Shown in pieces: positions 1-64,000 of a stretch of 64,000 nt of DNA. Under the pieces are notes generated by a model. The model was not told where the DNA came from. It was given only the letters and a program-made list of their open reading frames with translations, and ran no database searches. This stretch comes from Solidesulfovibrio fructosivorans JJ] (GTDB lineage Bacteria; Desulfobacterota; Desulfovibrionia; Desulfovibrionales; Desulfovibrionaceae), in NCBI RefSeq assembly GCF_000179555.1, contig NZ_AECZ01000008.1, positions 62,001-126,000 of the forward strand, written 5' to 3'. Position numbers and translations under genes: made by a program. Each line of letters starts with the position of its first letter. Position 1 is the first letter of the stretch.

Positions 1-126
1 ACCGAACTGCGCAAGATCGTCGCCCCGCTCGGACGTTCCACGTCGCTGCCCATCGGCATGTCCGACGCGCTCGGCATCAGCGATTACCACGCGTCCCAGC
101 GCCTCAAGATCAAGTACGTGGTCTAG
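1..126 (+). CDS. Glutamate synthase FMN-domain protein, C-terminal end (partial)
   Basis: An open frame runs from the window edge to a TAG at 124-126 and encodes the last 41 residues of a protein. The segment LPIGMSDALG followed by RLKIKYVV resembles the C-terminal end of the central/FMN-binding glutamate synthase domain. The next gene begins with the GXGXG domain that forms the C-terminal part of classical large-subunit glutamate synthase, so the two genes probably encode separate parts of one split, archaeal-type enzyme. Only the tail is visible, so the assignment rests on this similarity and on the neighbour 50 bp downstream. Confidence 0.6.
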   Translation, partial: TELRKIVAPLGRSTSLPIGMSDALGISDYHASQRLKIKYVV

Positions 127-176
127 GCGGCGGCCCGGCGAAACAGAACCCCAGCAGCAGCAAGGCAGCAACGCAC

Positions 177-2507
177 ATGGCACAGCAAAGCGTTACCATA
201 CACGGCATCGAAAACGGCCACCGGGTGGATTCCCGCATCCTCGAGGAGCGCATCCAGCGGGCCGTGACCCAGGGAGCCCGCGAACTTCTCGTCGAGGCCG
301 ACGGCCAGCACGGCATCGGCGGCCGCCTTTTCGTCTCCCGCAACGAACCCATCACCGTGCGCGTCACCGGAGCCCCGGGCCAGCGCACCGGCTCCATGGG
401 CTTCCCGGGCACGAAAATCATCATCGACGCCCCGACCTCGGACGACGTGGGCTGGCTCAACGCCGGGGCCGAGATCGTAGTGCTCGGCAACGCCGGCAAC
501 GGCGCGGCCAACGGCATGGCCCAGGGCAAGGTCATGGTCGCCGGCAACCTTGGCGCGCGCGGCATGACCATGACCAAGCGCAACCCCAAGTACGCGGCCC
601 CGGAAATGTGGGTGCTTGGGAGCGTTGGCGACTATTTCGCCGAGTTCATGGCCGGCGGCACGGCCGTGGTCTGCGGCTTTGAGCCGCAAAACCCCGACAA
701 TATCCTTGGCTACCGGCCCTGCGTCGGCATGGTCGGCGGCCAGATCTTCTTCCGCGGCCCCTACAAGGGCTTCTCCCTGGCCGACGCCAAGCTCGCGCCC
801 ATCGACGACGCGGCCTACGCCTGGCTGACCGAAAACCTGCGCGCCTACCTCGACGCCATCGGCAAGCCGGAACTCTACGAGACCCTGGCCGTGCGCGAAG
901 AGTGGCAGCTTATCGCCGCCCGCACGCCGGTCGAAAAAACCGGCCGGGTCCGCCGCTCCATGGACGAATTCCGCGCCAACGTCTGGGATGCGGAACTCGG
1001 CAAGGGCGGACTCATCGGCGACCTGGACGACAGCGACAGAAGCCCCATCCCGCTGATCGTCAACGGCGAGCTGCGCCGGTTCGTCCCGGTCTGGGAAAAC
1101 AAGAAATACCTTTCGCCCTGCCAGGCCAGCTGCCCCACCGGCATTCCGGTCCAGAAGCGCTGGCAGCTCGTGCGCGACGGGCTCATGGACGAGGCCATGG
1201 ATCTGGCGCTGGCCTACACGCCCTTCCCGGCCACGGTCTGCGGCTACCTGTGCCCGAACCTGTGCATGCAGGGCTGCACGCGCAACATCGGCCACATGCT
1301 GCCCCTCGACACGGCCCTGCTCGGCAAGGCCAACGTCAAGGCCGGCCATCTGCCCAAGCTCCCGCCCCTTTCCGGCAAGCGGGTGGCCGTCATCGGCGGC
1401 GGCCCGGCCGGCATGTCCGTGGCCTGGCAATTGCGCCTGGCCGGCCATGACGCCGTGATCTACGACCCGGCCGAAAAGCTCGGCGGCAAGATTTCCGCCG
1501 CCATCCCCGCCAGCCGCATTCCCCAGGAGGTCCTGGAGGCCGAAATCAAACGCGCCCAGGAAGTCCTGCCCCATATCCGGTTCCACAAGGCCATCACGGG
1601 TGAGGAATTCGCCCAGATCGTGGCCGACTACGACTTCACGGTCCTGGCCGCCGGCGCCAGCATCCCGCGCATGCTGCCCGTTCCCGGCAAGGAGCTGGCC
1701 ACCCCGGCGCTCACCTTCCTCAAGGCCGCCAAAAAGGGCACGGCCAGGGTCGGCAAGACCGTGGTCATCATCGGCGCGGGCAACGTGGGCTGCGACGTGG
1801 CCACCGAGGCCGCGCGCCTGGGGGCCGAATCCGTCACCCTCATCGACATCCAGACCCCGGCCTCCTTTGGCAAGGAACGCAAGGACGCCGAGGCCGCGGG
1901 CGCCAAGTTCAAGTGGCCCTGCTTCACCAAGGAGATCACGTCCGAGGGCGTGACCTTGCAATCCGGCGAAGTGATCCCGGCCGACACCGTCATCCTGTCG
2001 GTCGGCGACGTGCCCGACATGGACATCCTCGACGGCACCATCGCCACCGAGCGCGGCCATGTGGTGGTCAACGACATCTACCAGACGAGCAACCCCAAGG
2101 TGTTCGCCATCGGCGACATCGTGCGGCCGGGGCTCCTCACCCAGGCCATCGGCATGGGCCGCGAGGCGGCCACCGCCATCATCGACATCTTCGCCGGCAA
2201 GCGCCCCCATACCGATACCCGCGAGCGCATCGACTACGACCGGGCCAAGCTCGAGTACTTCGATCCGCGCATCATGGAACTGGGCGACCTCAAGAGCTGC
2301 GCCAGCCAGTGTTCGTCCTGCGGCGCCTGCCGCGACTGTGGCGTCTGCACCATGATCTGCCCGACGGGCGCGATCTCGCGCAACCAGCTCGAAGACAAGG
2401 AATTCGAGATGGTCTCCGACCCCGCCAAGTGCATCGGCTGCGGCTTTTGCGCCAATGCCTGCCCCTGCGGCGTCTGGAGTCTGGTGGAGAATACGCCGCT
2501 GGTCTGA
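177..2507 (+). CDS. Glutamate synthase-like fusion: GXGXG domain + FAD/NAD(P) oxidoreductase + 2x[4Fe-4S] ferredoxin
   Basis: This 776-residue protein joins three modules. Residues 1-240 form a GXGXG beta-helix like the C-terminal domain of glutamate synthase GltB. Residues 305-375 hold a cysteine-rich Fe-S segment (C315, C319, C355, C359, C363, C367) as in the glutamate synthase small subunit and dihydropyrimidine dehydrogenase. Residues 402-660 carry two Rossmann motifs, GGGPAG near 407 and GAGNVG near 534, for FAD and NAD(P). Residues 708-765 contain two ferredoxin-type cysteine clusters. The likely role is electron delivery from NAD(P)H or ferredoxin for glutamate synthesis, together with the FMN-domain protein encoded just upstream. 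The ATG at 177 follows that gene by 50 bp, suggesting an operon. A strong terminator follows. A damaged copy of its 3' end lies at 4783-4941. Confidence 0.85.
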   Translation: MAQQSVTIHGIENGHRVDSRILEERIQRAVTQGARELLVEADGQHGIGGRLFVSRNEPITVRVTGAPGQRTGSMGFPGTKIIIDAPTSDDVGWLNAGAEIVVLGNAGNGAANGMAQGKVMVAGNLGARGMTMTKRNPKYAAPEMWVLGSVGDYFAEFMAGGTAVVCGFEPQNPDNILGYRPCVGMVGGQIFFRGPYKGFSLADAKLAPIDDAAYAWLTENLRAYLDAIGKPELYETLAVREEWQLIAARTPVEKTGRVRRSMDEFRANVWDAELGKGGLIGDLDDSDRSPIPLIVNGELRRFVPVWENKKYLSPCQASCPTGIPVQKRWQLVRDGLMDEAMDLALAYTPFPATVCGYLCPNLCMQGCTRNIGHMLPLDTALLGKANVKAGHLPKLPPLSGKRVAVIGGGPAGMSVAWQLRLAGHDAVIYDPAEKLGGKISAAIPASRIPQEVLEAEIKRAQEVLPHIRFHKAITGEEFAQIVADYDFTVLAAGASIPRMLPVPGKELATPALTFLKAAKKGTARVGKTVVIIGAGNVGCDVATEAARLGAESVTLIDIQTPASFGKERKDAEAAGAKFKWPCFTKEITSEGVTLQSGEVIPADTVILSVGDVPDMDILDGTIATERGHVVVNDIYQTSNPKVFAIGDIVRPGLLTQAIGMGREAATAIIDIFAGKRPHTDTRERIDYDRAKLEYFDPRIMELGDLKSCASQCSSCGACRDCGVCTMICPTGAISRNQLEDKEFEMVSDPAKCIGCGFCANACPCGVWSLVENTPLV

Positions 2508-2527
2508 CCCGGCATCCCGCGCAAATG

Positions 2528-2561
2528 AAAAGGGCCGTCTCATGCGAGGCGGCCCTTTTTT
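2528..2561 (+). terminator. Intrinsic terminator of the glutamate synthase fusion gene
   Basis: A 14-bp stem (AAAAGGGCCGTCTC against GAGGCGGCCCTTTT, one G-T pair) with a 4-base loop is followed by a T run. It starts 20 bp after the stop codon. A diverged second copy lies at 4964-4995. Confidence 0.85.
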
Positions 2562-2573
2562 ATCGGAAGCGCA

Positions 2574-2600
2574 TTGACACATACGCAAGGCAAATATAGT
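2574..2600 (+). promoter_or_regulatory. Candidate sigma-70 promoter of the pentapeptide-repeat gene
   Basis: A perfect -35 hexamer TTGACA (2574-2579) and a -10-like TATAGT (2595-2600) lie 66 bp before the chosen ATG. The 15-bp spacer is short, so the -10 choice is uncertain. The site directly follows the terminator of the preceding gene, so the islet gene appears to have its own promoter. Confidence 0.4.
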
Positions 2601-2665
2601 GGTGTAAATAGAACTCCAGTCCGTTGCCTGGAAAATCCCCGACGTTCGACGTCCGAGGAATCGCC

Positions 2666-4744
2666 ATGGCAGAGTGCAGCACAAAACATCTTGATGAACT
2701 CCGGGAAGCCATTCACCGCGATTCCGTTTTGATTTTCACGCATTTCTTGGCGTATCTCGCGATACTCATCTATTTTTTCATTGCCCTCCTCGGCACGAAC
2801 GACGAAGCCATCCTCCGCGAAACGGCTAAGGATATTCCATTTATCAACATTACGATTCCCTTTTTTTGGTTCTTCACCCTTGGCCCCTGTTTTATTGCGA
2901 TGATGCATATCAATCTCTTGATTAACTATTACTATATATCAAAGAAAACATATGGTTACAAAAAGTACCTGTCTTCGTTCAACTCGACGGAGCACCAGCA
3001 ACAACAACATCTTGATTTGTATTCATATTTTCTATTTACAAGTTTTATTATTGACACTGAGATGTCACCAATATTGAAAATGCTGATTCGAATTATTCTT
3101 TGGATCTTTAATATCATTTTCCCCTGGACAATCCTCTTTCTCTTCCAAGCGGTATCCCTTCCTTATCACAGCAATGTTTTCATAACCGTGCAAAGGCTCG
3201 CAATATTAATCGACGTAATCATAACATTGAGGCTCATACCAGATATAACGTCAGGTGTTTTTGGAAACTATCCAACGCTAAAGGAATGGAAGAAAAACAA
3301 AGGAGAATTCATCAAAAAAACATATGCCGTCCTAAAAAAAAGCATGGTAGTATTTTACTTAGGCATACTATTTATTATCTTAAGTACTTTCTTCCTGACA
3401 ATACAAGGCGAGTTTGTCGACCATTTCCGGAATGATATCTTAACATACATTGACAAGCGACTTAATGTATGCTCGAGCATACTGGACCCGATCACTTCAA
3501 TATTCATTGATAAAAAAGCAGCGGAATGTAAAACAGCTGGGACTAAATACAAACACAGTTCCAGCTTTATCACTTTTTTAGACACAATATCTCAAAGAAA
3601 TATCGATATTCAATATGCCATATTATCATTGCCGGATAAGAATGTGAATAAAATATTTCGGTGCCAAAATGAATATCCTGAAACCAATTGCGCAGACGAA
3701 ATAGCAAAACAAATCAACCAAAAGCATCTCGATCTTCGAGGAAGGAACTTGGAGAATTCGAATTTTAAGTTTTCATTACTTTCTTCTACACTTTTTATTG
3801 GGGCAAATCTTTCTGGATCAAATATGCAAAAAGCGCACGCGCAATATTCTTATTTCATTCACGCAAGACTAGAAAATGTTGACCTGAACAACGGATGCCT
3901 TAAACATGCAAACTTCAAAAGTGCAAATTTAAAAAATGTTAATCTAAAAAATGCGAATTTACAGTATGCGGATTTGACCGAAGCGAATTTAGAGGGAGCA
4001 AATCTTGAAGATGCCGACCTTCAAGGAGCAATTCTTGATGGAGCAAATCTTTGCGGAGCAAATCTTAGAAACAGCAAGCTTACAGGAGCAACACTAATTA
4101 ACACTGCACTTTATGGCGCAGACTTATTTAACGCGAATCTAGATATAACATATATCAAAAATTCTACATTTAATGGGAGTAATATTCAACTAACTTCATT
4201 TGAAGGATCACTTATTGACGATACACTTTTTGAACTTACAAATATAAAAAATGCAAGTTTTTATCTCGCAACAATTGAAGAATTAAACACCACTGGCAGC
4301 CATATAAATATGGAACAGCAATCCACCTGCTGCCCATGTAATAATAAATACATTAAAAACACAGACATAGATCAACAACAAATAAAAACAATAATTGCGA
4401 ACATACTCACGTCAATATCAGATTCGAAAAAAAAGGAACTTGTCGAACTAAGGCTCCAAGGGATACAAAGCGATATACAACGTGAAAACATCACTCTTTC
4501 TTTTAAAGGCCCATGCCGTAATGACCCTAAAAAATGTAAAAAGCTGACAGAGCTGCTGGATGCTATCCTCAAAGAGCACCCACGGGGAGAAAGATACATG
4601 ACAATACTTAGAGAAAAGTTAAAGAATTGCTGTGCAAACAGCGACATACTCTTGACCGAGCAGCCGTCAAGTTACCCATCTATTACATATCCTCCTCTTT
4701 TTTACTTCCCCATGTGTCCGGCAAATGGTGACCTCCAAAATTGA
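2666..4744 (+). CDS. Membrane-anchored pentapeptide-repeat protein
   Basis: The protein has 692 residues from the ATG at 2666, which has a GAGGA ribosome site 7 bases upstream; a longer TTG start at 2624 is open but poorly supported. The N-terminal third has about five hydrophobic segments (roughly residues 20-45, 60-90, 140-170, 180-205 and 230-250). The middle (about residues 360-520) contains tandem pentapeptides of the A(D/N)LXX type, for example NLKNANLQYADL and NLEGANLEDADL, which fold as a right-handed beta-helix. A cysteine-containing C-terminal region is not recognised. Pentapeptide proteins have varied roles, including effector scaffolds and DNA mimics that protect gyrase; the membrane domain argues for a scaffold or sensor at the inner membrane. 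The gene is strikingly AT-rich, rich in AAA, AAT and ATA codons, and bracketed by two copies of the preceding gene's end, so horizontal acquisition is likely. Confidence 0.8.
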   Translation: MAECSTKHLDELREAIHRDSVLIFTHFLAYLAILIYFFIALLGTNDEAILRETAKDIPFINITIPFFWFFTLGPCFIAMMHINLLINYYYISKKTYGYKKYLSSFNSTEHQQQQHLDLYSYFLFTSFIIDTEMSPILKMLIRIILWIFNIIFPWTILFLFQAVSLPYHSNVFITVQRLAILIDVIITLRLIPDITSGVFGNYPTLKEWKKNKGEFIKKTYAVLKKSMVVFYLGILFIILSTFFLTIQGEFVDHFRNDILTYIDKRLNVCSSILDPITSIFIDKKAAECKTAGTKYKHSSSFITFLDTISQRNIDIQYAILSLPDKNVNKIFRCQNEYPETNCADEIAKQINQKHLDLRGRNLENSNFKFSLLSSTLFIGANLSGSNMQKAHAQYSYFIHARLENVDLNNGCLKHANFKSANLKNVNLKNANLQYADLTEANLEGANLEDADLQGAILDGANLCGANLRNSKLTGATLINTALYGADLFNANLDITYIKNSTFNGSNIQLTSFEGSLIDDTLFELTNIKNASFYLATIEELNTTGSHINMEQQSTCCPCNNKYIKNTDIDQQQIKTIIANILTSISDSKKKELVELRLQGIQSDIQRENITLSFKGPCRNDPKKCKKLTELLDAILKEHPRGERYMTILREKLKNCCANSDILLTEQPSSYPSITYPPLFYFPMCPANGDLQN

Positions 4745-4782
4745 AACAAAGAATTTCCACACAACTGGAGTCTTTTTGCACG

Positions 4783-4941
4783 TCGCCCCATACTGAAACC
4801 CGCCAGTGCATCGACTTCGATCGGGCTAAGCTCAAGTACTTCGATCCGCGCATCATGGAACTGGGCGACCTCAACAGCTGCGCCAGCCAGTGTCCGTCCT
4901 GCGGCGTCCGGAGCCTGGTGGAGAATACGCCGCTGGCCTGA
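4783..4941 (+). pseudogene. Decayed duplicate of the 3' end of the glutamate synthase fusion gene
   Basis: This stretch matches positions 2205-2507. The reading frame PHT(E/D)TR...DRAKL(K/E)YFDPRIMELGDL is preserved with scattered, mostly synonymous changes. Compared with the intact gene, 147 bp (49 codons) are missing between two copies of CCTGCGGCG (2317-2325 and 2464-2472 in the intact copy). That removes most of the ferredoxin cysteines but keeps the frame and the last residues VENTPLA. No start codon or ribosome site suits a real gene. It is read here as a remnant left by the event that brought in the AT-rich gene, not as a functional protein. Confidence 0.85.
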
Positions 4942-4963
4942 CCCGGCTTCCCCCGCGCAAACG

Positions 4964-4995
4964 AAAAGGCCGTCTCGAGTGAGGCGGCTTTTTTT
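4964..4995 (+). terminator. Duplicate copy of the glutamate synthase terminator
   Basis: The stem AAAAGGCCGTCTC pairs imperfectly with GAGGCGGCTTTTT and is followed by a run of T. It is the diverged counterpart of the terminator at 2528-2561 and now ends the AT-rich islet. It probably still terminates transcription of the pentapeptide gene. Confidence 0.7.
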
Positions 4996-5131
4996 ATTGG
5001 CGCAGCGCCGCGCTTGGCGCGCGATTCCAGAAGAAAGGCGGGGGCGGCTGCGATAAGGCCGCCACCGCGCAAGTTGCTCTCATGTACCGAAAAAGCTAAA
5101 AAACGGCGTTCAATCAGAATGGAGTTCGCCC

Positions 5132-5743
5132 ATGGCAGACACGAACGCGGCTTCCCTTGTTGCCCGGTCCCTGGCCGCCGCCCTTGTGGATGACCCATTT
5201 TACCAGGCGATCAGTGTGGAAAGCGGCGACGATGCGTGCCTTATGAACCGGCTGACGCGCTATTTCGAGCATTCCATCACGGAAGGATGCGCAATCGGTG
5301 ATGTCGCCCGCGCCGGAGACATCGGCGCCGCCATCTGGATCACATCGCGCGATGCGTCCCTTCTGCATAAGGCACGCGACGAAAAACTCGCCGCCATCTC
5401 CGAGGTATTGGGCCCGGCAGGCTTTTCAAACTACCAAACCATCGTTGCCGCCATGGAGCGCAACCTTCCGACGGCCATCGACCCGGCCTGCTGGTATCTC
5501 TCGATCATCGGCGTCGCGCCGGACAGCCGCAGCCGGGGAATCGGCGGCGGCCTGCTGTCGCCCATGCTGCGCAAAGCCGACTCGCTGACGATGCCGTGCT
5601 TCCTGGAAACCTTCAATCCCCGCAGCATTCCTTTTTACCAACGCCTTGGCTTTGCCGTCATCGAGACCCTCGTCGAACCCCTGACAGGGGCCCCCTACCA
5701 AGTGATGCTGCGAACTCCCAGACAAGATCGCCTCGCCGCCTGA
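5132..5743 (+). CDS. GNAT-family N-acetyltransferase
   Basis: The 203-residue protein has the acetyl-CoA-binding motif A of GNAT enzymes: a beta-strand SIIGVAP at about 124-130, then R134-G-I-G-G-G at 134-140, leading into an alpha-helix. The segment SIPFYQRLGF at about 165-174 matches motif B. GNAT proteins transfer acetyl groups to amines on small molecules or proteins; the substrate cannot be told from the sequence. The ATG at 5132 is preceded by GGAG about 10 bases upstream. The gene sits between two AT-leaning segments but is itself high-GC, so it is probably native. Confidence 0.8.
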   Translation: MADTNAASLVARSLAAALVDDPFYQAISVESGDDACLMNRLTRYFEHSITEGCAIGDVARAGDIGAAIWITSRDASLLHKARDEKLAAISEVLGPAGFSNYQTIVAAMERNLPTAIDPACWYLSIIGVAPDSRSRGIGGGLLSPMLRKADSLTMPCFLETFNPRSIPFYQRLGFAVIETLVEPLTGAPYQVMLRTPRQDRLAA

Positions 5744-5811
5744 GAGCAACCGAATGCGCTTCACCGAGCGGCGTCTGGGGATCAATAGTATTCATCCCCT
5801 ATTCAAAGCGT

Positions 5812-6465
5812 ATGTCCCCGCTGCACCCCATTCCCCATACCTCCCCCGACAAAGCCTTGCGCCGTTGCACGCAGGCGCTCATTTTGACACTGTGCGTCGA
5901 AGGCATTTCCTGGCCATTTGACTCTTACGAATTCATAATATTTTCACATCTACCGCCCATACTCTATGACTGGTTGCCTTTTTTACTTTCCTTTACTGTA
6001 ATCTCCACGGAACTTTACAGCGTCTTCCTGCCAATCCGCTATTTTAGAAAAGCACGTTTTCGCTTACTCTACCAATTTTTCATTGTTCTCCTTGCCCATA
6101 GCATCATAAGCCACACCAACCCTTCCTTCACCAATATCCATTCCTACCACGCCTTCCGGAAAAACGAGCGTGAATATATCGCCAAATCGTACTGTTCCGG
6201 AAAGCTGCCCCTGGGGCGGGGCGATTGCGAACGCTACGTACGGTTGCCGCAAAAGTGGCAAGCGCTTTCGCTTATGAGCGACCATGTGGATATCGAATGC
6301 TACACCATGCGGCCGCAGGCGCTTTTCTACACGCGATGGGGATTTTTCAGTTACTGGGAAGCGCTTCTGTACCGGTTCGACGGCAGCTACCCCGACGATC
6401 CGCTCATTCTCAGATCATACAAGATAACGCGGCTCGACGACCATTGGTTCTATATCGTGCATTGA
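5812..6465 (+). CDS. Hypothetical membrane protein
   Basis: The frame can be read from 5596, but its first part overlaps the acetyltransferase gene in another frame; the ATG at 5812 is the first reasonable start and gives 217 residues. Three hydrophobic segments are visible at about residues 21-37, 50-75 and 84-98. A soluble C-terminal half follows, with three cysteines and many aromatic residues. No family is recognised. The ribosome site is weak. Base composition in the first 350 bp is clearly poorer in GC than the flanking genes, so this too may have been acquired. Confidence 0.5.
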   Translation: MSPLHPIPHTSPDKALRRCTQALILTLCVEGISWPFDSYEFIIFSHLPPILYDWLPFLLSFTVISTELYSVFLPIRYFRKARFRLLYQFFIVLLAHSIISHTNPSFTNIHSYHAFRKNEREYIAKSYCSGKLPLGRGDCERYVRLPQKWQALSLMSDHVDIECYTMRPQALFYTRWGFFSYWEALLYRFDGSYPDDPLILRSYKITRLDDHWFYIVH

Positions 6466-6508
6466 TGCGCCCCGGCCGTCCGAAACCGGGGAGGGGCAGA
6501 AGTGGCTG

Positions 6509-7426
6509 CTATGACGCGGCCCGGCGCAACCGAGGCCGCACGCGCCAGGTGGCGATCATGATGCCGCAGGCGATGCAGACGCCGCCGGCCACATGGAAGG
6601 GCGCGATGCGCTCGTTAAGCACGAGGGCCGCCTCCACGGCGGTAAAAAGCGGCAGGGAGTAATAGACGAGGCCGGCAAGCACCGGGCCTATGGCCGTAAT
6701 CGCCCTGGTCCAGAGGAGATAGGCGGCAAAGGAGCAACCTATGCCGACGTAGAGGACGCCGCCCGCCACCTTGGCGCTGACGGTCGGCACAGGCAGGAAG
6801 GCCATCTCCCAAACCAGCCCCGGCAGGGACAGCAAAAGCCCCCAGGTGAAGGTGGCGGCGTTAAATCCCTCGAGGGAGACATCCTCCGGCCGGTAACGCG
6901 TGCAAAAGGAATACACGCCGAAACAAACGACCCCGCCAAGGGCCCACAAATCGCCGGCGGCAACGTGCACCCGGGCGAGCGCCCGCCAGTCGCCCCGGGA
7001 GAACAGTATCAAGACGCCCAGCAGCACCACCAACACGCCGCCCAGCCGGCGGGGCGTTACGGGCTCCCCGTGGAAAATCCGGGACAGGATGATGATGGTG
7101 ATGGGGGCCGTGGGCACGAGCAGGGCCATGTTGAGGCTGGCCGTGGTCTGGGCGGCCTTGTAGACGAGGGTATTGAGCGCCGTGACGCCAAGGAGCCCCA
7201 TAAAGGCCATAGAGCGCCAGCTGCGGCGCATGCCGGGCCAGTCGGCCTTGAGCTTCGGCAGGGCCAGGGGCAGCAGGCAGACGAGCGCCACCAGCCAGCG
7301 CCAGAAATTGAGCGTGAACGGCGGGATGTCGTGGGCAATGCCCCGGGCGGCCACGAAATTGCCGGACCAGAGCACGGTCGCGCCAAGGGCGGCCAGAATG
7401 CCGACCGAACGGGGAGACACGGGCAT
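6509..7426 (-). CDS. DMT superfamily transporter (EamA type)
   Basis: The 305-residue protein has about ten hydrophobic helices arranged as two EamA repeats of five. The N-terminal signature LWSGNFVAARG and the second-half segment VGIGCSFAAYLLWTRAI are typical. EamA proteins export or import small metabolites such as amino acids, purines or sugars across the inner membrane; the substrate is unknown. The ATG at 7426 has GGGAAG six bases upstream and is preferred over the TTG at 7432. It lies 54 bp downstream of topA on the same strand. A 9-bp GC-only inverted repeat without a T run occupies that gap, so read-through from topA is possible. Confidence 0.85.
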   Translation of the reverse strand: MPVSPRSVGILAALGATVLWSGNFVAARGIAHDIPPFTLNFWRWLVALVCLLPLALPKLKADWPGMRRSWRSMAFMGLLGVTALNTLVYKAAQTTASLNMALLVPTAPITIIILSRIFHGEPVTPRRLGGVLVVLLGVLILFSRGDWRALARVHVAAGDLWALGGVVCFGVYSFCTRYRPEDVSLEGFNAATFTWGLLLSLPGLVWEMAFLPVPTVSAKVAGGVLYVGIGCSFAAYLLWTRAITAIGPVLAGLVYYSLPLFTAVEAALVLNERIAPFHVAGGVCIACGIMIATWRVRPRLRRAAS

Positions 7427-7480
7427 AGACAACTTCCCGTGCCGCCGCCTGGCAACCGGGCGGCGGCGCTGTCACAGGGC

Positions 7481-9745
<2,265 letters not shown>

Positions 9746-9862
9746 GGCAGGCGTGCTATAGCCACCCCAAGGTGGCAAGGCAAGGGTTGCCGTTTGTTTC
9801 CTTGCGGGCTACTCGTTATTTTTCGTTGCCGTCATATGACTTTTTAACAAATTAAACAGCGG

Positions 9863-10810
9863 TTGCCCAAATACCGCGCACCGGAGACGCCCTTGGAGCG
9901 CGCCCAACGTTTCGGCCATGTGGTCATGCTCGGCCCCACCAACGCCGGCAAGTCCACCCTGCTCAACCGGGTGATCGGACAGAAAGTGTCCATTGTTTCG
10001 CCCAAGCCCCAAACCACCCGCAACAGCATCAGCGGCATCCTGACCGAAGGCGACGCCCAGGCCGTGTTTCTGGACACGCCGGGGCTGCACCGCCAAAAAC
10101 GCGGCATCGCCCCGCTGCTTTTACGCAGCGCCTACGCGGCCCTGGGGCAGGCCGACGTGGTGCTGGTGCTCCTCGACGGCGCCCGCTACGCCCGGGACCC
10201 CGACGCCCTGCGCGCCGACCTGCGCCCCGTCGTCCAGGCGCTGACGAACGCCAAAACGCCTGTTGTGGTGGCGCTCAACAAATCCGACGCGGTCAGGGAC
10301 AAGGCCCGGATGCTGCCGGTTCTGGCCGCCATCGGCGAAGCCCTGCCCGGAGCCGAACTTTTCCCTGTCAGCGCCCTGACCGGCCAGGGCGTCGCGGAAC
10401 TCTTGACCGCCCTTTTCGCCCGCCTGCCCGAAGGGCCCCACCAATACGACCCGGACGAGATATCAACGGCCCCGGTGCGTTTTCTGGCCGGCGAGATCGT
10501 GCGCGAAAAGCTCTTTTTGGCCCTTGGCGAGGAACTCCCCTACTCCACGGCCGTGACCGTGGAAAACTGGGACGAAAAGAGCAAACCCGGGCTGGTCAAA
10601 ATTCTGGCCACCATCCTGGTCGGCCGGGAAAGCCACAAGCCCATGGTCATCGGCAAGGGCGGCGAGCGCATCAAGGACATCGGGGCCAAGGCCCGGGCCG
10701 AAATCGAAGAGATGATCGGGTCCCAGGTGTTTTTGGAGCTGTGGGTCAAGGTCCGGCCGGACTGGGCCGCCGACCAGGGACTCCTGCGCGAGTTGGGCCT
10801 TGGGGAATAG
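9863..10810 (+). CDS. era: GTPase Era
   Basis: Era is a membrane-associated GTPase that binds the 3' end of 16S rRNA and helps assemble the 30S subunit. The 315-residue product has G1 GPTNAGKST at 24-32, the G3-like DTPGLH, NKSD (G4) and a C-terminal KH domain with GKGGERIKDIG. The apparent start is a TTG at 9863 with a weak ribosome site. The next in-frame ATG lies inside the strand leading to the P-loop, so the TTG is needed. It is divergent from topA with about 117 bp between the starts. Confidence 0.95.
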   Translation: MPKYRAPETPLERAQRFGHVVMLGPTNAGKSTLLNRVIGQKVSIVSPKPQTTRNSISGILTEGDAQAVFLDTPGLHRQKRGIAPLLLRSAYAALGQADVVLVLLDGARYARDPDALRADLRPVVQALTNAKTPVVVALNKSDAVRDKARMLPVLAAIGEALPGAELFPVSALTGQGVAELLTALFARLPEGPHQYDPDEISTAPVRFLAGEIVREKLFLALGEELPYSTAVTVENWDEKSKPGLVKILATILVGRESHKPMVIGKGGERIKDIGAKARAEIEEMIGSQVFLELWVKVRPDWAADQGLLRELGLGE

Positions 10811-10867
10811 GCCCATGGCCCGGTTTTACATCGCCCGCCCATGCGGGTAGGGTCGGGGAATCAAAAA

Positions 10868-11581
10868 GTGACGGAAGTCGGAGACAGGTTGGTGGAAACG
10901 GACGCGGCCAAACGCCTGGCCCATGTGAAGGGGCGCATTGCCGACGCCTGCGCCGCTTGCGGCCGCGACCCGGCCGCGGTGACGCTGGTGGCGGTGTCCA
11001 AGCTTCACGACGTCGCGGAAGTCGCGGCCATGGCCGCCTGCGGCCAACGCATCTTCGGGGAATCCTACATCCAGGAGGCCCTGCCCAAGATGGAGGCCGC
11101 CCCGGCCGGGCTCGCCTGGCACTTCATCGGCCATCTGCAGCGCAACAAGGCCAAGCTGGCCGTGGCCCGCTTCGCCCTGATCCACACGGTGGACAATGCC
11201 GACCTGGCAGGAATATTGCAAAAAAGAACCGCTGAAGCGGGCCTGACCCAGGATATCTGCCTCCAGGTCAATGTGGCCGGGGAATCGCAGAAGTCCGGCG
11301 TCGATCCGCGGCGCCTGCCGAAACTGGCCGAAGCCGTGGCCGCCATGGGCGCCTTGCGCCTTGTGGGCCTTATGGTCATTCCGCCGGTCTTTGACGATCC
11401 GGAAGGCGCGCGGCCCGTTTTCGCCCGGTTGCGGACACTTCGCGACGAGCTGGCCAGCCGGCTCGCGCTGCCGCTTCCGGTTTTGTCCATGGGCATGAGC
11501 GGCGACCTGGAGGCCGCCGTCATGGAAGGGGCCACCCACGTGCGCGTAGGCACGGATCTGTTCGGCCCGAGACAGCGATAA
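10868..11581 (+). CDS. yggS: YggS-family pyridoxal phosphate homeostasis protein
   Basis: The 237-residue single-domain PLP-binding protein resembles the alanine racemase TIM barrel. The PLP lysine lies in VAVSKLH, and FGESYIQEA, HFIGHLQRNK and MGMSGDLEAA are hallmark motifs (the last is the phosphate-binding segment). The family buffers cellular PLP and affects amino acid pools. The GTG at 10868 has GGGGA 8 bases upstream and is preferred over the ATG at 10841, which lacks a ribosome site. The gene leads into the flagellar cluster with a 31-bp gap before fliL. Confidence 0.92.
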   Translation: MTEVGDRLVETDAAKRLAHVKGRIADACAACGRDPAAVTLVAVSKLHDVAEVAAMAACGQRIFGESYIQEALPKMEAAPAGLAWHFIGHLQRNKAKLAVARFALIHTVDNADLAGILQKRTAEAGLTQDICLQVNVAGESQKSGVDPRRLPKLAEAVAAMGALRLVGLMVIPPVFDDPEGARPVFARLRTLRDELASRLALPLPVLSMGMSGDLEAAVMEGATHVRVGTDLFGPRQR

Positions 11582-11612
11582 CGCGTTATATTTCCGACAC
11601 CGGGAGACGCAT

Positions 11613-12185
11613 ATGGCAGACGCGCCCGAAGCACCCGAAGAGAAAAAGAAATCCGGTTTCCTCAAATACGTCATCCTGGTGGTGCTGCTGCTCCTGCTCG
11701 GCGGCGGGGGCTTCTTCGCCTACCAGTATTTCTTCGTGGCCAAGCCGCCGGCAACGGCGGAACAGGCCAAGGAACAGGCCCAGGCCGAGGAGAAAAAAGC
11801 CGAGGAACAGCATGCCCCGGCCGAGGAAAAGAAGGCCGAAGGCGGCCACGGCGAAGCCCAAAAAGGCGGCCATGGCGGCAAGGAAGCGCCTTCCAACCTG
11901 GTGGCCCTGCCGGCCTTCGTGGTCAACCTGGCCGACCCCAACGCCCGGCGCTACCTCAAAATCGTGCTCAGCGTGGAGATGACCGGCAACCCGGAACTGC
12001 TGGAAGCCAACCAGGCCAAAATCCGCGACGCGCTGTTGATGCTGCTGTCCACCAAAACCTCCCAGGATCTGAGCACGCTCGAGGGCAAGATCCTGCTGCG
12101 CAAGGAGATCGTGGACCGCCTCAACCAGGCGATCGGCCAAGCCAAGGTGGCCCGGGTCTATTTCACGGACTTCGTCATTCAATAA
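11613..12185 (+). CDS. fliL: Flagellar basal body-associated protein FliL
   Basis: The 190-residue protein has a short charged cytoplasmic end, one transmembrane helix at about residues 16-37, a long Glu/Lys/Ala-rich linker (about 45-95) and a periplasmic FliL domain. FliL surrounds the stator and supports torque generation. It is first in a tight fliL-N-O-P-Q run. The ATG follows GGGAG about 8 bases upstream. Confidence 0.93.
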   Translation: MADAPEAPEEKKKSGFLKYVILVVLLLLLGGGGFFAYQYFFVAKPPATAEQAKEQAQAEEKKAEEQHAPAEEKKAEGGHGEAQKGGHGGKEAPSNLVALPAFVVNLADPNARRYLKIVLSVEMTGNPELLEANQAKIRDALLMLLSTKTSQDLSTLEGKILLRKEIVDRLNQAIGQAKVARVYFTDFVIQ

Positions 12186-12210
12186 GCGCGTCGCCGCGCG
12201 AGGGATTTCC

Positions 12211-12819
12211 ATGACTCCCGACGACATCGATCAGGACAAACTGGCCGCCGAATGGGCCTCCGCCCTGGAGGACCAGGAGGACGAAAAACCAGCCTCCCAG
12301 TCGGACATCGACGCCCTGTTCGACCAGCCTTCCGGCGATTCCGCCCCGGCGGGCGGAGGTGGAGGTGGAGGCGGGGTCGAAGGCGGTGGCGGTGGCGGTG
12401 ACGACGCCCTGGCCGCCGAATGGGCCGCCGCCCTGGCCGACGAGGAAGAGCAGTCCATCAAGAGCGAACGGGACCAGGAAACCCTGTCCCGACAAAGCGC
12501 CGCCGCCCAATTCAAGAATTTGACGCAGGAAGCCAAGGCGCCGCGCCCGGAAAACGTGCGCCGCGACCTGGACTTCATCCTGGACATTCCGCTCGACGTC
12601 TCGGCCGAACTCGGCCGCACCAAGCTGCTCATAAACGAGCTGCTGCAACTCGGCCAGGGCTCGGTCATCGAGCTCAACAAGCTGGCCGGCGAGCCCCTGG
12701 AAATCTACGTCAACGGCAAGCTGGTGGCCCGGGGCGAGGCCGTGGTCATCAACGAAAAATTCGGCGTGCGCTTAACCGACATCATAAGCCCCATCGAACG
12801 GGTGAAACAGCTTGCCTGA
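12211..12819 (+). CDS. fliN: Flagellar motor switch protein FliN
   Basis: The C-terminal 75 residues, with LDVSAELGRTKLLINELLQLG followed by VIELNKLAGEPLEIYVNGKLVARGE, are the SpoA-type domain that forms the C-ring and carries the CheY-responsive switch. The 120-residue N-terminal extension is acidic and contains a run of glycines (residues 48-63, two valine/glutamate breaks) encoded by repetitive GGN codons. Total length is 202, longer than the roughly 140 of enteric FliN, though such extensions are common in this phylum. The next gene overlaps its end. Confidence 0.95.
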   Translation: MTPDDIDQDKLAAEWASALEDQEDEKPASQSDIDALFDQPSGDSAPAGGGGGGGGVEGGGGGGDDALAAEWAAALADEEEQSIKSERDQETLSRQSAAAQFKNLTQEAKAPRPENVRRDLDFILDIPLDVSAELGRTKLLINELLQLGQGSVIELNKLAGEPLEIYVNGKLVARGEAVVINEKFGVRLTDIISPIERVKQLA

Positions 12820-13231
12820 TCCCGCGACCGCCGTCACCGCCACCGCGCCGCCGATGCCCCCGGCCTCGGACTACGGCCTAGCCGGGGCGGCCCTCCACAT
12901 GGGCCTGGCCCTGCTCGTCATTTTGGCGCTCATTTTCGCCGCCTACTGGGTGCTGCGCCGCTTCGGGCCGAAGCTCGGCCTGGGGCCGGCCGGCCGGGGC
13001 GGCATGTTGCGGATCATGTCGCACCTGAGCCTCGGTCCCCGTAAAAGCATCATTGTGGTCCGATTCTTGAATGGCAAAAGCGAACCCAAGGATCTGGTCC
13101 TTGGCGTCACGGACCACTCCATCACGCTTTTGACCGAGGACGATGCGCCCCATGACACCGCTGCCGCAACCGATTTCGCCGCCGCGCTGGCCGACAAGAC
13201 CAGCCGCCCGGGCGGCGATGCTGCTTCCTAG
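12812..13231 (+). CDS. fliO: Flagellar biosynthesis protein FliO
   Basis: The 139-residue protein has one transmembrane helix (about residues 28-48) and a small basic cytoplasmic domain with the FliO-like pattern LGPRKSIIVVRFLNGK near the middle. FliO acts as a chaperone for assembly of the FliP ring of the export gate. The TTG at 12812 overlaps the last codons of fliN; an ATG at 12854 would also work and still keep the membrane helix. Position between fliN and fliP supports the call. Confidence 0.85.
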   Translation: MPDPATAVTATAPPMPPASDYGLAGAALHMGLALLVILALIFAAYWVLRRFGPKLGLGPAGRGGMLRIMSHLSLGPRKSIIVVRFLNGKSEPKDLVLGVTDHSITLLTEDDAPHDTAAATDFAAALADKTSRPGGDAAS

Positions 13232-13976
13232 CCTCCTCTGTCTCCTGACGCTGGCCGGCCTGCTGCTCACCGCCGCCGCGCCGGCCCTGGCCCAGGACAC
13301 CCCGAGCCTGACCCTGTCCCTGGCCGCCGGCCAGACCCAGCCGGAACGCGTCTCGACCCTGCTCGAGATCCTTTTCGCCCTGACCGTCCTGTCCCTGGCC
13401 CCGGCCTTCGTGCTGACGGTGACGTCCTTCACCCGCATCATCATCGTCTTCTCGTTTCTGCGCCAAGCCATGGGCGTGCCCCAGGTGCCGCCGTCCCAGA
13501 TCCTGGCCAGCCTGGCCATCTTCCTCACCTGCGTCATCATGTACCCCACGGGCAAGGCCATAAACGACGACGCGCTGCAACCCTATCTCAACGAGCAGAT
13601 CGGCTTCACCGAGGCCCTCAAAAAGGCCGAGACGCCGCTTCGGGAATTTCTCTTCAAGCATACCCGGGAAAAGGACCTGTCGGTCTTTTACACCGTGACC
13701 AAGATGGAGCGGCCCAAGGACAAGGCCGAGGTGCCGACGACTATGCTCGCGGCCGGATTCATCATCAGCGAACTGAAAACCGCGTTCACCATCGGTTTTC
13801 TCATCTACATCCCGTTCCTCATCCTGGACATGGTCATCTCGAGCATCCTTCTGGCCATGGGCATGATGATGCTGCCGCCGGCCACCATCGCCATGCCGTT
13901 CAAGCTGCTGCTGTTCGTGCTGGTCGACGGCTGGGGGCTCATGGTAGGCTCCATCGTCAACTCGTTTAATACGTAA
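13218..13976 (+). CDS. fliP: Flagellar export gate protein FliP
   Basis: FliP forms the pentameric core of the flagellar type III export gate. The product is about 252 residues from the ATG at 13218. It has a cleavable signal peptide ending near APALAQ, as is usual for FliP, and then the conserved VTSFTRIIIVFSFLRQA motif, a periplasmic loop and C-terminal helices. A longer frame from 13143 is open but would place 25 Pro/Arg-rich residues before the signal peptide, so the shorter start is preferred. It overlaps the end of fliO by 14 bases. Confidence 0.94.
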   Translation: MLLPSLLCLLTLAGLLLTAAAPALAQDTPSLTLSLAAGQTQPERVSTLLEILFALTVLSLAPAFVLTVTSFTRIIIVFSFLRQAMGVPQVPPSQILASLAIFLTCVIMYPTGKAINDDALQPYLNEQIGFTEALKKAETPLREFLFKHTREKDLSVFYTVTKMERPKDKAEVPTTMLAAGFIISELKTAFTIGFLIYIPFLILDMVISSILLAMGMMMLPPATIAMPFKLLLFVLVDGWGLMVGSIVNSFNT

Positions 13977-13989
13977 GGAGGTCCGTACC

Positions 13990-14259
13990 ATGACGACGGA
14001 TATGGTTGTGGCCCTGGCGCGACAGGCCATCGAAACGGCGCTTTTTCTGGCCCTGCCCATGCTCGGGGTGTCACTGGTCGTCGGCGTGGTGATCTCCGTG
14101 CTCCAGGCCGCCACCCAGATTCAGGAAATGACCCTCACCTTCGTGCCGAAGATCCTGTCCATGTTCATCGCCCTTCTCGTCGCCTTCCCCTGGATGATGG
14201 ACAAGATGATCAATTTCACGAAGGAGCTTTTCATGAACATTCCGAACTACCTGCGCTGA
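13990..14259 (+). CDS. fliQ: Flagellar export gate protein FliQ
   Basis: The 89-residue protein has two transmembrane helices and the conserved segment ATQIQEMTLTFVPKIL between them, as in FliQ of the flagellar export gate. A strong AAGGAGG lies 8 bases before the ATG. It ends the flagellar run; fliR and flhB do not follow here. The 184 bp after it, before a convergent gene, hold only GC-rich partial palindromes without a clear T tail. Confidence 0.95.
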   Translation: MTTDMVVALARQAIETALFLALPMLGVSLVVGVVISVLQAATQIQEMTLTFVPKILSMFIALLVAFPWMMDKMINFTKELFMNIPNYLR

Positions 14260-14443
14260 GGCGGCGGAACAGCCTGCCGCCTGCCCCCGCGTCCCGGCCC
14301 TGAAAGGGGCCAAACACGCCTTCTCGCCCGCTTTTTACCGAGCGGCGCACCTCTCATCGTTTTATCCTGAAAAAGGCCGTAAGAGGCCGTCCGCGGCCCG
14401 TAACGGGTCGACGGCGGTGTTGCCGATCAACGGACTCGCGGCG

Positions 14444-15262
14444 TCAGCCGGCGAAGAAGTCCGGCCGGGACCCGGCGAAGGCCAGGGCCTGGGCGTAGCC
14501 GGCGGGCGTGTGGGGCTCGAAGGTCACGGTGGGACGCAGGCCGCGCCGGGAAAGCAGCTCGAACAGCGCGTCAAAGGGAATGCTGCCCTGTCCCGGTCCC
14601 AGGTGCTGGTCGAAGCTGCCGTCGTTGTCGTGCAGGTGCATGTGGAGCAGATAGGGCGCGAAGGATGCGACCCAGTCGGCCAGATCGCCCCGCACGCTGC
14701 CCCCGGCGAAACTGTGCCAGTGGCCGATGTCGAAGCAGATGCCGACGCGCTCCCGGGCGGTCTCGGGCAAGCGTTCGCGCAGCGCCTCGACCGCGCCGCT
14801 GACCGTGGCCGGGTCGGTTTCGTGGGTGTTTTCCAGGCAAAGGGGCGGGTGCCCGGGCCAGGAAGCCAGTACCTCGGCCCAGGTATCGGCGGCGCGGGCC
14901 GCCCAGCCGCTAAAGGAACGCATGTAGAGAAAGCGGTTGTAGGCGCTGTGCCCGACCATCCGGTCGGGGGCGTAGACGGCCGCCGTTTCCAGGGCCGCCA
15001 GCAGCCTGTCCCGGGTGGCCGTCCGGATGCGGGCGTCGGCGCTGCCGGGCTGGAGATCGAAAAACGGCAAATGCAGCGTGCACGGCAGGCCGGCGTCCGC
15101 CAGCCGCCGGGCCAGCTCCCGGTGCCAGGCAGCCGGCTTGGCGTCCATGAGCAGCGGATCGAGGCCCAGTTCCGGCGGCACCCGACCCTCCAGATGGCGC
15201 AGCACCAAAGACGGATCGCGATCGGCCACGCGCAGGTTCAAATTGACGTAGTACCGGGTCAT
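14444..15262 (-). CDS. Sugar phosphate isomerase/epimerase-like TIM-barrel protein
   Basis: The 272-residue protein belongs to the AP endonuclease 2/xylose isomerase-like family. Likely metal ligands lie in CLENTHE, CFDIGHWH, HMHLHDND and TFEPH, the usual Glu/Asp/His set around the barrel. Members isomerise sugars or related metabolites or cleave abasic DNA; the exact substrate cannot be given. The ATG at 15262 is the first in frame. A paired-hairpin repeat separates it from the next gene on the same strand. Confidence 0.7.
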   Translation of the reverse strand: MTRYYVNLNLRVADRDPSLVLRHLEGRVPPELGLDPLLMDAKPAAWHRELARRLADAGLPCTLHLPFFDLQPGSADARIRTATRDRLLAALETAAVYAPDRMVGHSAYNRFLYMRSFSGWAARAADTWAEVLASWPGHPPLCLENTHETDPATVSGAVEALRERLPETARERVGICFDIGHWHSFAGGSVRGDLADWVASFAPYLLHMHLHDNDGSFDQHLGPGQGSIPFDALFELLSRRGLRPTVTFEPHTPAGYAQALAFAGSRPDFFAG

Positions 15263-15286
15263 GGGTGTGCCTTATCGAAAATGAAG

Positions 15287-15452
15287 CCGGGGGAGAACCT
15301 TTTTGAAAAAAGGTTCTCCCCCGGACCCCCTCTCCAAAAACTTTTAACGGTATCTGTATGTTATTCGTCAACCATCTGAAAAGGTAAAAAGTTTAGGAAG
15401 GGGAGAGCGCGAGAGGGGCTACTGCCCTTTGCAAAAGGGTTTCCCCCTCTCG
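15287..15452. repeat. Paired-hairpin mosaic repeat, copy A
   Basis: The left hairpin (15287-15324) is a perfect 18-bp stem, CCGGGGGAGAACCTTTTT and its complement, with a GA loop. The right hairpin (15410-15452) is built on CGAGAGGGG...CCCCTCTCG and is imperfect. Between them are two inward-facing related tails of the form CCCCTCTCCAAAAACTTTT. The Ts are inside the stem, not after it, so it is not a standard intrinsic terminator. Seven other loci in the window carry the same module. Confidence 0.85.
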
Positions 15453-15477
15453 TACTTTCTTCACGCTCATAAACTTC

Positions 15478-16242
15478 TTATTCCTTCATCGGGTACGTCT
15501 GGGCGAAGATGATCTTGCCGGCCGGGTCCAGCACCGTGAGTTTGAGGGCGTAGACGTCCCGGGGGGAAACTTTTTGCGGCAAGGGCAGGCTGGCCGACAT
15601 CTGCTTGAAGTGCTGGATCTGGAAGGACAGTTCGTCCTTGTCGGCCGTAAGCGGCAGCAGGCTGGCGTCGTTGCCGACGAACGCCACCTCGACGCGGCCG
15701 GAAAGGTTGGTCTGCTGGGGCGTGACGTTGCTCAGATCGAAGTTGAGCGCCAGCTTTTTTCCTTCGATCTTCACGCGCAGGTTGTCGATGCCGACCTCTC
15801 CCGCGTCCACATGGGCCAGCAGTTTCGCCAGGTCCGGGCGCTCCGCCTTGGCGGGCTCGCGCTCCTTGCCGCCGCTTTTCGGAGCGTCCCCCCCCGCTTC
15901 GGTCCGGGGCTTCCACCAGCCCGGATCGTCGGGGTTGTAGGAGCCGATCAGGGTCTCGAGTTCGGTGAGGTCACGGGTTCGCAGGACTTTTTCGATATTT
16001 TCCAGACGAATGAGCTTTTCGCCGACCGCGTCGAGTTCCTTGCGGGTCTCGCCCTGATGCCGGGCCAGAAGCAGGTTGTCCTGGCGCAGATGATAGGCCA
16101 CGGCCACAGCCGCCGCGAGAAGGAGCAGCAAACCGAGGGGAACGAGCCACAGGCAGCGCAACAGCCACACCGACGTCCGGTAACGGCGCACACCGGCCCC
16201 GTCGCGCAGAAGAAGGATGTCTATTTTGCCGCCGGCCGCCAT
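15478..16242 (-). CDS. Single-pass membrane protein of unknown function
   Basis: The 254-residue protein has a short cytoplasmic end, one strong transmembrane helix (about residues 25-50), a coiled-coil stretch (about 52-95), a Pro/Lys/Glu linker and a beta-rich periplasmic domain with a sequence pattern like NLRVKIEGKKLALNFDLSN. No family is recognised. Its ATG directly abuts the stop codon of the L,D-transpeptidase gene, so the two are translated together and may act on the same envelope process. Confidence 0.7.
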   Translation of the reverse strand: MAAGGKIDILLLRDGAGVRRYRTSVWLLRCLWLVPLGLLLLLAAAVAVAYHLRQDNLLLARHQGETRKELDAVGEKLIRLENIEKVLRTRDLTELETLIGSYNPDDPGWWKPRTEAGGDAPKSGGKEREPAKAERPDLAKLLAHVDAGEVGIDNLRVKIEGKKLALNFDLSNVTPQQTNLSGRVEVAFVGNDASLLPLTADKDELSFQIQHFKQMSASLPLPQKVSPRDVYALKLTVLDPAGKIIFAQTYPMKE

Positions 16243-18483
16243 CTACATCCGGCTCCACTGTTCCTCGACAATGGCGTACCCGTTGCCCGACGGCTCGATA
16301 TAGAGCGTCTTGCGGCCATGGTCCCCACCGCCGTCCTTGCTGGCGTAATCCTGGACGCAGGTGACCACGAAGCCGTCCTTGCGGGGGCGGATGCGCACAT
16401 CGGACAAGTCGACCTTGCTTGGGGCCTTGTCCTTCCACAGATCGGCCTTGTCCTCGCGGATGGCCTGACGGCTCCTGCGGTCGCCCTGGACGGCGTTTTC
16501 GGCGTAAAAATCGCTGTAGGCGTCGAGCCTGCCGCTTTCCCAGGCCTTGCGCCAGGATTCGACCATGGCCGCGACAGCGGCTTCACGCTCTTTTTCCGTG
16601 GCTTTTTCCGGAGCCTGGACCTTGGTCGCGGTCGCCGCCCGGGGCGCGCCCGGAGCAGGCGCCTGGGGCGTGGCGGCAACGGTCACGGGAGCGGCGTTCG
16701 GCGCTTCCGGGCGGTTCTTGGACCAGCGCTCGGCACTGATGAGCAGCCGATCGCCCGACGGCACGAGGGTCAGGCTCTTGAAACCCTTGCTCTCCCGGCG
16801 GCCCTTGGCCTGGTAGACCTGGGCGCAGACCACGTCGAAGCCGTCCGAAACCTTGCCGGCGGCCACGATCCGCATGTCCACGCGTTCGGGCTTGGCCCCC
16901 CGCCACACGCCTTCCTTCTGGCGGCGGATGGCGTCCTTGCCGCGCAGGTTGCCCAGGCGCGCTCCATCGGCGTAATAGCCGAGGTAGCCGTCCATGTCGG
17001 CGTTCTCCCAGGCCTTGCTCCAGCCGGCGACCATGGCGGCGACGCGGGCGGTTTGCCCGGCGTCCAGGGGCGCGGGACCGGCCTGCGTCGCGGCCGGGGC
17101 GGGAGCCCAGGGGCCGGAGGCGGCGTCCGAAACCGCTTCCGGCCGGACTTTGGCCGGAGACGGAGCCGGCGTGGCCACAGCCACGGTGACGGGCGCGGGC
17201 GGCGTCGGGCCGGCCGCCGGAGCGGGAGCCGGCTTCACGGGAGTCGCCGGGGCCGGTTGCGCCGGAGCCTGGGCAATGGCCGCGGGCGCGGGCGGCACCT
17301 GGCGCATGGCGTCCGTGGCCACGGACACGCCGGGCGTGCCCTCGCCGCTTTTGGCCACTTCCAGAATGGCCTCGTCCTCGGGCGTATGTTGCGGGGCAAG
17401 CGACAACGAGCCGAAAGCCTTGCGGGCCATCTTCTCCATGATCGCCTGATGGGCGTCCACGAGCTGGCGGACCTGCACCTCTTCCTCGCTCGGGCTGTCT
17501 GGCTTGCGGGTATCGGTGTCCGCCTCGTCGGGAGAAGCCGGCTTGCCGGCCGTCTTGGCCGAAGCCAGGGTGACGGGCATCTCCTCGTATTCCATGCCGA
17601 TGATGCGGAAGCGCCCGTCCGTCCCGCGTTGCCAGTACAGGCGTTTGACGCCCTGCGAGGTCAGGGTCGGCGAGCGGTAGAGCTGGACGAAGTAGGTGAC
17701 CCAGTAATCGGGCCCGGCGAGGGCCCGCACGTCGGCAAGATCCACCTTGATCCAGGGCAGAACCTTGAAAAGCCGCTCCTTGTGGCCGCGAAAGGCGGAA
17801 AAGGGCTTGCCCTCGGTGATGGAGAACTTTTCCGGGTCGTGAAAATCGAAAAAGGCCGGGGATTTATTCTGCCAGGCCTTGGCCCAGGCGTAGGTGTCGG
17901 CCACCACCTCCTTGGCCTCTTCGCGCAGCGCGGCCGAATCCTTGCCGCCCAGGCGCACCTGGTCGGCGATGACCACGGGCATGCCCTCGGCCAGCTCCGG
18001 GTCCACCCGGTGGATGTTGGCCATGCTTAAGGCCACGCAGCCCTGGGTCTCGTAGGGAGTGATGGGATGGCCCCGGCCGTGGATCCAGATGCCGTGGCCG
18101 GACTTGTGGCGCAGCACGTCGGCCGGGTTGGGAAAGTCGAGGGGAAAGGCCAGATCGCCGTAGAGGTCGAAATTGAGCCCCGAGGACTTGCGCCGGGTAA
18201 TGAAATAGACCCCTTCCGGGGTCTTGAGATCGCCTTCCTTGAATTTGTCGCCCAGGGCCTGGCCCGTGGCGCAGGGAATCTCGGTCAAAACCCGCAGCGG
18301 GCTGTGCCGGGACAGCAGGGCGAAAGATTGGGCTTTCTTGTCGACAGCCACGAAACGCGACGGTGTGGAATCCATGTCCACGATGTCCGCCGTCCATTCG
18401 CCGCTCGCCCGGCTGCCGCAAACAAGCACCAGACAGGCGGCGGCAATGATTGGGCCAATGCGCTTCATGGCCTCTCGCGTCAT
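16243..18483 (-). CDS. L,D-transpeptidase (YkuD) with tandem NTF2-like Cds6 domains
   Basis: The 746-residue periplasmic enzyme has a signal peptide in the first 28 residues and a YkuD catalytic domain at about 40-190 with the hallmark H135-G...T-Q-G-C149-V-A-L; the cysteine is the nucleophile for cross-linking or anchoring on meso-diaminopimelate. Three NTF2-like modules follow, each beginning with a W-x-KAW pattern (about 212-320, 488-595 and 638-746). Pro/Ala-rich linkers separate them. This matches the Cds6-type L,D-transpeptidases. The ATG at 18483 overlaps the pyrE stop as ATGA; an alternative ATG at 18468 also keeps the signal peptide. Confidence 0.9.
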   Translation of the reverse strand: MTREAMKRIGPIIAAACLVLVCGSRASGEWTADIVDMDSTPSRFVAVDKKAQSFALLSRHSPLRVLTEIPCATGQALGDKFKEGDLKTPEGVYFITRRKSSGLNFDLYGDLAFPLDFPNPADVLRHKSGHGIWIHGRGHPITPYETQGCVALSMANIHRVDPELAEGMPVVIADQVRLGGKDSAALREEAKEVVADTYAWAKAWQNKSPAFFDFHDPEKFSITEGKPFSAFRGHKERLFKVLPWIKVDLADVRALAGPDYWVTYFVQLYRSPTLTSQGVKRLYWQRGTDGRFRIIGMEYEEMPVTLASAKTAGKPASPDEADTDTRKPDSPSEEEVQVRQLVDAHQAIMEKMARKAFGSLSLAPQHTPEDEAILEVAKSGEGTPGVSVATDAMRQVPPAPAAIAQAPAQPAPATPVKPAPAPAAGPTPPAPVTVAVATPAPSPAKVRPEAVSDAASGPWAPAPAATQAGPAPLDAGQTARVAAMVAGWSKAWENADMDGYLGYYADGARLGNLRGKDAIRRQKEGVWRGAKPERVDMRIVAAGKVSDGFDVVCAQVYQAKGRRESKGFKSLTLVPSGDRLLISAERWSKNRPEAPNAAPVTVAATPQAPAPGAPRAATATKVQAPEKATEKEREAAVAAMVESWRKAWESGRLDAYSDFYAENAVQGDRRSRQAIREDKADLWKDKAPSKVDLSDVRIRPRKDGFVVTCVQDYASKDGGGDHGRKTLYIEPSGNGYAIVEEQWSRM

Positions 18484-19076
18484 GTGCCCTGTTGGTTGCC
18501 GGCCGCGGCCAGCAGGGCGTGTCGGGTAAAAATGGACAGGAGCGGAAAGCCGCGTTCGGCCAGACGTTCGCCCCCGCCTTCCTCCCGGTCGAGCACCGTG
18601 ACCACGGCCCCGACCGCGAGGCCCGCGTCCTGGACCCGGTCGATGACCGTCATGAGCGTGCCGCCGGTGGTCACCACATCCTCGAGCAAGGCGACCTTAT
18701 CCCCGGGGCGAAAATTGGAAAGGCCCTCCAGAAACTGGTTGGTGCCGTGCCCCTTGGCGGCCTTGCGCACGATGAACGCCGGCATGGGCCGGCCGCGCAC
18801 ATGGGAAACGAGGCTGACCGCCGTGACCAGCGGATCGGCCCCCAGCGTCATGCCGCCGACGCCGACGATGCCTTCGGGCAGCAAATCGAACAGCAGATTC
18901 CCGATGAGCCAGGCCCCTTCGGGATACAGCGCCGTCTGCTTGCAGTCGAAATAATAATCACTTTTGCGGCCCGACGTCAGGGTGACTTCACCGGCCCGGT
19001 AGGACTTTTCCAGAAGCAACGCGGCCAGACGACCACGCATGGCCCCGGCGTCCAATTCCCCGCACGCAAACGACAT
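18480..19076 (-). CDS. pyrE: Orotate phosphoribosyltransferase
   Basis: PyrE converts orotate and PRPP to orotidine 5'-monophosphate in pyrimidine synthesis. The 198-residue protein has the PRPP-binding motif VALLEDVVTTGGT and the type I fold pattern YYFDCKQTALYPEG. Length and motif spacing match the family. It overlaps the next gene by four bases (ATGA) and lies 142 bp after purB, so nucleotide synthesis genes are grouped here. Confidence 0.93.
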   Translation of the reverse strand: MSFACGELDAGAMRGRLAALLLEKSYRAGEVTLTSGRKSDYYFDCKQTALYPEGAWLIGNLLFDLLPEGIVGVGGMTLGADPLVTAVSLVSHVRGRPMPAFIVRKAAKGHGTNQFLEGLSNFRPGDKVALLEDVVTTGGTLMTVIDRVQDAGLAVGAVVTVLDREEGGGERLAERGFPLLSIFTRHALLAAAGNQQGT

Positions 19077-19218
19077 TGAGATTCCCCGTCTTGCCCGATT
19101 CTCTGATGCGTACCAGATAATGGGCCGGTTTGAAAAGCGTTTCGCCAGGCCGTACGGCGGCCGGCGGCGTTTTTTCCGCCCCGCCCCGACACGGCGTCTC
19201 CGGTCCGTCTGGGACGGA

Positions 19219-20520
19219 TCAGGAAATAGTGCCGAACACGCGGGAATAAATCAAATCTTCGTGTTTGAGATAATAGCCCGGATCAAAGAGCGCATCGAGA
19301 ACCCCGGCCGTCAGCCTGGCCGTAATGGCCGCATCGGCGCGCACCGCGTCCGGAAACGACTTTTTGCCTTCCCAGCAGGCCATGGCCACCTTCTGCACGG
19401 CCTCGTAGGCCTTCTGCCGGTCCATGCCCGTCTCGATCAGGGCCAGAAGCACGCGCTGGGAATAGAAAAGCCCGTAGGAAGCCATCATGTTGCGGGCCAT
19501 GTTGTCCGGGTTGACCTTGAGATTTTGCAAAATCCTGGTCAGCCGGGCCACGGTGTAGTCGGCCAGAATGGTGGAATCGGGCATGATGACGCGCTCGACC
19601 GAGGAATGGGAGATGTCGCGCTCGTGCCACAGGGCCATGTTCTCCATGGAGGCCAGGGCGTTTGTGCGCACGAGCCTGGAGAGGCCGCAGATGTTTTCCG
19701 CCGAGATGGGATTTTTTTTGTGCGGCATGGCCGAGGAGCCCTTCTGGCCCTTGGCGAAGCCTTCCTCGGCCTCGAGCACCTCGGTGCGCTGCAAATGGCG
19801 CAGTTCGGTGGCCATGCGCTCCACCCCGCCGGCGAGAAGGGCCAGGGAGGTGAAAAAGGCGGCATGGCGGTCGCGCTGCACGATCTGGGTGGAAACCGGG
19901 TCCACGGCCAGGCCCAGGCGACCGAGCGCGATGGACTCCACCTTGGGGTCGAGGTGGGCGTAGCCGCCCACGGCCCCGGAAATCTTGCCCACCTTCACCC
20001 CGGCCACGGCCGCGGCCACGCGTTCGCGGTGGCGGGTGAACTCGGCGTAAAACGAGGCCATCTTCATGCCGAAGCTGAGCGGCTCGGCATGGATGCCGTG
20101 GGTGCGGCCGATCATGAGCTGGCCCTTGTAGCGCATGGCCAGATCGCGGATGACGTCAAGCAGCCCGTCGACGGTGGCGAGCACCATGTCCCCGGCCCGG
20201 CCGAGCAACAGCCCGTTGGCCGTGTCCACGATGTCCGAGGAGGTGCAGCCCAGGTGGATGAACCGGGCGGCCGGCCCCACCCGCTCTTCCACGGCGGTCA
20301 GAAAGGCGATGACGTCGTGACGGGTGACCTGCTCGATCTCGAGGATGCGGTCCACATCGAAATCGGCCTTTTGGCGGATGATCTCCATATCCGCCGCCGG
20401 GATGCGGCCAAGCTCGGTCCAGGCCTCGCACACGGCCAACTCCACCTCAAGCCAGGCCCGGAAGCGGTTTTCCAGGGTCCACAGCGCGCCCATGGCCTTT
20501 CTGGTGTAACGCTCGATCAT
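19219..20520 (-). CDS. purB: Adenylosuccinate lyase
   Basis: PurB catalyses two fumarate-releasing steps of purine synthesis. The 433-residue product begins MIERYTRK and has the superfamily signature SSAMPHKKNPISAE with the flexible catalytic loop serine, and TSSDIVDTA and GRTHGIHAEP motifs. A frame extending to 20838 is open but overlaps the FmdB gene in another frame. The ATG at 20520 overlaps the upstream stop as ATGA, indicating coupling. Confidence 0.96.
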   Translation of the reverse strand: MIERYTRKAMGALWTLENRFRAWLEVELAVCEAWTELGRIPAADMEIIRQKADFDVDRILEIEQVTRHDVIAFLTAVEERVGPAARFIHLGCTSSDIVDTANGLLLGRAGDMVLATVDGLLDVIRDLAMRYKGQLMIGRTHGIHAEPLSFGMKMASFYAEFTRHRERVAAAVAGVKVGKISGAVGGYAHLDPKVESIALGRLGLAVDPVSTQIVQRDRHAAFFTSLALLAGGVERMATELRHLQRTEVLEAEEGFAKGQKGSSAMPHKKNPISAENICGLSRLVRTNALASMENMALWHERDISHSSVERVIMPDSTILADYTVARLTRILQNLKVNPDNMARNMMASYGLFYSQRVLLALIETGMDRQKAYEAVQKVAMACWEGKKSFPDAVRADAAITARLTAGVLDALFDPGYYLKHEDLIYSRVFGTIS

Positions 20521-20858
20521 GCGTTCTCCTTGGCGTCGCCGCCGGATTCGGGGGATTGGCCGTCGTCTTCCTCTTCTTCCTCGGACAAAGGAACGGAAGG
20601 ATCGCGGGCAAGCTGGGGGATGGGCACGGTGGCGCCCTTGATGGTGCCCTTGCCGTCTTTCTGGAAGGAGCCGGGGCGGCGTTTCACGTAATCGGTGGAA
20701 TAAAAGCCGGTCCCCTTGAGCGCGAAGGCGGACAGGGAGACGATGCGGGAGGCTTTTTGGCCACAGTGCGGACAGGCGGCGTCGCTCTCGTCGCCGGCCC
20801 GGCGCAGCTCCTCGAACACCCGGCCGCAGGCCGGACATTCGTATTCATACAAGGGCAT
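20517..20858 (-). CDS. FmdB-family zinc ribbon protein
   Basis: The 113-residue protein starts MPLYEYECPACGRVFEEL and has a second CPHCG, giving the FmdB putative regulatory zinc ribbon. Residues 70-113 are an acidic, low-complexity tail. FmdB was named from an amidase/formamidase locus, but its function is not established in most bacteria. It is translationally coupled to purB. Confidence 0.88.
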   Translation of the reverse strand: MPLYEYECPACGRVFEELRRAGDESDAACPHCGQKASRIVSLSAFALKGTGFYSTDYVKRRPGSFQKDGKGTIKGATVPIPQLARDPSVPLSEEEEEDDGQSPESGGDAKENA

Positions 20859-20891
20859 GGGAGCCCCTCCGGTACTTTTTGAAAAGGCAAT

Positions 20892-21054
20892 GCGAGAGGG
20901 GAAACCCTTTAAAAAGGGTTCTCCCCTCTCGCGCTCTCCCCTTCCTAAACTTTTCAGCTGCAGAAGATGTTATCGCGACAACATCACCATACCACGAAAA
21001 GTTTTTGGAAGGGGGGTCCGGAGGGAAACCTTTTTTCAAAAAGGTTTCCCCCGG
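20892..21054. repeat. Paired-hairpin mosaic repeat, copy B
   Basis: The CGAGAGGGG-type hairpin is on the left (20892-20932) and the CCGGAGGGAAACC-type on the right (21018-21054). The inner tails CTCTCCCCTTCCTAAACTTTT and GTTTTTGGAAGGGGGG face each other. The order of the two hairpins is the reverse of copy A. It separates the FmdB gene from the small basic gene. Confidence 0.85.
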
Positions 21055-21077
21055 GCATCTTTTCCTAAAAATAGGCG

Positions 21078-21191
21078 CTAGGCCTTTTTTTCGGCAATGG
21101 CCTGGCGCACGCGCTCCTTGAGGCGCTCCTTGCGGCGCTTGCGGCGGCGGTCCAGTTCCTTATGGCGCTCGATCTTTTTATGCTTGGACAT
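21078..21191 (-). CDS. Small highly basic protein (37 aa)
   Basis: The ATG at 21191 has a perfect AGGAGG 7 bases upstream. The product begins MSKHKKIERHKELDRRRKRR and continues as an uninterrupted Lys/Arg/Glu helix to AEKKA. The composition suggests an RNA- or ribosome-associated peptide, but no family is recognised. The longer frame from 21260 lacks a ribosome site. It is probably real because of the ribosome site and its position in a run of same-strand genes. Confidence 0.65.
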   Translation of the reverse strand: MSKHKKIERHKELDRRRKRRKERLKERVRQAIAEKKA

Positions 21192-21273
21192 GGCGTACCC
21201 TCCTGTCTGGTGAAAGAACTCGATGCCGTAGCAAAGGAAACGCGGCTTGTCCAGCCGCAATGCGGCATCCGCC

Positions 21274-22440
21274 CTATTCCGAGGGAATGCGCTCCACCGG
21301 CTCGGTCAGCAGGAACTTGCCCTGCTCGATCCAGGATTTGAGCGTTTGCGCCACTTCCAGGGACATGGACAGGCTCGTGACCGGCACGGCCTGGGTCGGC
21401 TTGCCGTTTATGACCACCTCGCCCGACCGGCATTCGGCGTAGGTGACGTAACCGAGCACGCGGCCGATGCCGTTGGGGTAGTCGTGGCCGTAGTCCTTGA
21501 CCGGCAGTTCGATGTCGGCATCGGAGACGCCGGTGAAAAAGGCCATATCCTCGTTTAAAATGGGAATGGGGATGCCCACGCCCACGGCCATGGACACGCC
21601 ATAACCGAGCACGGACACCGCCCGCACGTAGCGCGGGTTCATGCCCTTGAGGTCGCCCTTGACCATGAGCGTGCCCGAGGCGGAAAGCGGAATGCCGCGT
21701 TCGTTGCGCTTGGGTTTGGGATCGTGCTGGGTGCCGGCCCCGATGACATAGCCCACGCCGCCGCCAAGGAAGATACGGGTGCCGAGCCCGATGGTCTTCA
21801 AATAGGGGTCGTTGAAAAGCGGCGACAGTTCGCCGGCGGTGGCGAAGTTGGCGTTTCGGGCGTTTGGCCTAAGCGGCCCCATATAGGTGTAGACGATGCG
21901 GCTGGTGAGGTTCACCGCCACGTTGTAGTTCTGGTAGCAGTTGCGGGGATTTAAAAGCGCCGCATACTTGAGGTCGGCGAGCGTCACGTCCTTTTCCAGG
22001 CCGCGGCGGGGATAGCAGTCCGTGCCGTAGGCCTCGCACCAGAGCCGCACCGCCTTGCCGCGCAGAAGATCCTCGATGACGTGGGCGCCGCCGTACTTGA
22101 ACCGGCCCGGATGCACCTTATTCAGGGGATCGTCCTTGGGCAGCTCCGTGGCCCCGAGATAGGCGTCCACGGCGGCCAGGCCGGCATGGGCCGGGATATT
22201 GTTGAGCCGGACCTTCTGGGCTTTTATGGTCGGGGCTTCCTGGCCGAAGTTGAAAAGCATGCCCGAGGAGCACATGGGCGAAAAGGTGCCCGTGGCCACC
22301 ACGTCCACTTCCTTGGCCGCCTTGACCTTGCCCAGGCGTTTTACCGCATCGACCATCTCGGCGGCCGTCAGCACCACGGCCTTGCCCTGTTCGATGCGCT
22401 TGTTGATCTCCGCGACGGTTTTTCTCACCTCATGGGTCAT
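21274..22440 (-). CDS. Homocysteine biosynthesis protein (DUF39, L-aspartate semialdehyde sulfurtransferase)
   Basis: The 388-residue protein belongs to the COG1900/DUF39 family, which makes homocysteine from aspartate semialdehyde and sulfide in methanogens and sulfate reducers. Candidate catalytic cysteines are C57 in SPMCSSGM and C135 and C142 in LWCEAYGTDCYPR. The ATG at 22440 follows GGGAGAG; a frame open to 22494 adds an unlikely N-terminus. In methanogens the partner is a NIL-domain ferredoxin protein; none is next to this gene. It is divergent from dnaA. Confidence 0.88.
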   Translation of the reverse strand: MTHEVRKTVAEINKRIEQGKAVVLTAAEMVDAVKRLGKVKAAKEVDVVATGTFSPMCSSGMLFNFGQEAPTIKAQKVRLNNIPAHAGLAAVDAYLGATELPKDDPLNKVHPGRFKYGGAHVIEDLLRGKAVRLWCEAYGTDCYPRRGLEKDVTLADLKYAALLNPRNCYQNYNVAVNLTSRIVYTYMGPLRPNARNANFATAGELSPLFNDPYLKTIGLGTRIFLGGGVGYVIGAGTQHDPKPKRNERGIPLSASGTLMVKGDLKGMNPRYVRAVSVLGYGVSMAVGVGIPIPILNEDMAFFTGVSDADIELPVKDYGHDYPNGIGRVLGYVTYAECRSGEVVINGKPTQAVPVTSLSMSLEVAQTLKSWIEQGKFLLTEPVERIPSE

Positions 22441-22528
22441 GGCGACTCTCCCTTCGGCCCGCCTTGCGGCCGGCAGGGGCTCTATTTGGCCCATTTCGGC
22501 CTTATTGGCAACTCGGTGAGGTCCCCCC

Positions 22529-22557
22529 TTGGCTTCAAAGTGAAACTAGGCTATAAA
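22529..22557 (+). promoter_or_regulatory. Candidate dnaA promoter
   Basis: TTGGCT (22529-22534) and TATAAA (22552-22557) are separated by exactly 17 bp, a good sigma-70 layout, 82 bp upstream of the dnaA start. The 198-bp gap between the divergent DUF39 gene and dnaA holds no perfect DnaA box. Confidence 0.5.
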
Positions 22558-22638
22558 GGCATTTCCTGGCGGCCTGGGGGAGAGGCCCGGATATCGTACC
22601 CAACACACCAATATGCTTGTAAAATTTAAAGCGGACCG

Positions 22639-23976
22639 ATGAAGCCCGCGCCTGTGATCGATTCCGGTGACGGCGTGCTCAAGGACGACCTCCGACAGCA
22701 TTTGTCGCGCACCTGCCCCGACCAGGAGCTGCGTCGCTGGTACGACCCGCTCGGCCTTTCGGTCAGCGAATCGGAGCACTGCTGCCTCGTCCGCTTTCCC
22801 CACGCCTATTTCGCCACCTGGTTCGAAACCTCCGTGCGGGATCTCTTCGAAAAGGAAGTGGGCCGGTTCCTCGGCGACGGCTACGCCGTGCGCTACCAGA
22901 CACGCTGCGGCGGGAGCGACAAGCGCCAACCCCTGGCCACCCTGCGGGCGGTGACGGATTTCCCCTACGGCCACCGCTTCACCTTCGAGACCTTTCTGGC
23001 CAACGAGAAAAACCATTTCCCCCTGGCCCTGGCCCGGGAAGTGGCCGGCGGGCGCGAGGCGCGCTACAATCCTTTTTTGCTTTGCGGCCCTTCCGGCGCG
23101 GGCAAGACCCATCTGCTGCGGGCCATGGCCAATGCCGTGAGCCGCTCGCGCCCCAGCGCCGCCGTTTTTTTCGGCTCCATCGACGACATCGGCAACCGCT
23201 ATGCCGACCCCACGGCCAACCCCCACGAGATCCGCGCCGCCATCGTGGCCAGCGATTTCCTTTTCATCGACGAACTGGCCGACGTCAAACGCGATCCCAT
23301 CCTTGAACAGGAACTGGTGCTGCTTTTCAACGCCTTTCACGACGCGGGCAAGCAGATGGTCTTTTCCTGCCGGGAGCGCGTGGCCTCGTGCGATTTCGGC
23401 CCCACCCTCAAGTCGCGGCTGGAATGGGGGCTCATGGTCCATTTGAAGCTCCCGGACCTCGACGTGCGCGTGCGTTGCGTGGAGCACGCCAACCGCGACA
23501 AGCGGCTGGGGCTCTCCCGGGAACAGACCCTCACCCTGGCCAGCCGGTTCGAGGGATTCCGCCAGCTCGAAGGGGTGTTGCTGCGCATCGAGGCCTTTCG
23601 CCGCCACACCGGCCAGGAGCTGACCGACGCGGAACTGGCGCGCCATATCCGCCTGTCCGAGGACCGCAAAGCCCCGGAGCTGACCCCGGAGCGCATCCTG
23701 GCCATCTGCGCGGAGCACTTCACGTTGGGCGTGGCCGACATCACCGGCCATTCCCGGCGCAAGGAACTGGTTTTCGCCCGCCAGACCGCCATGGCCCTGT
23801 GCCGCGCCCTGCTCGGCATGTCCTACCCGGCCCTGGGCAAGGTCTTCGGCGGCAAGGACCACAGCACTGTTCTTTACTCGATTCGAAAATTCCAGCAATT
23901 ACAGGATGCTGACAGAGATACGAAATTGATGTTCCGCCAGTTGGCGAAAAAGTGCCGCCAGGGAAGCCCGGCATGA
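22639..23976 (+). CDS. dnaA: Chromosomal replication initiator DnaA
   Basis: The 445-residue protein has the DnaA layout: a short N-terminal interaction domain, an AAA+ domain with Walker A GPSGAGKTH (150-158) and Walker B FLFIDE (207-212), a SRLEWGL motif, and a C-terminal DNA-binding domain with the signature ALGKVFGGKDHSTVLYSI. It binds origin boxes and loads the replicative helicase. The sequence departs from common DnaA in places: IDELADV replaces the usual LLIDDVQF-like segment, and SCRERV replaces SDRPP. It heads the dnaA-dnaN-gyrB-gyrA run. Confidence 0.95.
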   Translation: MKPAPVIDSGDGVLKDDLRQHLSRTCPDQELRRWYDPLGLSVSESEHCCLVRFPHAYFATWFETSVRDLFEKEVGRFLGDGYAVRYQTRCGGSDKRQPLATLRAVTDFPYGHRFTFETFLANEKNHFPLALAREVAGGREARYNPFLLCGPSGAGKTHLLRAMANAVSRSRPSAAVFFGSIDDIGNRYADPTANPHEIRAAIVASDFLFIDELADVKRDPILEQELVLLFNAFHDAGKQMVFSCRERVASCDFGPTLKSRLEWGLMVHLKLPDLDVRVRCVEHANRDKRLGLSREQTLTLASRFEGFRQLEGVLLRIEAFRRHTGQELTDAELARHIRLSEDRKAPELTPERILAICAEHFTLGVADITGHSRRKELVFARQTAMALCRALLGMSYPALGKVFGGKDHSTVLYSIRKFQQLQDADRDTKLMFRQLAKKCRQGSPA

Positions 23977-24163
23977 GGCAACGCACGCGGCACGGTTCCC
24001 TCCGTCACCGGAAAGACGCTTCGTGGTTTCCTTTTTTTAAAAGTTATCACGGAAGGTTATGACAAAACGGAACAAACGAAACGTCCTCTACTGATCCAAC
24101 AAACCTTTTTCCTTTTGCTTGAAGAAAGACGGCGTGCGTTTCGCGCCGGCCAAGGAGATGCGC
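23977..24163. other. dnaA-dnaN intergenic region, possible weak DnaA-box-like sites
   Basis: This 187-bp gap contains an AT-rich palindrome CTTTTTTTAAAAG (24031-24043) followed by TTATCACGG (24044-24052) and TTATGACAA (24057-24065). Each matches the DnaA box TTATCCACA at only part of its positions. It is the best origin-like candidate around dnaA but is weak. Confidence 0.25.
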
Positions 24164-27783
<3,620 letters not shown>

Positions 27784-27797
27784 GAGGGGGAAGGCAT

Positions 27798-27860
27798 CCG
27801 GGGGGAAACTTTTCTGAAGAAAAGTTTCCCCCCGGACCCCCCTTCCAAAGACTTTTAACG
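27798..27860. repeat. Mosaic repeat, copy C (single arm)
   Basis: One hairpin (27798-27835), a perfect 18-bp stem starting CCGGGGGGAAACTTTTCT, is followed by the tail ACCCCCCTTCCAAAGACTTTT. The second arm is absent. It lies 14 bp after the gyrB stop, between two same-strand genes. Confidence 0.8.
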
Positions 27861-27918
27861 ATGTAATGGTGTCTGCGGAAGATTGCAGAGAAGAAATCAA
27901 TATAACCCATTAAAGGGT

Positions 27919-27998
27919 CCAGGGGAATTATTCCCCTGGCGGGGTCCAGGGGCAGCGCCCCTGGTGGGGTGGTGTAGGAGGGGCGAAGCCCCTCCTAC
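27919..27998. repeat. Three consecutive perfect hairpins upstream of gyrA
   Basis: CCAGGGGAAT/ATTCCCCTGG (27919-27939), CCAGGGGC/GCCCCTGG (27946-27964) and GTAGGAGGGGC/GCCCCTCCTAC (27974-27998) are three short-loop palindromes in a row. None has a T tail. The third ends just before the gyrA ribosome site, so it would sit in the 5' leader of any gyrBA transcript. Confidence 0.75.
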
Positions 27999-28019
27999 CC
28001 GCGCCGGAGGCGATATACC

Positions 28020-30439
<2,420 letters not shown>

Positions 30440-30464
<25 letters not shown>

Positions 30465-31243
30465 AGCCCTTCCTGACAGGCGGCCTGATTGTTCTGTTTT
30501 TTGTTCAGGCCGCCTGCCACGGGCCTGAGAGATCGCCCGGGGACGCGCTTCTCGACGGAGCCAGACAGGCCTTTCTCGACGGTCGCTACGGCGACGCCGA
30601 ACACGACTACCAGACCTACCTGGAACGCTTTCCCAAAGGCACGGCGCGGCTCGAAGCCTGGCAAAGGCTTGCGGATATCAGCCAGGATATCCGCGTCTCC
30701 CCGCGAAAAGCCGCCCTGCTCCTGGAGACGGCGCTGCTTGAAAACGCCGGCAATCCCGCCGTACAGGCCAGCCTGTCCCTGCGGGCCGCAAGCCTGCGGC
30801 TGGAGGGGAAGGATTACGACGGGGCGACGAAGCAGCTGACGCGCGTCATCGCCCTTCCCGGCCTGGATACGGGCATGCTGGCCAAAGCCTGCCGGGAACT
30901 GGCCCATGCGCGCATCCAGGCCCGGGATACGGCCGGAGCCCTCGAGGCCTATACGCTTTGCCGGACAAAGGTGACCGATCCCGGGCAACGATCCCAGTGC
31001 GATTTGTCCAAGGCCCGGCTTTTGATGCAGCTGGACCGGCTTCAGGAAGCGGAACCGATTTTGCAGGAGCTTTTTGCCGACAAGCGTCTTCCCGCTTCCG
31101 TTCGTGGTGAGGCCGGCTTTGCCCTGGGCCAGTTATCCGAAGACGGACATGACAAGAAAGCGGCCCGAAAGTATTATGAACAGGTGCGCGATATGTATCC
31201 CAACCCGCTGGCGGTTGCGCAAAAACTGAAATATCTGAAATAA
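30440..31243 (+). CDS. TPR-like lipoprotein
   Basis: The 267-residue protein starts with a hydrophobic signal ending in VQAAC, a near-lipobox with glutamine at -3 instead of leucine. The rest is helical with repeated TPR-like helix pairs. Examples are [20 protein letters not shown] and [13 protein letters not shown]. It resembles outer-membrane-associated scaffolds such as the YfgL/BamD type only in general form. The GTG at 30440 overlaps the gyrA end by 25 bases and has a weak ribosome site. Confidence 0.6.
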
Positions 31244-31262
31244 TTCTGTTGGATACCACGAC

Positions 31263-32144
31263 ATGGTCCTGGACATGCTGCGCAAGAAGAAATCCCCCCG
31301 TGAGGAAGAACAGGAACATCGGCGCAATGCCGGCATCCTGGACGAAGCCATGGCCCAGCGTTCCAAGGTCCACGTCAAGTTCGATCAGCAGGCCACCAGC
31401 CTCACCGGCGTTACGGCAAGCATCATGGCCATGAACGACGCCGGGCTCGTGCTGGAGCTCAGCGGCCTGTCCACGCTTAAGGAACGTTTCGTCGGCCAGA
31501 GAATCGAATGTTTTTTTAAGATTGTTGAACGCGAGCAGCGCCACCGGGAAATATTTTATACCTTTGCCACGACCATTTTGCGCATCCGCAACCAATCCGA
31601 AAAACTTCCGCAGATCGCCGTTTCCTTCCCCGGTTCCCTGCAAGGGGCCCAACGCCGCAAAAGCCTGCGCATGAAGCCCTCCATGGACCAGTTCACGCAT
31701 ATCGCGCTTTGGCGCTACGATGCCGCCGGCGGCTTCGACCTGGCCAAGCCCACCGTCTCCCACGGTCATTTCAAAAATTCCCTGGCGCTTCTGGAAAACA
31801 TCTCGGCCGGCGGCCTCCGCCTGCTCTTGCGGCGCGATCTGCTTAAGGAAAAAGGGCTTTCCCCGCAAAAGGGCGATCGCTTCATCCTCTTTTTCACCTT
31901 CGAGGAGAACAGCCCGAAACTGCGCGGTGAATACTGGCTGGTCGGCAAGATCAACAACATCCGGCCCGATCCCGTCTCCCATGACATCACCTTGGGGGTG
32001 GAATTCGTGGCCAACGGCGTGCGTCAGGCGGAGTCCGGCAAGGTGGAGTGGAACAAGATTATGGACAACGTCATCGACGACATGGCCCAGCGCATTTACG
32101 AATGGCATCTGGCCCTGTACCGCGACAAGGGACTCAACGGCTGA
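31263..32144 (+). CDS. PilZ-domain (c-di-GMP-binding) protein, YcgR-like layout
   Basis: The 293-residue protein has an N-terminal beta-rich domain resembling the YcgR N domain. A PilZ domain follows with the two ligand motifs RRKSLR (about residue 138) and NISAGGLRL (about 180). These are RxxxR and D/N-x-S-x-x-G. YcgR proteins bind c-di-GMP and slow the flagellar motor; a link to motility is plausible but the flagellar genes here are 17 kb away. It overlaps the convergent Mut7-C gene by 11 bases. Confidence 0.8.
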   Translation: MVLDMLRKKKSPREEEQEHRRNAGILDEAMAQRSKVHVKFDQQATSLTGVTASIMAMNDAGLVLELSGLSTLKERFVGQRIECFFKIVEREQRHREIFYTFATTILRIRNQSEKLPQIAVSFPGSLQGAQRRKSLRMKPSMDQFTHIALWRYDAAGGFDLAKPTVSHGHFKNSLALLENISAGGLRLLLRRDLLKEKGLSPQKGDRFILFFTFEENSPKLRGEYWLVGKINNIRPDPVSHDITLGVEFVANGVRQAESGKVEWNKIMDNVIDDMAQRIYEWHLALYRDKGLNG

Positions 32145-32901
32145 TTGTCTCCTCCCCTTTAAGAATCTCCCGTATCCATCCCCGCATATGCTCGTAATGC
32201 GAGCCCGCCCAATAGATGCGGCCACACTCCGGGCACATCGAGAATTTTTCGTAATAGCGCTTTGTCTTCGGCAACAGCCGGTCCAGGATGTCCTTTTTAT
32301 CCACCGGCGCAAGCTCCCGGTTGCAGCGCAGGCAGCGCGTGAACGCGCCGTAAGGCGGGGTCAGCCCGAAGGCGCGCAGGATGTCGCGCAACTGTTCCTG
32401 CGGATCGTTGGCCCGGATCAGCCGGCCATACATGATCTTGGACCGCTTCAGGCAGCTGACGTCCCGGGACAGGGCTATACGCCCTTCTTCCGCGGCGATG
32501 CGGGCCAGCTCTCCGTCTTCCATGTCACGATCGTAGACCGCGTCGTATCCGAGCAGCCGCAGGAGCGTGGCCAGCCGGCCGACATTGGCGTCCGCAACGA
32601 AACGCTGCTTAGGAAGGGGAAGCGGTGTCGGCCGCAGCAGGGTCGGGGTGAAGACGTCGATGGGGAAAACGGCCGGTTCGATTGTGATGCGCTCGCCCGG
32701 GGCCAGCCTGTGTTCGAATCCGACCGGCCGATCGTCGGCAATGATGCCGTGGATTTCGGTGTGGGGCGGCCCCAGGGCCTCGATGACGTCCTTGATCGAG
32801 GCTTCGCGCGTCACAGGATACACGACTACGCCGTTTGCGGCCGGTCGCCGCAACAGTTCCCGCAAAGCGCCACGGAAGCGCAATGTGGCCGCCTTGTCCA
32901 T
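32134..32901 (-). CDS. Mut7-C RNase domain protein with ubiquitin-like N-terminus
   Basis: The 255-residue protein has a ubiquitin/MoaD-like N-terminal domain (about 1-85). The Mut7-C domain follows with the PIN-like acidic residues in FVADANVGRLATLLRLLGYD. It ends in a zinc ribbon (CLRCNREL and MCPECGRIYW). Members are predicted RNases; the biological target is unknown. The start ATG at 32901 is the first in frame. Confidence 0.88.
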   Translation of the reverse strand: MDKAATLRFRGALRELLRRPAANGVVVYPVTREASIKDVIEALGPPHTEIHGIIADDRPVGFEHRLAPGERITIEPAVFPIDVFTPTLLRPTPLPLPKQRFVADANVGRLATLLRLLGYDAVYDRDMEDGELARIAAEEGRIALSRDVSCLKRSKIMYGRLIRANDPQEQLRDILRAFGLTPPYGAFTRCLRCNRELAPVDKKDILDRLLPKTKRYYEKFSMCPECGRIYWAGSHYEHMRGWIREILKGEETISR

Positions 32902-32995
32902 GGACCACCCCCGACCTGACCTTTACGCTTCTCCCGCCTTTGCCGTATACCCCCATCATCCGGCTGCTTATTTCCCATAGCCGCAGGAAGGCTTT

Positions 32996-34216
32996 ATGAC
33001 GTCAACACATTGTGATTTCAAAGGATATAGTGGCCGTCGCGTCCATCTCGGCGTGACCGGTTCCGTTGCCGCCTTCAAGGTGCTGTCCCTTCTGCGACGG
33101 CTTGTCGCCTCGGGCGCGTCCGTGGGCGTGACCTTGACCACGGCCGCCCAACGTTTCGTCACTCCGCTTTCCTTTGAGGCCTTGGGGGCCGATCCCGTTT
33201 ACACCGACATGTTTTCCCCGGAAGCGGCCAATTTCGCCCATCTCGCACCGGCTCAGGCCGCCGACGTCCTGGCTGTCGTTCCGGCCACGGCCGACATCCT
33301 GGCCCGTTTGTCCTGCGGTCTGGCCGGCGATTTGCTCGCCTGTCAGGCCCTGGCCTTCGAAGGGCCTGTGGTCGTTGCTCCGGCCATGAACCCCCGGCTT
33401 TGGAAGGCGGCCGCCACCCAGGCCAATTGGGCGACGCTTTGTTCGCGCGGCGTCATCGGCGTCATGCCCGATTGCGGGGAGATGGCTTGCGGCGAATCCG
33501 GCCAGGGCAGGCTCGCCGAGGAGGACGCCATTTTCACGGCCATCCTCAAGGCCCTCACCCCCCAGGATCTGGCCGGAAAAAAGGTGCTGGTGAGTCTTGG
33601 ACCGACCCGCGAATATTTCGATGCCGCCCGCTTCTGGTCCAACCCGTCCACCGGCCGCATGGGGGCCTGCCTGGCCATGGCCGCCTGGTTGCGCGGCGCC
33701 TCGGTGACGGTGGTTTCCGGCCCTGTTTCCTGGTGGTTTCCGGCCGACGTCACGGTTGTTCCGGTCACAACCGCCGGCCAGATGCACGAGGCCTGCCTGG
33801 CCGCTTGGCCGGCCTGCGACATGGCCGTCATGACCGCGGCGGTAGCCGATTTTTCGCCTGTTCCGCATCCCGGCGGCGGCAAGTTCAAAAAGGATGCGGC
33901 CGGCAAGGAACTGACCCTGACATTTTCTCCCACCCATGATATCCTGGCGGCAATGGGCCAAAAAAAGCGCGCCGGCCAGAAGCTTGTCGGCTTTTGCGCC
34001 GAAACGGACAATTTGCTGGAAAACGCCAAGGGAAAGCTCAGGCGCAAAAACTGCGACCTGATCGTGGCCAACCCCATCGGTCGGGCCGATGCCGGGTTTG
34101 CGGCATCGGACAATGAGGCCATTGTCCTTGCCGCTAATGGCCGTGACGAGCACTGGGAAAGCGCGCCGAAAACGGAAATCGCCTGGAAAATATGGGACTC
34201 AACGATTCGCTTTTAA
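32996..34216 (+). CDS. coaBC: Bifunctional phosphopantothenoylcysteine decarboxylase/phosphopantothenate-cysteine ligase
   Basis: The 406-residue protein runs two successive steps of coenzyme A synthesis. The N-terminal flavoprotein half has GVTGSVAAFKVL, the APAMNPRLW motif and CGEMACGESGQGRL. The C-terminal ligase half has SLGPTREYFDAARFWSNPSTGRMG and the KFKKDAAGKELTLTFSPTHDIL region with the lysine pair typical of CoaB. The ATG at 32996 follows AGGAAGG. The next gene begins inside its end. Confidence 0.95.
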   Translation: MTSTHCDFKGYSGRRVHLGVTGSVAAFKVLSLLRRLVASGASVGVTLTTAAQRFVTPLSFEALGADPVYTDMFSPEAANFAHLAPAQAADVLAVVPATADILARLSCGLAGDLLACQALAFEGPVVVAPAMNPRLWKAAATQANWATLCSRGVIGVMPDCGEMACGESGQGRLAEEDAIFTAILKALTPQDLAGKKVLVSLGPTREYFDAARFWSNPSTGRMGACLAMAAWLRGASVTVVSGPVSWWFPADVTVVPVTTAGQMHEACLAAWPACDMAVMTAAVADFSPVPHPGGGKFKKDAAGKELTLTFSPTHDILAAMGQKKRAGQKLVGFCAETDNLLENAKGKLRRKNCDLIVANPIGRADAGFAASDNEAIVLAANGRDEHWESAPKTEIAWKIWDSTIRF

Positions 34217-34818
34217 ACGTGCCGGAACGGCTTCGCGTCTGGCAGCAGGCGGGCATCCGCTATTTTTACGTCGATCCACTGGCCGAGGCGGTCGCGGAGA
34301 TCGCGCCCGAGCGCGAGTCTGCCCTCCAGGCCGAACCCGCGCCGGATGTTGCGCCCGAACCCGTGAAACCGCCTGTCCAGGTCGGCGAGGACCCGGCGGC
34401 CTGGCCCAAGCCCTGGCCCGCGATCTTCGCCAAAGCGCCCGAGCATCCCCGCATTGTCCTGACTTACGAGGCGTTGTCCCTGGACATGACCGGCCGGGCC
34501 GATCCCAGGCGCGGCAAGCTCTGGCGGCGGCTTATCCAGGAATTGGACCTTTCCGGGGCCAATGCCGTGGCCTTTTGGCCCTACTGTTTGCCGGACGCCG
34601 CCGAACGGGAACGTGACACGGCCATTTTCCTCACCGGCCTGCGGCTTATGCGGCCGGCCGTTCTGGCGGTCTTTGGCGCGCTTTCTCCCGAAACCACGAA
34701 ATCCTGGCATGGTCACCTGCCCGATCTCGAACCTGTCGTGCTCGCCGATCCCGAAAGGCTTCTCGGCGGCGACATGGAGGCCTGGCATGACGCTCTCGAT
34801 GCCCTTGGCGGCGGGTAA
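34192..34818 (+). CDS. Hypothetical protein (208 aa)
   Basis: The protein has a short N-terminal helix, a Pro/Glu/Ala-rich linker (about 40-75) and a compact C-terminal domain containing IVLTYEALSLDMTG, ANAVAFWPYC and PAVLAVFGALSP. The alternating hydrophobic strands suggest a Rossmann-like alpha/beta fold, but no family is recognised. It overlaps coaBC by 25 bases and the next gene by 32, so it is embedded in an operon with them. Confidence 0.65.
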   Translation: MGLNDSLLNVPERLRVWQQAGIRYFYVDPLAEAVAEIAPERESALQAEPAPDVAPEPVKPPVQVGEDPAAWPKPWPAIFAKAPEHPRIVLTYEALSLDMTGRADPRRGKLWRRLIQELDLSGANAVAFWPYCLPDAAERERDTAIFLTGLRLMRPAVLAVFGALSPETTKSWHGHLPDLEPVVLADPERLLGGDMEAWHDALDALGGG

Positions 34819-36145
34819 GCGCTTTTTTTCCGCTTTCCTGCTCATCGCCCCGCTCTTTTTCATTCCAACGCTTTCCCGGGCCCAATCAGCGCCCATTGCC
34901 GTTTTTACGGCGACCTTGAGCGCCTCCATCTCGCCGGCCCAGGCCGACATGCTTGACGGGGCCATTGCCGCGGCCAAAAAGGGCGGCGCCGCCTTGCTCA
35001 TCCTGCGCCTCGATACGCCCGGCGGCGGCATCGAGCCCATGCGCCGCATGGTGACCTCCATCCTCGGCAGTCCTGTGCCCATCGTCATCTGGATCGCCCC
35101 TTCCGGGGCCAGGGCCGCCTCGGCCGGGGTCTTTCTTGTGGCCGCCGCTTCCGTAGCCGCCATGGCTCCGGATACGACCATCGGGTCCGCCTCGCCCGTG
35201 GGCCCGGGCGGCGGCGACCTTGGCAAGACGCTGCACAAGAAGATCAAAAACGACTTGGAAAGCCTGGTGCGCGGGATGGCACTTTCCCATGGCCGCAACG
35301 CCAAATGGTACCAGCGTTTTGTGGCCAATGCCGAAAACCTGACCGCCGCCGAGGCGGTGCGCGAACGTGTGGTGGATTTCATTGCCGTCGACCAGCTGGA
35401 TCTTTTGACCCAGATCGGCAAGCGCGGCATCGAATCCGGCGGCAAGGTCCTGCGCTTTTCCCCGGATGCCGTGGTCGTCACGGCCTATGACCCCGGTTGG
35501 CGCTACGGTGTTCTGACCTGGCTGCTCGATCCGCAGGTGGCGTATATTCTGCTCCTGATCGGCGTTGCCGGCCTTTTCTTCGAACTGACCACGCCAGGGG
35601 CCATTTTGCCCGGCGTTATCGGCGGATTGTGCATCCTGCCGGCCCTTTACGCCCTGTCCATCCTGCCGACCAACGTTACGGGCTTATTGTTGCTGCTTTT
35701 TGGCGGCGGTCTTTTTTTACTGGAACTGCATGTGACCAGCTACGGCCTTTTGAGCGTGGCCGGCGTGGCCGCGCTTTTTACCGGATCGATGCTGCTTTTC
35801 CGCCACAACGGCCATCCCGGCCTGCCGCTTTCCGTCATCGCCCCGACCGTGGCCGGCGTTTCCCTGATCCTGCTTTTGGCCGGTTGGATCGTGGCCAAGG
35901 CCCAACGGCAAAAGCCCCGCTCCGGTCTGGAGGCCCTTGTCGGCCAGATCGCCACGGTCCGTCATTTCACGGGGAAAACGGGCAAGGTCTTTGTCAACGG
36001 GGAAATCTGGAACGCTACCCTTGATGCCCGTTGCGTCGATTGCCGGCCCCAGCCCGGCCAGTCCGTGCACATCGTCGCCGCAAAAGGCATGACGCTTGTC
36101 GTGTCGACCGAGGAAGTCCCCCCGACTTTTACTGAGAACCGGTAA
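34787..36145 (+). CDS. NfeD-family membrane serine protease (ClpP/SppA class)
   Basis: The 452-residue protein has a signal peptide ending near LSRAQ, then a ClpP-like serine protease domain (about 40-235) with LRLDTPGGG and the likely nucleophile serine in ARAASAGVF. Four or five transmembrane helices follow (about 245-380) and a C-terminal OB-fold NfeD domain. The ATG at 34787 has GGAGG six bases upstream; the frame is open further to 34562 but overlaps the previous gene. It is followed directly by its usual partner, a slipin, forming a membrane quality-control pair. The catalytic lysine is not obvious from the sequence. Confidence 0.88.
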
Positions 36146-36155
36146 AGGAGGAGCC

Positions 36156-37016
36156 ATGTACGCGTTTATCCCCATCCTGGCCATTATCATTTTTATTGTC
36201 GTCACCTCGCTTCGGGTGCTCAACGAGTACGAACGCGGCGTCATTTTCCGGCTTGGCCGCATCATCGGGGCCAAGGGACCAGGGCTTATCCTGCTTTTTC
36301 CCATCATCGACCGCATGACCAAGGTCTCCATGCGCACCTTCGCCATGGACGTGCCCAACCAGGACGTCATCACCCGCGACAACGTCAGCATCAAGGTCAA
36401 TGCCGTGGTCTACTTCCGGGTGGTCGAGCCTATAAAGGCCATCCTCGAGGTCGAGGATTACATGTACGCGACCTCCCAGATTTCCCAAACCACCCTGCGC
36501 AGCGTCTGCGGCGGCGTGGAGCTCGACGAGATCCTGGCCCACCGGGACAAGGTCAACGAGCAGGTCCAGACCATTCTCGACCAGCATGCCGGCCCCTGGG
36601 GCATCAAGGTCGCCAACGTGGAGCTCAAATACATCGATTTGCCCCAGGAAATGCAGCGGGCCATGGCCAAGCAGGCCGAAGCCGAACGCGAGCGCCGGGC
36701 CAAAGTCATCAATGCCGAGGGCGAATATCAGGCCGCCTCGCGACTGGCCCAGGCCGCGGCCATCATCGCCGTGCGCCCAGAAGCCTTGCAACTGCGCTAT
36801 CTGCAAACCATGCGCGAAATGGCCGCTGAAAGCCATGCCGCCACTATTTTGCCCATTCCTCTTGATTTTATCCGCTCTTTTTTTCATGTTCCGAGCCACG
36901 CCGCGTCACCCCAACCGGACCTTGCGCCGGACCTCGCGGCAACGAATCCGAAACCCGATTCCACAGTTGAGGCGCCATCCGATCCGTCACAAGCCAAACA
37001 GCCTGGCGACGCGTGA
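36156..37016 (+). CDS. Slipin/stomatin-like SPFH-domain protein
   Basis: The 286-residue protein has one N-terminal membrane segment (residues 1-20), an SPFH domain with [11 protein letters not shown] and VYFRVVEP, and a charged coiled-coil ([20 protein letters not shown]) that drives ring assembly. A Pro/Ser-rich tail of about 35 residues ends it. The ATG at 36156 has AGGAGG six bases before it. NfeD-slipin pairs organise membrane microdomains. Confidence 0.93.
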
Positions 37017-37077
37017 TCGCACCGCCAAAGAGGCGTTTTGCAATCGGCGGGCTTTTTTACAGCTATCCAGAGGAACC

Positions 37078-38085
37078 ATGAACATTCTTGTCACCGGCGC
37101 CGCCGGATTTATCGGCTTCCATTTATGCCGTCGATTTCTGTCCATGGGTCACACCGTGACCGGCCTGGACAACATGAGCCCCTATTACTCCGTGGCGCTC
37201 AAACAGGATCGCATCGATATTCTCGCCGCCGAGAAGCAGTTCCGTTTCGCCAAGGCCGATATGGCCGACCGGCAGGCCATGGATCGCCTTTTCGACGAAG
37301 GCAAATTCAGCCATGTGGTCAACCTGGCCGCCCAGGCGGGCGTTCGGCACAGCCTGACGCATCCCGACGCCTATATTCAAACGAATCTGCTCGGCTACTT
37401 CAACATCCTGGAAAATTGCCGGCAGCATAAAGTCGACCATTTCGTCTTCGCTTCCTCAAGTTCCGTCTATGGTCTCAATACGACCATGCCTTTTTCCGTG
37501 CATGACAATGTGGACCACCCCATCAGCTTGTATGCGGCGTCCAAGAAATCCAACGAGCTGATGGCCCATTCCTACAGCTACTTGTATGGGCTTCCGTGCA
37601 CGGGATTGCGTTTTTTTACGGTGTACGGTCCTTGGGGACGGCCGGATATGGCGCTTTTCTTGTTTACGAAGGCCATATTGGAAGACAAGCCTATCCAGGT
37701 GTTCAATCACGGGCGCATGGAACGCGACTTTACCTATATTGATGATATTGTCGAAGGTGTTGTTCGCGTGACGCAAAATACGGCCACACCCAATCCTGAT
37801 TGGAATCCCGCTTCCCCTGATCCGGGCAGCAGCGTCGCGCCCTACCGTTTGTACAACATTGGAAACAACAACAGCGTGTCTCTTATGCGCTTTATCGAGA
37901 CCATCGAAGATGCCTTGGGCAAGAAAGCGATCAAGGAGATGTTGCCGTTGCAGCCCGGCGACGTACCCGCGACGTATGCGAATGTCGACGATTTGATTCG
38001 TGACGTCGGATTTAAGCCGTCGACGCCTATTGAAACGGGTATTGCCCGTTTTATTGAGTGGTATAGGCAATATTTTCGGGCTTGA
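37078..38085 (+). CDS. UDP-glucuronate 4-epimerase-type NAD-dependent epimerase
   Basis: The 335-residue short-chain dehydrogenase has the NAD motif GAAGFIG (7-13), SSSSVYG, and the catalytic Y152-x-x-x-K156 in LYAASKKSNE. The pattern RFFTVYGPWGRPDMA followed by FTYIDD is typical of UDP-glucuronate 4-epimerases, which make UDP-galacturonate for polysaccharides. The ATG at 37078 has AGAGGA just upstream. No other sugar genes flank it, so the glycan is unknown. Confidence 0.9.
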   Translation: MNILVTGAAGFIGFHLCRRFLSMGHTVTGLDNMSPYYSVALKQDRIDILAAEKQFRFAKADMADRQAMDRLFDEGKFSHVVNLAAQAGVRHSLTHPDAYIQTNLLGYFNILENCRQHKVDHFVFASSSSVYGLNTTMPFSVHDNVDHPISLYAASKKSNELMAHSYSYLYGLPCTGLRFFTVYGPWGRPDMALFLFTKAILEDKPIQVFNHGRMERDFTYIDDIVEGVVRVTQNTATPNPDWNPASPDPGSSVAPYRLYNIGNNNSVSLMRFIETIEDALGKKAIKEMLPLQPGDVPATYANVDDLIRDVGFKPSTPIETGIARFIEWYRQYFRA

Positions 38086-38161
38086 TGTTGACAGGATGGA
38101 TAAGGTACACTAATCGAAGCTGTTACCAACGTTCAAACTGCCTCAAGGACGGACCCAGGTA

Positions 38162-38452
38162 ATGGAATTCCAGACCACGAAACGTGATCTTGAAACGGTA
38201 TTCTCGAAAATCCAAAGCCAGGTGGCGGAAGCCAGCCTTCCTGAAGAAGCGGATGTGAATCGTTTGGCCCGCTTGGCCCAGCGTCTGCATCAGCAAGCCG
38301 ATGAAAACTGGATGGACGAGGCCGAGGATTTTTCCCATCTTGCCGGACAGCTGCTTAATGCCGTCAAAAAGGGCGACGTGGAAGGATGCGTCATGCTCGT
38401 TGAATCCCTGGACGACGCGCAATCGTATTGCCATCGCATGTTCCGCGACTAG
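38162..38452 (+). CDS. Small conserved-looking protein upstream of parA (96 aa)
   Basis: The 96-residue acidic protein is helical throughout, with repeated Ala/Leu/Gln heptad-like stretches and a C-terminal motif GCVMLVESLDDAQSYCHRMF. It resembles small proteins found near chromosome partition genes, but I cannot name the family with certainty. Its stop lies 8 bp before a perfect parS site. Confidence 0.65.
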   Translation: MEFQTTKRDLETVFSKIQSQVAEASLPEEADVNRLARLAQRLHQQADENWMDEAEDFSHLAGQLLNAVKKGDVEGCVMLVESLDDAQSYCHRMFRD

Positions 38453-38459
38453 TCTTTAT

Positions 38460-38475
38460 TGTTTCACGTGAAACA
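38460..38475. promoter_or_regulatory. parS: parS centromere site 1
   Basis: TGTTTCACGTGAAACA is a perfect copy of the 16-bp chromosomal parS palindrome bound by ParB. It lies 57 bp upstream of the parA start and overlaps an unused in-frame ATG. Confidence 0.95.
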
Positions 38476-38531
38476 TGTCTGCGCCGCGGCGCGTTGCGCC
38501 CTGGCTGATCGTATGGGATCAAGGAGGGCTC

Positions 38532-39299
38532 ATGGCGCGGGTCATCGTTATTGCCAATCAAAAGGGCGGCGTCGGCAAAACCACGACGGCCGTCAATCTT
38601 TCCGCTTCGCTGGCGGTCATGGAAAAAAAAACCCTGCTGATCGATTGTGATCCGCAGGCCAACGCCGGCAGCGGTCTTTCCATTTATCCCGACAAGGTCG
38701 ACGAAAATCTCTATACGGTGCTGTATGAGCCGGCCCGGGCCAAGGACGCCGTCGTTGGCACCGAACTCCCCTTTTTACACGTGCTGCCTTCCGGTCCGGA
38801 TCTGGTTGCCGCCGATATCGAGCTGGTGGATAAACCCCGTCGCGAATATTTCCTTCGGGCTTTGATCGAAGGCTTGCAGGCCGATTATGATTATGTCCTG
38901 CTCGATTGCCCGCCGTCGCTGGGACTGGTGACGCTGAACGCCTTGTGCGCGGCCAGCGAATTGCTGGTGCCGCTGCAATGCGAATATTACGCCTTGGAAG
39001 GCATCGCCCAATTGTTGCGGACCTTTGACCAGGTGCGCAAGCGCTTCAACAACCGGCTTTCCCTGCTAGGCGTCGTCCTGACCATGTACGACGGCCGCAA
39101 CAAGCTTAATCGCCACGTCAAGCGCGAGATCTGGAAATGTTTTCCCAAGCTTTATTTTCAGACCCTCATTCCGCGCAATATCCGGCTGTCCGAAGCCCCG
39201 AGCTACGGCAAGCCCGTCCTGACCCACGACGTCAAATCCCGTGGAGCTTCCGCCTATTTGTCCCTGGCCCAGGAAGTGGTCCGCCGCCAGCCCGTCTGA
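38532..39299 (+). CDS. parA: Chromosome partitioning ATPase ParA
   Basis: The 255-residue ParA/Soj ATPase has the deviant Walker A KGGVGKTT near residue 11, [20 protein letters not shown] and a C-terminal [12 protein letters not shown]. It moves ParB-parS complexes during chromosome segregation. The ATG at 38532 has AAGGAGG about 5 bases upstream. Both parS sites flank the gene (38460 and 39368). Confidence 0.96.
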
Positions 39300-39367
39300 T
39301 TTTCGGGCAGTCTTCTTTCTGTGCCCGCGCCCGTTGGGCTGATCCATGGGGCGGCACTCCCGACGGC

Positions 39368-39383
39368 GTGTTTCACGTGAAAC
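39368..39383. promoter_or_regulatory. parS: parS centromere site 2
   Basis: This is a second perfect TGTTTCACGTGAAACA, 68 bp after the parA stop and directly before a bidirectional terminator. No further copy was seen in the window. Confidence 0.95.
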
Positions 39384-39386
39384 AAA

Positions 39387-39418
39387 AAAAAGGCCGCTTC
39401 CAACCGGAAGCGGCCTTT
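39387..39418. terminator. Bidirectional intrinsic terminator between parA and the antisense gene
   Basis: The stem AAAAGGCCGCTTCC/GGAAGCGGCCTTTT with an AACC loop is flanked by A and T runs, so it can work for parA and for the convergent gene. Confidence 0.85.
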
Positions 39419-39437
39419 TGTATCGTGGTCGAATCGG

Positions 39438-39914
39438 TTATTTATGCTCCACGAACGGCTGGCATTCCACGGTGAGATGCTTCTTGAAATGCTTTTTGAG
39501 CACCAGGGACTTGCAGGTCTGGCACTGGAAGGTTACCAGTCCCCCAAGATTGGCCGCGCGCAAACGGAACTTGCGCGGGTCGTCCCGCCGCCAGTCGGGA
39601 GTCGAAGCGCCGCAATGGGCGCAGCTCACGTCGTACGTCGGCTGATAGGTGAAATCCCAATAGGCGAGCAAGGTCTCCCAGTCCCCGATGGGTTCGGGAC
39701 GTTCCTCGGGCTGGGGGCGACAGGACGGGTCCAGCGCATACACCGCTTTCTCGATGGCGGGCAAAACTTTGTCCTTGACGGCTTCCCACAACTCGGGGCT
39801 TAACCGTACGCCGCGCAAGGCGCCGGCGGCATCGTAGAGTTCCAGGAAATGGGATGAGATGGGTGGCACGAAGGGCTCCTTGAACGGTTTGATGGATTGG
39901 CGCGAGGGCGTCAC
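39438..39914 (-). CDS. Zinc-ribbon protein of unknown function between parA and parB
   Basis: The 158-residue protein has a C-terminal CxxC pair arrangement (SCAHCGAS and FQCQTCKS) and an N-terminal part with ALDPSCRPQPEERPEPIGDWETLL. It looks like a zinc-bound small domain and is not recognised as a named family. The apparent start is a GTG at 39914. It lies on the opposite strand to parA and parB, and faces parB head to head. Confidence 0.65.
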   Translation of the reverse strand: MTPSRQSIKPFKEPFVPPISSHFLELYDAAGALRGVRLSPELWEAVKDKVLPAIEKAVYALDPSCRPQPEERPEPIGDWETLLAYWDFTYQPTYDVSCAHCGASTPDWRRDDPRKFRLRAANLGGLVTFQCQTCKSLVLKKHFKKHLTVECQPFVEHK

Positions 39915-40023
39915 CGGACAGCCATTTCAAAAGGCATGAAAAGAAGGTAACGTTCCCGTGTCGCGCGTCAAGTCCGGCCACGGATACGACGTGACGCGCA
40001 AACGTTGCAAGAAGGAATATGGC

Positions 40024-40959
40024 ATGGCGCAGGCCCAGAAAGGACTCGGCAGGGGACTCGAAGCCCTGCTCGGCGGCTATCGGGACGACAAGTCCGGGGA
40101 GGACGTGCAAACCCTTGCCCTGGACGCCATCCGCCCCAACCCGGAACAGCCGCGTCGGGCGTTCGACCAGGACGCCCTGGCCGATTTGGCGGCCTCCATC
40201 CGGGAACAGGGATTGTTGCAGCCCGTGCTGGTGCGACCCGTGGCCGACGTTTCGGGCGCGTCCCATGAAATCGTGGCCGGCGAACGCCGCTGGCGGGCCG
40301 CTCGGCTGGCTGGCCTGACCGAAATCCCGGTGCTCGTGCGGGAAGTGGACGACGAGCAAAGCCTGGCCCTGGCCATGGTGGAAAACCTCCAGCGCGAGGA
40401 CCTGAACCCCATGGAGGAGGCCAACGGCCTGCATCTGCTTCTGACCCGCTTCAGCATGAGCCAGGACGCCCTGGCCAAAAAAGTGGGCAAAAGCCGCCCG
40501 GCCGTGGCCAACGCCCTGCGCCTGTTGCAGCTCCCCGCGCCCATGCAGGAGGACCTGGCCAAAGGAGCCCTCTCCGCCGGCCATGCCCGGGCGCTGTTGT
40601 CCGTTGCCGATCCGGCCCTTTGCGAGGCCTTGTGGCGGCGCATCGTGGAAACGGGATGCAGCGTGCGCGAGGCGGAAGATGCGGCCGCATACGCCAAAAT
40701 GCACGGGAAACTGCCTGAGGGCGGCGTCAAGCCCGCCCGGGAAAAGACCGCGCGTCCGGCCAGGAAAAGCGTTCTGGAACAGGTGCTGCGCGACATCGAA
40801 GGACCGCTTACGGAACGGGCCGGGGTCATGGCCAAGGCGGCGGGTTCGGTCGATCACGGCAAGATCACCTTCCATTACAGTTCGCGCCGGGAACTGGCCG
40901 GGCTGCTCGAGCATTTCGGATTGGCCGGAACGTTCGGCGTCGAGGACAACGGGCAATAA
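40024..40959 (+). CDS. parB: Chromosome partitioning protein ParB
   Basis: The 311-residue ParB/Spo0J protein begins with the KGLGRGLEALLG helix that stimulates ParA. It has the CTP-binding motif GERRWRAA (86-93), ENLQREDLNPMEEA and a helix-turn-helix SQDALAKKVGKSRPAVANALRLL for parS binding, then a C-terminal dimerisation domain. The ATG at 40024 has GAAGGA upstream; a frame to 39958 is open but improbable. Confidence 0.96.
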   Translation: MAQAQKGLGRGLEALLGGYRDDKSGEDVQTLALDAIRPNPEQPRRAFDQDALADLAASIREQGLLQPVLVRPVADVSGASHEIVAGERRWRAARLAGLTEIPVLVREVDDEQSLALAMVENLQREDLNPMEEANGLHLLLTRFSMSQDALAKKVGKSRPAVANALRLLQLPAPMQEDLAKGALSAGHARALLSVADPALCEALWRRIVETGCSVREAEDAAAYAKMHGKLPEGGVKPAREKTARPARKSVLEQVLRDIEGPLTERAGVMAKAAGSVDHGKITFHYSSRRELAGLLEHFGLAGTFGVEDNGQ

Positions 40960-41048
40960 GCATCCGGCCTGGCCTTGGCCGCTCGATCCGGCGGCGCTTC
41001 GGGCCGAGAGGATTCAAGAAACGCGGGGACGCAGGGAGGCTTACGGGT

Positions 41049-41381
41049 TTGAACGACCACGACGCGCACAAAGAAGTCCCTTGGCGGCTCACGGCCGGAA
41101 GCGACCCCGGTGTGATCGCTTTTTCGGGTGAAATTGATTTTTCGGTTACGCCCGCGGTCAGGGAACGGCTGTGGGAGCTTGTCGGCAAGGCCGGGAAACA
41201 TATCGAGTTGGATCTGGCGGATTTGACCTATATCGACAGCTCCGGCCTGGCCCTTTTGCTCGAGCTGCGCAAACAACTGGCGGAAGCGGACCGAACGGTG
41301 GCTATCCGGTCGATTTCGCCCCAGGTCCGCAAGCTCTTCAACCTGACGCAACTGTCCGATCTGTTCGGGCTGCCCGACTAA
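41049..41381 (+). CDS. STAS-domain protein, MlaB-like
   Basis: The 110-residue STAS domain has the conserved LDLADLTYIDSSGLALLLEL motif, with a serine at the position phosphorylated in anti-sigma factor antagonists. Because an MlaE/F/D transport operon follows, the likely role is that of MlaB, a regulator bound to the MlaF ATPase. The TTG at 41049 has GGAGG about 10 bases upstream. A paired-hairpin repeat lies between it and mlaE. Confidence 0.75.
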   Translation: MNDHDAHKEVPWRLTAGSDPGVIAFSGEIDFSVTPAVRERLWELVGKAGKHIELDLADLTYIDSSGLALLLELRKQLAEADRTVAIRSISPQVRKLFNLTQLSDLFGLPD

Positions 41382-41399
41382 GGGGAGGAAAAGAAAGAA

Positions 41400-41565
41400 C
41401 CGGGGGAAAACTTTTCTGAAGAAAAGTTTTCCCCCGGACCCCCTTTCCAAAGACTTTCAAAGGGGTATCGGGGTGGGCTGTTAGGAAGGCCGACTCCCGA
41501 TGAAAAATTTAGGAAGGGGAGAGCGCGAGAGGGGACAACCCTTTTTAAAGGGTTTCCCCTCTCGC
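41400..41565. repeat. Paired-hairpin mosaic repeat, copy D
   Basis: The left hairpin (41400-41437) is a perfect 18-bp stem starting CCGGGGGAAAACTTTTCT; the right hairpin (41525-41565) is of the GCGAGAGGGG type. The two inner tails are more diverged than elsewhere. It lies inside the Mla operon. Confidence 0.85.
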
Positions 41566-41592
41566 TTCCTCCCCAATCGGGAGACATGACAC

Positions 41593-42357
41593 ATGGCGCA
41601 GGGGGAAGCGGCCACACTTGTCTGGTTGGTTTCGGGGCTTATGCGGTGCGCCAGGGGCACGGTAAACCCGCTGCGACGCACCAAGACGTATCTGCGCTCG
41701 CGCACTTGGTCGCACATGGCCTGGATCGGGGCGGATTCGCTGCCGATCATCAGCATCATTTCCGCCTGCGTCGGCATCATTCTGGCCCTGCAATCGGCCA
41801 CCCAGCTGGAAAAGGTCGGGGCCATGAGCTACGTGGCCAATCTGGTCGGCTATTCCATCATCACCGAACTCGGGCCGCTTCTCACCTGCCTCATCCTGGC
41901 CGGCCGGGCCGGCGCGGCCTTTACCGCCGAAATCGCCACCATGCGCATTTCCGAGGAGATCGACGCCCTGGAGGTCATGGGCGTGGACCCGGTGCGGTTT
42001 CTGGTCTGGCCGAAATTCGCGGCCATGTGCGTCATGGCCCCGCTGCTCACCCTGTGGGGGGACTGCATCGGCATATCGGCCGGCGGCATCTTTTCCGCCC
42101 TGGCCCTGGGGCTTTCCGGCAAGGCCTATTTTCTCCAGACCGCCGGATTTCTGACCATGCGCGACCTGCTCTCGGGGCTGGTCAAAAGCGCCGGCTTTGG
42201 CGTAACCATCACCATCATCTCCTGTTGGCAGGGATTTTTGGCCCGGGAGGGCGCGGCCGACGTCGGGCGGCGCACGACCCGGGCGGTGGTGCAATCCATC
42301 TTCCTCATGATCCTTTTGGATTTGTTTTTTACGGCCCTCAATTATATCTTCCGCTGA
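41593..42357 (+). CDS. mlaE: MlaE-like ABC transporter permease
   Basis: The 254-residue MlaE-family permease has five or six hydrophobic segments and the signature ADSLPIISIISACVG, GRAGAAFTAEIATM and EIDALEVMGVDP. Together with MlaF and MlaD it moves phospholipids between the envelope membranes. The ATG at 41593 follows GGGAG by about ten bases. Confidence 0.92.
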   Translation: MAQGEAATLVWLVSGLMRCARGTVNPLRRTKTYLRSRTWSHMAWIGADSLPIISIISACVGIILALQSATQLEKVGAMSYVANLVGYSIITELGPLLTCLILAGRAGAAFTAEIATMRISEEIDALEVMGVDPVRFLVWPKFAAMCVMAPLLTLWGDCIGISAGGIFSALALGLSGKAYFLQTAGFLTMRDLLSGLVKSAGFGVTITIISCWQGFLAREGAADVGRRTTRAVVQSIFLMILLDLFFTALNYIFR

Positions 42358-42372
42358 AACAAGGAGCGTTGC

Positions 42373-43215
42373 GTGGCGGGTCGCCTGGAATCGCCGGATA
42401 TCAGCTTGCAGGACGTCTGCGTCGGATACGGCGAGCGGGTGGTCCTCTCCGGGGTGGAAACCACCCTCCCCGGCGGGAAAATCAGCGTGATCCTCGGCGG
42501 CTCGGGCTGCGGCAAATCCACACTGTTGCGCAACATCATCGGGCTGGTGCCCATCCAGTCCGGGCGCATCGTCCTCGGCGGCCGCGACATGGCTGCAATG
42601 GACGCCGGTGAGCGGCTGGTCATGCGCCGGCACATGGGAGTGCTCTTTCAAGACGGGGCGCTCTTGGGCTCGTTGCGCCTGGGCGAGAATATCGCCCTGC
42701 CCCTGCGAGAACACACGGAACTCTCCGATTCGCTCATCGAGGAAGTGGTCGGGCTCAAGCTGCGGCTGGTGGGTCTGGGCGATTTCATGGCGTATTTCCC
42801 GAGCGAGCTTTCCGGCGGCATGCGCAAGCGGGCCGGACTGGCCCGGGCCATGGCCCTCGATCCGGCCGTGCTCTTGTGCGACGAACCGACGTCGGGTCTG
42901 GACCCCATTACGGCCGCCGATATGGACCAGCTCGTGCTCGAGCTCAAGGCCACTTTCGACATGACCATCGTGGTCGTGACCCACGACCTGGAAAGTCTTT
43001 ACGCCATTGCCGACCATGTGGTGGTGCTTGGCGACGGCCGGATGCTGTTCCAGGGGTCCCTGGCCGATCTGGCGTCCTGCGACGATCCGTTCATCATCCA
43101 GTTCCTGCGACGGATGCCGTCCCGGGAAAGCCGGATACTCGAAGAGCCCTGGGCCGACCTCGTGTCGCGCCGGCATGCCATGGCGGCTCCGCCCGCCGCG
43201 ACCGGGGGGAAATGA
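42373..43215 (+). CDS. mlaF: MlaF-like ABC transporter ATP-binding protein
   Basis: The 280-residue ATPase has Walker A GGSGCGKST (42-50), the LSGGM signature (146-150) and Walker B AVLLCDEPTSGLDP ending near 178. The GTG at 42373 has AAGGAG nearby. It is translationally coupled to mlaD by an ATGA overlap. Confidence 0.92.
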   Translation: MAGRLESPDISLQDVCVGYGERVVLSGVETTLPGGKISVILGGSGCGKSTLLRNIIGLVPIQSGRIVLGGRDMAAMDAGERLVMRRHMGVLFQDGALLGSLRLGENIALPLREHTELSDSLIEEVVGLKLRLVGLGDFMAYFPSELSGGMRKRAGLARAMALDPAVLLCDEPTSGLDPITAADMDQLVLELKATFDMTIVVVTHDLESLYAIADHVVVLGDGRMLFQGSLADLASCDDPFIIQFLRRMPSRESRILEEPWADLVSRRHAMAAPPAATGGK

Positions 43216-44120
43216 TGCTGTCTGCCAAGGCGAGTCGTTCGGATTACCTCAAGGCCTACGGAACGTTGCTGCTCGGTCTGTGCATCCTGGGCGCGTTTAT
43301 GGTGGTCCTTGGCGGGAACTGGTTCTGGGTCAAATACGACCACTACCTCATCCGGTTCACGTCGGTGAAGGACCTGAGCCCCGGCCGCACGGTCAAATAC
43401 GCCGGCCTGGACATCGGCCGGGTGGCGTCCATCGATCTCGACCCGACCGATCCGCACTACATCGCCGTGGAAATCGACATCAGGCAGGGATTTCCGCTTT
43501 ACACCGGGACCGTGGCCCGCATCGCCCAAAAGGGATTGGTGGGCGATTACTACGTGCTGCTCGATTTGCGCGGCGCGCCCGGGGAGCGTCTTGCGCCCGG
43601 AGGGACGATTCCTTCCCTTCCCACCATGGACCTGCAGGAGCTGGCGGCCAAGGCCGGTGATTTGCTCGATGACATCCGTCCGAAAATAAACGACATCGCC
43701 GACAACATCGACAAGCTCTTCAGCAAGGAAAATACCGAATCCCTGCGCCGGGCCCTGGAAAACACGCCCAAGCTGGTGGAGGATTTGCGCCGGGCGGCCA
43801 ACGATTTCCGGACCAATTGGGACAGGCTCTCGGCTAAGGGCGGCAAGGCGGCCGAGACGTTGGACGCGTCGCTAAGGCGCATGGCCAAGGCCGTGGCCTC
43901 CGTGGAAAAGGAACTGGTCAAGACGCTGCAAAACATCCAGCGCAAAACCGACGGCATCGGCGGACTGGTCACCGACGTGCGCCAGGGCTTCAATTACGAC
44001 CAGGAACAGCTGGAAGATATTCTCAAAAACCTCAACCGGACGAGTCGGGAAGTCAAAGACCTCATGGGCCGGCTGCGCGAGCGGCCCTGGGAGCTTATCC
44101 GGCCGCCAGCGGGCAGATGA
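43212..44120 (+). CDS. mlaD: MlaD/MCE-domain lipid transport protein
   Basis: The 302-residue periplasmic-facing protein has one N-terminal membrane helix (about 16-40) and an MCE domain (about 45-125) with GRTVKYAGLDIGRVASID. A long helical region follows, as in MCE proteins that form lipid-conducting tubes. The open frame extends upstream but overlaps mlaF; the start at 43212 shares bases with the mlaF stop. Confidence 0.9.
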   Translation: MMLSAKASRSDYLKAYGTLLLGLCILGAFMVVLGGNWFWVKYDHYLIRFTSVKDLSPGRTVKYAGLDIGRVASIDLDPTDPHYIAVEIDIRQGFPLYTGTVARIAQKGLVGDYYVLLDLRGAPGERLAPGGTIPSLPTMDLQELAAKAGDLLDDIRPKINDIADNIDKLFSKENTESLRRALENTPKLVEDLRRAANDFRTNWDRLSAKGGKAAETLDASLRRMAKAVASVEKELVKTLQNIQRKTDGIGGLVTDVRQGFNYDQEQLEDILKNLNRTSREVKDLMGRLRERPWELIRPPAGR

Positions 44121-44121
44121 T

Positions 44122-44760
44122 ATGAAGCGTTTTTCCCATGTCGCCGTTTGGATTGTTTTCAGCCTGATCCTGGCCGCGAGCCTTGCCGGATGTTTCGGCA
44201 AGCCGCCGCCGCCCCAGCAATACCTGCGGGTGGATCTGGGCCAAGGCCCCTGCCCCGGTTCCGCCAATGCCCAGCAGCGCCTGCCCCTCGGGATCAAGCC
44301 GCTCAAGGCCCTGGAGAACCTGGATCGCACCGCGGTCCTGACCGCCCACGACAATGTGCTGACCGCGAGCCTCCAGTACTACTGGGAAGGCGCGCCCCAG
44401 GACCTGGTGGGACAGGCCCTGCGCCACGGCATCGAATGCCAGTCCGCGAGCCTGACCCCGGTCGATTACCAGCCGCGCGTGACCCATGACGCGGTCCTGA
44501 CCGGCCAGCTCACCGCGTTCAACGTGGACGAAACCGATGGCGGCCGGTTCGTGGTGTCGATCCACCTTGACCTGTGGTCCCGGAATCTGGGAACGCGTAT
44601 TTCCAGCGGGGACTTCAACGCCTATGCGCCGCTGGACAATTTCAGCGGCGACGCCGTGGCCAATGCGGCCTCCGATGCCCTGGGCCGGATCGTGCCCAAG
44701 GTCGTGGCCTGGCTCGACGGCGGTCTGCCGCGCATCCAGAAATTCATGCGACAGCAATGA
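44122..44760 (+). CDS. ABC-type transport auxiliary lipoprotein (PqiC/MlaC-like context)
   Basis: The 212-residue protein has a lipoprotein signal with lipobox LAGC and matches the ABC transport auxiliary domain that works with MCE systems. Its start is one base after the mlaD stop region. It completes a STAS-permease-ATPase-MCE-lipoprotein set. Confidence 0.82.
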   Translation: MKRFSHVAVWIVFSLILAASLAGCFGKPPPPQQYLRVDLGQGPCPGSANAQQRLPLGIKPLKALENLDRTAVLTAHDNVLTASLQYYWEGAPQDLVGQALRHGIECQSASLTPVDYQPRVTHDAVLTGQLTAFNVDETDGGRFVVSIHLDLWSRNLGTRISSGDFNAYAPLDNFSGDAVANAASDALGRIVPKVVAWLDGGLPRIQKFMRQQ

Positions 44761-44772
44761 TGAGGTGACGCC

Positions 44773-45177
44773 ATGTTTTTGCAGGCCGTGAGCATCATCG
44801 CCGAGGAGCGCATTGCCGCGTCCATGCGCAATGGGGATTTCGAGAACCTCGAGGGCAAGGGCAAGAAGATCGTTTTCGAGGACGATTCCATGATCCCCGA
44901 GGACCTGCGCATGGCCTACAAGATCCTCAAAAACGCCGGTTATGTGCCCGAAGAGCTGACCCAGGAAAAAGAGATCATCACGGCCGCCGAGCTGCTTGCC
45001 GCCGCAACCGACGAGCAGGAACGCTACCGGCAGATGCAAAAGCTCAATTACTTGATCATGAAGGTCAATGCCCGCCGTCGCCGGCCGGTCAACCTGGAGC
45101 GGGACGCGGACTATTACCGCAGGGTGGTGGAACGCGTCACAGTCAGGGGTGCCGGTCGGGAAGCGCAAGACCGCTGA
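44773..45177 (+). CDS. DUF1992 (DnaJ-like) domain protein
   Basis: The 134-residue protein has the DUF1992 pattern AEERIAASMRNGDFENLEGKGKKI and MAYKILKNAGYVPEE. This domain occurs in small J-domain-related proteins of unknown function. Its last 35 bases overlap the convergent TetR gene. Confidence 0.85.
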   Translation: MFLQAVSIIAEERIAASMRNGDFENLEGKGKKIVFEDDSMIPEDLRMAYKILKNAGYVPEELTQEKEIITAAELLAAATDEQERYRQMQKLNYLIMKVNARRRRPVNLERDADYYRRVVERVTVRGAGREAQDR

Positions 45178-45766
45178 GCAGCAAGGCGCAGGCCGCGTCG
45201 CTGACGTCCTCGCCATCCGGGGCAAGGTCGCAATCCATCGACAATTGCCCCGCGATGGCCAAATCCGTCAGCCCATGGACCAGGGACCACACGGTCACGG
45301 CCAGGACATGGGGCGGTCCCTGGCGGAAAAAACCCGCTTCCTGGCCCCGTACGATGGACGCGACCAGCGAGTCGAAGGCCCCCTTCCCCGCTTCCCGCAA
45401 TTCCGGGTTCGAGTGGTCCAGCCGCGCGGCGTCGCCGAACATGAGCCGGTACATGGCCGGCCACGCGACGCCGAGGTCGATGTAGCATTTGCAAGACGCC
45501 AGGAATTGCCCCCGGGCGTCCAGGTTCGCATCGGCCGAGATATTGTCCAGCTTGTCATGCAGCCGGTCGAAACCGCGCGTCGCCAAAGCGGCCAGCAGGT
45601 CGGACTTGGAGGCGAAGTGCCGATATGGCGCGGCATGGCTCACGCCGGCCGTGCGGGCCAGGTCCCGCAGGCTGAGGCCCCCTCCTCCGTCCCGCTCCAG
45701 CAGCCGTTCGCCGGCATCGAGCAAAGCCTTCCGTAGATTGCCGTGGTGATAGGCGTCGTCATGCAT
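45143..45766 (-). CDS. TetR-family transcriptional regulator (WHG-type C-terminus)
   Basis: The 207-residue protein has an N-terminal helix-turn-helix LSLRDLARTAGVSHAAPYRHF and a C-terminal domain of the TetR_C/WHG type. It is divergent from the flavoprotein gene and likely represses it. The ATG at 45766 lacks a strong ribosome site; a frame to 46024 is open but overlaps the next gene. Confidence 0.88.
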   Translation of the reverse strand: MHDDAYHHGNLRKALLDAGERLLERDGGGGLSLRDLARTAGVSHAAPYRHFASKSDLLAALATRGFDRLHDKLDNISADANLDARGQFLASCKCYIDLGVAWPAMYRLMFGDAARLDHSNPELREAGKGAFDSLVASIVRGQEAGFFRQGPPHVLAVTVWSLVHGLTDLAIAGQLSMDCDLAPDGEDVSDAACALLLSGLALPDRHP

Positions 45767-45809
45767 GATGGGTCGTCGTGTTCCTTGTCCGGTATTGAAG
45801 CAAAAAATG

Positions 45810-45838
45810 TTGACGATGTCCACATGGGAAGTTACACA
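45810..45838 (+). promoter_or_regulatory. Candidate promoter of the flavoprotein gene
   Basis: TTGACG (45810-45815), a 17-bp spacer and TACACA (45833-45838) precede the flavoprotein start. The palindrome at 45840-45858 lies directly downstream. Confidence 0.5.
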
Positions 45839-45839
45839 G

Positions 45840-45858
45840 ATGTTGCCATTGCCAACAT
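45840..45858. promoter_or_regulatory. Candidate TetR operator
   Basis: ATGTTG-N7-CAACAT is a palindrome with perfect 6-base arms just downstream of the candidate promoter, in the gap between tetR and the divergent gene. Binding there would block initiation. Confidence 0.5.
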
Positions 45859-45882
45859 AGATCCACTCCGGGAGGAATCGGT

Positions 45883-47151
45883 ATGGCAAAAAAATGTTTG
45901 TTTTTTGACGGGCTCGGGCAGTCTGACGCGGCAAAAGACGTGTTTCGCGGCCTGTTGCGGGAAACGGCCCAAGAGGCCGGCTATGTCCTGGATGTGGTCG
46001 ATGTGGAACGTCTTTGCGTGTCACCCTGCAAGGGCTGCTTCGGCTGTTGGATCAAGACGCCCGGCCGGTGCCTGATCGACGACCCGTGCCGGGAGCTTGC
46101 CGGCCGGCTGATCGCGTCCGATGCGGTTGTCTTCGCCTCGCCCATTGTCTTTGGCGGATTGTCCGGACAGATGAAGACGGTCCTCGAGCGTTGCGTGCTC
46201 CCCACCCTGCTGCCGTTTTTCCGCAAGGTCGAGGGCCGTACGCGACATCCCCTGCGCTACGGCCGCAATCCCGACGTCATCAGCCTTGGCTGGTTGCCGC
46301 ACCGGGATGTCGAGCAGGAGCGCCTTTTTCAAGGGCTTTTGGATCGCAATGCGGCCAATCTGGGTTCTGCCCGCAAAGCGTCATGCGTTGTCCAGGCGGA
46401 TGCGACCCCGGAAACCTGGCGCGCGAAGCTCAAACAGGCCTTTTCCTTTGGCCAACGCCCCGCTCCCACCACGCGGCCCACAATCGTCATCTGCAACGGT
46501 TCGCCGAAACGCGCCGGCAGCGTTTCCGGCATGCTCGGCGGTTATCTGGCGAAATGCCTGTCCGACCGGGGCGCGCGAACGGAAACCGTGAGCCTCTTGG
46601 AAGCCGCCGAAAAGGCGGAGGTTTTCGATCGGCTCGTCACGCTGGTGGAGCAGGCGGACGGCGTTGCCCTTGCCTTTCCGCTCTACGGCGATTTTCTGCC
46701 GGGCCATGTGACGGCTGTCCTCAGCCAGCTGGCCGCGCTTGGCCCCGGAACCGCCGCCACCCGGCAAACCGGCTTTGTGGCCATCGCCAACTGCGGCTTT
46801 CCCGAAGCGCGCAATAACGACGCCGCCCTGGAAGGATGCCGACTGGCGGCGTCGCAACTGGGTTTCGCTTGGCTGGGCGGGGTGTCCGTCGGCGGAGGCG
46901 GATTCTATACGGGCCGGGAACTGGAAAAGCTCGGTTTCATGGGACGTCGCGCCCGGCAGGCCCTGGAGGAAAAAGCGGCGCTCCTCGTCGACGAGGCAAC
47001 CCAAAACGATCTGTCCAGCCCCAATATCCAGGTGCCCTGCCCCATGCCCGGCCGGCTCTATCTGCGCATCGCCGAGATGGGTTGGAAAAAGTCCCTCCGC
47101 ACGGGCGACAAAACCTCCGACCCCTACGCACGCCCGTATGAGAAGAGATGA
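45883..47151 (+). CDS. Iron-sulfur flavoprotein fused to a second flavodoxin-like domain
   Basis: The 422-residue protein has two flavodoxin-like halves. The first contains the compact cysteine motif C49-x2-C52-x2-C55-x7-C63, as in Isf-type iron-sulfur flavoproteins that bind a [4Fe-4S] cluster, and SPIVFGGLSGQMK. The second starts near residue 208 with VICNGSPKRAGS, an FMN-binding loop as in NADPH-dependent FMN reductases. It is probably a redox enzyme for oxygen or quinone-like stress, regulated by the adjacent TetR. The ATG follows GGGAGGA. Confidence 0.8.
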   Translation: MAKKCLFFDGLGQSDAAKDVFRGLLRETAQEAGYVLDVVDVERLCVSPCKGCFGCWIKTPGRCLIDDPCRELAGRLIASDAVVFASPIVFGGLSGQMKTVLERCVLPTLLPFFRKVEGRTRHPLRYGRNPDVISLGWLPHRDVEQERLFQGLLDRNAANLGSARKASCVVQADATPETWRAKLKQAFSFGQRPAPTTRPTIVICNGSPKRAGSVSGMLGGYLAKCLSDRGARTETVSLLEAAEKAEVFDRLVTLVEQADGVALAFPLYGDFLPGHVTAVLSQLAALGPGTAATRQTGFVAIANCGFPEARNNDAALEGCRLAASQLGFAWLGGVSVGGGGFYTGRELEKLGFMGRRARQALEEKAALLVDEATQNDLSSPNIQVPCPMPGRLYLRIAEMGWKKSLRTGDKTSDPYARPYEKR

Positions 47152-47175
47152 GAAAAGAGAAGAGGAAAAGAAATT

Positions 47176-47341
47176 GCGAGAGGGGGACCCTTTTTGAAAA
47201 AAGGGTCCCCCTCTCGCGCTCTCCCCTCCGAAAAACTTTTTACGGTTACAGATGTTGTAGCGATAACACTCTGTAACCGCTAAAAGTCTTTGGAAAGGGG
47301 GCCCGGGGGGAGAACCTTTCTTCAGAAAGGTTTCCCCCCGG
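47176..47341. repeat. Paired-hairpin mosaic repeat, copy E
   Basis: The left hairpin (47176-47217) is of the GCGAGAGGGGGACCC type and the right (47303-47341) of the CCGGGGGGAGAACC type. The middle has a further inverted repeat, CGGTTACAG (47243) and CTGTAACCG (47271). It lies between two convergent genes, and the right hairpin contains the stop and last codons of the glycosyltransferase gene. Confidence 0.88.
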
Positions 47342-48347
47342 CACAGTTTGCCATACTCAGAAAGAAACGCCGCTGGGCGTCAGGGAGCGGCAGGTGCTCG
47401 TCCACGGCCAGCATGGCGTAGGCCTTGCGCACCTCGTTGTTTGTCGTGGGGAGTTGGGCCAGACGTTTGGCCGGGGCGCGGGAAGCGATCAGGCTTTTGG
47501 CCGTGTCGAGGATGGTCTTGGCCCGTTGGGTGATGGTGTGATGGGCGAGCACCGAACGCTTGCCGGCGGCGGCGAAGTCGTCGCAGTGCGGATCGGCCAG
47601 AGCGGCAAGCGCCACGCGGGCGGCATCGGCCGGGTCGCCGCGCTTGTAGGTCAGGATGTTCTCCCCGGGCGTAAAAAGGTCATGCAGGCCGTTTCCGGTG
47701 TCCTCGGTCAAAACGGTGGCGCCGCAGGCCATGGCCTCGAAAATCCTAAAATTGAGCTCCCCGGCGGCGCTCTGGTTCAGCACGATGCGGCTGCGTTGAA
47801 AGACCGGCACATAGCTGCCGGAAGTGGCGAAAAGCGGCGCGCGCTGGCGAAAAGCGTCGAGAAAGGCGCGTCGGGTGGTATTGACCCGGCCATCCAGGGT
47901 GCCGACAAAGGAAACAGGGATATCGCGCACCTGCTGCGCATCCCTGTCGCGCCGGGGATTGCAGAAAAGCGGCGACCAGAAGGCGGGGCGGTCCGTCGGG
48001 CAGTCGGTAAAAAGCGGCAGAAAATCCTTTTGCGCCACGAAAAAGGCGTCAAACGCCGCGCTGTACGGCACATGCCAGGGGTGCATGTACTGGTCCACGG
48101 AATAGCCGATGGTAAGCGTGGGCAAAGTCTCCAAACCGAAAACCCAGGGCACTTCGCAGGAATCGAACCAGAACACGCAGTCGGGATCGGGAAAGCGGGC
48201 GGCGAGCAGTTCCCCAAGCCTGTTTCGGGAAAGCGCCTCGGTGAGCCGCACGTCGCACTCGGCCGTGGTGCCGAGCGAGAGCACCTCGTGGCCCATGGCG
48301 CGAAAGACAGGGACAAAGGCGGTATGGTGCAGGTTCAGGATGCGCAC
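47322..48347 (-). CDS. Glycosyltransferase (CgeB-like, GT4-type C-terminal domain)
   Basis: The 341-residue protein starts [20 protein letters not shown] and has the C-terminal nucleotide-sugar region with [24 protein letters not shown] and [12 protein letters not shown]. The GTG at 48347 has GGAGG just upstream; an in-frame ATG at 48386 is less likely. Its final residues CAGGKPF are encoded by the edge of the mosaic repeat. The acceptor is unknown. Confidence 0.75.
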
Positions 48348-48490
48348 GCTCCCTCCGATGCGCCCTATGGTGCGTGAAGTGCGCATTTCCTGCAAGCCGC
48401 GCCCTTGCCAGCCCGTCCCGTCCTGTGGGAAACTCCCGCCGCCGGTCGCTTCCGGTCGGCCAACACAGTCCAAGGATCAAGGATACCGCC

Positions 48491-50167
48491 ATGCGCAGCT
48501 CGCAATTCAAATCAGGATTGGAAAAGGCTCCCCACCGTTCCCTGCTCTACGCCCTGGGGCTCACCCGGGAAGAGATGGAGCGTCCGCTTATCGGCATCGT
48601 CAATTCGGCCAACGAGGTCGTACCCGGCCATATCCACCTGAACACCATTGCCGAGGCGGTCAAGGCCGGGGTGCGCCACGCCGGCGGCACGCCCATGGCT
48701 TTTCCGGTCATCGGCGTGTGCGATGGGCTGGCCATGAACCACGACGGCATGCACTTTTCCCTGGTCAGCCGCGAGATCATTGCCGATTCCATCGAAATCA
48801 TGGCCATGGCCCATCCCTTCGACGCCCTGGTCATGATCCCCAACTGCGACAAGGTCGTGCCGGGCATGCTCATGGCCATGCTGCGCCTCAACATCCCGTC
48901 GATCATCGTCAGCGGCGGCCCCATGATGGCCGGTTCCACGCCGGACGGCTCCTGCGACCTCATCGACGTGTTCGAGGCCGTGGGCAAATTCAAGCGCGGG
49001 GCCATCGACGCGGAAAAGCTCGACGAGCTGGAACAAAACGCCTGCCCGGGCTGCGGCTCCTGCTCGGGTATGTTCACGGCCAATTCCATGAACTGCCTGT
49101 CGGAGTCGGTGGGCCTCGGGCTTCCCGGCAACGGCACCATCCCGGCCGTGACCGCCAAGCGGGTGCGGCTGGCCAAGACCGCCGGCATGCGCGTCATGGA
49201 CCTTTTGGCCAAAAACATCCGGCCGCGCGACATCGTGACCGAGAAGAGCATCGAAAACGCCGTGACCATGGACATGGCGCTCGGCTGCTCCACCAATACC
49301 GTGCTGCACCTGCCGGCGGTCTTCGCCGAGGCGGGCCTGTCGCTGACCCTCGACATCTTCGACAAGATTTCGCGTAAGACGCCGAATCTCTGCAAGCTCT
49401 CCCCGGCCGGCCACCATTACCTGAGCGACCTCGAGACCGCGGGCGGCATTCCGGCCGTCATGAGCGCCCTGGCCGCCAAGGGGCTGCTCAACCTCGACGT
49501 CATGACCGCCACCGGCAAGACCCTTGGCGAGAACCTGGACGACCTCAAGGCGCGGGTCAAAAATCCGGACGTCATCCGAGCCGACGCCCCCTACGCCAAC
49601 GAGGGCGGCATCGCCATCCTGCGCGGCTCCCTGGCCCCGGACGGCGCCGTGGTCAAACAGTCGGCCGTGGCTCCGGAAATGATGCGCCACACCGGCCCGG
49701 CCCGGGTCTTCGACAGCGAGGAGACGGCCAACGAAGCCATCCTCGGCGGCAAGATCAAGGCCGGCGACGTGGTGGTCATCCGTTACGAAGGCCCGCAAGG
49801 CGGCCCCGGCATGCGCGAGATGCTCTCCCCCACTTCCAACATCATGGGCATGGGCCTCGGCGCGTCCGTGGCGCTCATTACCGACGGCCGCTTCAGCGGC
49901 GGCACGCGCGGCGCGGCCATCGGCCACGTTTCGCCCGAGGCGGCCGACGGCGGCCCCATCGCCCTGGTCCACGAGGGCGACACCGTGGAAATCGATATCC
50001 CGGGCCGCAAGCTCGAACTCAAGGTCGACGCGGCCGAGCTGGATAAACGCCGCGCCGCCTGGAAACGGCCGCAAAAGGAAATCACCTCGCCCCTGCTTCG
50101 CCGCTACGCCGCACAGGTCAAATCCGCCGCCCAGGGCGCGATCTATAAAGATCCGAAGAAGGGATAG
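48491..50167 (+). CDS. ilvD: Dihydroxy-acid dehydratase
   Basis: The 558-residue Fe-S enzyme makes branched-chain 2-oxo acids. Cluster ligands lie in [11 protein letters not shown] and [18 protein letters not shown], and the C-terminal [14 protein letters not shown] loop holds the catalytic serine. The ATG at 48491 follows AAGGA. No other ilv gene is in the window. Confidence 0.97.
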
Positions 50168-50176
50168 AAAGAATGA

Positions 50177-50326
50177 ACCCGGGGGGAAACCTTTCTGGAG
50201 AAAGGTTATCCCCCCGGGCCCCCTTTCCAAAGACTTTTAACGATAACAGACTGCCACCGTTAAAAGTTTTTAGGAGGGGAGAGCGCGAGAGGGGGACCCT
50301 TTTTGAAAAAAGGGTCCCCCTCTCGC
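50177..50326. repeat. Paired-hairpin mosaic repeat, copy F
   Basis: The left hairpin (50177-50217) is CCCGGGGGGAAACC... and the right (50285-50326) is GCGAGAGGGGGACCC.... The inner tails ACTTTTAACG and CGTTAAAAGT are inverted. It sits between convergent ilvD and the beta-lactamase gene. Confidence 0.88.
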
Positions 50327-50333
50327 ACATTCC

Positions 50334-51215
50334 TCACTCCCCCAAAAAATGCTTTACGACCAGTCGCGCGGCGTCGGCCAGGACGTCCCGACGGGCTGGC
50401 GCGTCCTTTTGCTGTTGGGTGAAGTAGATGGCGAGGACAATCGGCTTGCCGTGGGGCGGCCAGATGACGGCCACGTCGTTGCTCGTGCCGTAAGCGCCGC
50501 CTCCGGTCTTGTCGCCGACGGTCCAGCCGGGCGGCACGCCGGCTCTGATGCTGGTGTCGCCCGTGGTGTTGCCTTTGATCCAGGCCACGAAGCGGTCCCG
50601 TTGCGCGGGCCCAAGGACCTTGCCCAGGGCGATTTCGCGCATGGAGCGGGCCATGGCCTCGGGCGTGGACGTATCGTGCGGATCGCCGGGAATGGCGGCG
50701 TTGAGGTCGGGTTCGAGGTGGTCGAGACGGAAGGCCGTGTCGCCGAGACTACGCGCAAAGGCGTTGACCGCCCGGGTGCCGCCGAGTTGTCGGATGAGCA
50801 GATTGGCGGCCGTATTGTCGCTGACCTGCAAGGCCGCCGCGCACAGTTCGGCCACGGTCATGCCCCGCGCAACGTTTTTGCGCGTCACCGGCGCATAGGA
50901 CAGCAGGTCCCCTTCCCCGTAGCGGATGCGCGTATCGAGCAGCGCCGGGTCGGCCAGGCTTTTTTGGAGCACCGCCGCCGCGACCAGAAACTTGAAGGTG
51001 CTGCAAAAGGGAAAGCGTTCCTGGCCGCGGTAGGTGAAGGCAAGAGCGCCCGAGGCATTGAGAAGGGCGACGCCGAGATGGCCATGGGCGCGCTGCTCAA
51101 GGGAGGCGATTTGGCGCGTTAAGGACGCGTCCCCGGCGGCAGCGGCATGCCAAGGGCCGGTCAGCTGCATGGCGCTCAAGAAGAGCAGAAGGGCCAAGAG
51201 GCGTGTTGCGCGCAT
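50334..51215 (-). CDS. bla: Class A beta-lactamase
   Basis: The 293-residue periplasmic enzyme has a signal peptide ending near HAAAAG and all class A motifs: S72-T-F-K75, S132-D-N134, E168 in EPDLN and K236-T-G238. C71 precedes the catalytic serine (Ambler 69), a position that is cysteine in several carbapenemases, but the second cysteine at 238 is absent. Another Cys is in VAELC. It is like chromosomal penicillinases known from Desulfovibrio. No regulator is adjacent. Confidence 0.95.
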
Positions 51216-51251
51216 AACTGGACACCTCGCAGCGTGTCTGCGGAAAGGGGG

Positions 51252-51857
51252 TTATTTGTCGGAAAGTTCCTGCAGCGCCTGCATCACGGTTTGGCCGCTC
51301 GGCAGGGTGGCATTGGGATTCTTGGCGGCCAGGATCTTCAGGGCGGCGATCGCGCCGGCCTTGTCGTGCTTGTCGTGTTCCAGAACGACGCTCTTGTTGT
51401 AGTACGCGATCACGTGGGCCGGGTTGATGGCGATGGCCTTGTCGAAGCTGGCCAGGGCTTTGTCGAACTGGCCGCTATCCCGGTACATGACGCCCTGGTC
51501 GGTCAGCACGTCGGGCTGGCGCGGGTCGAGGGTCAGGGATTTTTCGTAGGCGGCGATGGCCTTTTCGGGCTGGTGGGAGTCGAAATAGAGGTTGCCGAGT
51601 TGGGTCCAGGCGGCGGTATTGGCCGGTTCGAGCTGGGTCTGTTTTTCGATGGCCTTGATGCGGTCGACCATGGCCGTATCCACGGCGGGCTGGGCCGGGG
51701 CAGGAGCCTGGGCCACGCCGGGCGCGCCCGATTGCCGCCCCATCATGCCGTGAGCGGTGAATCCCAGGTAAAAACCAACCAAAAGGGCCAGGCAGCCGCC
51801 GAGGATGGCGGCGGTACGGCTGACAGTGGCCGTTGTTTGCTTTTTCTCTTCGCTCAT
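51252..51857 (-). CDS. Membrane-anchored TPR protein
   Basis: The 201-residue protein has an N-terminal membrane helix (about 17-37), an Ala/Pro linker and three TPR units such as AWTQLGNLYFDSHQPEKAIAAYEKSL. Proteins of this kind scaffold complexes. The ATG at 51857 has AAGGAG 6 bases upstream. Confidence 0.8.
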   Translation of the reverse strand: MSEEKKQTTATVSRTAAILGGCLALLVGFYLGFTAHGMMGRQSGAPGVAQAPAPAQPAVDTAMVDRIKAIEKQTQLEPANTAAWTQLGNLYFDSHQPEKAIAAYEKSLTLDPRQPDVLTDQGVMYRDSGQFDKALASFDKAIAINPAHVIAYYNKSVVLEHDKHDKAGAIAALKILAAKNPNATLPSGQTVMQALQELSDK

Positions 51858-51927
51858 GAGGTTCTCCTTGCGGCGTTTCGCCACGTGGGCCGGTGTCTAG
51901 CAATGTCGCGGGAAAATGTCACCGCAT

Positions 51928-51964
51928 CAAAAAAGCCCGAAGCGGCGGGAAGCCGCTTCGGGCT
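51928..51964 (-). terminator. Intrinsic terminator of the SHOCT gene
   Basis: A perfect 13-bp stem AGCCCGAAGCGGC/GCCGCTTCGGGCT is followed on the minus strand by six Ts. Confidence 0.85.
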
Positions 51965-52047
51965 GCGCGGAGACGGAGGGATGATGTCTGCGCTTTATCG
52001 AAACAACGCGGCTGGCGGGACCGGCCGCGTTGATGACGCATGGGAGG

Positions 52048-52299
52048 TTAGGATTCGACGGCACGCTTGAGGCGTTCGAACTCTTCCTCGGAGATGCTGC
52101 CCTCGGCCAGTCGGACGCGCAGGATGCGCAGCGCGTCGTCGCGGTCGGCCCGGGCGTTTTGTCGGGGGTGCGAATCGGGAATCAGGGTCCGGATGACCCA
52201 GATGGCCGCGATCACGATCACCACCAGCACGATCAGCCCGAAAAAGGGGAAACCGCCTCCGAAAGAAGAAAACGGGAATGAATTGAAACAACCCCACAT
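52048..52299 (-). CDS. SHOCT-domain membrane protein
   Basis: The 83-residue protein has one transmembrane helix (about 18-40) and a C-terminal SHOCT domain (ALRILRVRLAEGSISEEEFERLK). The ATG at 52299 is the best start; the open frame extends further. SHOCT domains often sit at the ends of oligomerising membrane proteins. Confidence 0.75.
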   Translation of the reverse strand: MWGCFNSFPFSSFGGGFPFFGLIVLVVIVIAAIWVIRTLIPDSHPRQNARADRDDALRILRVRLAEGSISEEEFERLKRAVES

Positions 52300-52371
52300 A
52301 GTGTCGCCTGCATACTTTGTTGTCGCGTCAGGGGGCCGGTTGGATACCGACCCCCTTGTCATACGCTCGTT

Positions 52372-52845
52372 TTAGAAGCCGCCGCCGCAGGGGCCGTAGC
52401 CTGCGCCGCGATGGTGGAAGCCACCCATGCCGCGTCCGCCCCAACCCATGGGGCCGATTTCCTTGTTGACCTGGATGCGGAAGGTCGTGCGGGCGGCCAA
52501 AAGCTTGCCCTGCATGTCGCCGATTTCCTTGGTCAGGGCGTCGATCTTGGCCTGGTCGGGGTTCTGGGCCACGGCCAGGGCGTTGAGTTCGGCCCGCTTG
52601 ACGCCGAGGTCGGCGCGCAGCTGGGCGGTCTTGGCCGCGTAGTCGTCATGCAGCTTCTGGAAGGCGGCCTGCTTTTCCGGAGTCAGCTGGGTCATGAAGC
52701 CGCCGCCGTAACCCGGACAGTCCGCAGGGCCGTAACCGCCGCCTCTGACGCCGGCGGGGCCGCCGGGGCGGGCCATGGCCAGGGAAGCGGAAAGGGCCAG
52801 GGTGGCCAGCGCGGTCAGGATGATGCCGAATTTCTTGCCGTTCAT
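52372..52845 (-). CDS. Spy/ZraP-like periplasmic protein
   Basis: The 157-residue protein has a signal peptide (about 1-25), the LTPEK motif of the LTXXQ/heavy-metal-resistance family, a helical hairpin and Gly/His/Cys-rich ends (GWGGRGMGGFHHRG). Relatives bind zinc or act as periplasmic chaperones. The ATG has GGAGG 7 bases upstream. Confidence 0.78.
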   Translation of the reverse strand: MNGKKFGIILTALATLALSASLAMARPGGPAGVRGGGYGPADCPGYGGGFMTQLTPEKQAAFQKLHDDYAAKTAQLRADLGVKRAELNALAVAQNPDQAKIDALTKEIGDMQGKLLAARTTFRIQVNKEIGPMGWGGRGMGGFHHRGAGYGPCGGGF

Positions 52846-53106
52846 GTCATAAACCTCCGTATAATGTTGCGTGCGAAAGGTTGTGCCGCTTGGCCGGCTT
52901 GCTGCCGGTTTGGTTCCGCGGTGTTTGCAAGCGATAGAGCAGGGACCGTGCCATGTTTATTAAGTTAGTAAAATAAGTATGTTATGATATTGGCATGCGA
53001 AAGAGGACTGCGGACCTGGATAAAACGCGCACAATCGGGACGGAACGGAAGCGGTATCCTGTATTTTTTCCATACAGGGAAAGGTGGCCCGGCTGAAAAG
53101 AATAAA
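52846..53106. other. AT-leaning intergenic region beside the prophage
   Basis: This 261-bp region has a drop in GC at 52950-53000 and 53090-53110. It contains an inverted repeat CCTGTAT/ATACAGG (53058-53078). It may hold the promoter of the Spy-like gene and the prophage boundary. No gene is visible. Confidence 0.4.
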
Positions 53107-53394
53107 TCAAATAAAATCTTCATGATGGTTGTTTGTGCGGGGAGTTTCGGCAGGAATTTCGAGGCACTTTGACAAGAAACTATCCACGTCATGGCCGGAA
53201 CCGCCCATGCCCAAGGCGGCTTCGGCCCAAGGATCGGGGTCCTCGGGCAGGGGCTCGGCGGGTCGGGACAAAAACGGCCGCTCGAACATGGCCAGGCCGG
53301 CGCTTTCGCGGCCAAGCCGCCAGCCGACAAGCAAAAAAAGCAGGCACACAAAAGTCTGGACCAGCACGGCGATAAGGAAGTCGTGTTCCGTCAT
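53107..53394 (-). CDS. Small membrane protein after the terminase gene
   Basis: The 95-residue protein has an N-terminal membrane helix (about 5-25, LIAVLVQTFVCLLFLLVGW) and an acidic Pro-rich tail. Its ATG overlaps the terminase stop (ATGA). No family is recognised. It is the last prophage gene at this side; portal and capsid genes do not follow. Confidence 0.65.
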   Translation of the reverse strand: MTEHDFLIAVLVQTFVCLLFLLVGWRLGRESAGLAMFERPFLSRPAEPLPEDPDPWAEAALGMGGSGHDVDSFLSKCLEIPAETPRTNNHHEDFI

Positions 53395-54848
53395 GGCATC
53401 TCCTGTCCGTCCTGGACGGCGGTCACGGCGTCTATGATCCGGGCCGCCGGCCGTGTTTCGGTTTCCCCGCCCCCCGGGGCCAGGGGCCGGGCCATGCACA
53501 CATGGCAGGCTTCGTCGTAGATGTGGTCCTCGCCGGTGGTGTCGATGTCCTCCACATTGCGCCGGTCCGTGACCAGAAGCGGGATGGTGCGGATGAAGTG
53601 CTCGCACACGTCGTAGACCTGGAGCATGGGCGGGCCGTGGTCGCGGGGGCGCAGCCGCTCGTGGAACTGGCGGATCTTGGCCGTGCGCGAGGGATCGCCC
53701 GGGGCCAGGAACACGCCCGCCGCGGCAAAGACTTCGGCCGTGCTCGGGCCCTGGCCGCCGCCGCGATAATCGGGTTTTTTGGCGAAACAGTCCGGCCCGG
53801 CCAGCCTCGTTATGGCCCGGCCGGCGATGCCGTGGCGGGTTTCGCGCTCGCGGATGCCGTCGGCGATGCGCGAATCGGTCAGGCGCAGGCCCTGATTGGG
53901 CGAGCCGTTGGTGCCGTACCACTCGGCGAAGCGCAAAAGCCTCCCTTCCCCGTCCACCCACCACCAGCCCACGGAAAAGGGCGCGCCGTAGCCCCAGTCG
54001 AAAGTCATGAAAAGCGGGGCCGTCTCCGGCACGGGCCTGGGTTTGACCACATGCAGCCGCCTGGAAAAGGCGAAGGCCTGGCCCATGAACACGTCCCAGT
54101 CGCCGTCGCGGTAGGCCGTGCGGTACGGTTCGGGCAGGGCGTCGAGGCGTTTGGCATAGCCCGGGTCCCGGGCGAGCAGGATGGCGTTGTCGGCAAGCCT
54201 TCCCGGAATGTGGCAGCGCAGCATGCCCCCTTCCGCATCCGGGGCGCGCCGTGGCGTCATGGGCGGGGCAAAGTCCACGAACCGGGCCTTGACGAAAGCA
54301 TGCCCCACGCCGCCGGGGTTGGAGGCGCAGACGATGCCCGGAATCTTGTGGCGCATTTCGGGAGGCGCTTCGAGGGTGCAGCGCAGCCGGCCCCGCAAAT
54401 AATCGTACATGAATTCGGTAAAATGGGTCAGCTCGTCGATGAGCAGCAGATGGATCTCCGCACCCTGGTAGGCGAAGACGTCCGCTTCCCGGTGGCAGCT
54501 GCAAAAGGACAGGATCGAGCCGTTGATGAATTCGAAGCGGCTCTTGGAGGCGCGAAAGGCGCCGCTGGCCTTGGGGAACTGGGACAGGGCCGGCAGAACA
54601 TGGTTGCGCTCCAATTCGGGCTGGGTGCGGCGAAAGAGAAAGGCCCGAAGCCCCGGCACCCGCAGGCAGGAAAGCAGGGCCTCGAAGCGCAGGGCATGGC
54701 TTTTGCCGGGGCCGGCCGCGCCCCCGAAAAGGATTTCGTTGGCTGGGCAGGCGTGCAGTGCGGCCTGGCGCGGCTGGGGCTTGTAATCGATGACGATGCG
54801 ATCGCCATGGCGCGCGGGATTTGCCGGTATATCGTCAAAATGTCGCAA
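53391..54848 (-). CDS. Phage terminase large subunit
   Basis: The 485-residue protein has an ATPase half with Walker A GGAAGPGKS (42-50) and Walker B LLLIDE (134-139), and a nuclease half with MTFDWGYG and the C-terminal DTTGEDHIYDEACH pattern typical of terminases. It would package phage DNA into capsids. The frame is intact. It is in the Mu gp28-like position. Confidence 0.88.
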   Translation of the reverse strand: MRHFDDIPANPARHGDRIVIDYKPQPRQAALHACPANEILFGGAAGPGKSHALRFEALLSCLRVPGLRAFLFRRTQPELERNHVLPALSQFPKASGAFRASKSRFEFINGSILSFCSCHREADVFAYQGAEIHLLLIDELTHFTEFMYDYLRGRLRCTLEAPPEMRHKIPGIVCASNPGGVGHAFVKARFVDFAPPMTPRRAPDAEGGMLRCHIPGRLADNAILLARDPGYAKRLDALPEPYRTAYRDGDWDVFMGQAFAFSRRLHVVKPRPVPETAPLFMTFDWGYGAPFSVGWWWVDGEGRLLRFAEWYGTNGSPNQGLRLTDSRIADGIRERETRHGIAGRAITRLAGPDCFAKKPDYRGGGQGPSTAEVFAAAGVFLAPGDPSRTAKIRQFHERLRPRDHGPPMLQVYDVCEHFIRTIPLLVTDRRNVEDIDTTGEDHIYDEACHVCMARPLAPGGGETETRPAARIIDAVTAVQDGQEMP

Positions 54849-54908
54849 TGCAGCGCTCCACGAGTTTCAGGGAAAGGAAAAACACTTTGGAATAAAAGGG
54901 ATTTTTTC

Positions 54909-54924
54909 TGGCACGGTTTGGGCA
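54909..54924 (+). promoter_or_regulatory. Candidate sigma-54 promoter
   Basis: TGGCACGGTTTGGGCA has the -24 GG and -12 GC exactly 10 bases apart and a full TGGCACG start. The -12 half is GGGCA rather than TTGCA. It lies 44 bp before the plus-strand gene at 54969. Confidence 0.4.
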
Positions 54925-54968
54925 AGCGCCAGAGTGAACAACAGGTCTACGACCTGGAGGTATCGGTC

Positions 54969-55292
54969 ATGGCTAAGGTTTGGCCCAAACGTCCGCTGGT
55001 ATTGGCCCTGGTGCTGGCGATTGCCGTCTGCGTCGGGGCGGCGGCATCGGCCGGCCGGCGGGGAGCGGGGCTTGGCGCCTATGCCAGGGTGCTCAAGGCG
55101 GCGGAGGCTTCCCGGCAGACCGCCCCCGACCCGGTGGCCGACTGCCTGATGGCCGCCCGGCTGCTCCAGGCCGCAGGCGGCGACGGGGCAACCGTGGACG
55201 CGACGGATTTCGAGGCGTTGCGGGCGTATTGCCGCGCGCAAGCGCGGGAGGCGGCATCGCCCAAGGCGGATGCGGGCGGGAAGCACCTGTGA
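54969..55292 (+). CDS. Secreted or membrane-anchored protein between terminase genes
   Basis: The 107-residue product has an N-terminal hydrophobic signal (about 8-28, LVLALVLAIAVCVGAAASA) and an Ala-rich, helical mature part with two cysteines (DCLMAARLL and AYCRAQ). The ATG has GGAGG 8 bases upstream. It is on the opposite strand to both terminase genes, so it behaves like a moron with its own promoter. Function unknown. Confidence 0.6.
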   Translation: MAKVWPKRPLVLALVLAIAVCVGAAASAGRRGAGLGAYARVLKAAEASRQTAPDPVADCLMAARLLQAAGGDGATVDATDFEALRAYCRAQAREAASPKADAGGKHL

Positions 55293-55366
55293 AAAAGGGG
55301 GGAGCCTCTCCCGCGCCTTCCCCTGCCCCGGCTCTTACCGGGGCGCGCACCGCGTCTTTTTACCGG

Positions 55367-55945
55367 CTATGATGCGCAAGAGTTCCCCCCGTCACCCCTG
55401 GCGGCTTCCGACGACGTTTCGGGCAGGGGATCGGGCGGCGGCACGCAGGTGACCACGGTGACGGGGCGCGCGCCGGAGGCTTCTTCGGCGGCTTCGCGTC
55501 CGCCCAGATGCCGGGCCAGGGCGGCCAGGGCCTGGGTCTTGCCGTGGAGCTTGATGCGCAACCCCTTGCCCGCTTTGCCGGCATTTTCCACGATCTCGGC
55601 CACGCAGGCGGTCTGATCGGGCGTAAGCTCCCGCGAGGCCCGAAGCGTGACGCCGCCCGCGTCCCAGTCCACGAATTCCCTGATATCGGCAAAGGCGATG
55701 CGGGCCAGTTCCAACACCACCCGGTCCTGGGTGATGCCGAGGCGTTTGCTGCGCTCTCCCATGGCCTCCTCGATGGCGGCGCGGACGTGGGGCAGGTTTT
55801 TGACCCGGTTGCCGGCCGCGACGGCGTATTTCGCGTTGTAACCGGCCCGCAGCGCCGCCGCCGCCGGGCGCAGGTCGACCAGATATTCCTCGACGAAGCG
55901 GCGTTGCCGGTCCGTCAGGCGGGTTTCCCGCCCGGATTTGCTCAT
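55367..55945 (-). CDS. Phage terminase small subunit
   Basis: The 192-residue protein has the Terminase_2 pattern LTDRQRRFVEEYLVDL, AALRAGY and VKNLPHVRAAIEEAM, a helix-turn-helix that recognises the packaging site. The ATG at 55945 has AGGAGA upstream; a longer frame to 56239 runs through a hairpin region and is unlikely. Confidence 0.85.
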   Translation of the reverse strand: MSKSGRETRLTDRQRRFVEEYLVDLRPAAAALRAGYNAKYAVAAGNRVKNLPHVRAAIEEAMGERSKRLGITQDRVVLELARIAFADIREFVDWDAGGVTLRASRELTPDQTACVAEIVENAGKAGKGLRIKLHGKTQALAALARHLGGREAAEEASGARPVTVVTCVPPPDPLPETSSEAARGDGGNSCAS

Positions 55946-56029
55946 GACGGCTCTCCTCGTGTGGGCGTTTGATGGCAGTGTCTGTGGGGCCTGGTCCAAA
56001 AAAGGAGCAAACAAGCAGGCATGTCGGTT

Positions 56030-56109
56030 GGCGGGGAGGGGGTGTGGCGGACACGCGCGGCGCATATTTGAAGAATACGCCTTCGCGTCCGCCACACCTC
56101 CTCCCCGCC
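56030..56109. repeat. Long inverted repeat upstream of the small terminase
   Basis: Two 23-bp arms (56030-56052 and 56087-56109) match at 22 of 23 bases around a 34-bp loop that holds a nested GGCG/CGCC pair. It lies 85 bp upstream of the small terminase start in a 397-bp gap. It lacks a T tail and could be a packaging, regulatory or end sequence. Confidence 0.8.
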
Positions 56110-56268
56110 CCTGGCCGCCCGCCCCATATTTGGGCGGATTCCAGCGTTCGGTTCCCCCTGCTTCCCCGCAGCCTGTATGATTCCGCCTGGCAACAGGGTT
56201 GGTGGAAGGGAAAAGGATAATCTCCGTCAACCACACCAAAAAAGTGAAAGTTTTTGGGAGGGGAGAGC

Positions 56269-56310
56269 GCGAGAGGGGAACCCTTTTTTCAAAAAGGGTT
56301 CCCCTCTCGC
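56269..56310. repeat. Mosaic repeat, copy G (single arm)
   Basis: One hairpin of the GCGAGAGGGGAACCC type, preceded by the tail AGTTTTTGGGAGGGGAGA. The partner arm is missing. It lies between two same-strand prophage genes, so the repeat has entered the prophage. Confidence 0.82.
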
Positions 56311-56342
56311 ATGCATTCCCGCCCTCCGTCCTCCCTCCTCCC

Positions 56343-56465
56343 CTAATGCAGGCGCTCGGACGGGCCGGTCCAGCGCCACAGGGCCAGGATGTCGGCCAGG
56401 GTGAGGTGGGGGTTGAGGGCGAGCAGGCCGTCGAGGCTGACGGCGCGGATGGGGGCGTGCGGCAT
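56343..56465 (-). CDS. Small prophage protein (40 aa)
   Basis: ATG at 56465 with GGAGG 8 bases upstream opens a 40-codon frame beginning MPHAPIRAVSLDGLLALNP and ending WRWTGPSERLH. No family is recognised. It fits the compact spacing of the other small prophage genes. Confidence 0.55.
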   Translation of the reverse strand: MPHAPIRAVSLDGLLALNPHLTLADILALWRWTGPSERLH

Positions 56466-56495
56466 GGGAAAGACCTCCATGGCGGGTTGGGGACG

Positions 56496-56765
56496 TCAGG
56501 CCGCGAGATCGCGTTCTTCCAGGATGGTCAGGCGGGTGGCGTGGTTGTCGAGCCGTTCGACGGCCCGGTCCATTTCGGCCCGGGTGGGATGGCCCAGGGC
56601 CATTTCCAGGCGGCAGTCGGCCTGGCTTTTTTCCAGCTCGCGAAGCCTTTCGTCGAGGCTGTCGAGGCTGCGGGCCACATCGGCGATCCAGCGGCGGGTG
56701 AAAAAAAGAGCCAGCCCGGTCAGAAACGAGATCCAGGCCGGCAGGAACACGTTTTCAAGAGCCAT
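56496..56765 (-). CDS. Phage membrane/coiled-coil protein (DUF2730-like)
   Basis: The 89-residue protein has an N-terminal membrane helix (about 8-25) and a long coiled coil. This is the layout of DUF2730 proteins found before the terminase genes in Mu-like phages. It overlaps the previous gene's end by 11 bases. Confidence 0.65.
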   Translation of the reverse strand: MALENVFLPAWISFLTGLALFFTRRWIADVARSLDSLDERLRELEKSQADCRLEMALGHPTRAEMDRAVERLDNHATRLTILEERDLAA

Positions 56766-57018
56766 GGCCGTCGGTTGCCTCCTTGGCGTTGCCGGTCGCC
56801 GCGTCGGTTGCCGGCACGGACCGGGTGAAAAGCGGCAGCGCGCGCTCGGCCAGGTCGATGCCGGCCTGGGAACCGATGGCGGCCAGGGCGATATCGGTTA
56901 TGGACTGGATTTCGTCCGGCGTGAGGCCAAGGCCCCATTTGCGGTTGGCGGCCACGGCCGCGATGGCGAAGACGGCGGCCAGGAGCTTTCGCGAGGCCAG
57001 GCGCTGCATGGAGCTCAT
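56755..57018 (-). CDS. Small prophage protein, possibly holin-associated
   Basis: The 87-residue protein has a hydrophobic N-terminal segment (KLLAAVFAIAAVAANRKWG) and a second moderately hydrophobic helix. It may be a lysis-region membrane protein, which is an inference from position. The ATG overlaps the stop of the upstream gene (ATGA). Confidence 0.55.
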   Translation of the reverse strand: MSSMQRLASRKLLAAVFAIAAVAANRKWGLGLTPDEIQSITDIALAAIGSQAGIDLAERALPLFTRSVPATDAATGNAKEATDGHGS

Positions 57019-57263
57019 GACAACCGCCTCGGCGGCATGGGCCGGGACTGGGGTTCGCCGCAAAACGGGCAGGCCGGCGGGCCGTCGAAAGCCGCGCGGT
57101 AGGCGGATGCGACAAACACCGTGCCGCAGTCCGGGCAGGCGCGGTAGACCTTGTCGCTGACGAAGCACAGCGTACCGTCCTCGGTCACGCTGGCATAGTG
57201 CGAAAGGGTCGCGCCGCCGATCGAGGCGGGAAATACCGGCAAGGTCGTATTCGTCGTGTGCAT
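57015..57263 (-). CDS. Zinc-ribbon prophage protein
   Basis: The 82-residue protein has two CxxC pairs (ACPDCGTVF and ACPFCGEPQ) forming a zinc ribbon. The ATG at 57263 has GGAGG just upstream. It is coupled to the next gene by ATGA. Confidence 0.65.
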   Translation of the reverse strand: MHTTNTTLPVFPASIGGATLSHYASVTEDGTLCFVSDKVYRACPDCGTVFVASAYRAAFDGPPACPFCGEPQSRPMPPRRLS

Positions 57264-57433
57264 GGCGCACCTCCCATGGCTCCAAAGGGATCATGGAAGG
57301 CGGACAGCGACCAGACAGTCTATGTCAGAAACAAAATAAGCGTTATTTTTTGGCCAAGATTCAGGTGGAACAATCCTTTACAAGTACGATGGCGTCGGGC
57401 ACAGGAAATGAAACCGTCTCCGAGGAGCCTGCC

Positions 57434-57820
57434 ATGCACCCCCGGCCGTACTTCCCGCGCCGCCTTTCCCTGGTCTTGTCCCTGGCCATCCTTTTGACGG
57501 GCGCGGCCCTTTTGGCCGGCTGCGGCGCGGGCGTGAGGCCAGCGGGCGACGGCAGGGGCGCGCCGCCTATGTCGGTCAAGGAATTCTACGAGTTCTGCTC
57601 GACCCTGCCCACGCCGGGGGCCTGCCTGTCCGATCCCATTTGCGTGCGTTATCGCACGGAGTTGACCTCGCCCCCGCCGGACCTCACCGGTTGCCTGTCG
57701 TTGTGCCGACAAACCCAAAACGCGCTCTACGTGGACAACCTGACCAACGGCTGCGGCCCCGTCCTCGATCGCGCCGCCGACCTGTGCGACCAGTTCTGCC
57801 GCCGCCGGGCCTCACGCTGA
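57434..57820 (+). CDS. Cysteine-rich lipoprotein
   Basis: The 128-residue protein has a signal peptide with lipobox LAGC and eight further cysteines spread through the mature part, enough for four disulfides. The ATG has GAGGAG 6 bases upstream. It is on the strand opposite to the phage genes and next to a sensor kinase. Function unknown. Confidence 0.65.
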   Translation: MHPRPYFPRRLSLVLSLAILLTGAALLAGCGAGVRPAGDGRGAPPMSVKEFYEFCSTLPTPGACLSDPICVRYRTELTSPPPDLTGCLSLCRQTQNALYVDNLTNGCGPVLDRAADLCDQFCRRRASR

Positions 57821-57866
57821 CGATTTCATTATTTCCCCCTCACTGGCCTTGCGCAGTCGTGACGGG

Positions 57867-57897
57867 GCGTTGCGCGCCGCGCGGCGGCGCGCAACGC
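57867..57897 (+). terminator. Possible terminator after the cysteine-rich lipoprotein
   Basis: A perfect 13-bp GC-rich stem GCGTTGCGCGCCG with a 5-base loop is followed about 10 bases later by a T run. The gap to the Ts makes it a weak intrinsic terminator. Confidence 0.45.
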
Positions 57898-58002
57898 TGG
57901 GCAGTCCTTTTTTGTCCAAGATGTGGTTGCGGGGAGGCATATGCCCGCGTATAGTGGCAGGAATCGAAAAATTTCCATGCCGGTTCTCCCGCGAGGAATG
58001 CC

Positions 58003-60009
58003 ATGGTCGGGCCGCGACAGGGCGATACGGATGCCGTTGGTGGCAAGACGGCACAACCCGCTGCGCTTCGGGCGTTTTCCACGGCGCTTTGCGCCTTCCA
58101 GGATTTCGTCCATGGCCAGACGGTTCTTTCCTATCGCACCGACGCGGCGGATCGCCTGACCTGGGTTTCGCCGGGCGCCCTGCGCCAGCTCGGCTATGAG
58201 AGCGCGGAAGCCCTGGTGGGGCGTAAGGCCGGGGAGGCGCTTTATCACGATCCCGGGCAACGCCAGGCGTTGCTCACCGCCCTGAGTTCGGGCGTCGTGC
58301 CCATGTGCCAGGAGGAGTTCTTGCGCCGGGCCGACGGCTCCTCATTGACCGTGCGCACCCGGGCGGCGCCGCGAGCGCAGGGCGGGATGGAGGCGCATTG
58401 CCTGGTGCTCACCGGCGAGATCGAGGCCCGCATCAGCCTGGCCAAGGCGCTTCGGGAGATGGAAATCGTCTTCGACAATGCGCTGGTGGGCATGATTTTG
58501 TCCCGAAATCATCGTATCGAGAAGGTAAACGCCCGCGGGGCCGAAGTGTTCGGCCACCCGCCCAGCGATCTTGTCGGTACGGACGCGTCATTCCTGTTCG
58601 CCACGCCTGAAACGTATGCGGATTTTTACCGCGCCTCGACCAAGGATCTGCGGGAATCTGGCATGCACAGCGGCGAGTACCGGATGCGCCGGGCCGACGG
58701 CGCCACGATCGTCGTGCGCTCCCACGGCAAGAGCCTGTCCCCCGAAGCGCCGGAGGAAGGCGTTGTCTGGGCCTTTGACGATGTGTCCGCACAAAGGCGG
58801 CTGGAAGCGGAGCTGCGCGCGTCCAAGCAGGCGGCCGAAGCGGCGAGCGTGGCCAAGACCCAGTTTCTGGCCAACATAAGCCACGAGCTGCGCACGCCGT
58901 TAAACGGCATCATGGGGCTGACCCAGCTCATGCTCGACGGCGTGGCGGACGACGAAACCCAGGAATATCTGGGCATCATCCGACAATCCGCCTCCATTCT
59001 CATGCACATCGTCGGCGATTTGCTCGACCTGTCCAACGTCGAGGCCGGCCGGTTGATGCTCGTCATGCGCGAATTCGACCCGCAGGCGGAATTGCTTCCC
59101 CTGCTGCGCAATTTCTCTACCCAAAGCATGCTGCGGCCCTTCTCCTTTGGCTATCATTTCGATCCGTTGTTGCCTGCCCGGCTCATCGGCGACCCCAACC
59201 GCATCAAGCAAATCTGCATCAATTTGATCGACAACGCCTTCAAATACACCAAAAAAGGCACCGTGAGCGTGCGCATCGGGCTTTGGGAGAATCCGGGCAA
59301 CGAACCGCCGCCCGACGTCGCGCCGGAACGCATCCGGCTGCATATCGCCGTCTCCGATACGGGCGTGGGCATCGAGCCATCGCGCCAGAGCGCCATTTTC
59401 GAGCCCTTCGGCATCGGCGAGGACTATCTGACCAAGAAGTACAGCGGCGCGGGGCTGGGCCTGACCGTGGCCCGCCGGCTGGCCGGCATGATGGGCGGCG
59501 ACATCACCGTGGAATCCGAGCCCGGCCAGGGCAGCACTTTTTACCTGACCCTGGAGTGCGGCCTGCCCGAAGCCGGCCGGAAGCGGGACGCGGGGAAAAA
59601 ATCCGTTGTGCCCAAAATCCCGGCCGGAGCCGGGCTGCGCATCCTTTTGGCCGAGGATGAGCCGGTCAACCGGATTTTTACCGTGCGCGCCCTGACAAAG
59701 CTCGGCCATCAGGTGGAAACCGCGGTCGACGGCCGGGAGGCCCTGGCCCTGCTCGGCCGCGCGCCCTTCGATCTGGTGCTCATGGACATCCAGATGCCAC
59801 GGCTAAACGGCCTCGACGCCACGCGCATGATCCGTTCCGGCCAGGTGCCGGGGCTGTCCGCGTCCATCCCGGTGGTTGCCCTGACCGCCTACGCCATGGA
59901 TTCGGACCGGGAACGCGGCCTGGAGGCCGGCATGGACGAATACGTCACCAAGCCCTTCGAACCCCAGGAGCTGGTGGCGGCCATGGAGCGGGCCTTGCGG
60001 AAGGAATAA
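58003..60009 (+). CDS. Hybrid sensor histidine kinase with PAS domains and receiver
   Basis: The 668-residue protein has two PAS-like domains (about 30-140 and 150-265), a HisKA domain with phospho-accepting H294 in [11 protein letters not shown], an ATPase domain with [10 protein letters not shown] and SDTGVGI, and a C-terminal receiver with D596 in LVLMDIQMP and K near 653. No transmembrane helix is visible, so it is probably cytoplasmic. The ATG follows GAGGA. Confidence 0.93.
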
Positions 60010-60029
60010 GGGAAATGAGGAAGCGATAT

Positions 60030-60195
60030 GCGAGAGGGGGACCCTTTTTGAAAAAAGGGTCCCCCTCTCGCGCTCTCCCCTCCCAAAAACTTTTTAACGG
60101 TTACAGTTGTGGTTACGGTAAGGCTCTGTGCCCGTTGAGAGTCTTTGGGAAGGGGGTCCGGGGGGAACCCTTTCTGCAGAAAGGGTTCCCCCCGG
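60030..60195. repeat. Paired-hairpin mosaic repeat, copy H
   Basis: The left hairpin (60030-60071) is GCGAGAGGGGGACCC... and the right (60158-60195) CCGGGGGGAACCC.... The two inner tails, TCCCAAAAACTTTTTAACGG and the inverted TCCCAAAGACTCTCAACGGG, align well with each other and show that the two arms are related. It lies between convergent genes. Confidence 0.9.
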
Positions 60196-60206
60196 TCTTC
60201 CTCTTC

Positions 60207-60461
60207 TCAATGAACGCGCGCCACAATGCGGCGCAGATGCCGGTCGGACAGGCCGAACTGGTCGCGCAGGGCGAAGAGGTCGGCCCCGGCCTGGTACATG
60301 CGCCGGATTTCGTTGTCGCGGCGTCTCTTGCGCGAACTCGTGCCGTTGGGGATATCCAGCCGGCACCCCCCCCATTCGGCGATGAGGGCGTCCAGGGCGG
60401 CCCGGGCCGCGGCTTGGCCCAGGCTTTCCGCGAGCTTTGCTTCCAGTTCGAATTCGCGCAT
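60207..60461 (-). CDS. Mor-like phage transcription activator
   Basis: The 84-residue protein has the C-terminal helix-turn-helix NEIRRMYQAGADLFALRDQFG followed by LSDRHLRRI, as in the Mor/C family that turns on middle genes of Mu-like phages. The ATG at 60461 has GGAGA 8 bases upstream. Its promoter overlaps the repressor operator. Confidence 0.75.
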   Translation of the reverse strand: MREFELEAKLAESLGQAAARAALDALIAEWGGCRLDIPNGTSSRKRRRDNEIRRMYQAGADLFALRDQFGLSDRHLRRIVARVH

Positions 60462-60515
60462 CAAAACCGTCTCCGTGACAAGGTGGCATGGCCGGGCTTG
60501 TGCTGACGGAATCTA

Positions 60516-60544
60516 CGAGTATTCCTAACTGGAATATTTGTCAA
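60516..60544 (-). promoter_or_regulatory. Candidate promoter of the Mor-like gene
   Basis: On the minus strand TTGACA (60544-60539) is followed 17 bp later by TACTCG (60521-60516). The spacer between the two boxes is filled by the palindrome at 60520-60536. Confidence 0.55.
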
Positions 60545-60576
60545 GAATAATATTCCAAAAAAGGAATGGACATTCC
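60520..60576. promoter_or_regulatory. Repressor operator cluster A
   Basis: TATTCC-N5-GGAATA (60520-60536), ATTCC-N6-GGAAT (60552-60567) and the overlapping GGAATGGACATTCC (60563-60576) are related palindromes between the divergent Mor-like and repressor genes. They are likely binding sites of the repressor. Confidence 0.7.
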
Positions 60577-60602
60577 CCCCCGGGCTAAGGCAAAAAACAA
60601 GG

Positions 60603-61439
60603 ATGATGCGCGTTATGCCCCCTGCCGCCCTCTCCGAATCCGGTTCGCCGCGTTCTGGAGAAGAACAGTGCTTCTGGAAGGCGCTGGTCGATCTGGCGGC
60701 CATGGAGAACGCCAACCAGGCGGGTCTGGCGGCCTTTGTCGGCGTCAGCCAGGGGTATGTCAGCAAGATACTGTCGGGCAAGCAGATGCCAAAGCATGGG
60801 CTGCGCCGCCGGTTTGCCGCCTTTTTCGAGCTGTCCTACGAGGAGATGCTGGCCCTTGGCCGGGAGCGTTTGGAAAATCAGGCCTACTTGCCCGAGGGGG
60901 AAGGCTCGCGGCGCTACCATGTCCGCGAGCCCCAGTACGGCGGCGAGGCGACGGGCCGGCCCGCTTCGACCGGCGCGGACAATGCCGCGCTCAAATCCAT
61001 GCTGCGCGACATCCGGGCCAGGGAGATGCACCAAGTCTATTATACCGAGGTGCCCCTGCGCGAGGCAACGGGCTCCATGGGCGGCGGCTCCACCGAAACG
61101 GGCGACCGGACGCTCACCTACCTGAGCTTTCGCACCGAATGGATACGCTCCAAGGGCAACCCGGAATACATGACCGTCATCCGGGCCTTCGGCGACAGCA
61201 TGGACCCCACCATCACCGACGGCAGCGTGGTGCTCATCGACGAAGGCCGCCGGCAGTTCGTGAAAAACAAGGTCTATTACCTGCGCTACAACGGGCAGAT
61301 GTACATCAAGCGACTGGTGGAGCGCGAGGGGCATCTGGCCATCGCTTCGGACAACGACCCCAATGTGCTTCTGGTGTCCGATGCCGACGATTTCGAGATC
61401 ATCGGCCGCTGCATTTGGACGGCCAAGGATCTGGATTGA
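60603..61439 (+). CDS. CI/LexA-type phage repressor with S24 peptidase domain
   Basis: The 278-residue protein has an N-terminal helix-turn-helix (about 38-62, QAGLAAFVGVSQGYVSKILSG) and a C-terminal S24 domain with S199 in FGDSMDPTI and K236 in YIKRLV, the catalytic dyad for self-cleavage. A clear Ala-Gly or Cys-Gly cleavage bond is not seen. It would maintain lysogeny by repressing the Mor-like gene. Confidence 0.88.
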   Translation: MMRVMPPAALSESGSPRSGEEQCFWKALVDLAAMENANQAGLAAFVGVSQGYVSKILSGKQMPKHGLRRRFAAFFELSYEEMLALGRERLENQAYLPEGEGSRRYHVREPQYGGEATGRPASTGADNAALKSMLRDIRAREMHQVYYTEVPLREATGSMGGGSTETGDRTLTYLSFRTEWIRSKGNPEYMTVIRAFGDSMDPTITDGSVVLIDEGRRQFVKNKVYYLRYNGQMYIKRLVEREGHLAIASDNDPNVLLVSDADDFEIIGRCIWTAKDLD

Positions 61440-61458
61440 GCCGCAAGATGTTTCCTAA

Positions 61459-61493
61459 GGAATATTTGTGGCCGTCATATTCCAAAAAGGAAT
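61459..61493. promoter_or_regulatory. Repressor operator cluster B
   Basis: GGAATATTTGT followed by ATTCC-N5-GGAAT (61479-61493) repeats the arrangement at 60531-60567 and shares the 11-base GGAATATTTGT exactly. It lies after the repressor stop, away from any clear promoter. Confidence 0.65.
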
Positions 61494-61506
61494 GCTTTTG
61501 ACGACA

Positions 61507-61547
61507 GCCTCGCGACGGAGCGTCGTCGAAACGCTTCGTCGCGAGGC
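61507..61547. other. Stem-loop between the repressor and chemoreceptor genes
   Basis: An 11-bp stem GCCTCGCGACG/CGTCGCGAGGC, extended by AGCG/CGCT, lies just after the chemoreceptor stop on the minus strand. There is no T run, so termination is uncertain. Confidence 0.5.
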
Positions 61548-61559
61548 CCGGCGCGCGCG

Positions 61560-63614
61560 TTAGCAGTCCGAACCGACGCAATTATCCCTGAACGCGGACA
61601 CCATTTCCTCCAGGGCGTCGACCTGCCTGGTCATGTTCTCCACCACGCTCGAGGATTCCCGCATGCCCCGGGCGATATCCCCGGACAGGCGGCTGACGTC
61701 CTCCTCGGCCCGGCTGATCTGCTCGCTGGCCGCCGATTGTTCCTCGGCCGCCGTGGCGATGCCCTGCACTTGCTCCGAGGTCTCGTCGACCAGATCGACG
61801 ATGGCGCGCAGCGCCGCCTCGGATTCCCCGGCCAGCTCCGTGGCGTTGGCCACGGCCGCTGTGGCCTCGTCGACCTTTTGCATGCTGTCCCGCGCCCCGG
61901 TCTGGATGGCGCCGATGGATGCCCCCACTTCCTTGGTGGCGACCATGGTCTTCTCGGCGAGCTTTCGCACCTCGTCGGCGACGACCGCGAAGCCCCGCCC
62001 GGCCTCGCCGGCTCTCGCCGCTTCGATGGCGGCGTTGAGGGCCAGCAGGTTGGTCTGGTCGGCGATGTCGGAAATGACGTTCATGATGGCGCCGATGGCC
62101 TGCGCCTTTTCCCCCAGCGCGTCCATGCCGGCTTTGACCTCGCGGGAGACGGCGTCGACGCGGCTTATGGCCTCCAAGGACTTTTCCACCACGTCGCGGC
62201 CTTCCAGGGCCTGGCTGCGGGCCGAGGCGGCCTTGGCCGCGGCCGCGCCCGCGTTCTTGGCCACCTCGAGCACGGTGGCGTTCATCTGCTCCATGGCCGT
62301 GGCGGTTTCCGCCGTGCGCCGCTCCTGCTCTCCCACCGAGGACACCACGGTGGCGACTTCCTCGGCCAGCTGGGACGAACCCTCGGTCAGGGCCTGCATC
62401 ACGCCCTGGAGTCGGTTGGCGGCTATAAGCAGCCCCTGGGTCTTGGCTTCTTCGGCCGCGGTCGTGGCCTTCCTGGCCTCTTCCAGGGCCTCGGCCGCGC
62501 GGGCTGCCTGGGCGATGGCCTCCTCGCCCTTGGCCTTGGCCTCGCCGAGGCTGGCCATGATGCTTTCATTCATGGAACTCAGCGCGTCGCCAAGGGCTTG
62601 CAGCTCGTCGCGGCTGTGGATGTCCAACTGGTGATCGTGTTGGCCCCGGGCCACGGCGGCGGCGAAATCCACGCACCGGCGCAGGCCGCTGAGGACGAAC
62701 ACGCGCATAAGGATGATGATGGCGGCCAGGATGGCCAGGGTGACACCCAGGGCGATGAGAATGTTTTGGCGCGTGGCCGCGCCGGTGATGGCTCTAAATT
62801 CGGCCAGCGGGGTTTCGACCGCGAACAGCCAGCCGGTCTTGGGCTCCTTGGTGACGGCGACCAGGTGGTCCCCGGCGGCGTCGTGATAGGCGAGCACGGC
62901 GGTCCGGGTCGTGGCCAGGATGCGCTTGCCCGCCTCGGTCGTGGCGAAGTCGGTCTTCATGAGCAGGGACTTGTCCGGATGGGCCAGGACCATGCCCTGC
63001 CCGTCGAGGATGAAGGCGTAGCCGGTCCGGCCGATCTTGGTGGCGGCAAGGTCGTTGGTCAGCGACTCGAGGTCCATGCCGCTATTGAGCACGCCCACGA
63101 GCTTGCCCGAGGCGTCGCGGATGGGCTGGGCCAGGACCACGGCCGCCTTGCCGGTGGTGCGGCTGACGATGGCCTTGGACACGACGTCGGCCTTGTCCTC
63201 TTGCGTCACCATACGGAAGTAGTCCCGGTCCGGCACCTTGATCTTGCCCACGCTTTTTTCGTTTGTCGAGGCGACCGAGGTTCCTTGCGGGTCGAAGATA
63301 TTGGCGTAGTCGGCTCCGGTCATGCCGGCGACCATGGTGTCGAGCATGGCGTTGGCCGCCGCGGCGTCCTGGCCCTTGGCAGCGCTGATGAAAAGCGGCG
63401 TCTTGGCGAAGCTGGCCAGGATCTTGAGGTTGGAGGCCACGGTGCCGGTGATGTCCTTGGCCATGGACTGGCACAAGAGCGTCATGGACTGGCCCTCGAC
63501 GTATTTCAGCGCGGAGTTTGTCGTATGGTCGTTTACCGCGACCAGGACCGCCATGCCGATGACGACGATGGCCAAAATAGGCGTGAAGAACTTGGTGCGA
63601 AGTGACAGGCGCAT
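61560..63614 (-). CDS. Methyl-accepting chemotaxis protein with dCache sensor
   Basis: The 684-residue receptor has an N-terminal membrane helix (about 7-28), a periplasmic dCache domain (about 30-275), a second membrane helix (about 285-308), a HAMP segment and a signalling domain with the hairpin-tip sequence [20 protein letters not shown]. No C-terminal CheR-binding pentapeptide is present; it ends in CVGSDC. The ATG at 63614 has GGAGG just upstream. Confidence 0.95.
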
Positions 63615-63683
63615 ACCGTTCCCTCCTGACGGGGTTGCGGAAATGGCCGCGGGAACGCAACGGCGGGGGTTACACCATGCCAC

Positions 63684-64000
63684 GAACCAGGTTTTGTGTC
63701 CATGAATCAGTATATGATAAAGATGTTACCGAAGCTCCCCGGCCTCCTTTCTGTTGTGTGCCCCGGGGTGGTCATGGCGTTATGGTTGTCGCCGCGTTTG
63801 GGCCGCCATGCCCTTGCCGCCGGTTCGTCGCGCATTGCAGGGTGAAAGGCTGGAAAAGCATTGCGACCGGAGTGGTTATGGCCATGTCGTGTTCCATTGC
63901 CAGTCATACATTATTGGCTGCTCCGGGATTGCGTATGCAGCTGACCGGTCTGCGCCCTTTCCCTGGACCATTTTCTGGTACAACCACGGTTTGCGCTTTG
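63684..64000. other. Right-edge region, possible gene start at 63878
   Basis: The 317 bp after the chemoreceptor promoter side hold no complete gene. An ATG at 63878 with GGAG 7 bases upstream opens a frame that runs off the window (MAMSCSIASHTLLAAPGLRM start). It may be a real gene start, but nothing in it is recognised. Confidence 0.25.

Follow-up and report, generated by a model that had tools for sequence, protein, structure and literature searches.

Integrases that insert islands at gene ends restore the end that the island interrupts, which leaves a gene end on both sides of the cargo, in the order intact end, cargo, displaced end. Recombination hotspots without integrases are known as well, with more recombination in their flanking core genes (PMC5635113, 2017), and Pseudomonas aeruginosa has core defense hotspots, where defence genes are exchanged between constant core neighbours, in many cases with no mobile gene detectable (PMC10250203). 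Gene-end duplications have been recorded after conjugation in Escherichia coli with a plasmid carrying the 3' end of lacZ. The diagnostic PCR product was obtained from 56 of 60 Lac- clones in that study, and the 14 sequenced Lac- clones contained an unexpected duplication of 109-950 bp that was ascribed to a single crossover; one-sided homology combined with an illegitimate join was rare (PMC3240628). Merodiploids obtained via transformation likewise indicate that the exchange itself can leave duplications (PMC3784515).

Here, we describe a locus that resembles each of these systems in part. It lies in a stretch of 64,000 nucleotides (the window) on contig 8 of the draft genome of Solidesulfovibrio fructosivorans (4.67 Mb, 75 contigs), and was compared with 13 other Solidesulfovibrio genomes (G001-G013), 14 in all. 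Downstream of the gene in question, the stretches compared extend over about 22 kb in some genomes, and G010 and G013 offered 1.6 kb and 191 bp, respectively. The window has a gene end on both sides of foreign cargo as integrase islands do, but no integrase was seen among the proteins scanned, the insertion point is not fixed and the arrangement occurs in one of the 14 genomes. Like the E. coli single-crossover clones, it holds a full-length gene, foreign DNA and a partial gene end; unlike in that laboratory plasmid system (PMC3240628), the scar is natural and decayed, and we infer its mechanism. Cargo turnover between conserved genes, the lack of a recognisable mobile element in the window's own spot and signs of divergence in the flanking gene are shared with the integrase-free hotspots of PMC5635113, which however drew on many strains per species, whereas our sample covers a single genus with 14 genomes at species level, of which one has a partial gene duplication scar. 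Compared with the P. aeruginosa hotspots (PMC10250203), the spot is small (about 1.3 to 9.6 kb) and clearly defence-like cargo is found in only 4 of the 14 genomes. The features of the locus, in window coordinates, are as follows.

177-2507, forward strand: intact glutamate-synthase-like fusion gene (776 aa) that carries end copy 1 (open reading frame; Pfam PF01493, PF07992, PF12838).
2205-2561, forward strand: end copy 1, consisting of codons 677-776, the stop codon and the terminator (direct repeats, alignment).
2527-2560, forward strand: hairpin of the copy-1 terminator (folding energy -26.2 kcal/mol, z -5.49).
2666-4744, forward strand: AT-rich gene (692 aa) with a C-terminal pentapeptide-repeat region (Pfam PF00805, E 9.7e-44).
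4786-4995, forward strand: end copy 2, a 5'-truncated remnant with codons 677-716, a 147-bp deletion, the last codons, the stop codon and the terminator (direct repeats, alignment).
4963-4994, forward strand: hairpin of the copy-2 terminator (folding energy -28.2 kcal/mol, z -5.14).
5132-5743, forward strand: GNAT-family acetyltransferase gene, the presumed second cargo layer (Pfam PF00583, E 1.2e-07).
5812-6465, forward strand: gene for a small hydrophobic protein, the presumed oldest layer (tblastn, 76% identity to G004 and 26% to a G001 protein); no Pfam match above the cut-off.
6509-7432, reverse strand: gene for what we take, from its sequence, to be an EamA-like transporter; right-hand neighbour common to G004 and G011.
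7481-9778, reverse strand: presumably the DNA topoisomerase I gene (topA), named from its sequence; right-hand neighbour in 7 of the 14 genomes and absent from the compared stretches (down to 0.2 kb) of the others.

The fusion gene combines a GXGXG domain, an FAD/NAD(P) oxidoreductase domain and 4Fe-4S motifs. Orthologues that are 80-89% identical to its protein over 775-776 residues exist in 12 further Solidesulfovibrio genomes, and G002 has a partial one. In the 12 relatives for which the 100-170 bases 5' of the gene could be compared, this DNA is conserved. That the end of this gene occurs twice together with its terminator, as claimed in an earlier note on this DNA, is real: 2205-2561 recurs 2.58 kb downstream at 4786-4995 (the note had given 4783-4995), and the second copy begins inside the gene, at codon 677. 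The match comprises three direct repeats, namely 2205-2325/4786-4906 (121 nt, 92%), 2464-2522/4898-4956 (59 nt, 92%) and, in the terminator part, 2529-2560/4964-4995 (32 nt, 81%). Both hairpins were found by RNA folding, and a pattern scan for terminators missed both. The joint alignment of the copies has a single gap of 147 bases, a comparison of 171 positions gave 15 mismatches, and the 9-bp repeat CCTGCGGCG stands at 2317 and 2464 in copy 1 but once, at 4898, in copy 2, which bears out the loss of 147 bp between repeats that the note had also proposed. As the lost tract is flanked by CCTGCGGCG in copy 1, the loss follows the pattern expected of slippage between short direct repeats. Outside the repeat, the flanks are no more similar to each other than shuffled sequences (of 300 shuffles for each flank, 194 and 172 scored at least as high), and a search of the own genome with copy 2 and its flanks recovered only itself and the gene end, with everything else at E > 0.2.

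The differences between the copies are not mainly the scattered synonymous changes that had been reported: 10 codons differ within codons 677-716, and in 7 of these the residue is altered. Comparison with the relatives assigns five of the ten to copy 2 (codons 680, 687, 690, 693, and 713) and leaves three undecided. At codons 683 and 706, the copy-2 codon is present in one and two of the 13 relatives, respectively, hence copy 1 has changed too. By its pattern of replacements, copy 2 fits a decaying remnant free of selection. The two copies also have residues in common that are absent from all 13 relatives, so that both gene ends are, on this comparison, of one odd type. We therefore rejected the possibility that copy 2 is the gene's displaced, genus-typical end. 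The divergence that produced these residues must also have preceded the duplication.

In the nearest relative, G004, a single gene end and 157 bp stand where the window has 2504-5793; the DNA downstream that both genomes have in common resumes only from 5794. An AT-rich gene is present between two gene ends, at 2666-4744, as the earlier note stated, but the tract absent from G004 is larger than this pentapeptide gene. Over about 47 kb compared with G004, only two gaps exceed 300 bp and the islet is one of them; in the comparison with G011, which is less closely related, nine gaps are listed over about 63 kb, and the islet is the second largest of them on the window's side. The spot is near-empty in G002, G011, and G012, and the others contain differing cargo. 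Single ends without the islet and different cargo at the same place, the pattern proposed for a reusable insertion site, were therefore both found, and the spot is reusable as a loose turnover spot, not as an attachment site. Both the gene and the topA flank were seen in 7 of the 14 genomes, at a distance of about 1.3 to 9.6 kb and with differing content between them, while G001, G002, G003, and G010 have another right-hand neighbourhood in common.

Directly 3' of the terminator, the window and G008 matched no other genome in a pairwise comparison of the window with 12 relatives (at most 2.5 kb each; G013 offered too little sequence). Elsewhere the same DNA is reached at different distances: sequence from near the start of the spot in G002 follows about 0.8, 0.6, and 1.2 kb later in G003, G010, and G001, that of G012 follows 1.2 kb later in G009 and 2.1 kb later in G005, and that of G011 follows 0.7 kb later in G004. 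A first cargo is common only to G005 and G009 (97% DNA identity over 844 bp). On the evidence of these alignments, the DNA just 3' of the fusion gene is a permissive variable spot in Solidesulfovibrio at which cargo turns over without a visible integrase. A second gene fragment was found in none of the 13 other genomes over the stretches compared (only 191 bp in G013), nor was a duplicated end without cargo seen there. The fragment is thus confined to one of 14 genomes, which leaves one event to judge from.

The point of insertion varies. The terminator sequence GGGCCGTCTCGGAAGAGGCGGCCCG occurs, within six substitutions, soon after the stop codon in 12 of the 14 genomes; it is farther off in G001 and absent in G003. 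In G001, the genus-type terminator stands 3' of the cargo gene and not before it. The gene of G003 ends in another terminator; the genus-type one is found, in decayed form, at the far end of the cargo (19 of 26 positions, with none of 300 shuffles as good), and together with the adjoining bases it gives a 68-base alignment that scores 12, compared with -6 or less in 500 shuffles. In G010, the common downstream DNA resumes about 50 bp past the terminator (judged by eye). Insertions thus lie between gene and terminator in G001 and G003 and after the terminator in others, and these varying insertion points imply that there is no single insertion sequence.

In the window, the intact gene is followed by the insert, a 5'-truncated homologous copy of the gene end and downstream DNA (common to G004 from 5794), the order of a Campbell-type scar. 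An intact gene with foreign DNA and a 5'-truncated copy of its end is the expected product of a single crossover with a circle that holds the 3' end of the gene. It appears about evenly balanced whether the locus is indeed such a single-crossover-type scar, left at an integrase-free cargo-turnover spot by DNA that carried the gene's 3' end from a close lineage. The islet DNA would then have brought with it the last ~360 bp of the fusion gene and its terminator, and RecA-type recombination in the common gene end would have joined it to the chromosome, either by a single crossover with a molecule that was circular or had recircularised or, as a near alternative, by one-sided homology with an illegitimate join on the other side. 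The outcome would have been an intact gene with its terminator, the cargo, a 5'-truncated end copy and the older neighbours, i.e., the acetyltransferase and the small membrane protein. Copy 2 would have decayed afterwards, gathering replacements and losing 147 bp between the 9-bp repeats.

Elevated divergence of the gene sets in at about codon 615, upstream of the repeat, and is found to the right of the islet as well, which would not follow from a single crossover acting only from codon 677 on. At fourfold sites, the window differs from G004 at 21 of 68 positions over codons 611-776, compared with 50 of 331 over codons 1-610 (Fisher p 0.005), and in the first 162 codons of the small right-hand gene at 18 of 51 compared with 174 of 1069 in four reference parts, i.e., codons 1-610 of the fusion gene and the three next genes (p 0.002); both p values are flattering, as we set the cut points (codons 610 and 162) after seeing the data. 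The window and G004 are the only pair of 78 with p < 0.01, which may be chance among so many pairs, although it is the natural pair to ask about. Half of the residues private to the window's gene (12 of 24) fall in codons 616-740, within the last 161 of 776 codons, and the window's branch in the tree measures 0.18 for the 3' part and 0.069 for the 5' part. Diverged flanks on both sides would be accounted for if homologous recombination at two places, the fusion gene and the gene for the small membrane protein, had imported the block between roughly 2.0 and 6.3 kb of the window ready-made from an unsampled lineage, in whose genome the duplication would already have existed. We regard this as possible but clearly less probable than the single-crossover reading. 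Apart from the post hoc cut points, the change point of private residues at codon 615 has a gain that is reached by 14 of 500 permutations, pairing of the window with G004 is not rejected by a topology test of the 3' part (p-AU 0.18), and 82% identity or less is found in 10 of 146 blocks of 300 bp, the block at 2101 among them. Five of the 12 private 3' residues match none of up to 19 outgroup rows, and faster evolution would fit too; residues 650 and 679, on the other side, agree with a larger number of outgroup rows than the genus residue. An origin of the 3' end in one of the family's sampled genera is not supported: the closest proteins among 288 family genomes come from the genus itself (at most 84%), no donor of the odd 3' end was found among them, and five of the 12 private residues lack an outgroup match. 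The divergence of the gene's 3' end and right flank is, from these counts, a hint of import.

The earlier note had suggested an element that replaces the gene end on insertion, and cargo turnover at the spot together with the order of intact end, cargo and displaced end would suit a site-specific integrative element that carried a replacement gene end and has since lost its integrase. Such integration is unlikely here, and that version of it very much so. The usual integrase core is much shorter than the repeat in the window, which counts against it; the insertion points differ among G001, G003, G010 and the other genomes; the second gene fragment recurs in none of the 13 others' compared stretches; and no integrase or transposase was identified by Pfam among three window proteins and nine of the relatives' proteins (of 106 ORFs listed). 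Between the gene end and the neighbour common to G004 there are the pentapeptide gene, the end remnant and the acetyltransferase gene, and no integrase gene. The note's other suggestion, recombination with a related strain, fits better. That the two copies are of one type would also be compatible with a plain tandem duplication of the gene end, between whose copies the pentapeptide gene was later inserted by an unrelated route; this needs two independent events and, as none of the relatives has a cargo-less duplicated end in the stretches compared, we consider it improbable.

The scar looks ordinary but informative: it leaves the knowledge of recombination hotspots unchanged, yet it would make readable how one small foreign gene comes to be added after a metabolic gene with no integrase involved. 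In related species, restriction genes and others of defence-like kind are exchanged at this spot. The layers of the window probably become younger toward the gene, from the small protein through the acetyltransferase to the pentapeptide islet. The small hydrophobic protein gene is in G004 the first gene 3' of the terminator, whereas the acetyltransferase has no close relative in the genus, with weak matches (best E 5.7e-4) in one of the 13 other genomes. A broader proposal would be that in this genus small islets, perhaps including one with a new membrane pentapeptide defence protein, generally enter with a cargo-borne replacement of the gene end or terminator, the old one being displaced and decaying, without an integrase and with operon ends unharmed; the window (gene fragment) and G003 (terminator) would be cases of it. 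In this generality we doubt that it holds.

The pentapeptide gene itself is, on sequence grounds, foreign to its host and encodes a candidate membrane protein. Its GC content in 500-base bins inside 2666-4744 is 34-39%, compared with about 67% in the upstream gene, and the first half of the 692-aa protein is hydrophobic and probably membrane-spanning. A single-sequence structure model places helices before strands at low confidence (mean pLDDT 42.8). Within the genus, G013 alone has a relative, which is distant, corresponds to the first half and contains an in-frame stop; first-half relatives occur in 3 of 394 other genomes drawn evenly across the phylum (E 0.001), and another is encoded on a Mesorhizobium plasmid, where it adjoins caspase-family, phospholipase-D-like, and trypsin-like genes. 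The surroundings of two other relatives show nothing of the kind (by eye), and together with the in-frame stop in the G013 relative this makes a function assigned by neighbourhood weak. Literature listings for this organism together with the gene, and for membrane pentapeptide defence proteins, showed nothing relevant. Phage carriage was considered and rejected, the single phage match being 72 bases long and inside a pentapeptide protein, and among viral contigs nine stretches fitted a pattern and none of these encoded a relative. Plasmid carriage was rejected as well, the matches being distant pentapeptide proteins, with 24% identity over 64% of the query in the top match. An 8-base pair of inverted ends, ACTCCAGT/ACTGGAGT, near 2613 and 4764 (by eye) is too short to count.

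Judged by the company it keeps, the islet cargo perhaps functions in phage defence; from location alone, we would give the pentapeptide protein, here flagged as a candidate, about one chance in three of a role in defence. Neither it nor the acetyltransferase of the window has a PADLOC match. Pfam was applied to the 3 window and 9 relatives' proteins and PADLOC to seven of those nine; the list of 106 ORFs, many of which are conserved neighbours, is rough, the ORF caller having missed the acetyltransferase gene of the window. Restriction- or defence-like cargo of three kinds is present in 4 of the 14 genomes: an Mrr-type endonuclease in G005 and, by 97% DNA identity, in G009, an XRE/IrrE-type protein in G006 (strong RmrA matches, E 6.4e-68), and a GmrSD-type protein with NsnA matches (E 1.5e-63) beside a HEPN protein in G007. 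Two of the nine relatives' cargo proteins gave no match. Other cargo includes a sulfatase in G008, an acetyltransferase in DNA common to G012, G005, and G009, and weak collagen-like and carbohydrate-binding matches in G003. By eye, two ORFs in the cargo of G005 resemble pieces of a transposase.

Copy 2, the 5'-truncated and decaying remnant of the end of the glutamate-synthase-like fusion gene and of its terminator, gives rise to a 66-codon open frame (window 4741-4941); according to the ORF listing, its TTG start codon overlaps the stop of the AT-rich pentapeptide gene. The codon changes in this frame give no sign that selection retains it.

The terminator beside the fusion gene in another Solidesulfovibrio genome, G003 (L063), differs from the hairpin that is typical of the genus, and a decayed copy of this genus-type terminator lies ~0.87 kb past the gene's stop, at the distal edge of the cargo. 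By eye, the interval from stop to terminator contains REP-like palindromic repeats of the kind CGCCTTCGGCGACCAGGAGGGGC...GCCCCTCCTGG and variants thereof in G001, G002, G010, G011, and the nearest relative, G004.

On contig 36 of G013 (L096/L077), a relative of the pentapeptide protein carries an in-frame stop and is adjoined by an ORF that appears transposase-like by eye. A distant relative is encoded on the Mesorhizobium plasmid pOM4 (L149), where its neighbours are caspase-family, phospholipase-D-like, and trypsin-like peptidase genes, a set that brings conflict systems to mind.

Apart from the gap at the pentapeptide gene, window 41572-47161 is the sole gap of >300 bp relative to G004 over the ~47 kb compared. 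It spans 5.6 kb on the window side versus 10.0 kb in G004 (pairwise comparison) and, judged by eye, includes an ABC-type (MlaE/MlaF-like) set together with a TetR-like and a flavodoxin-like protein.
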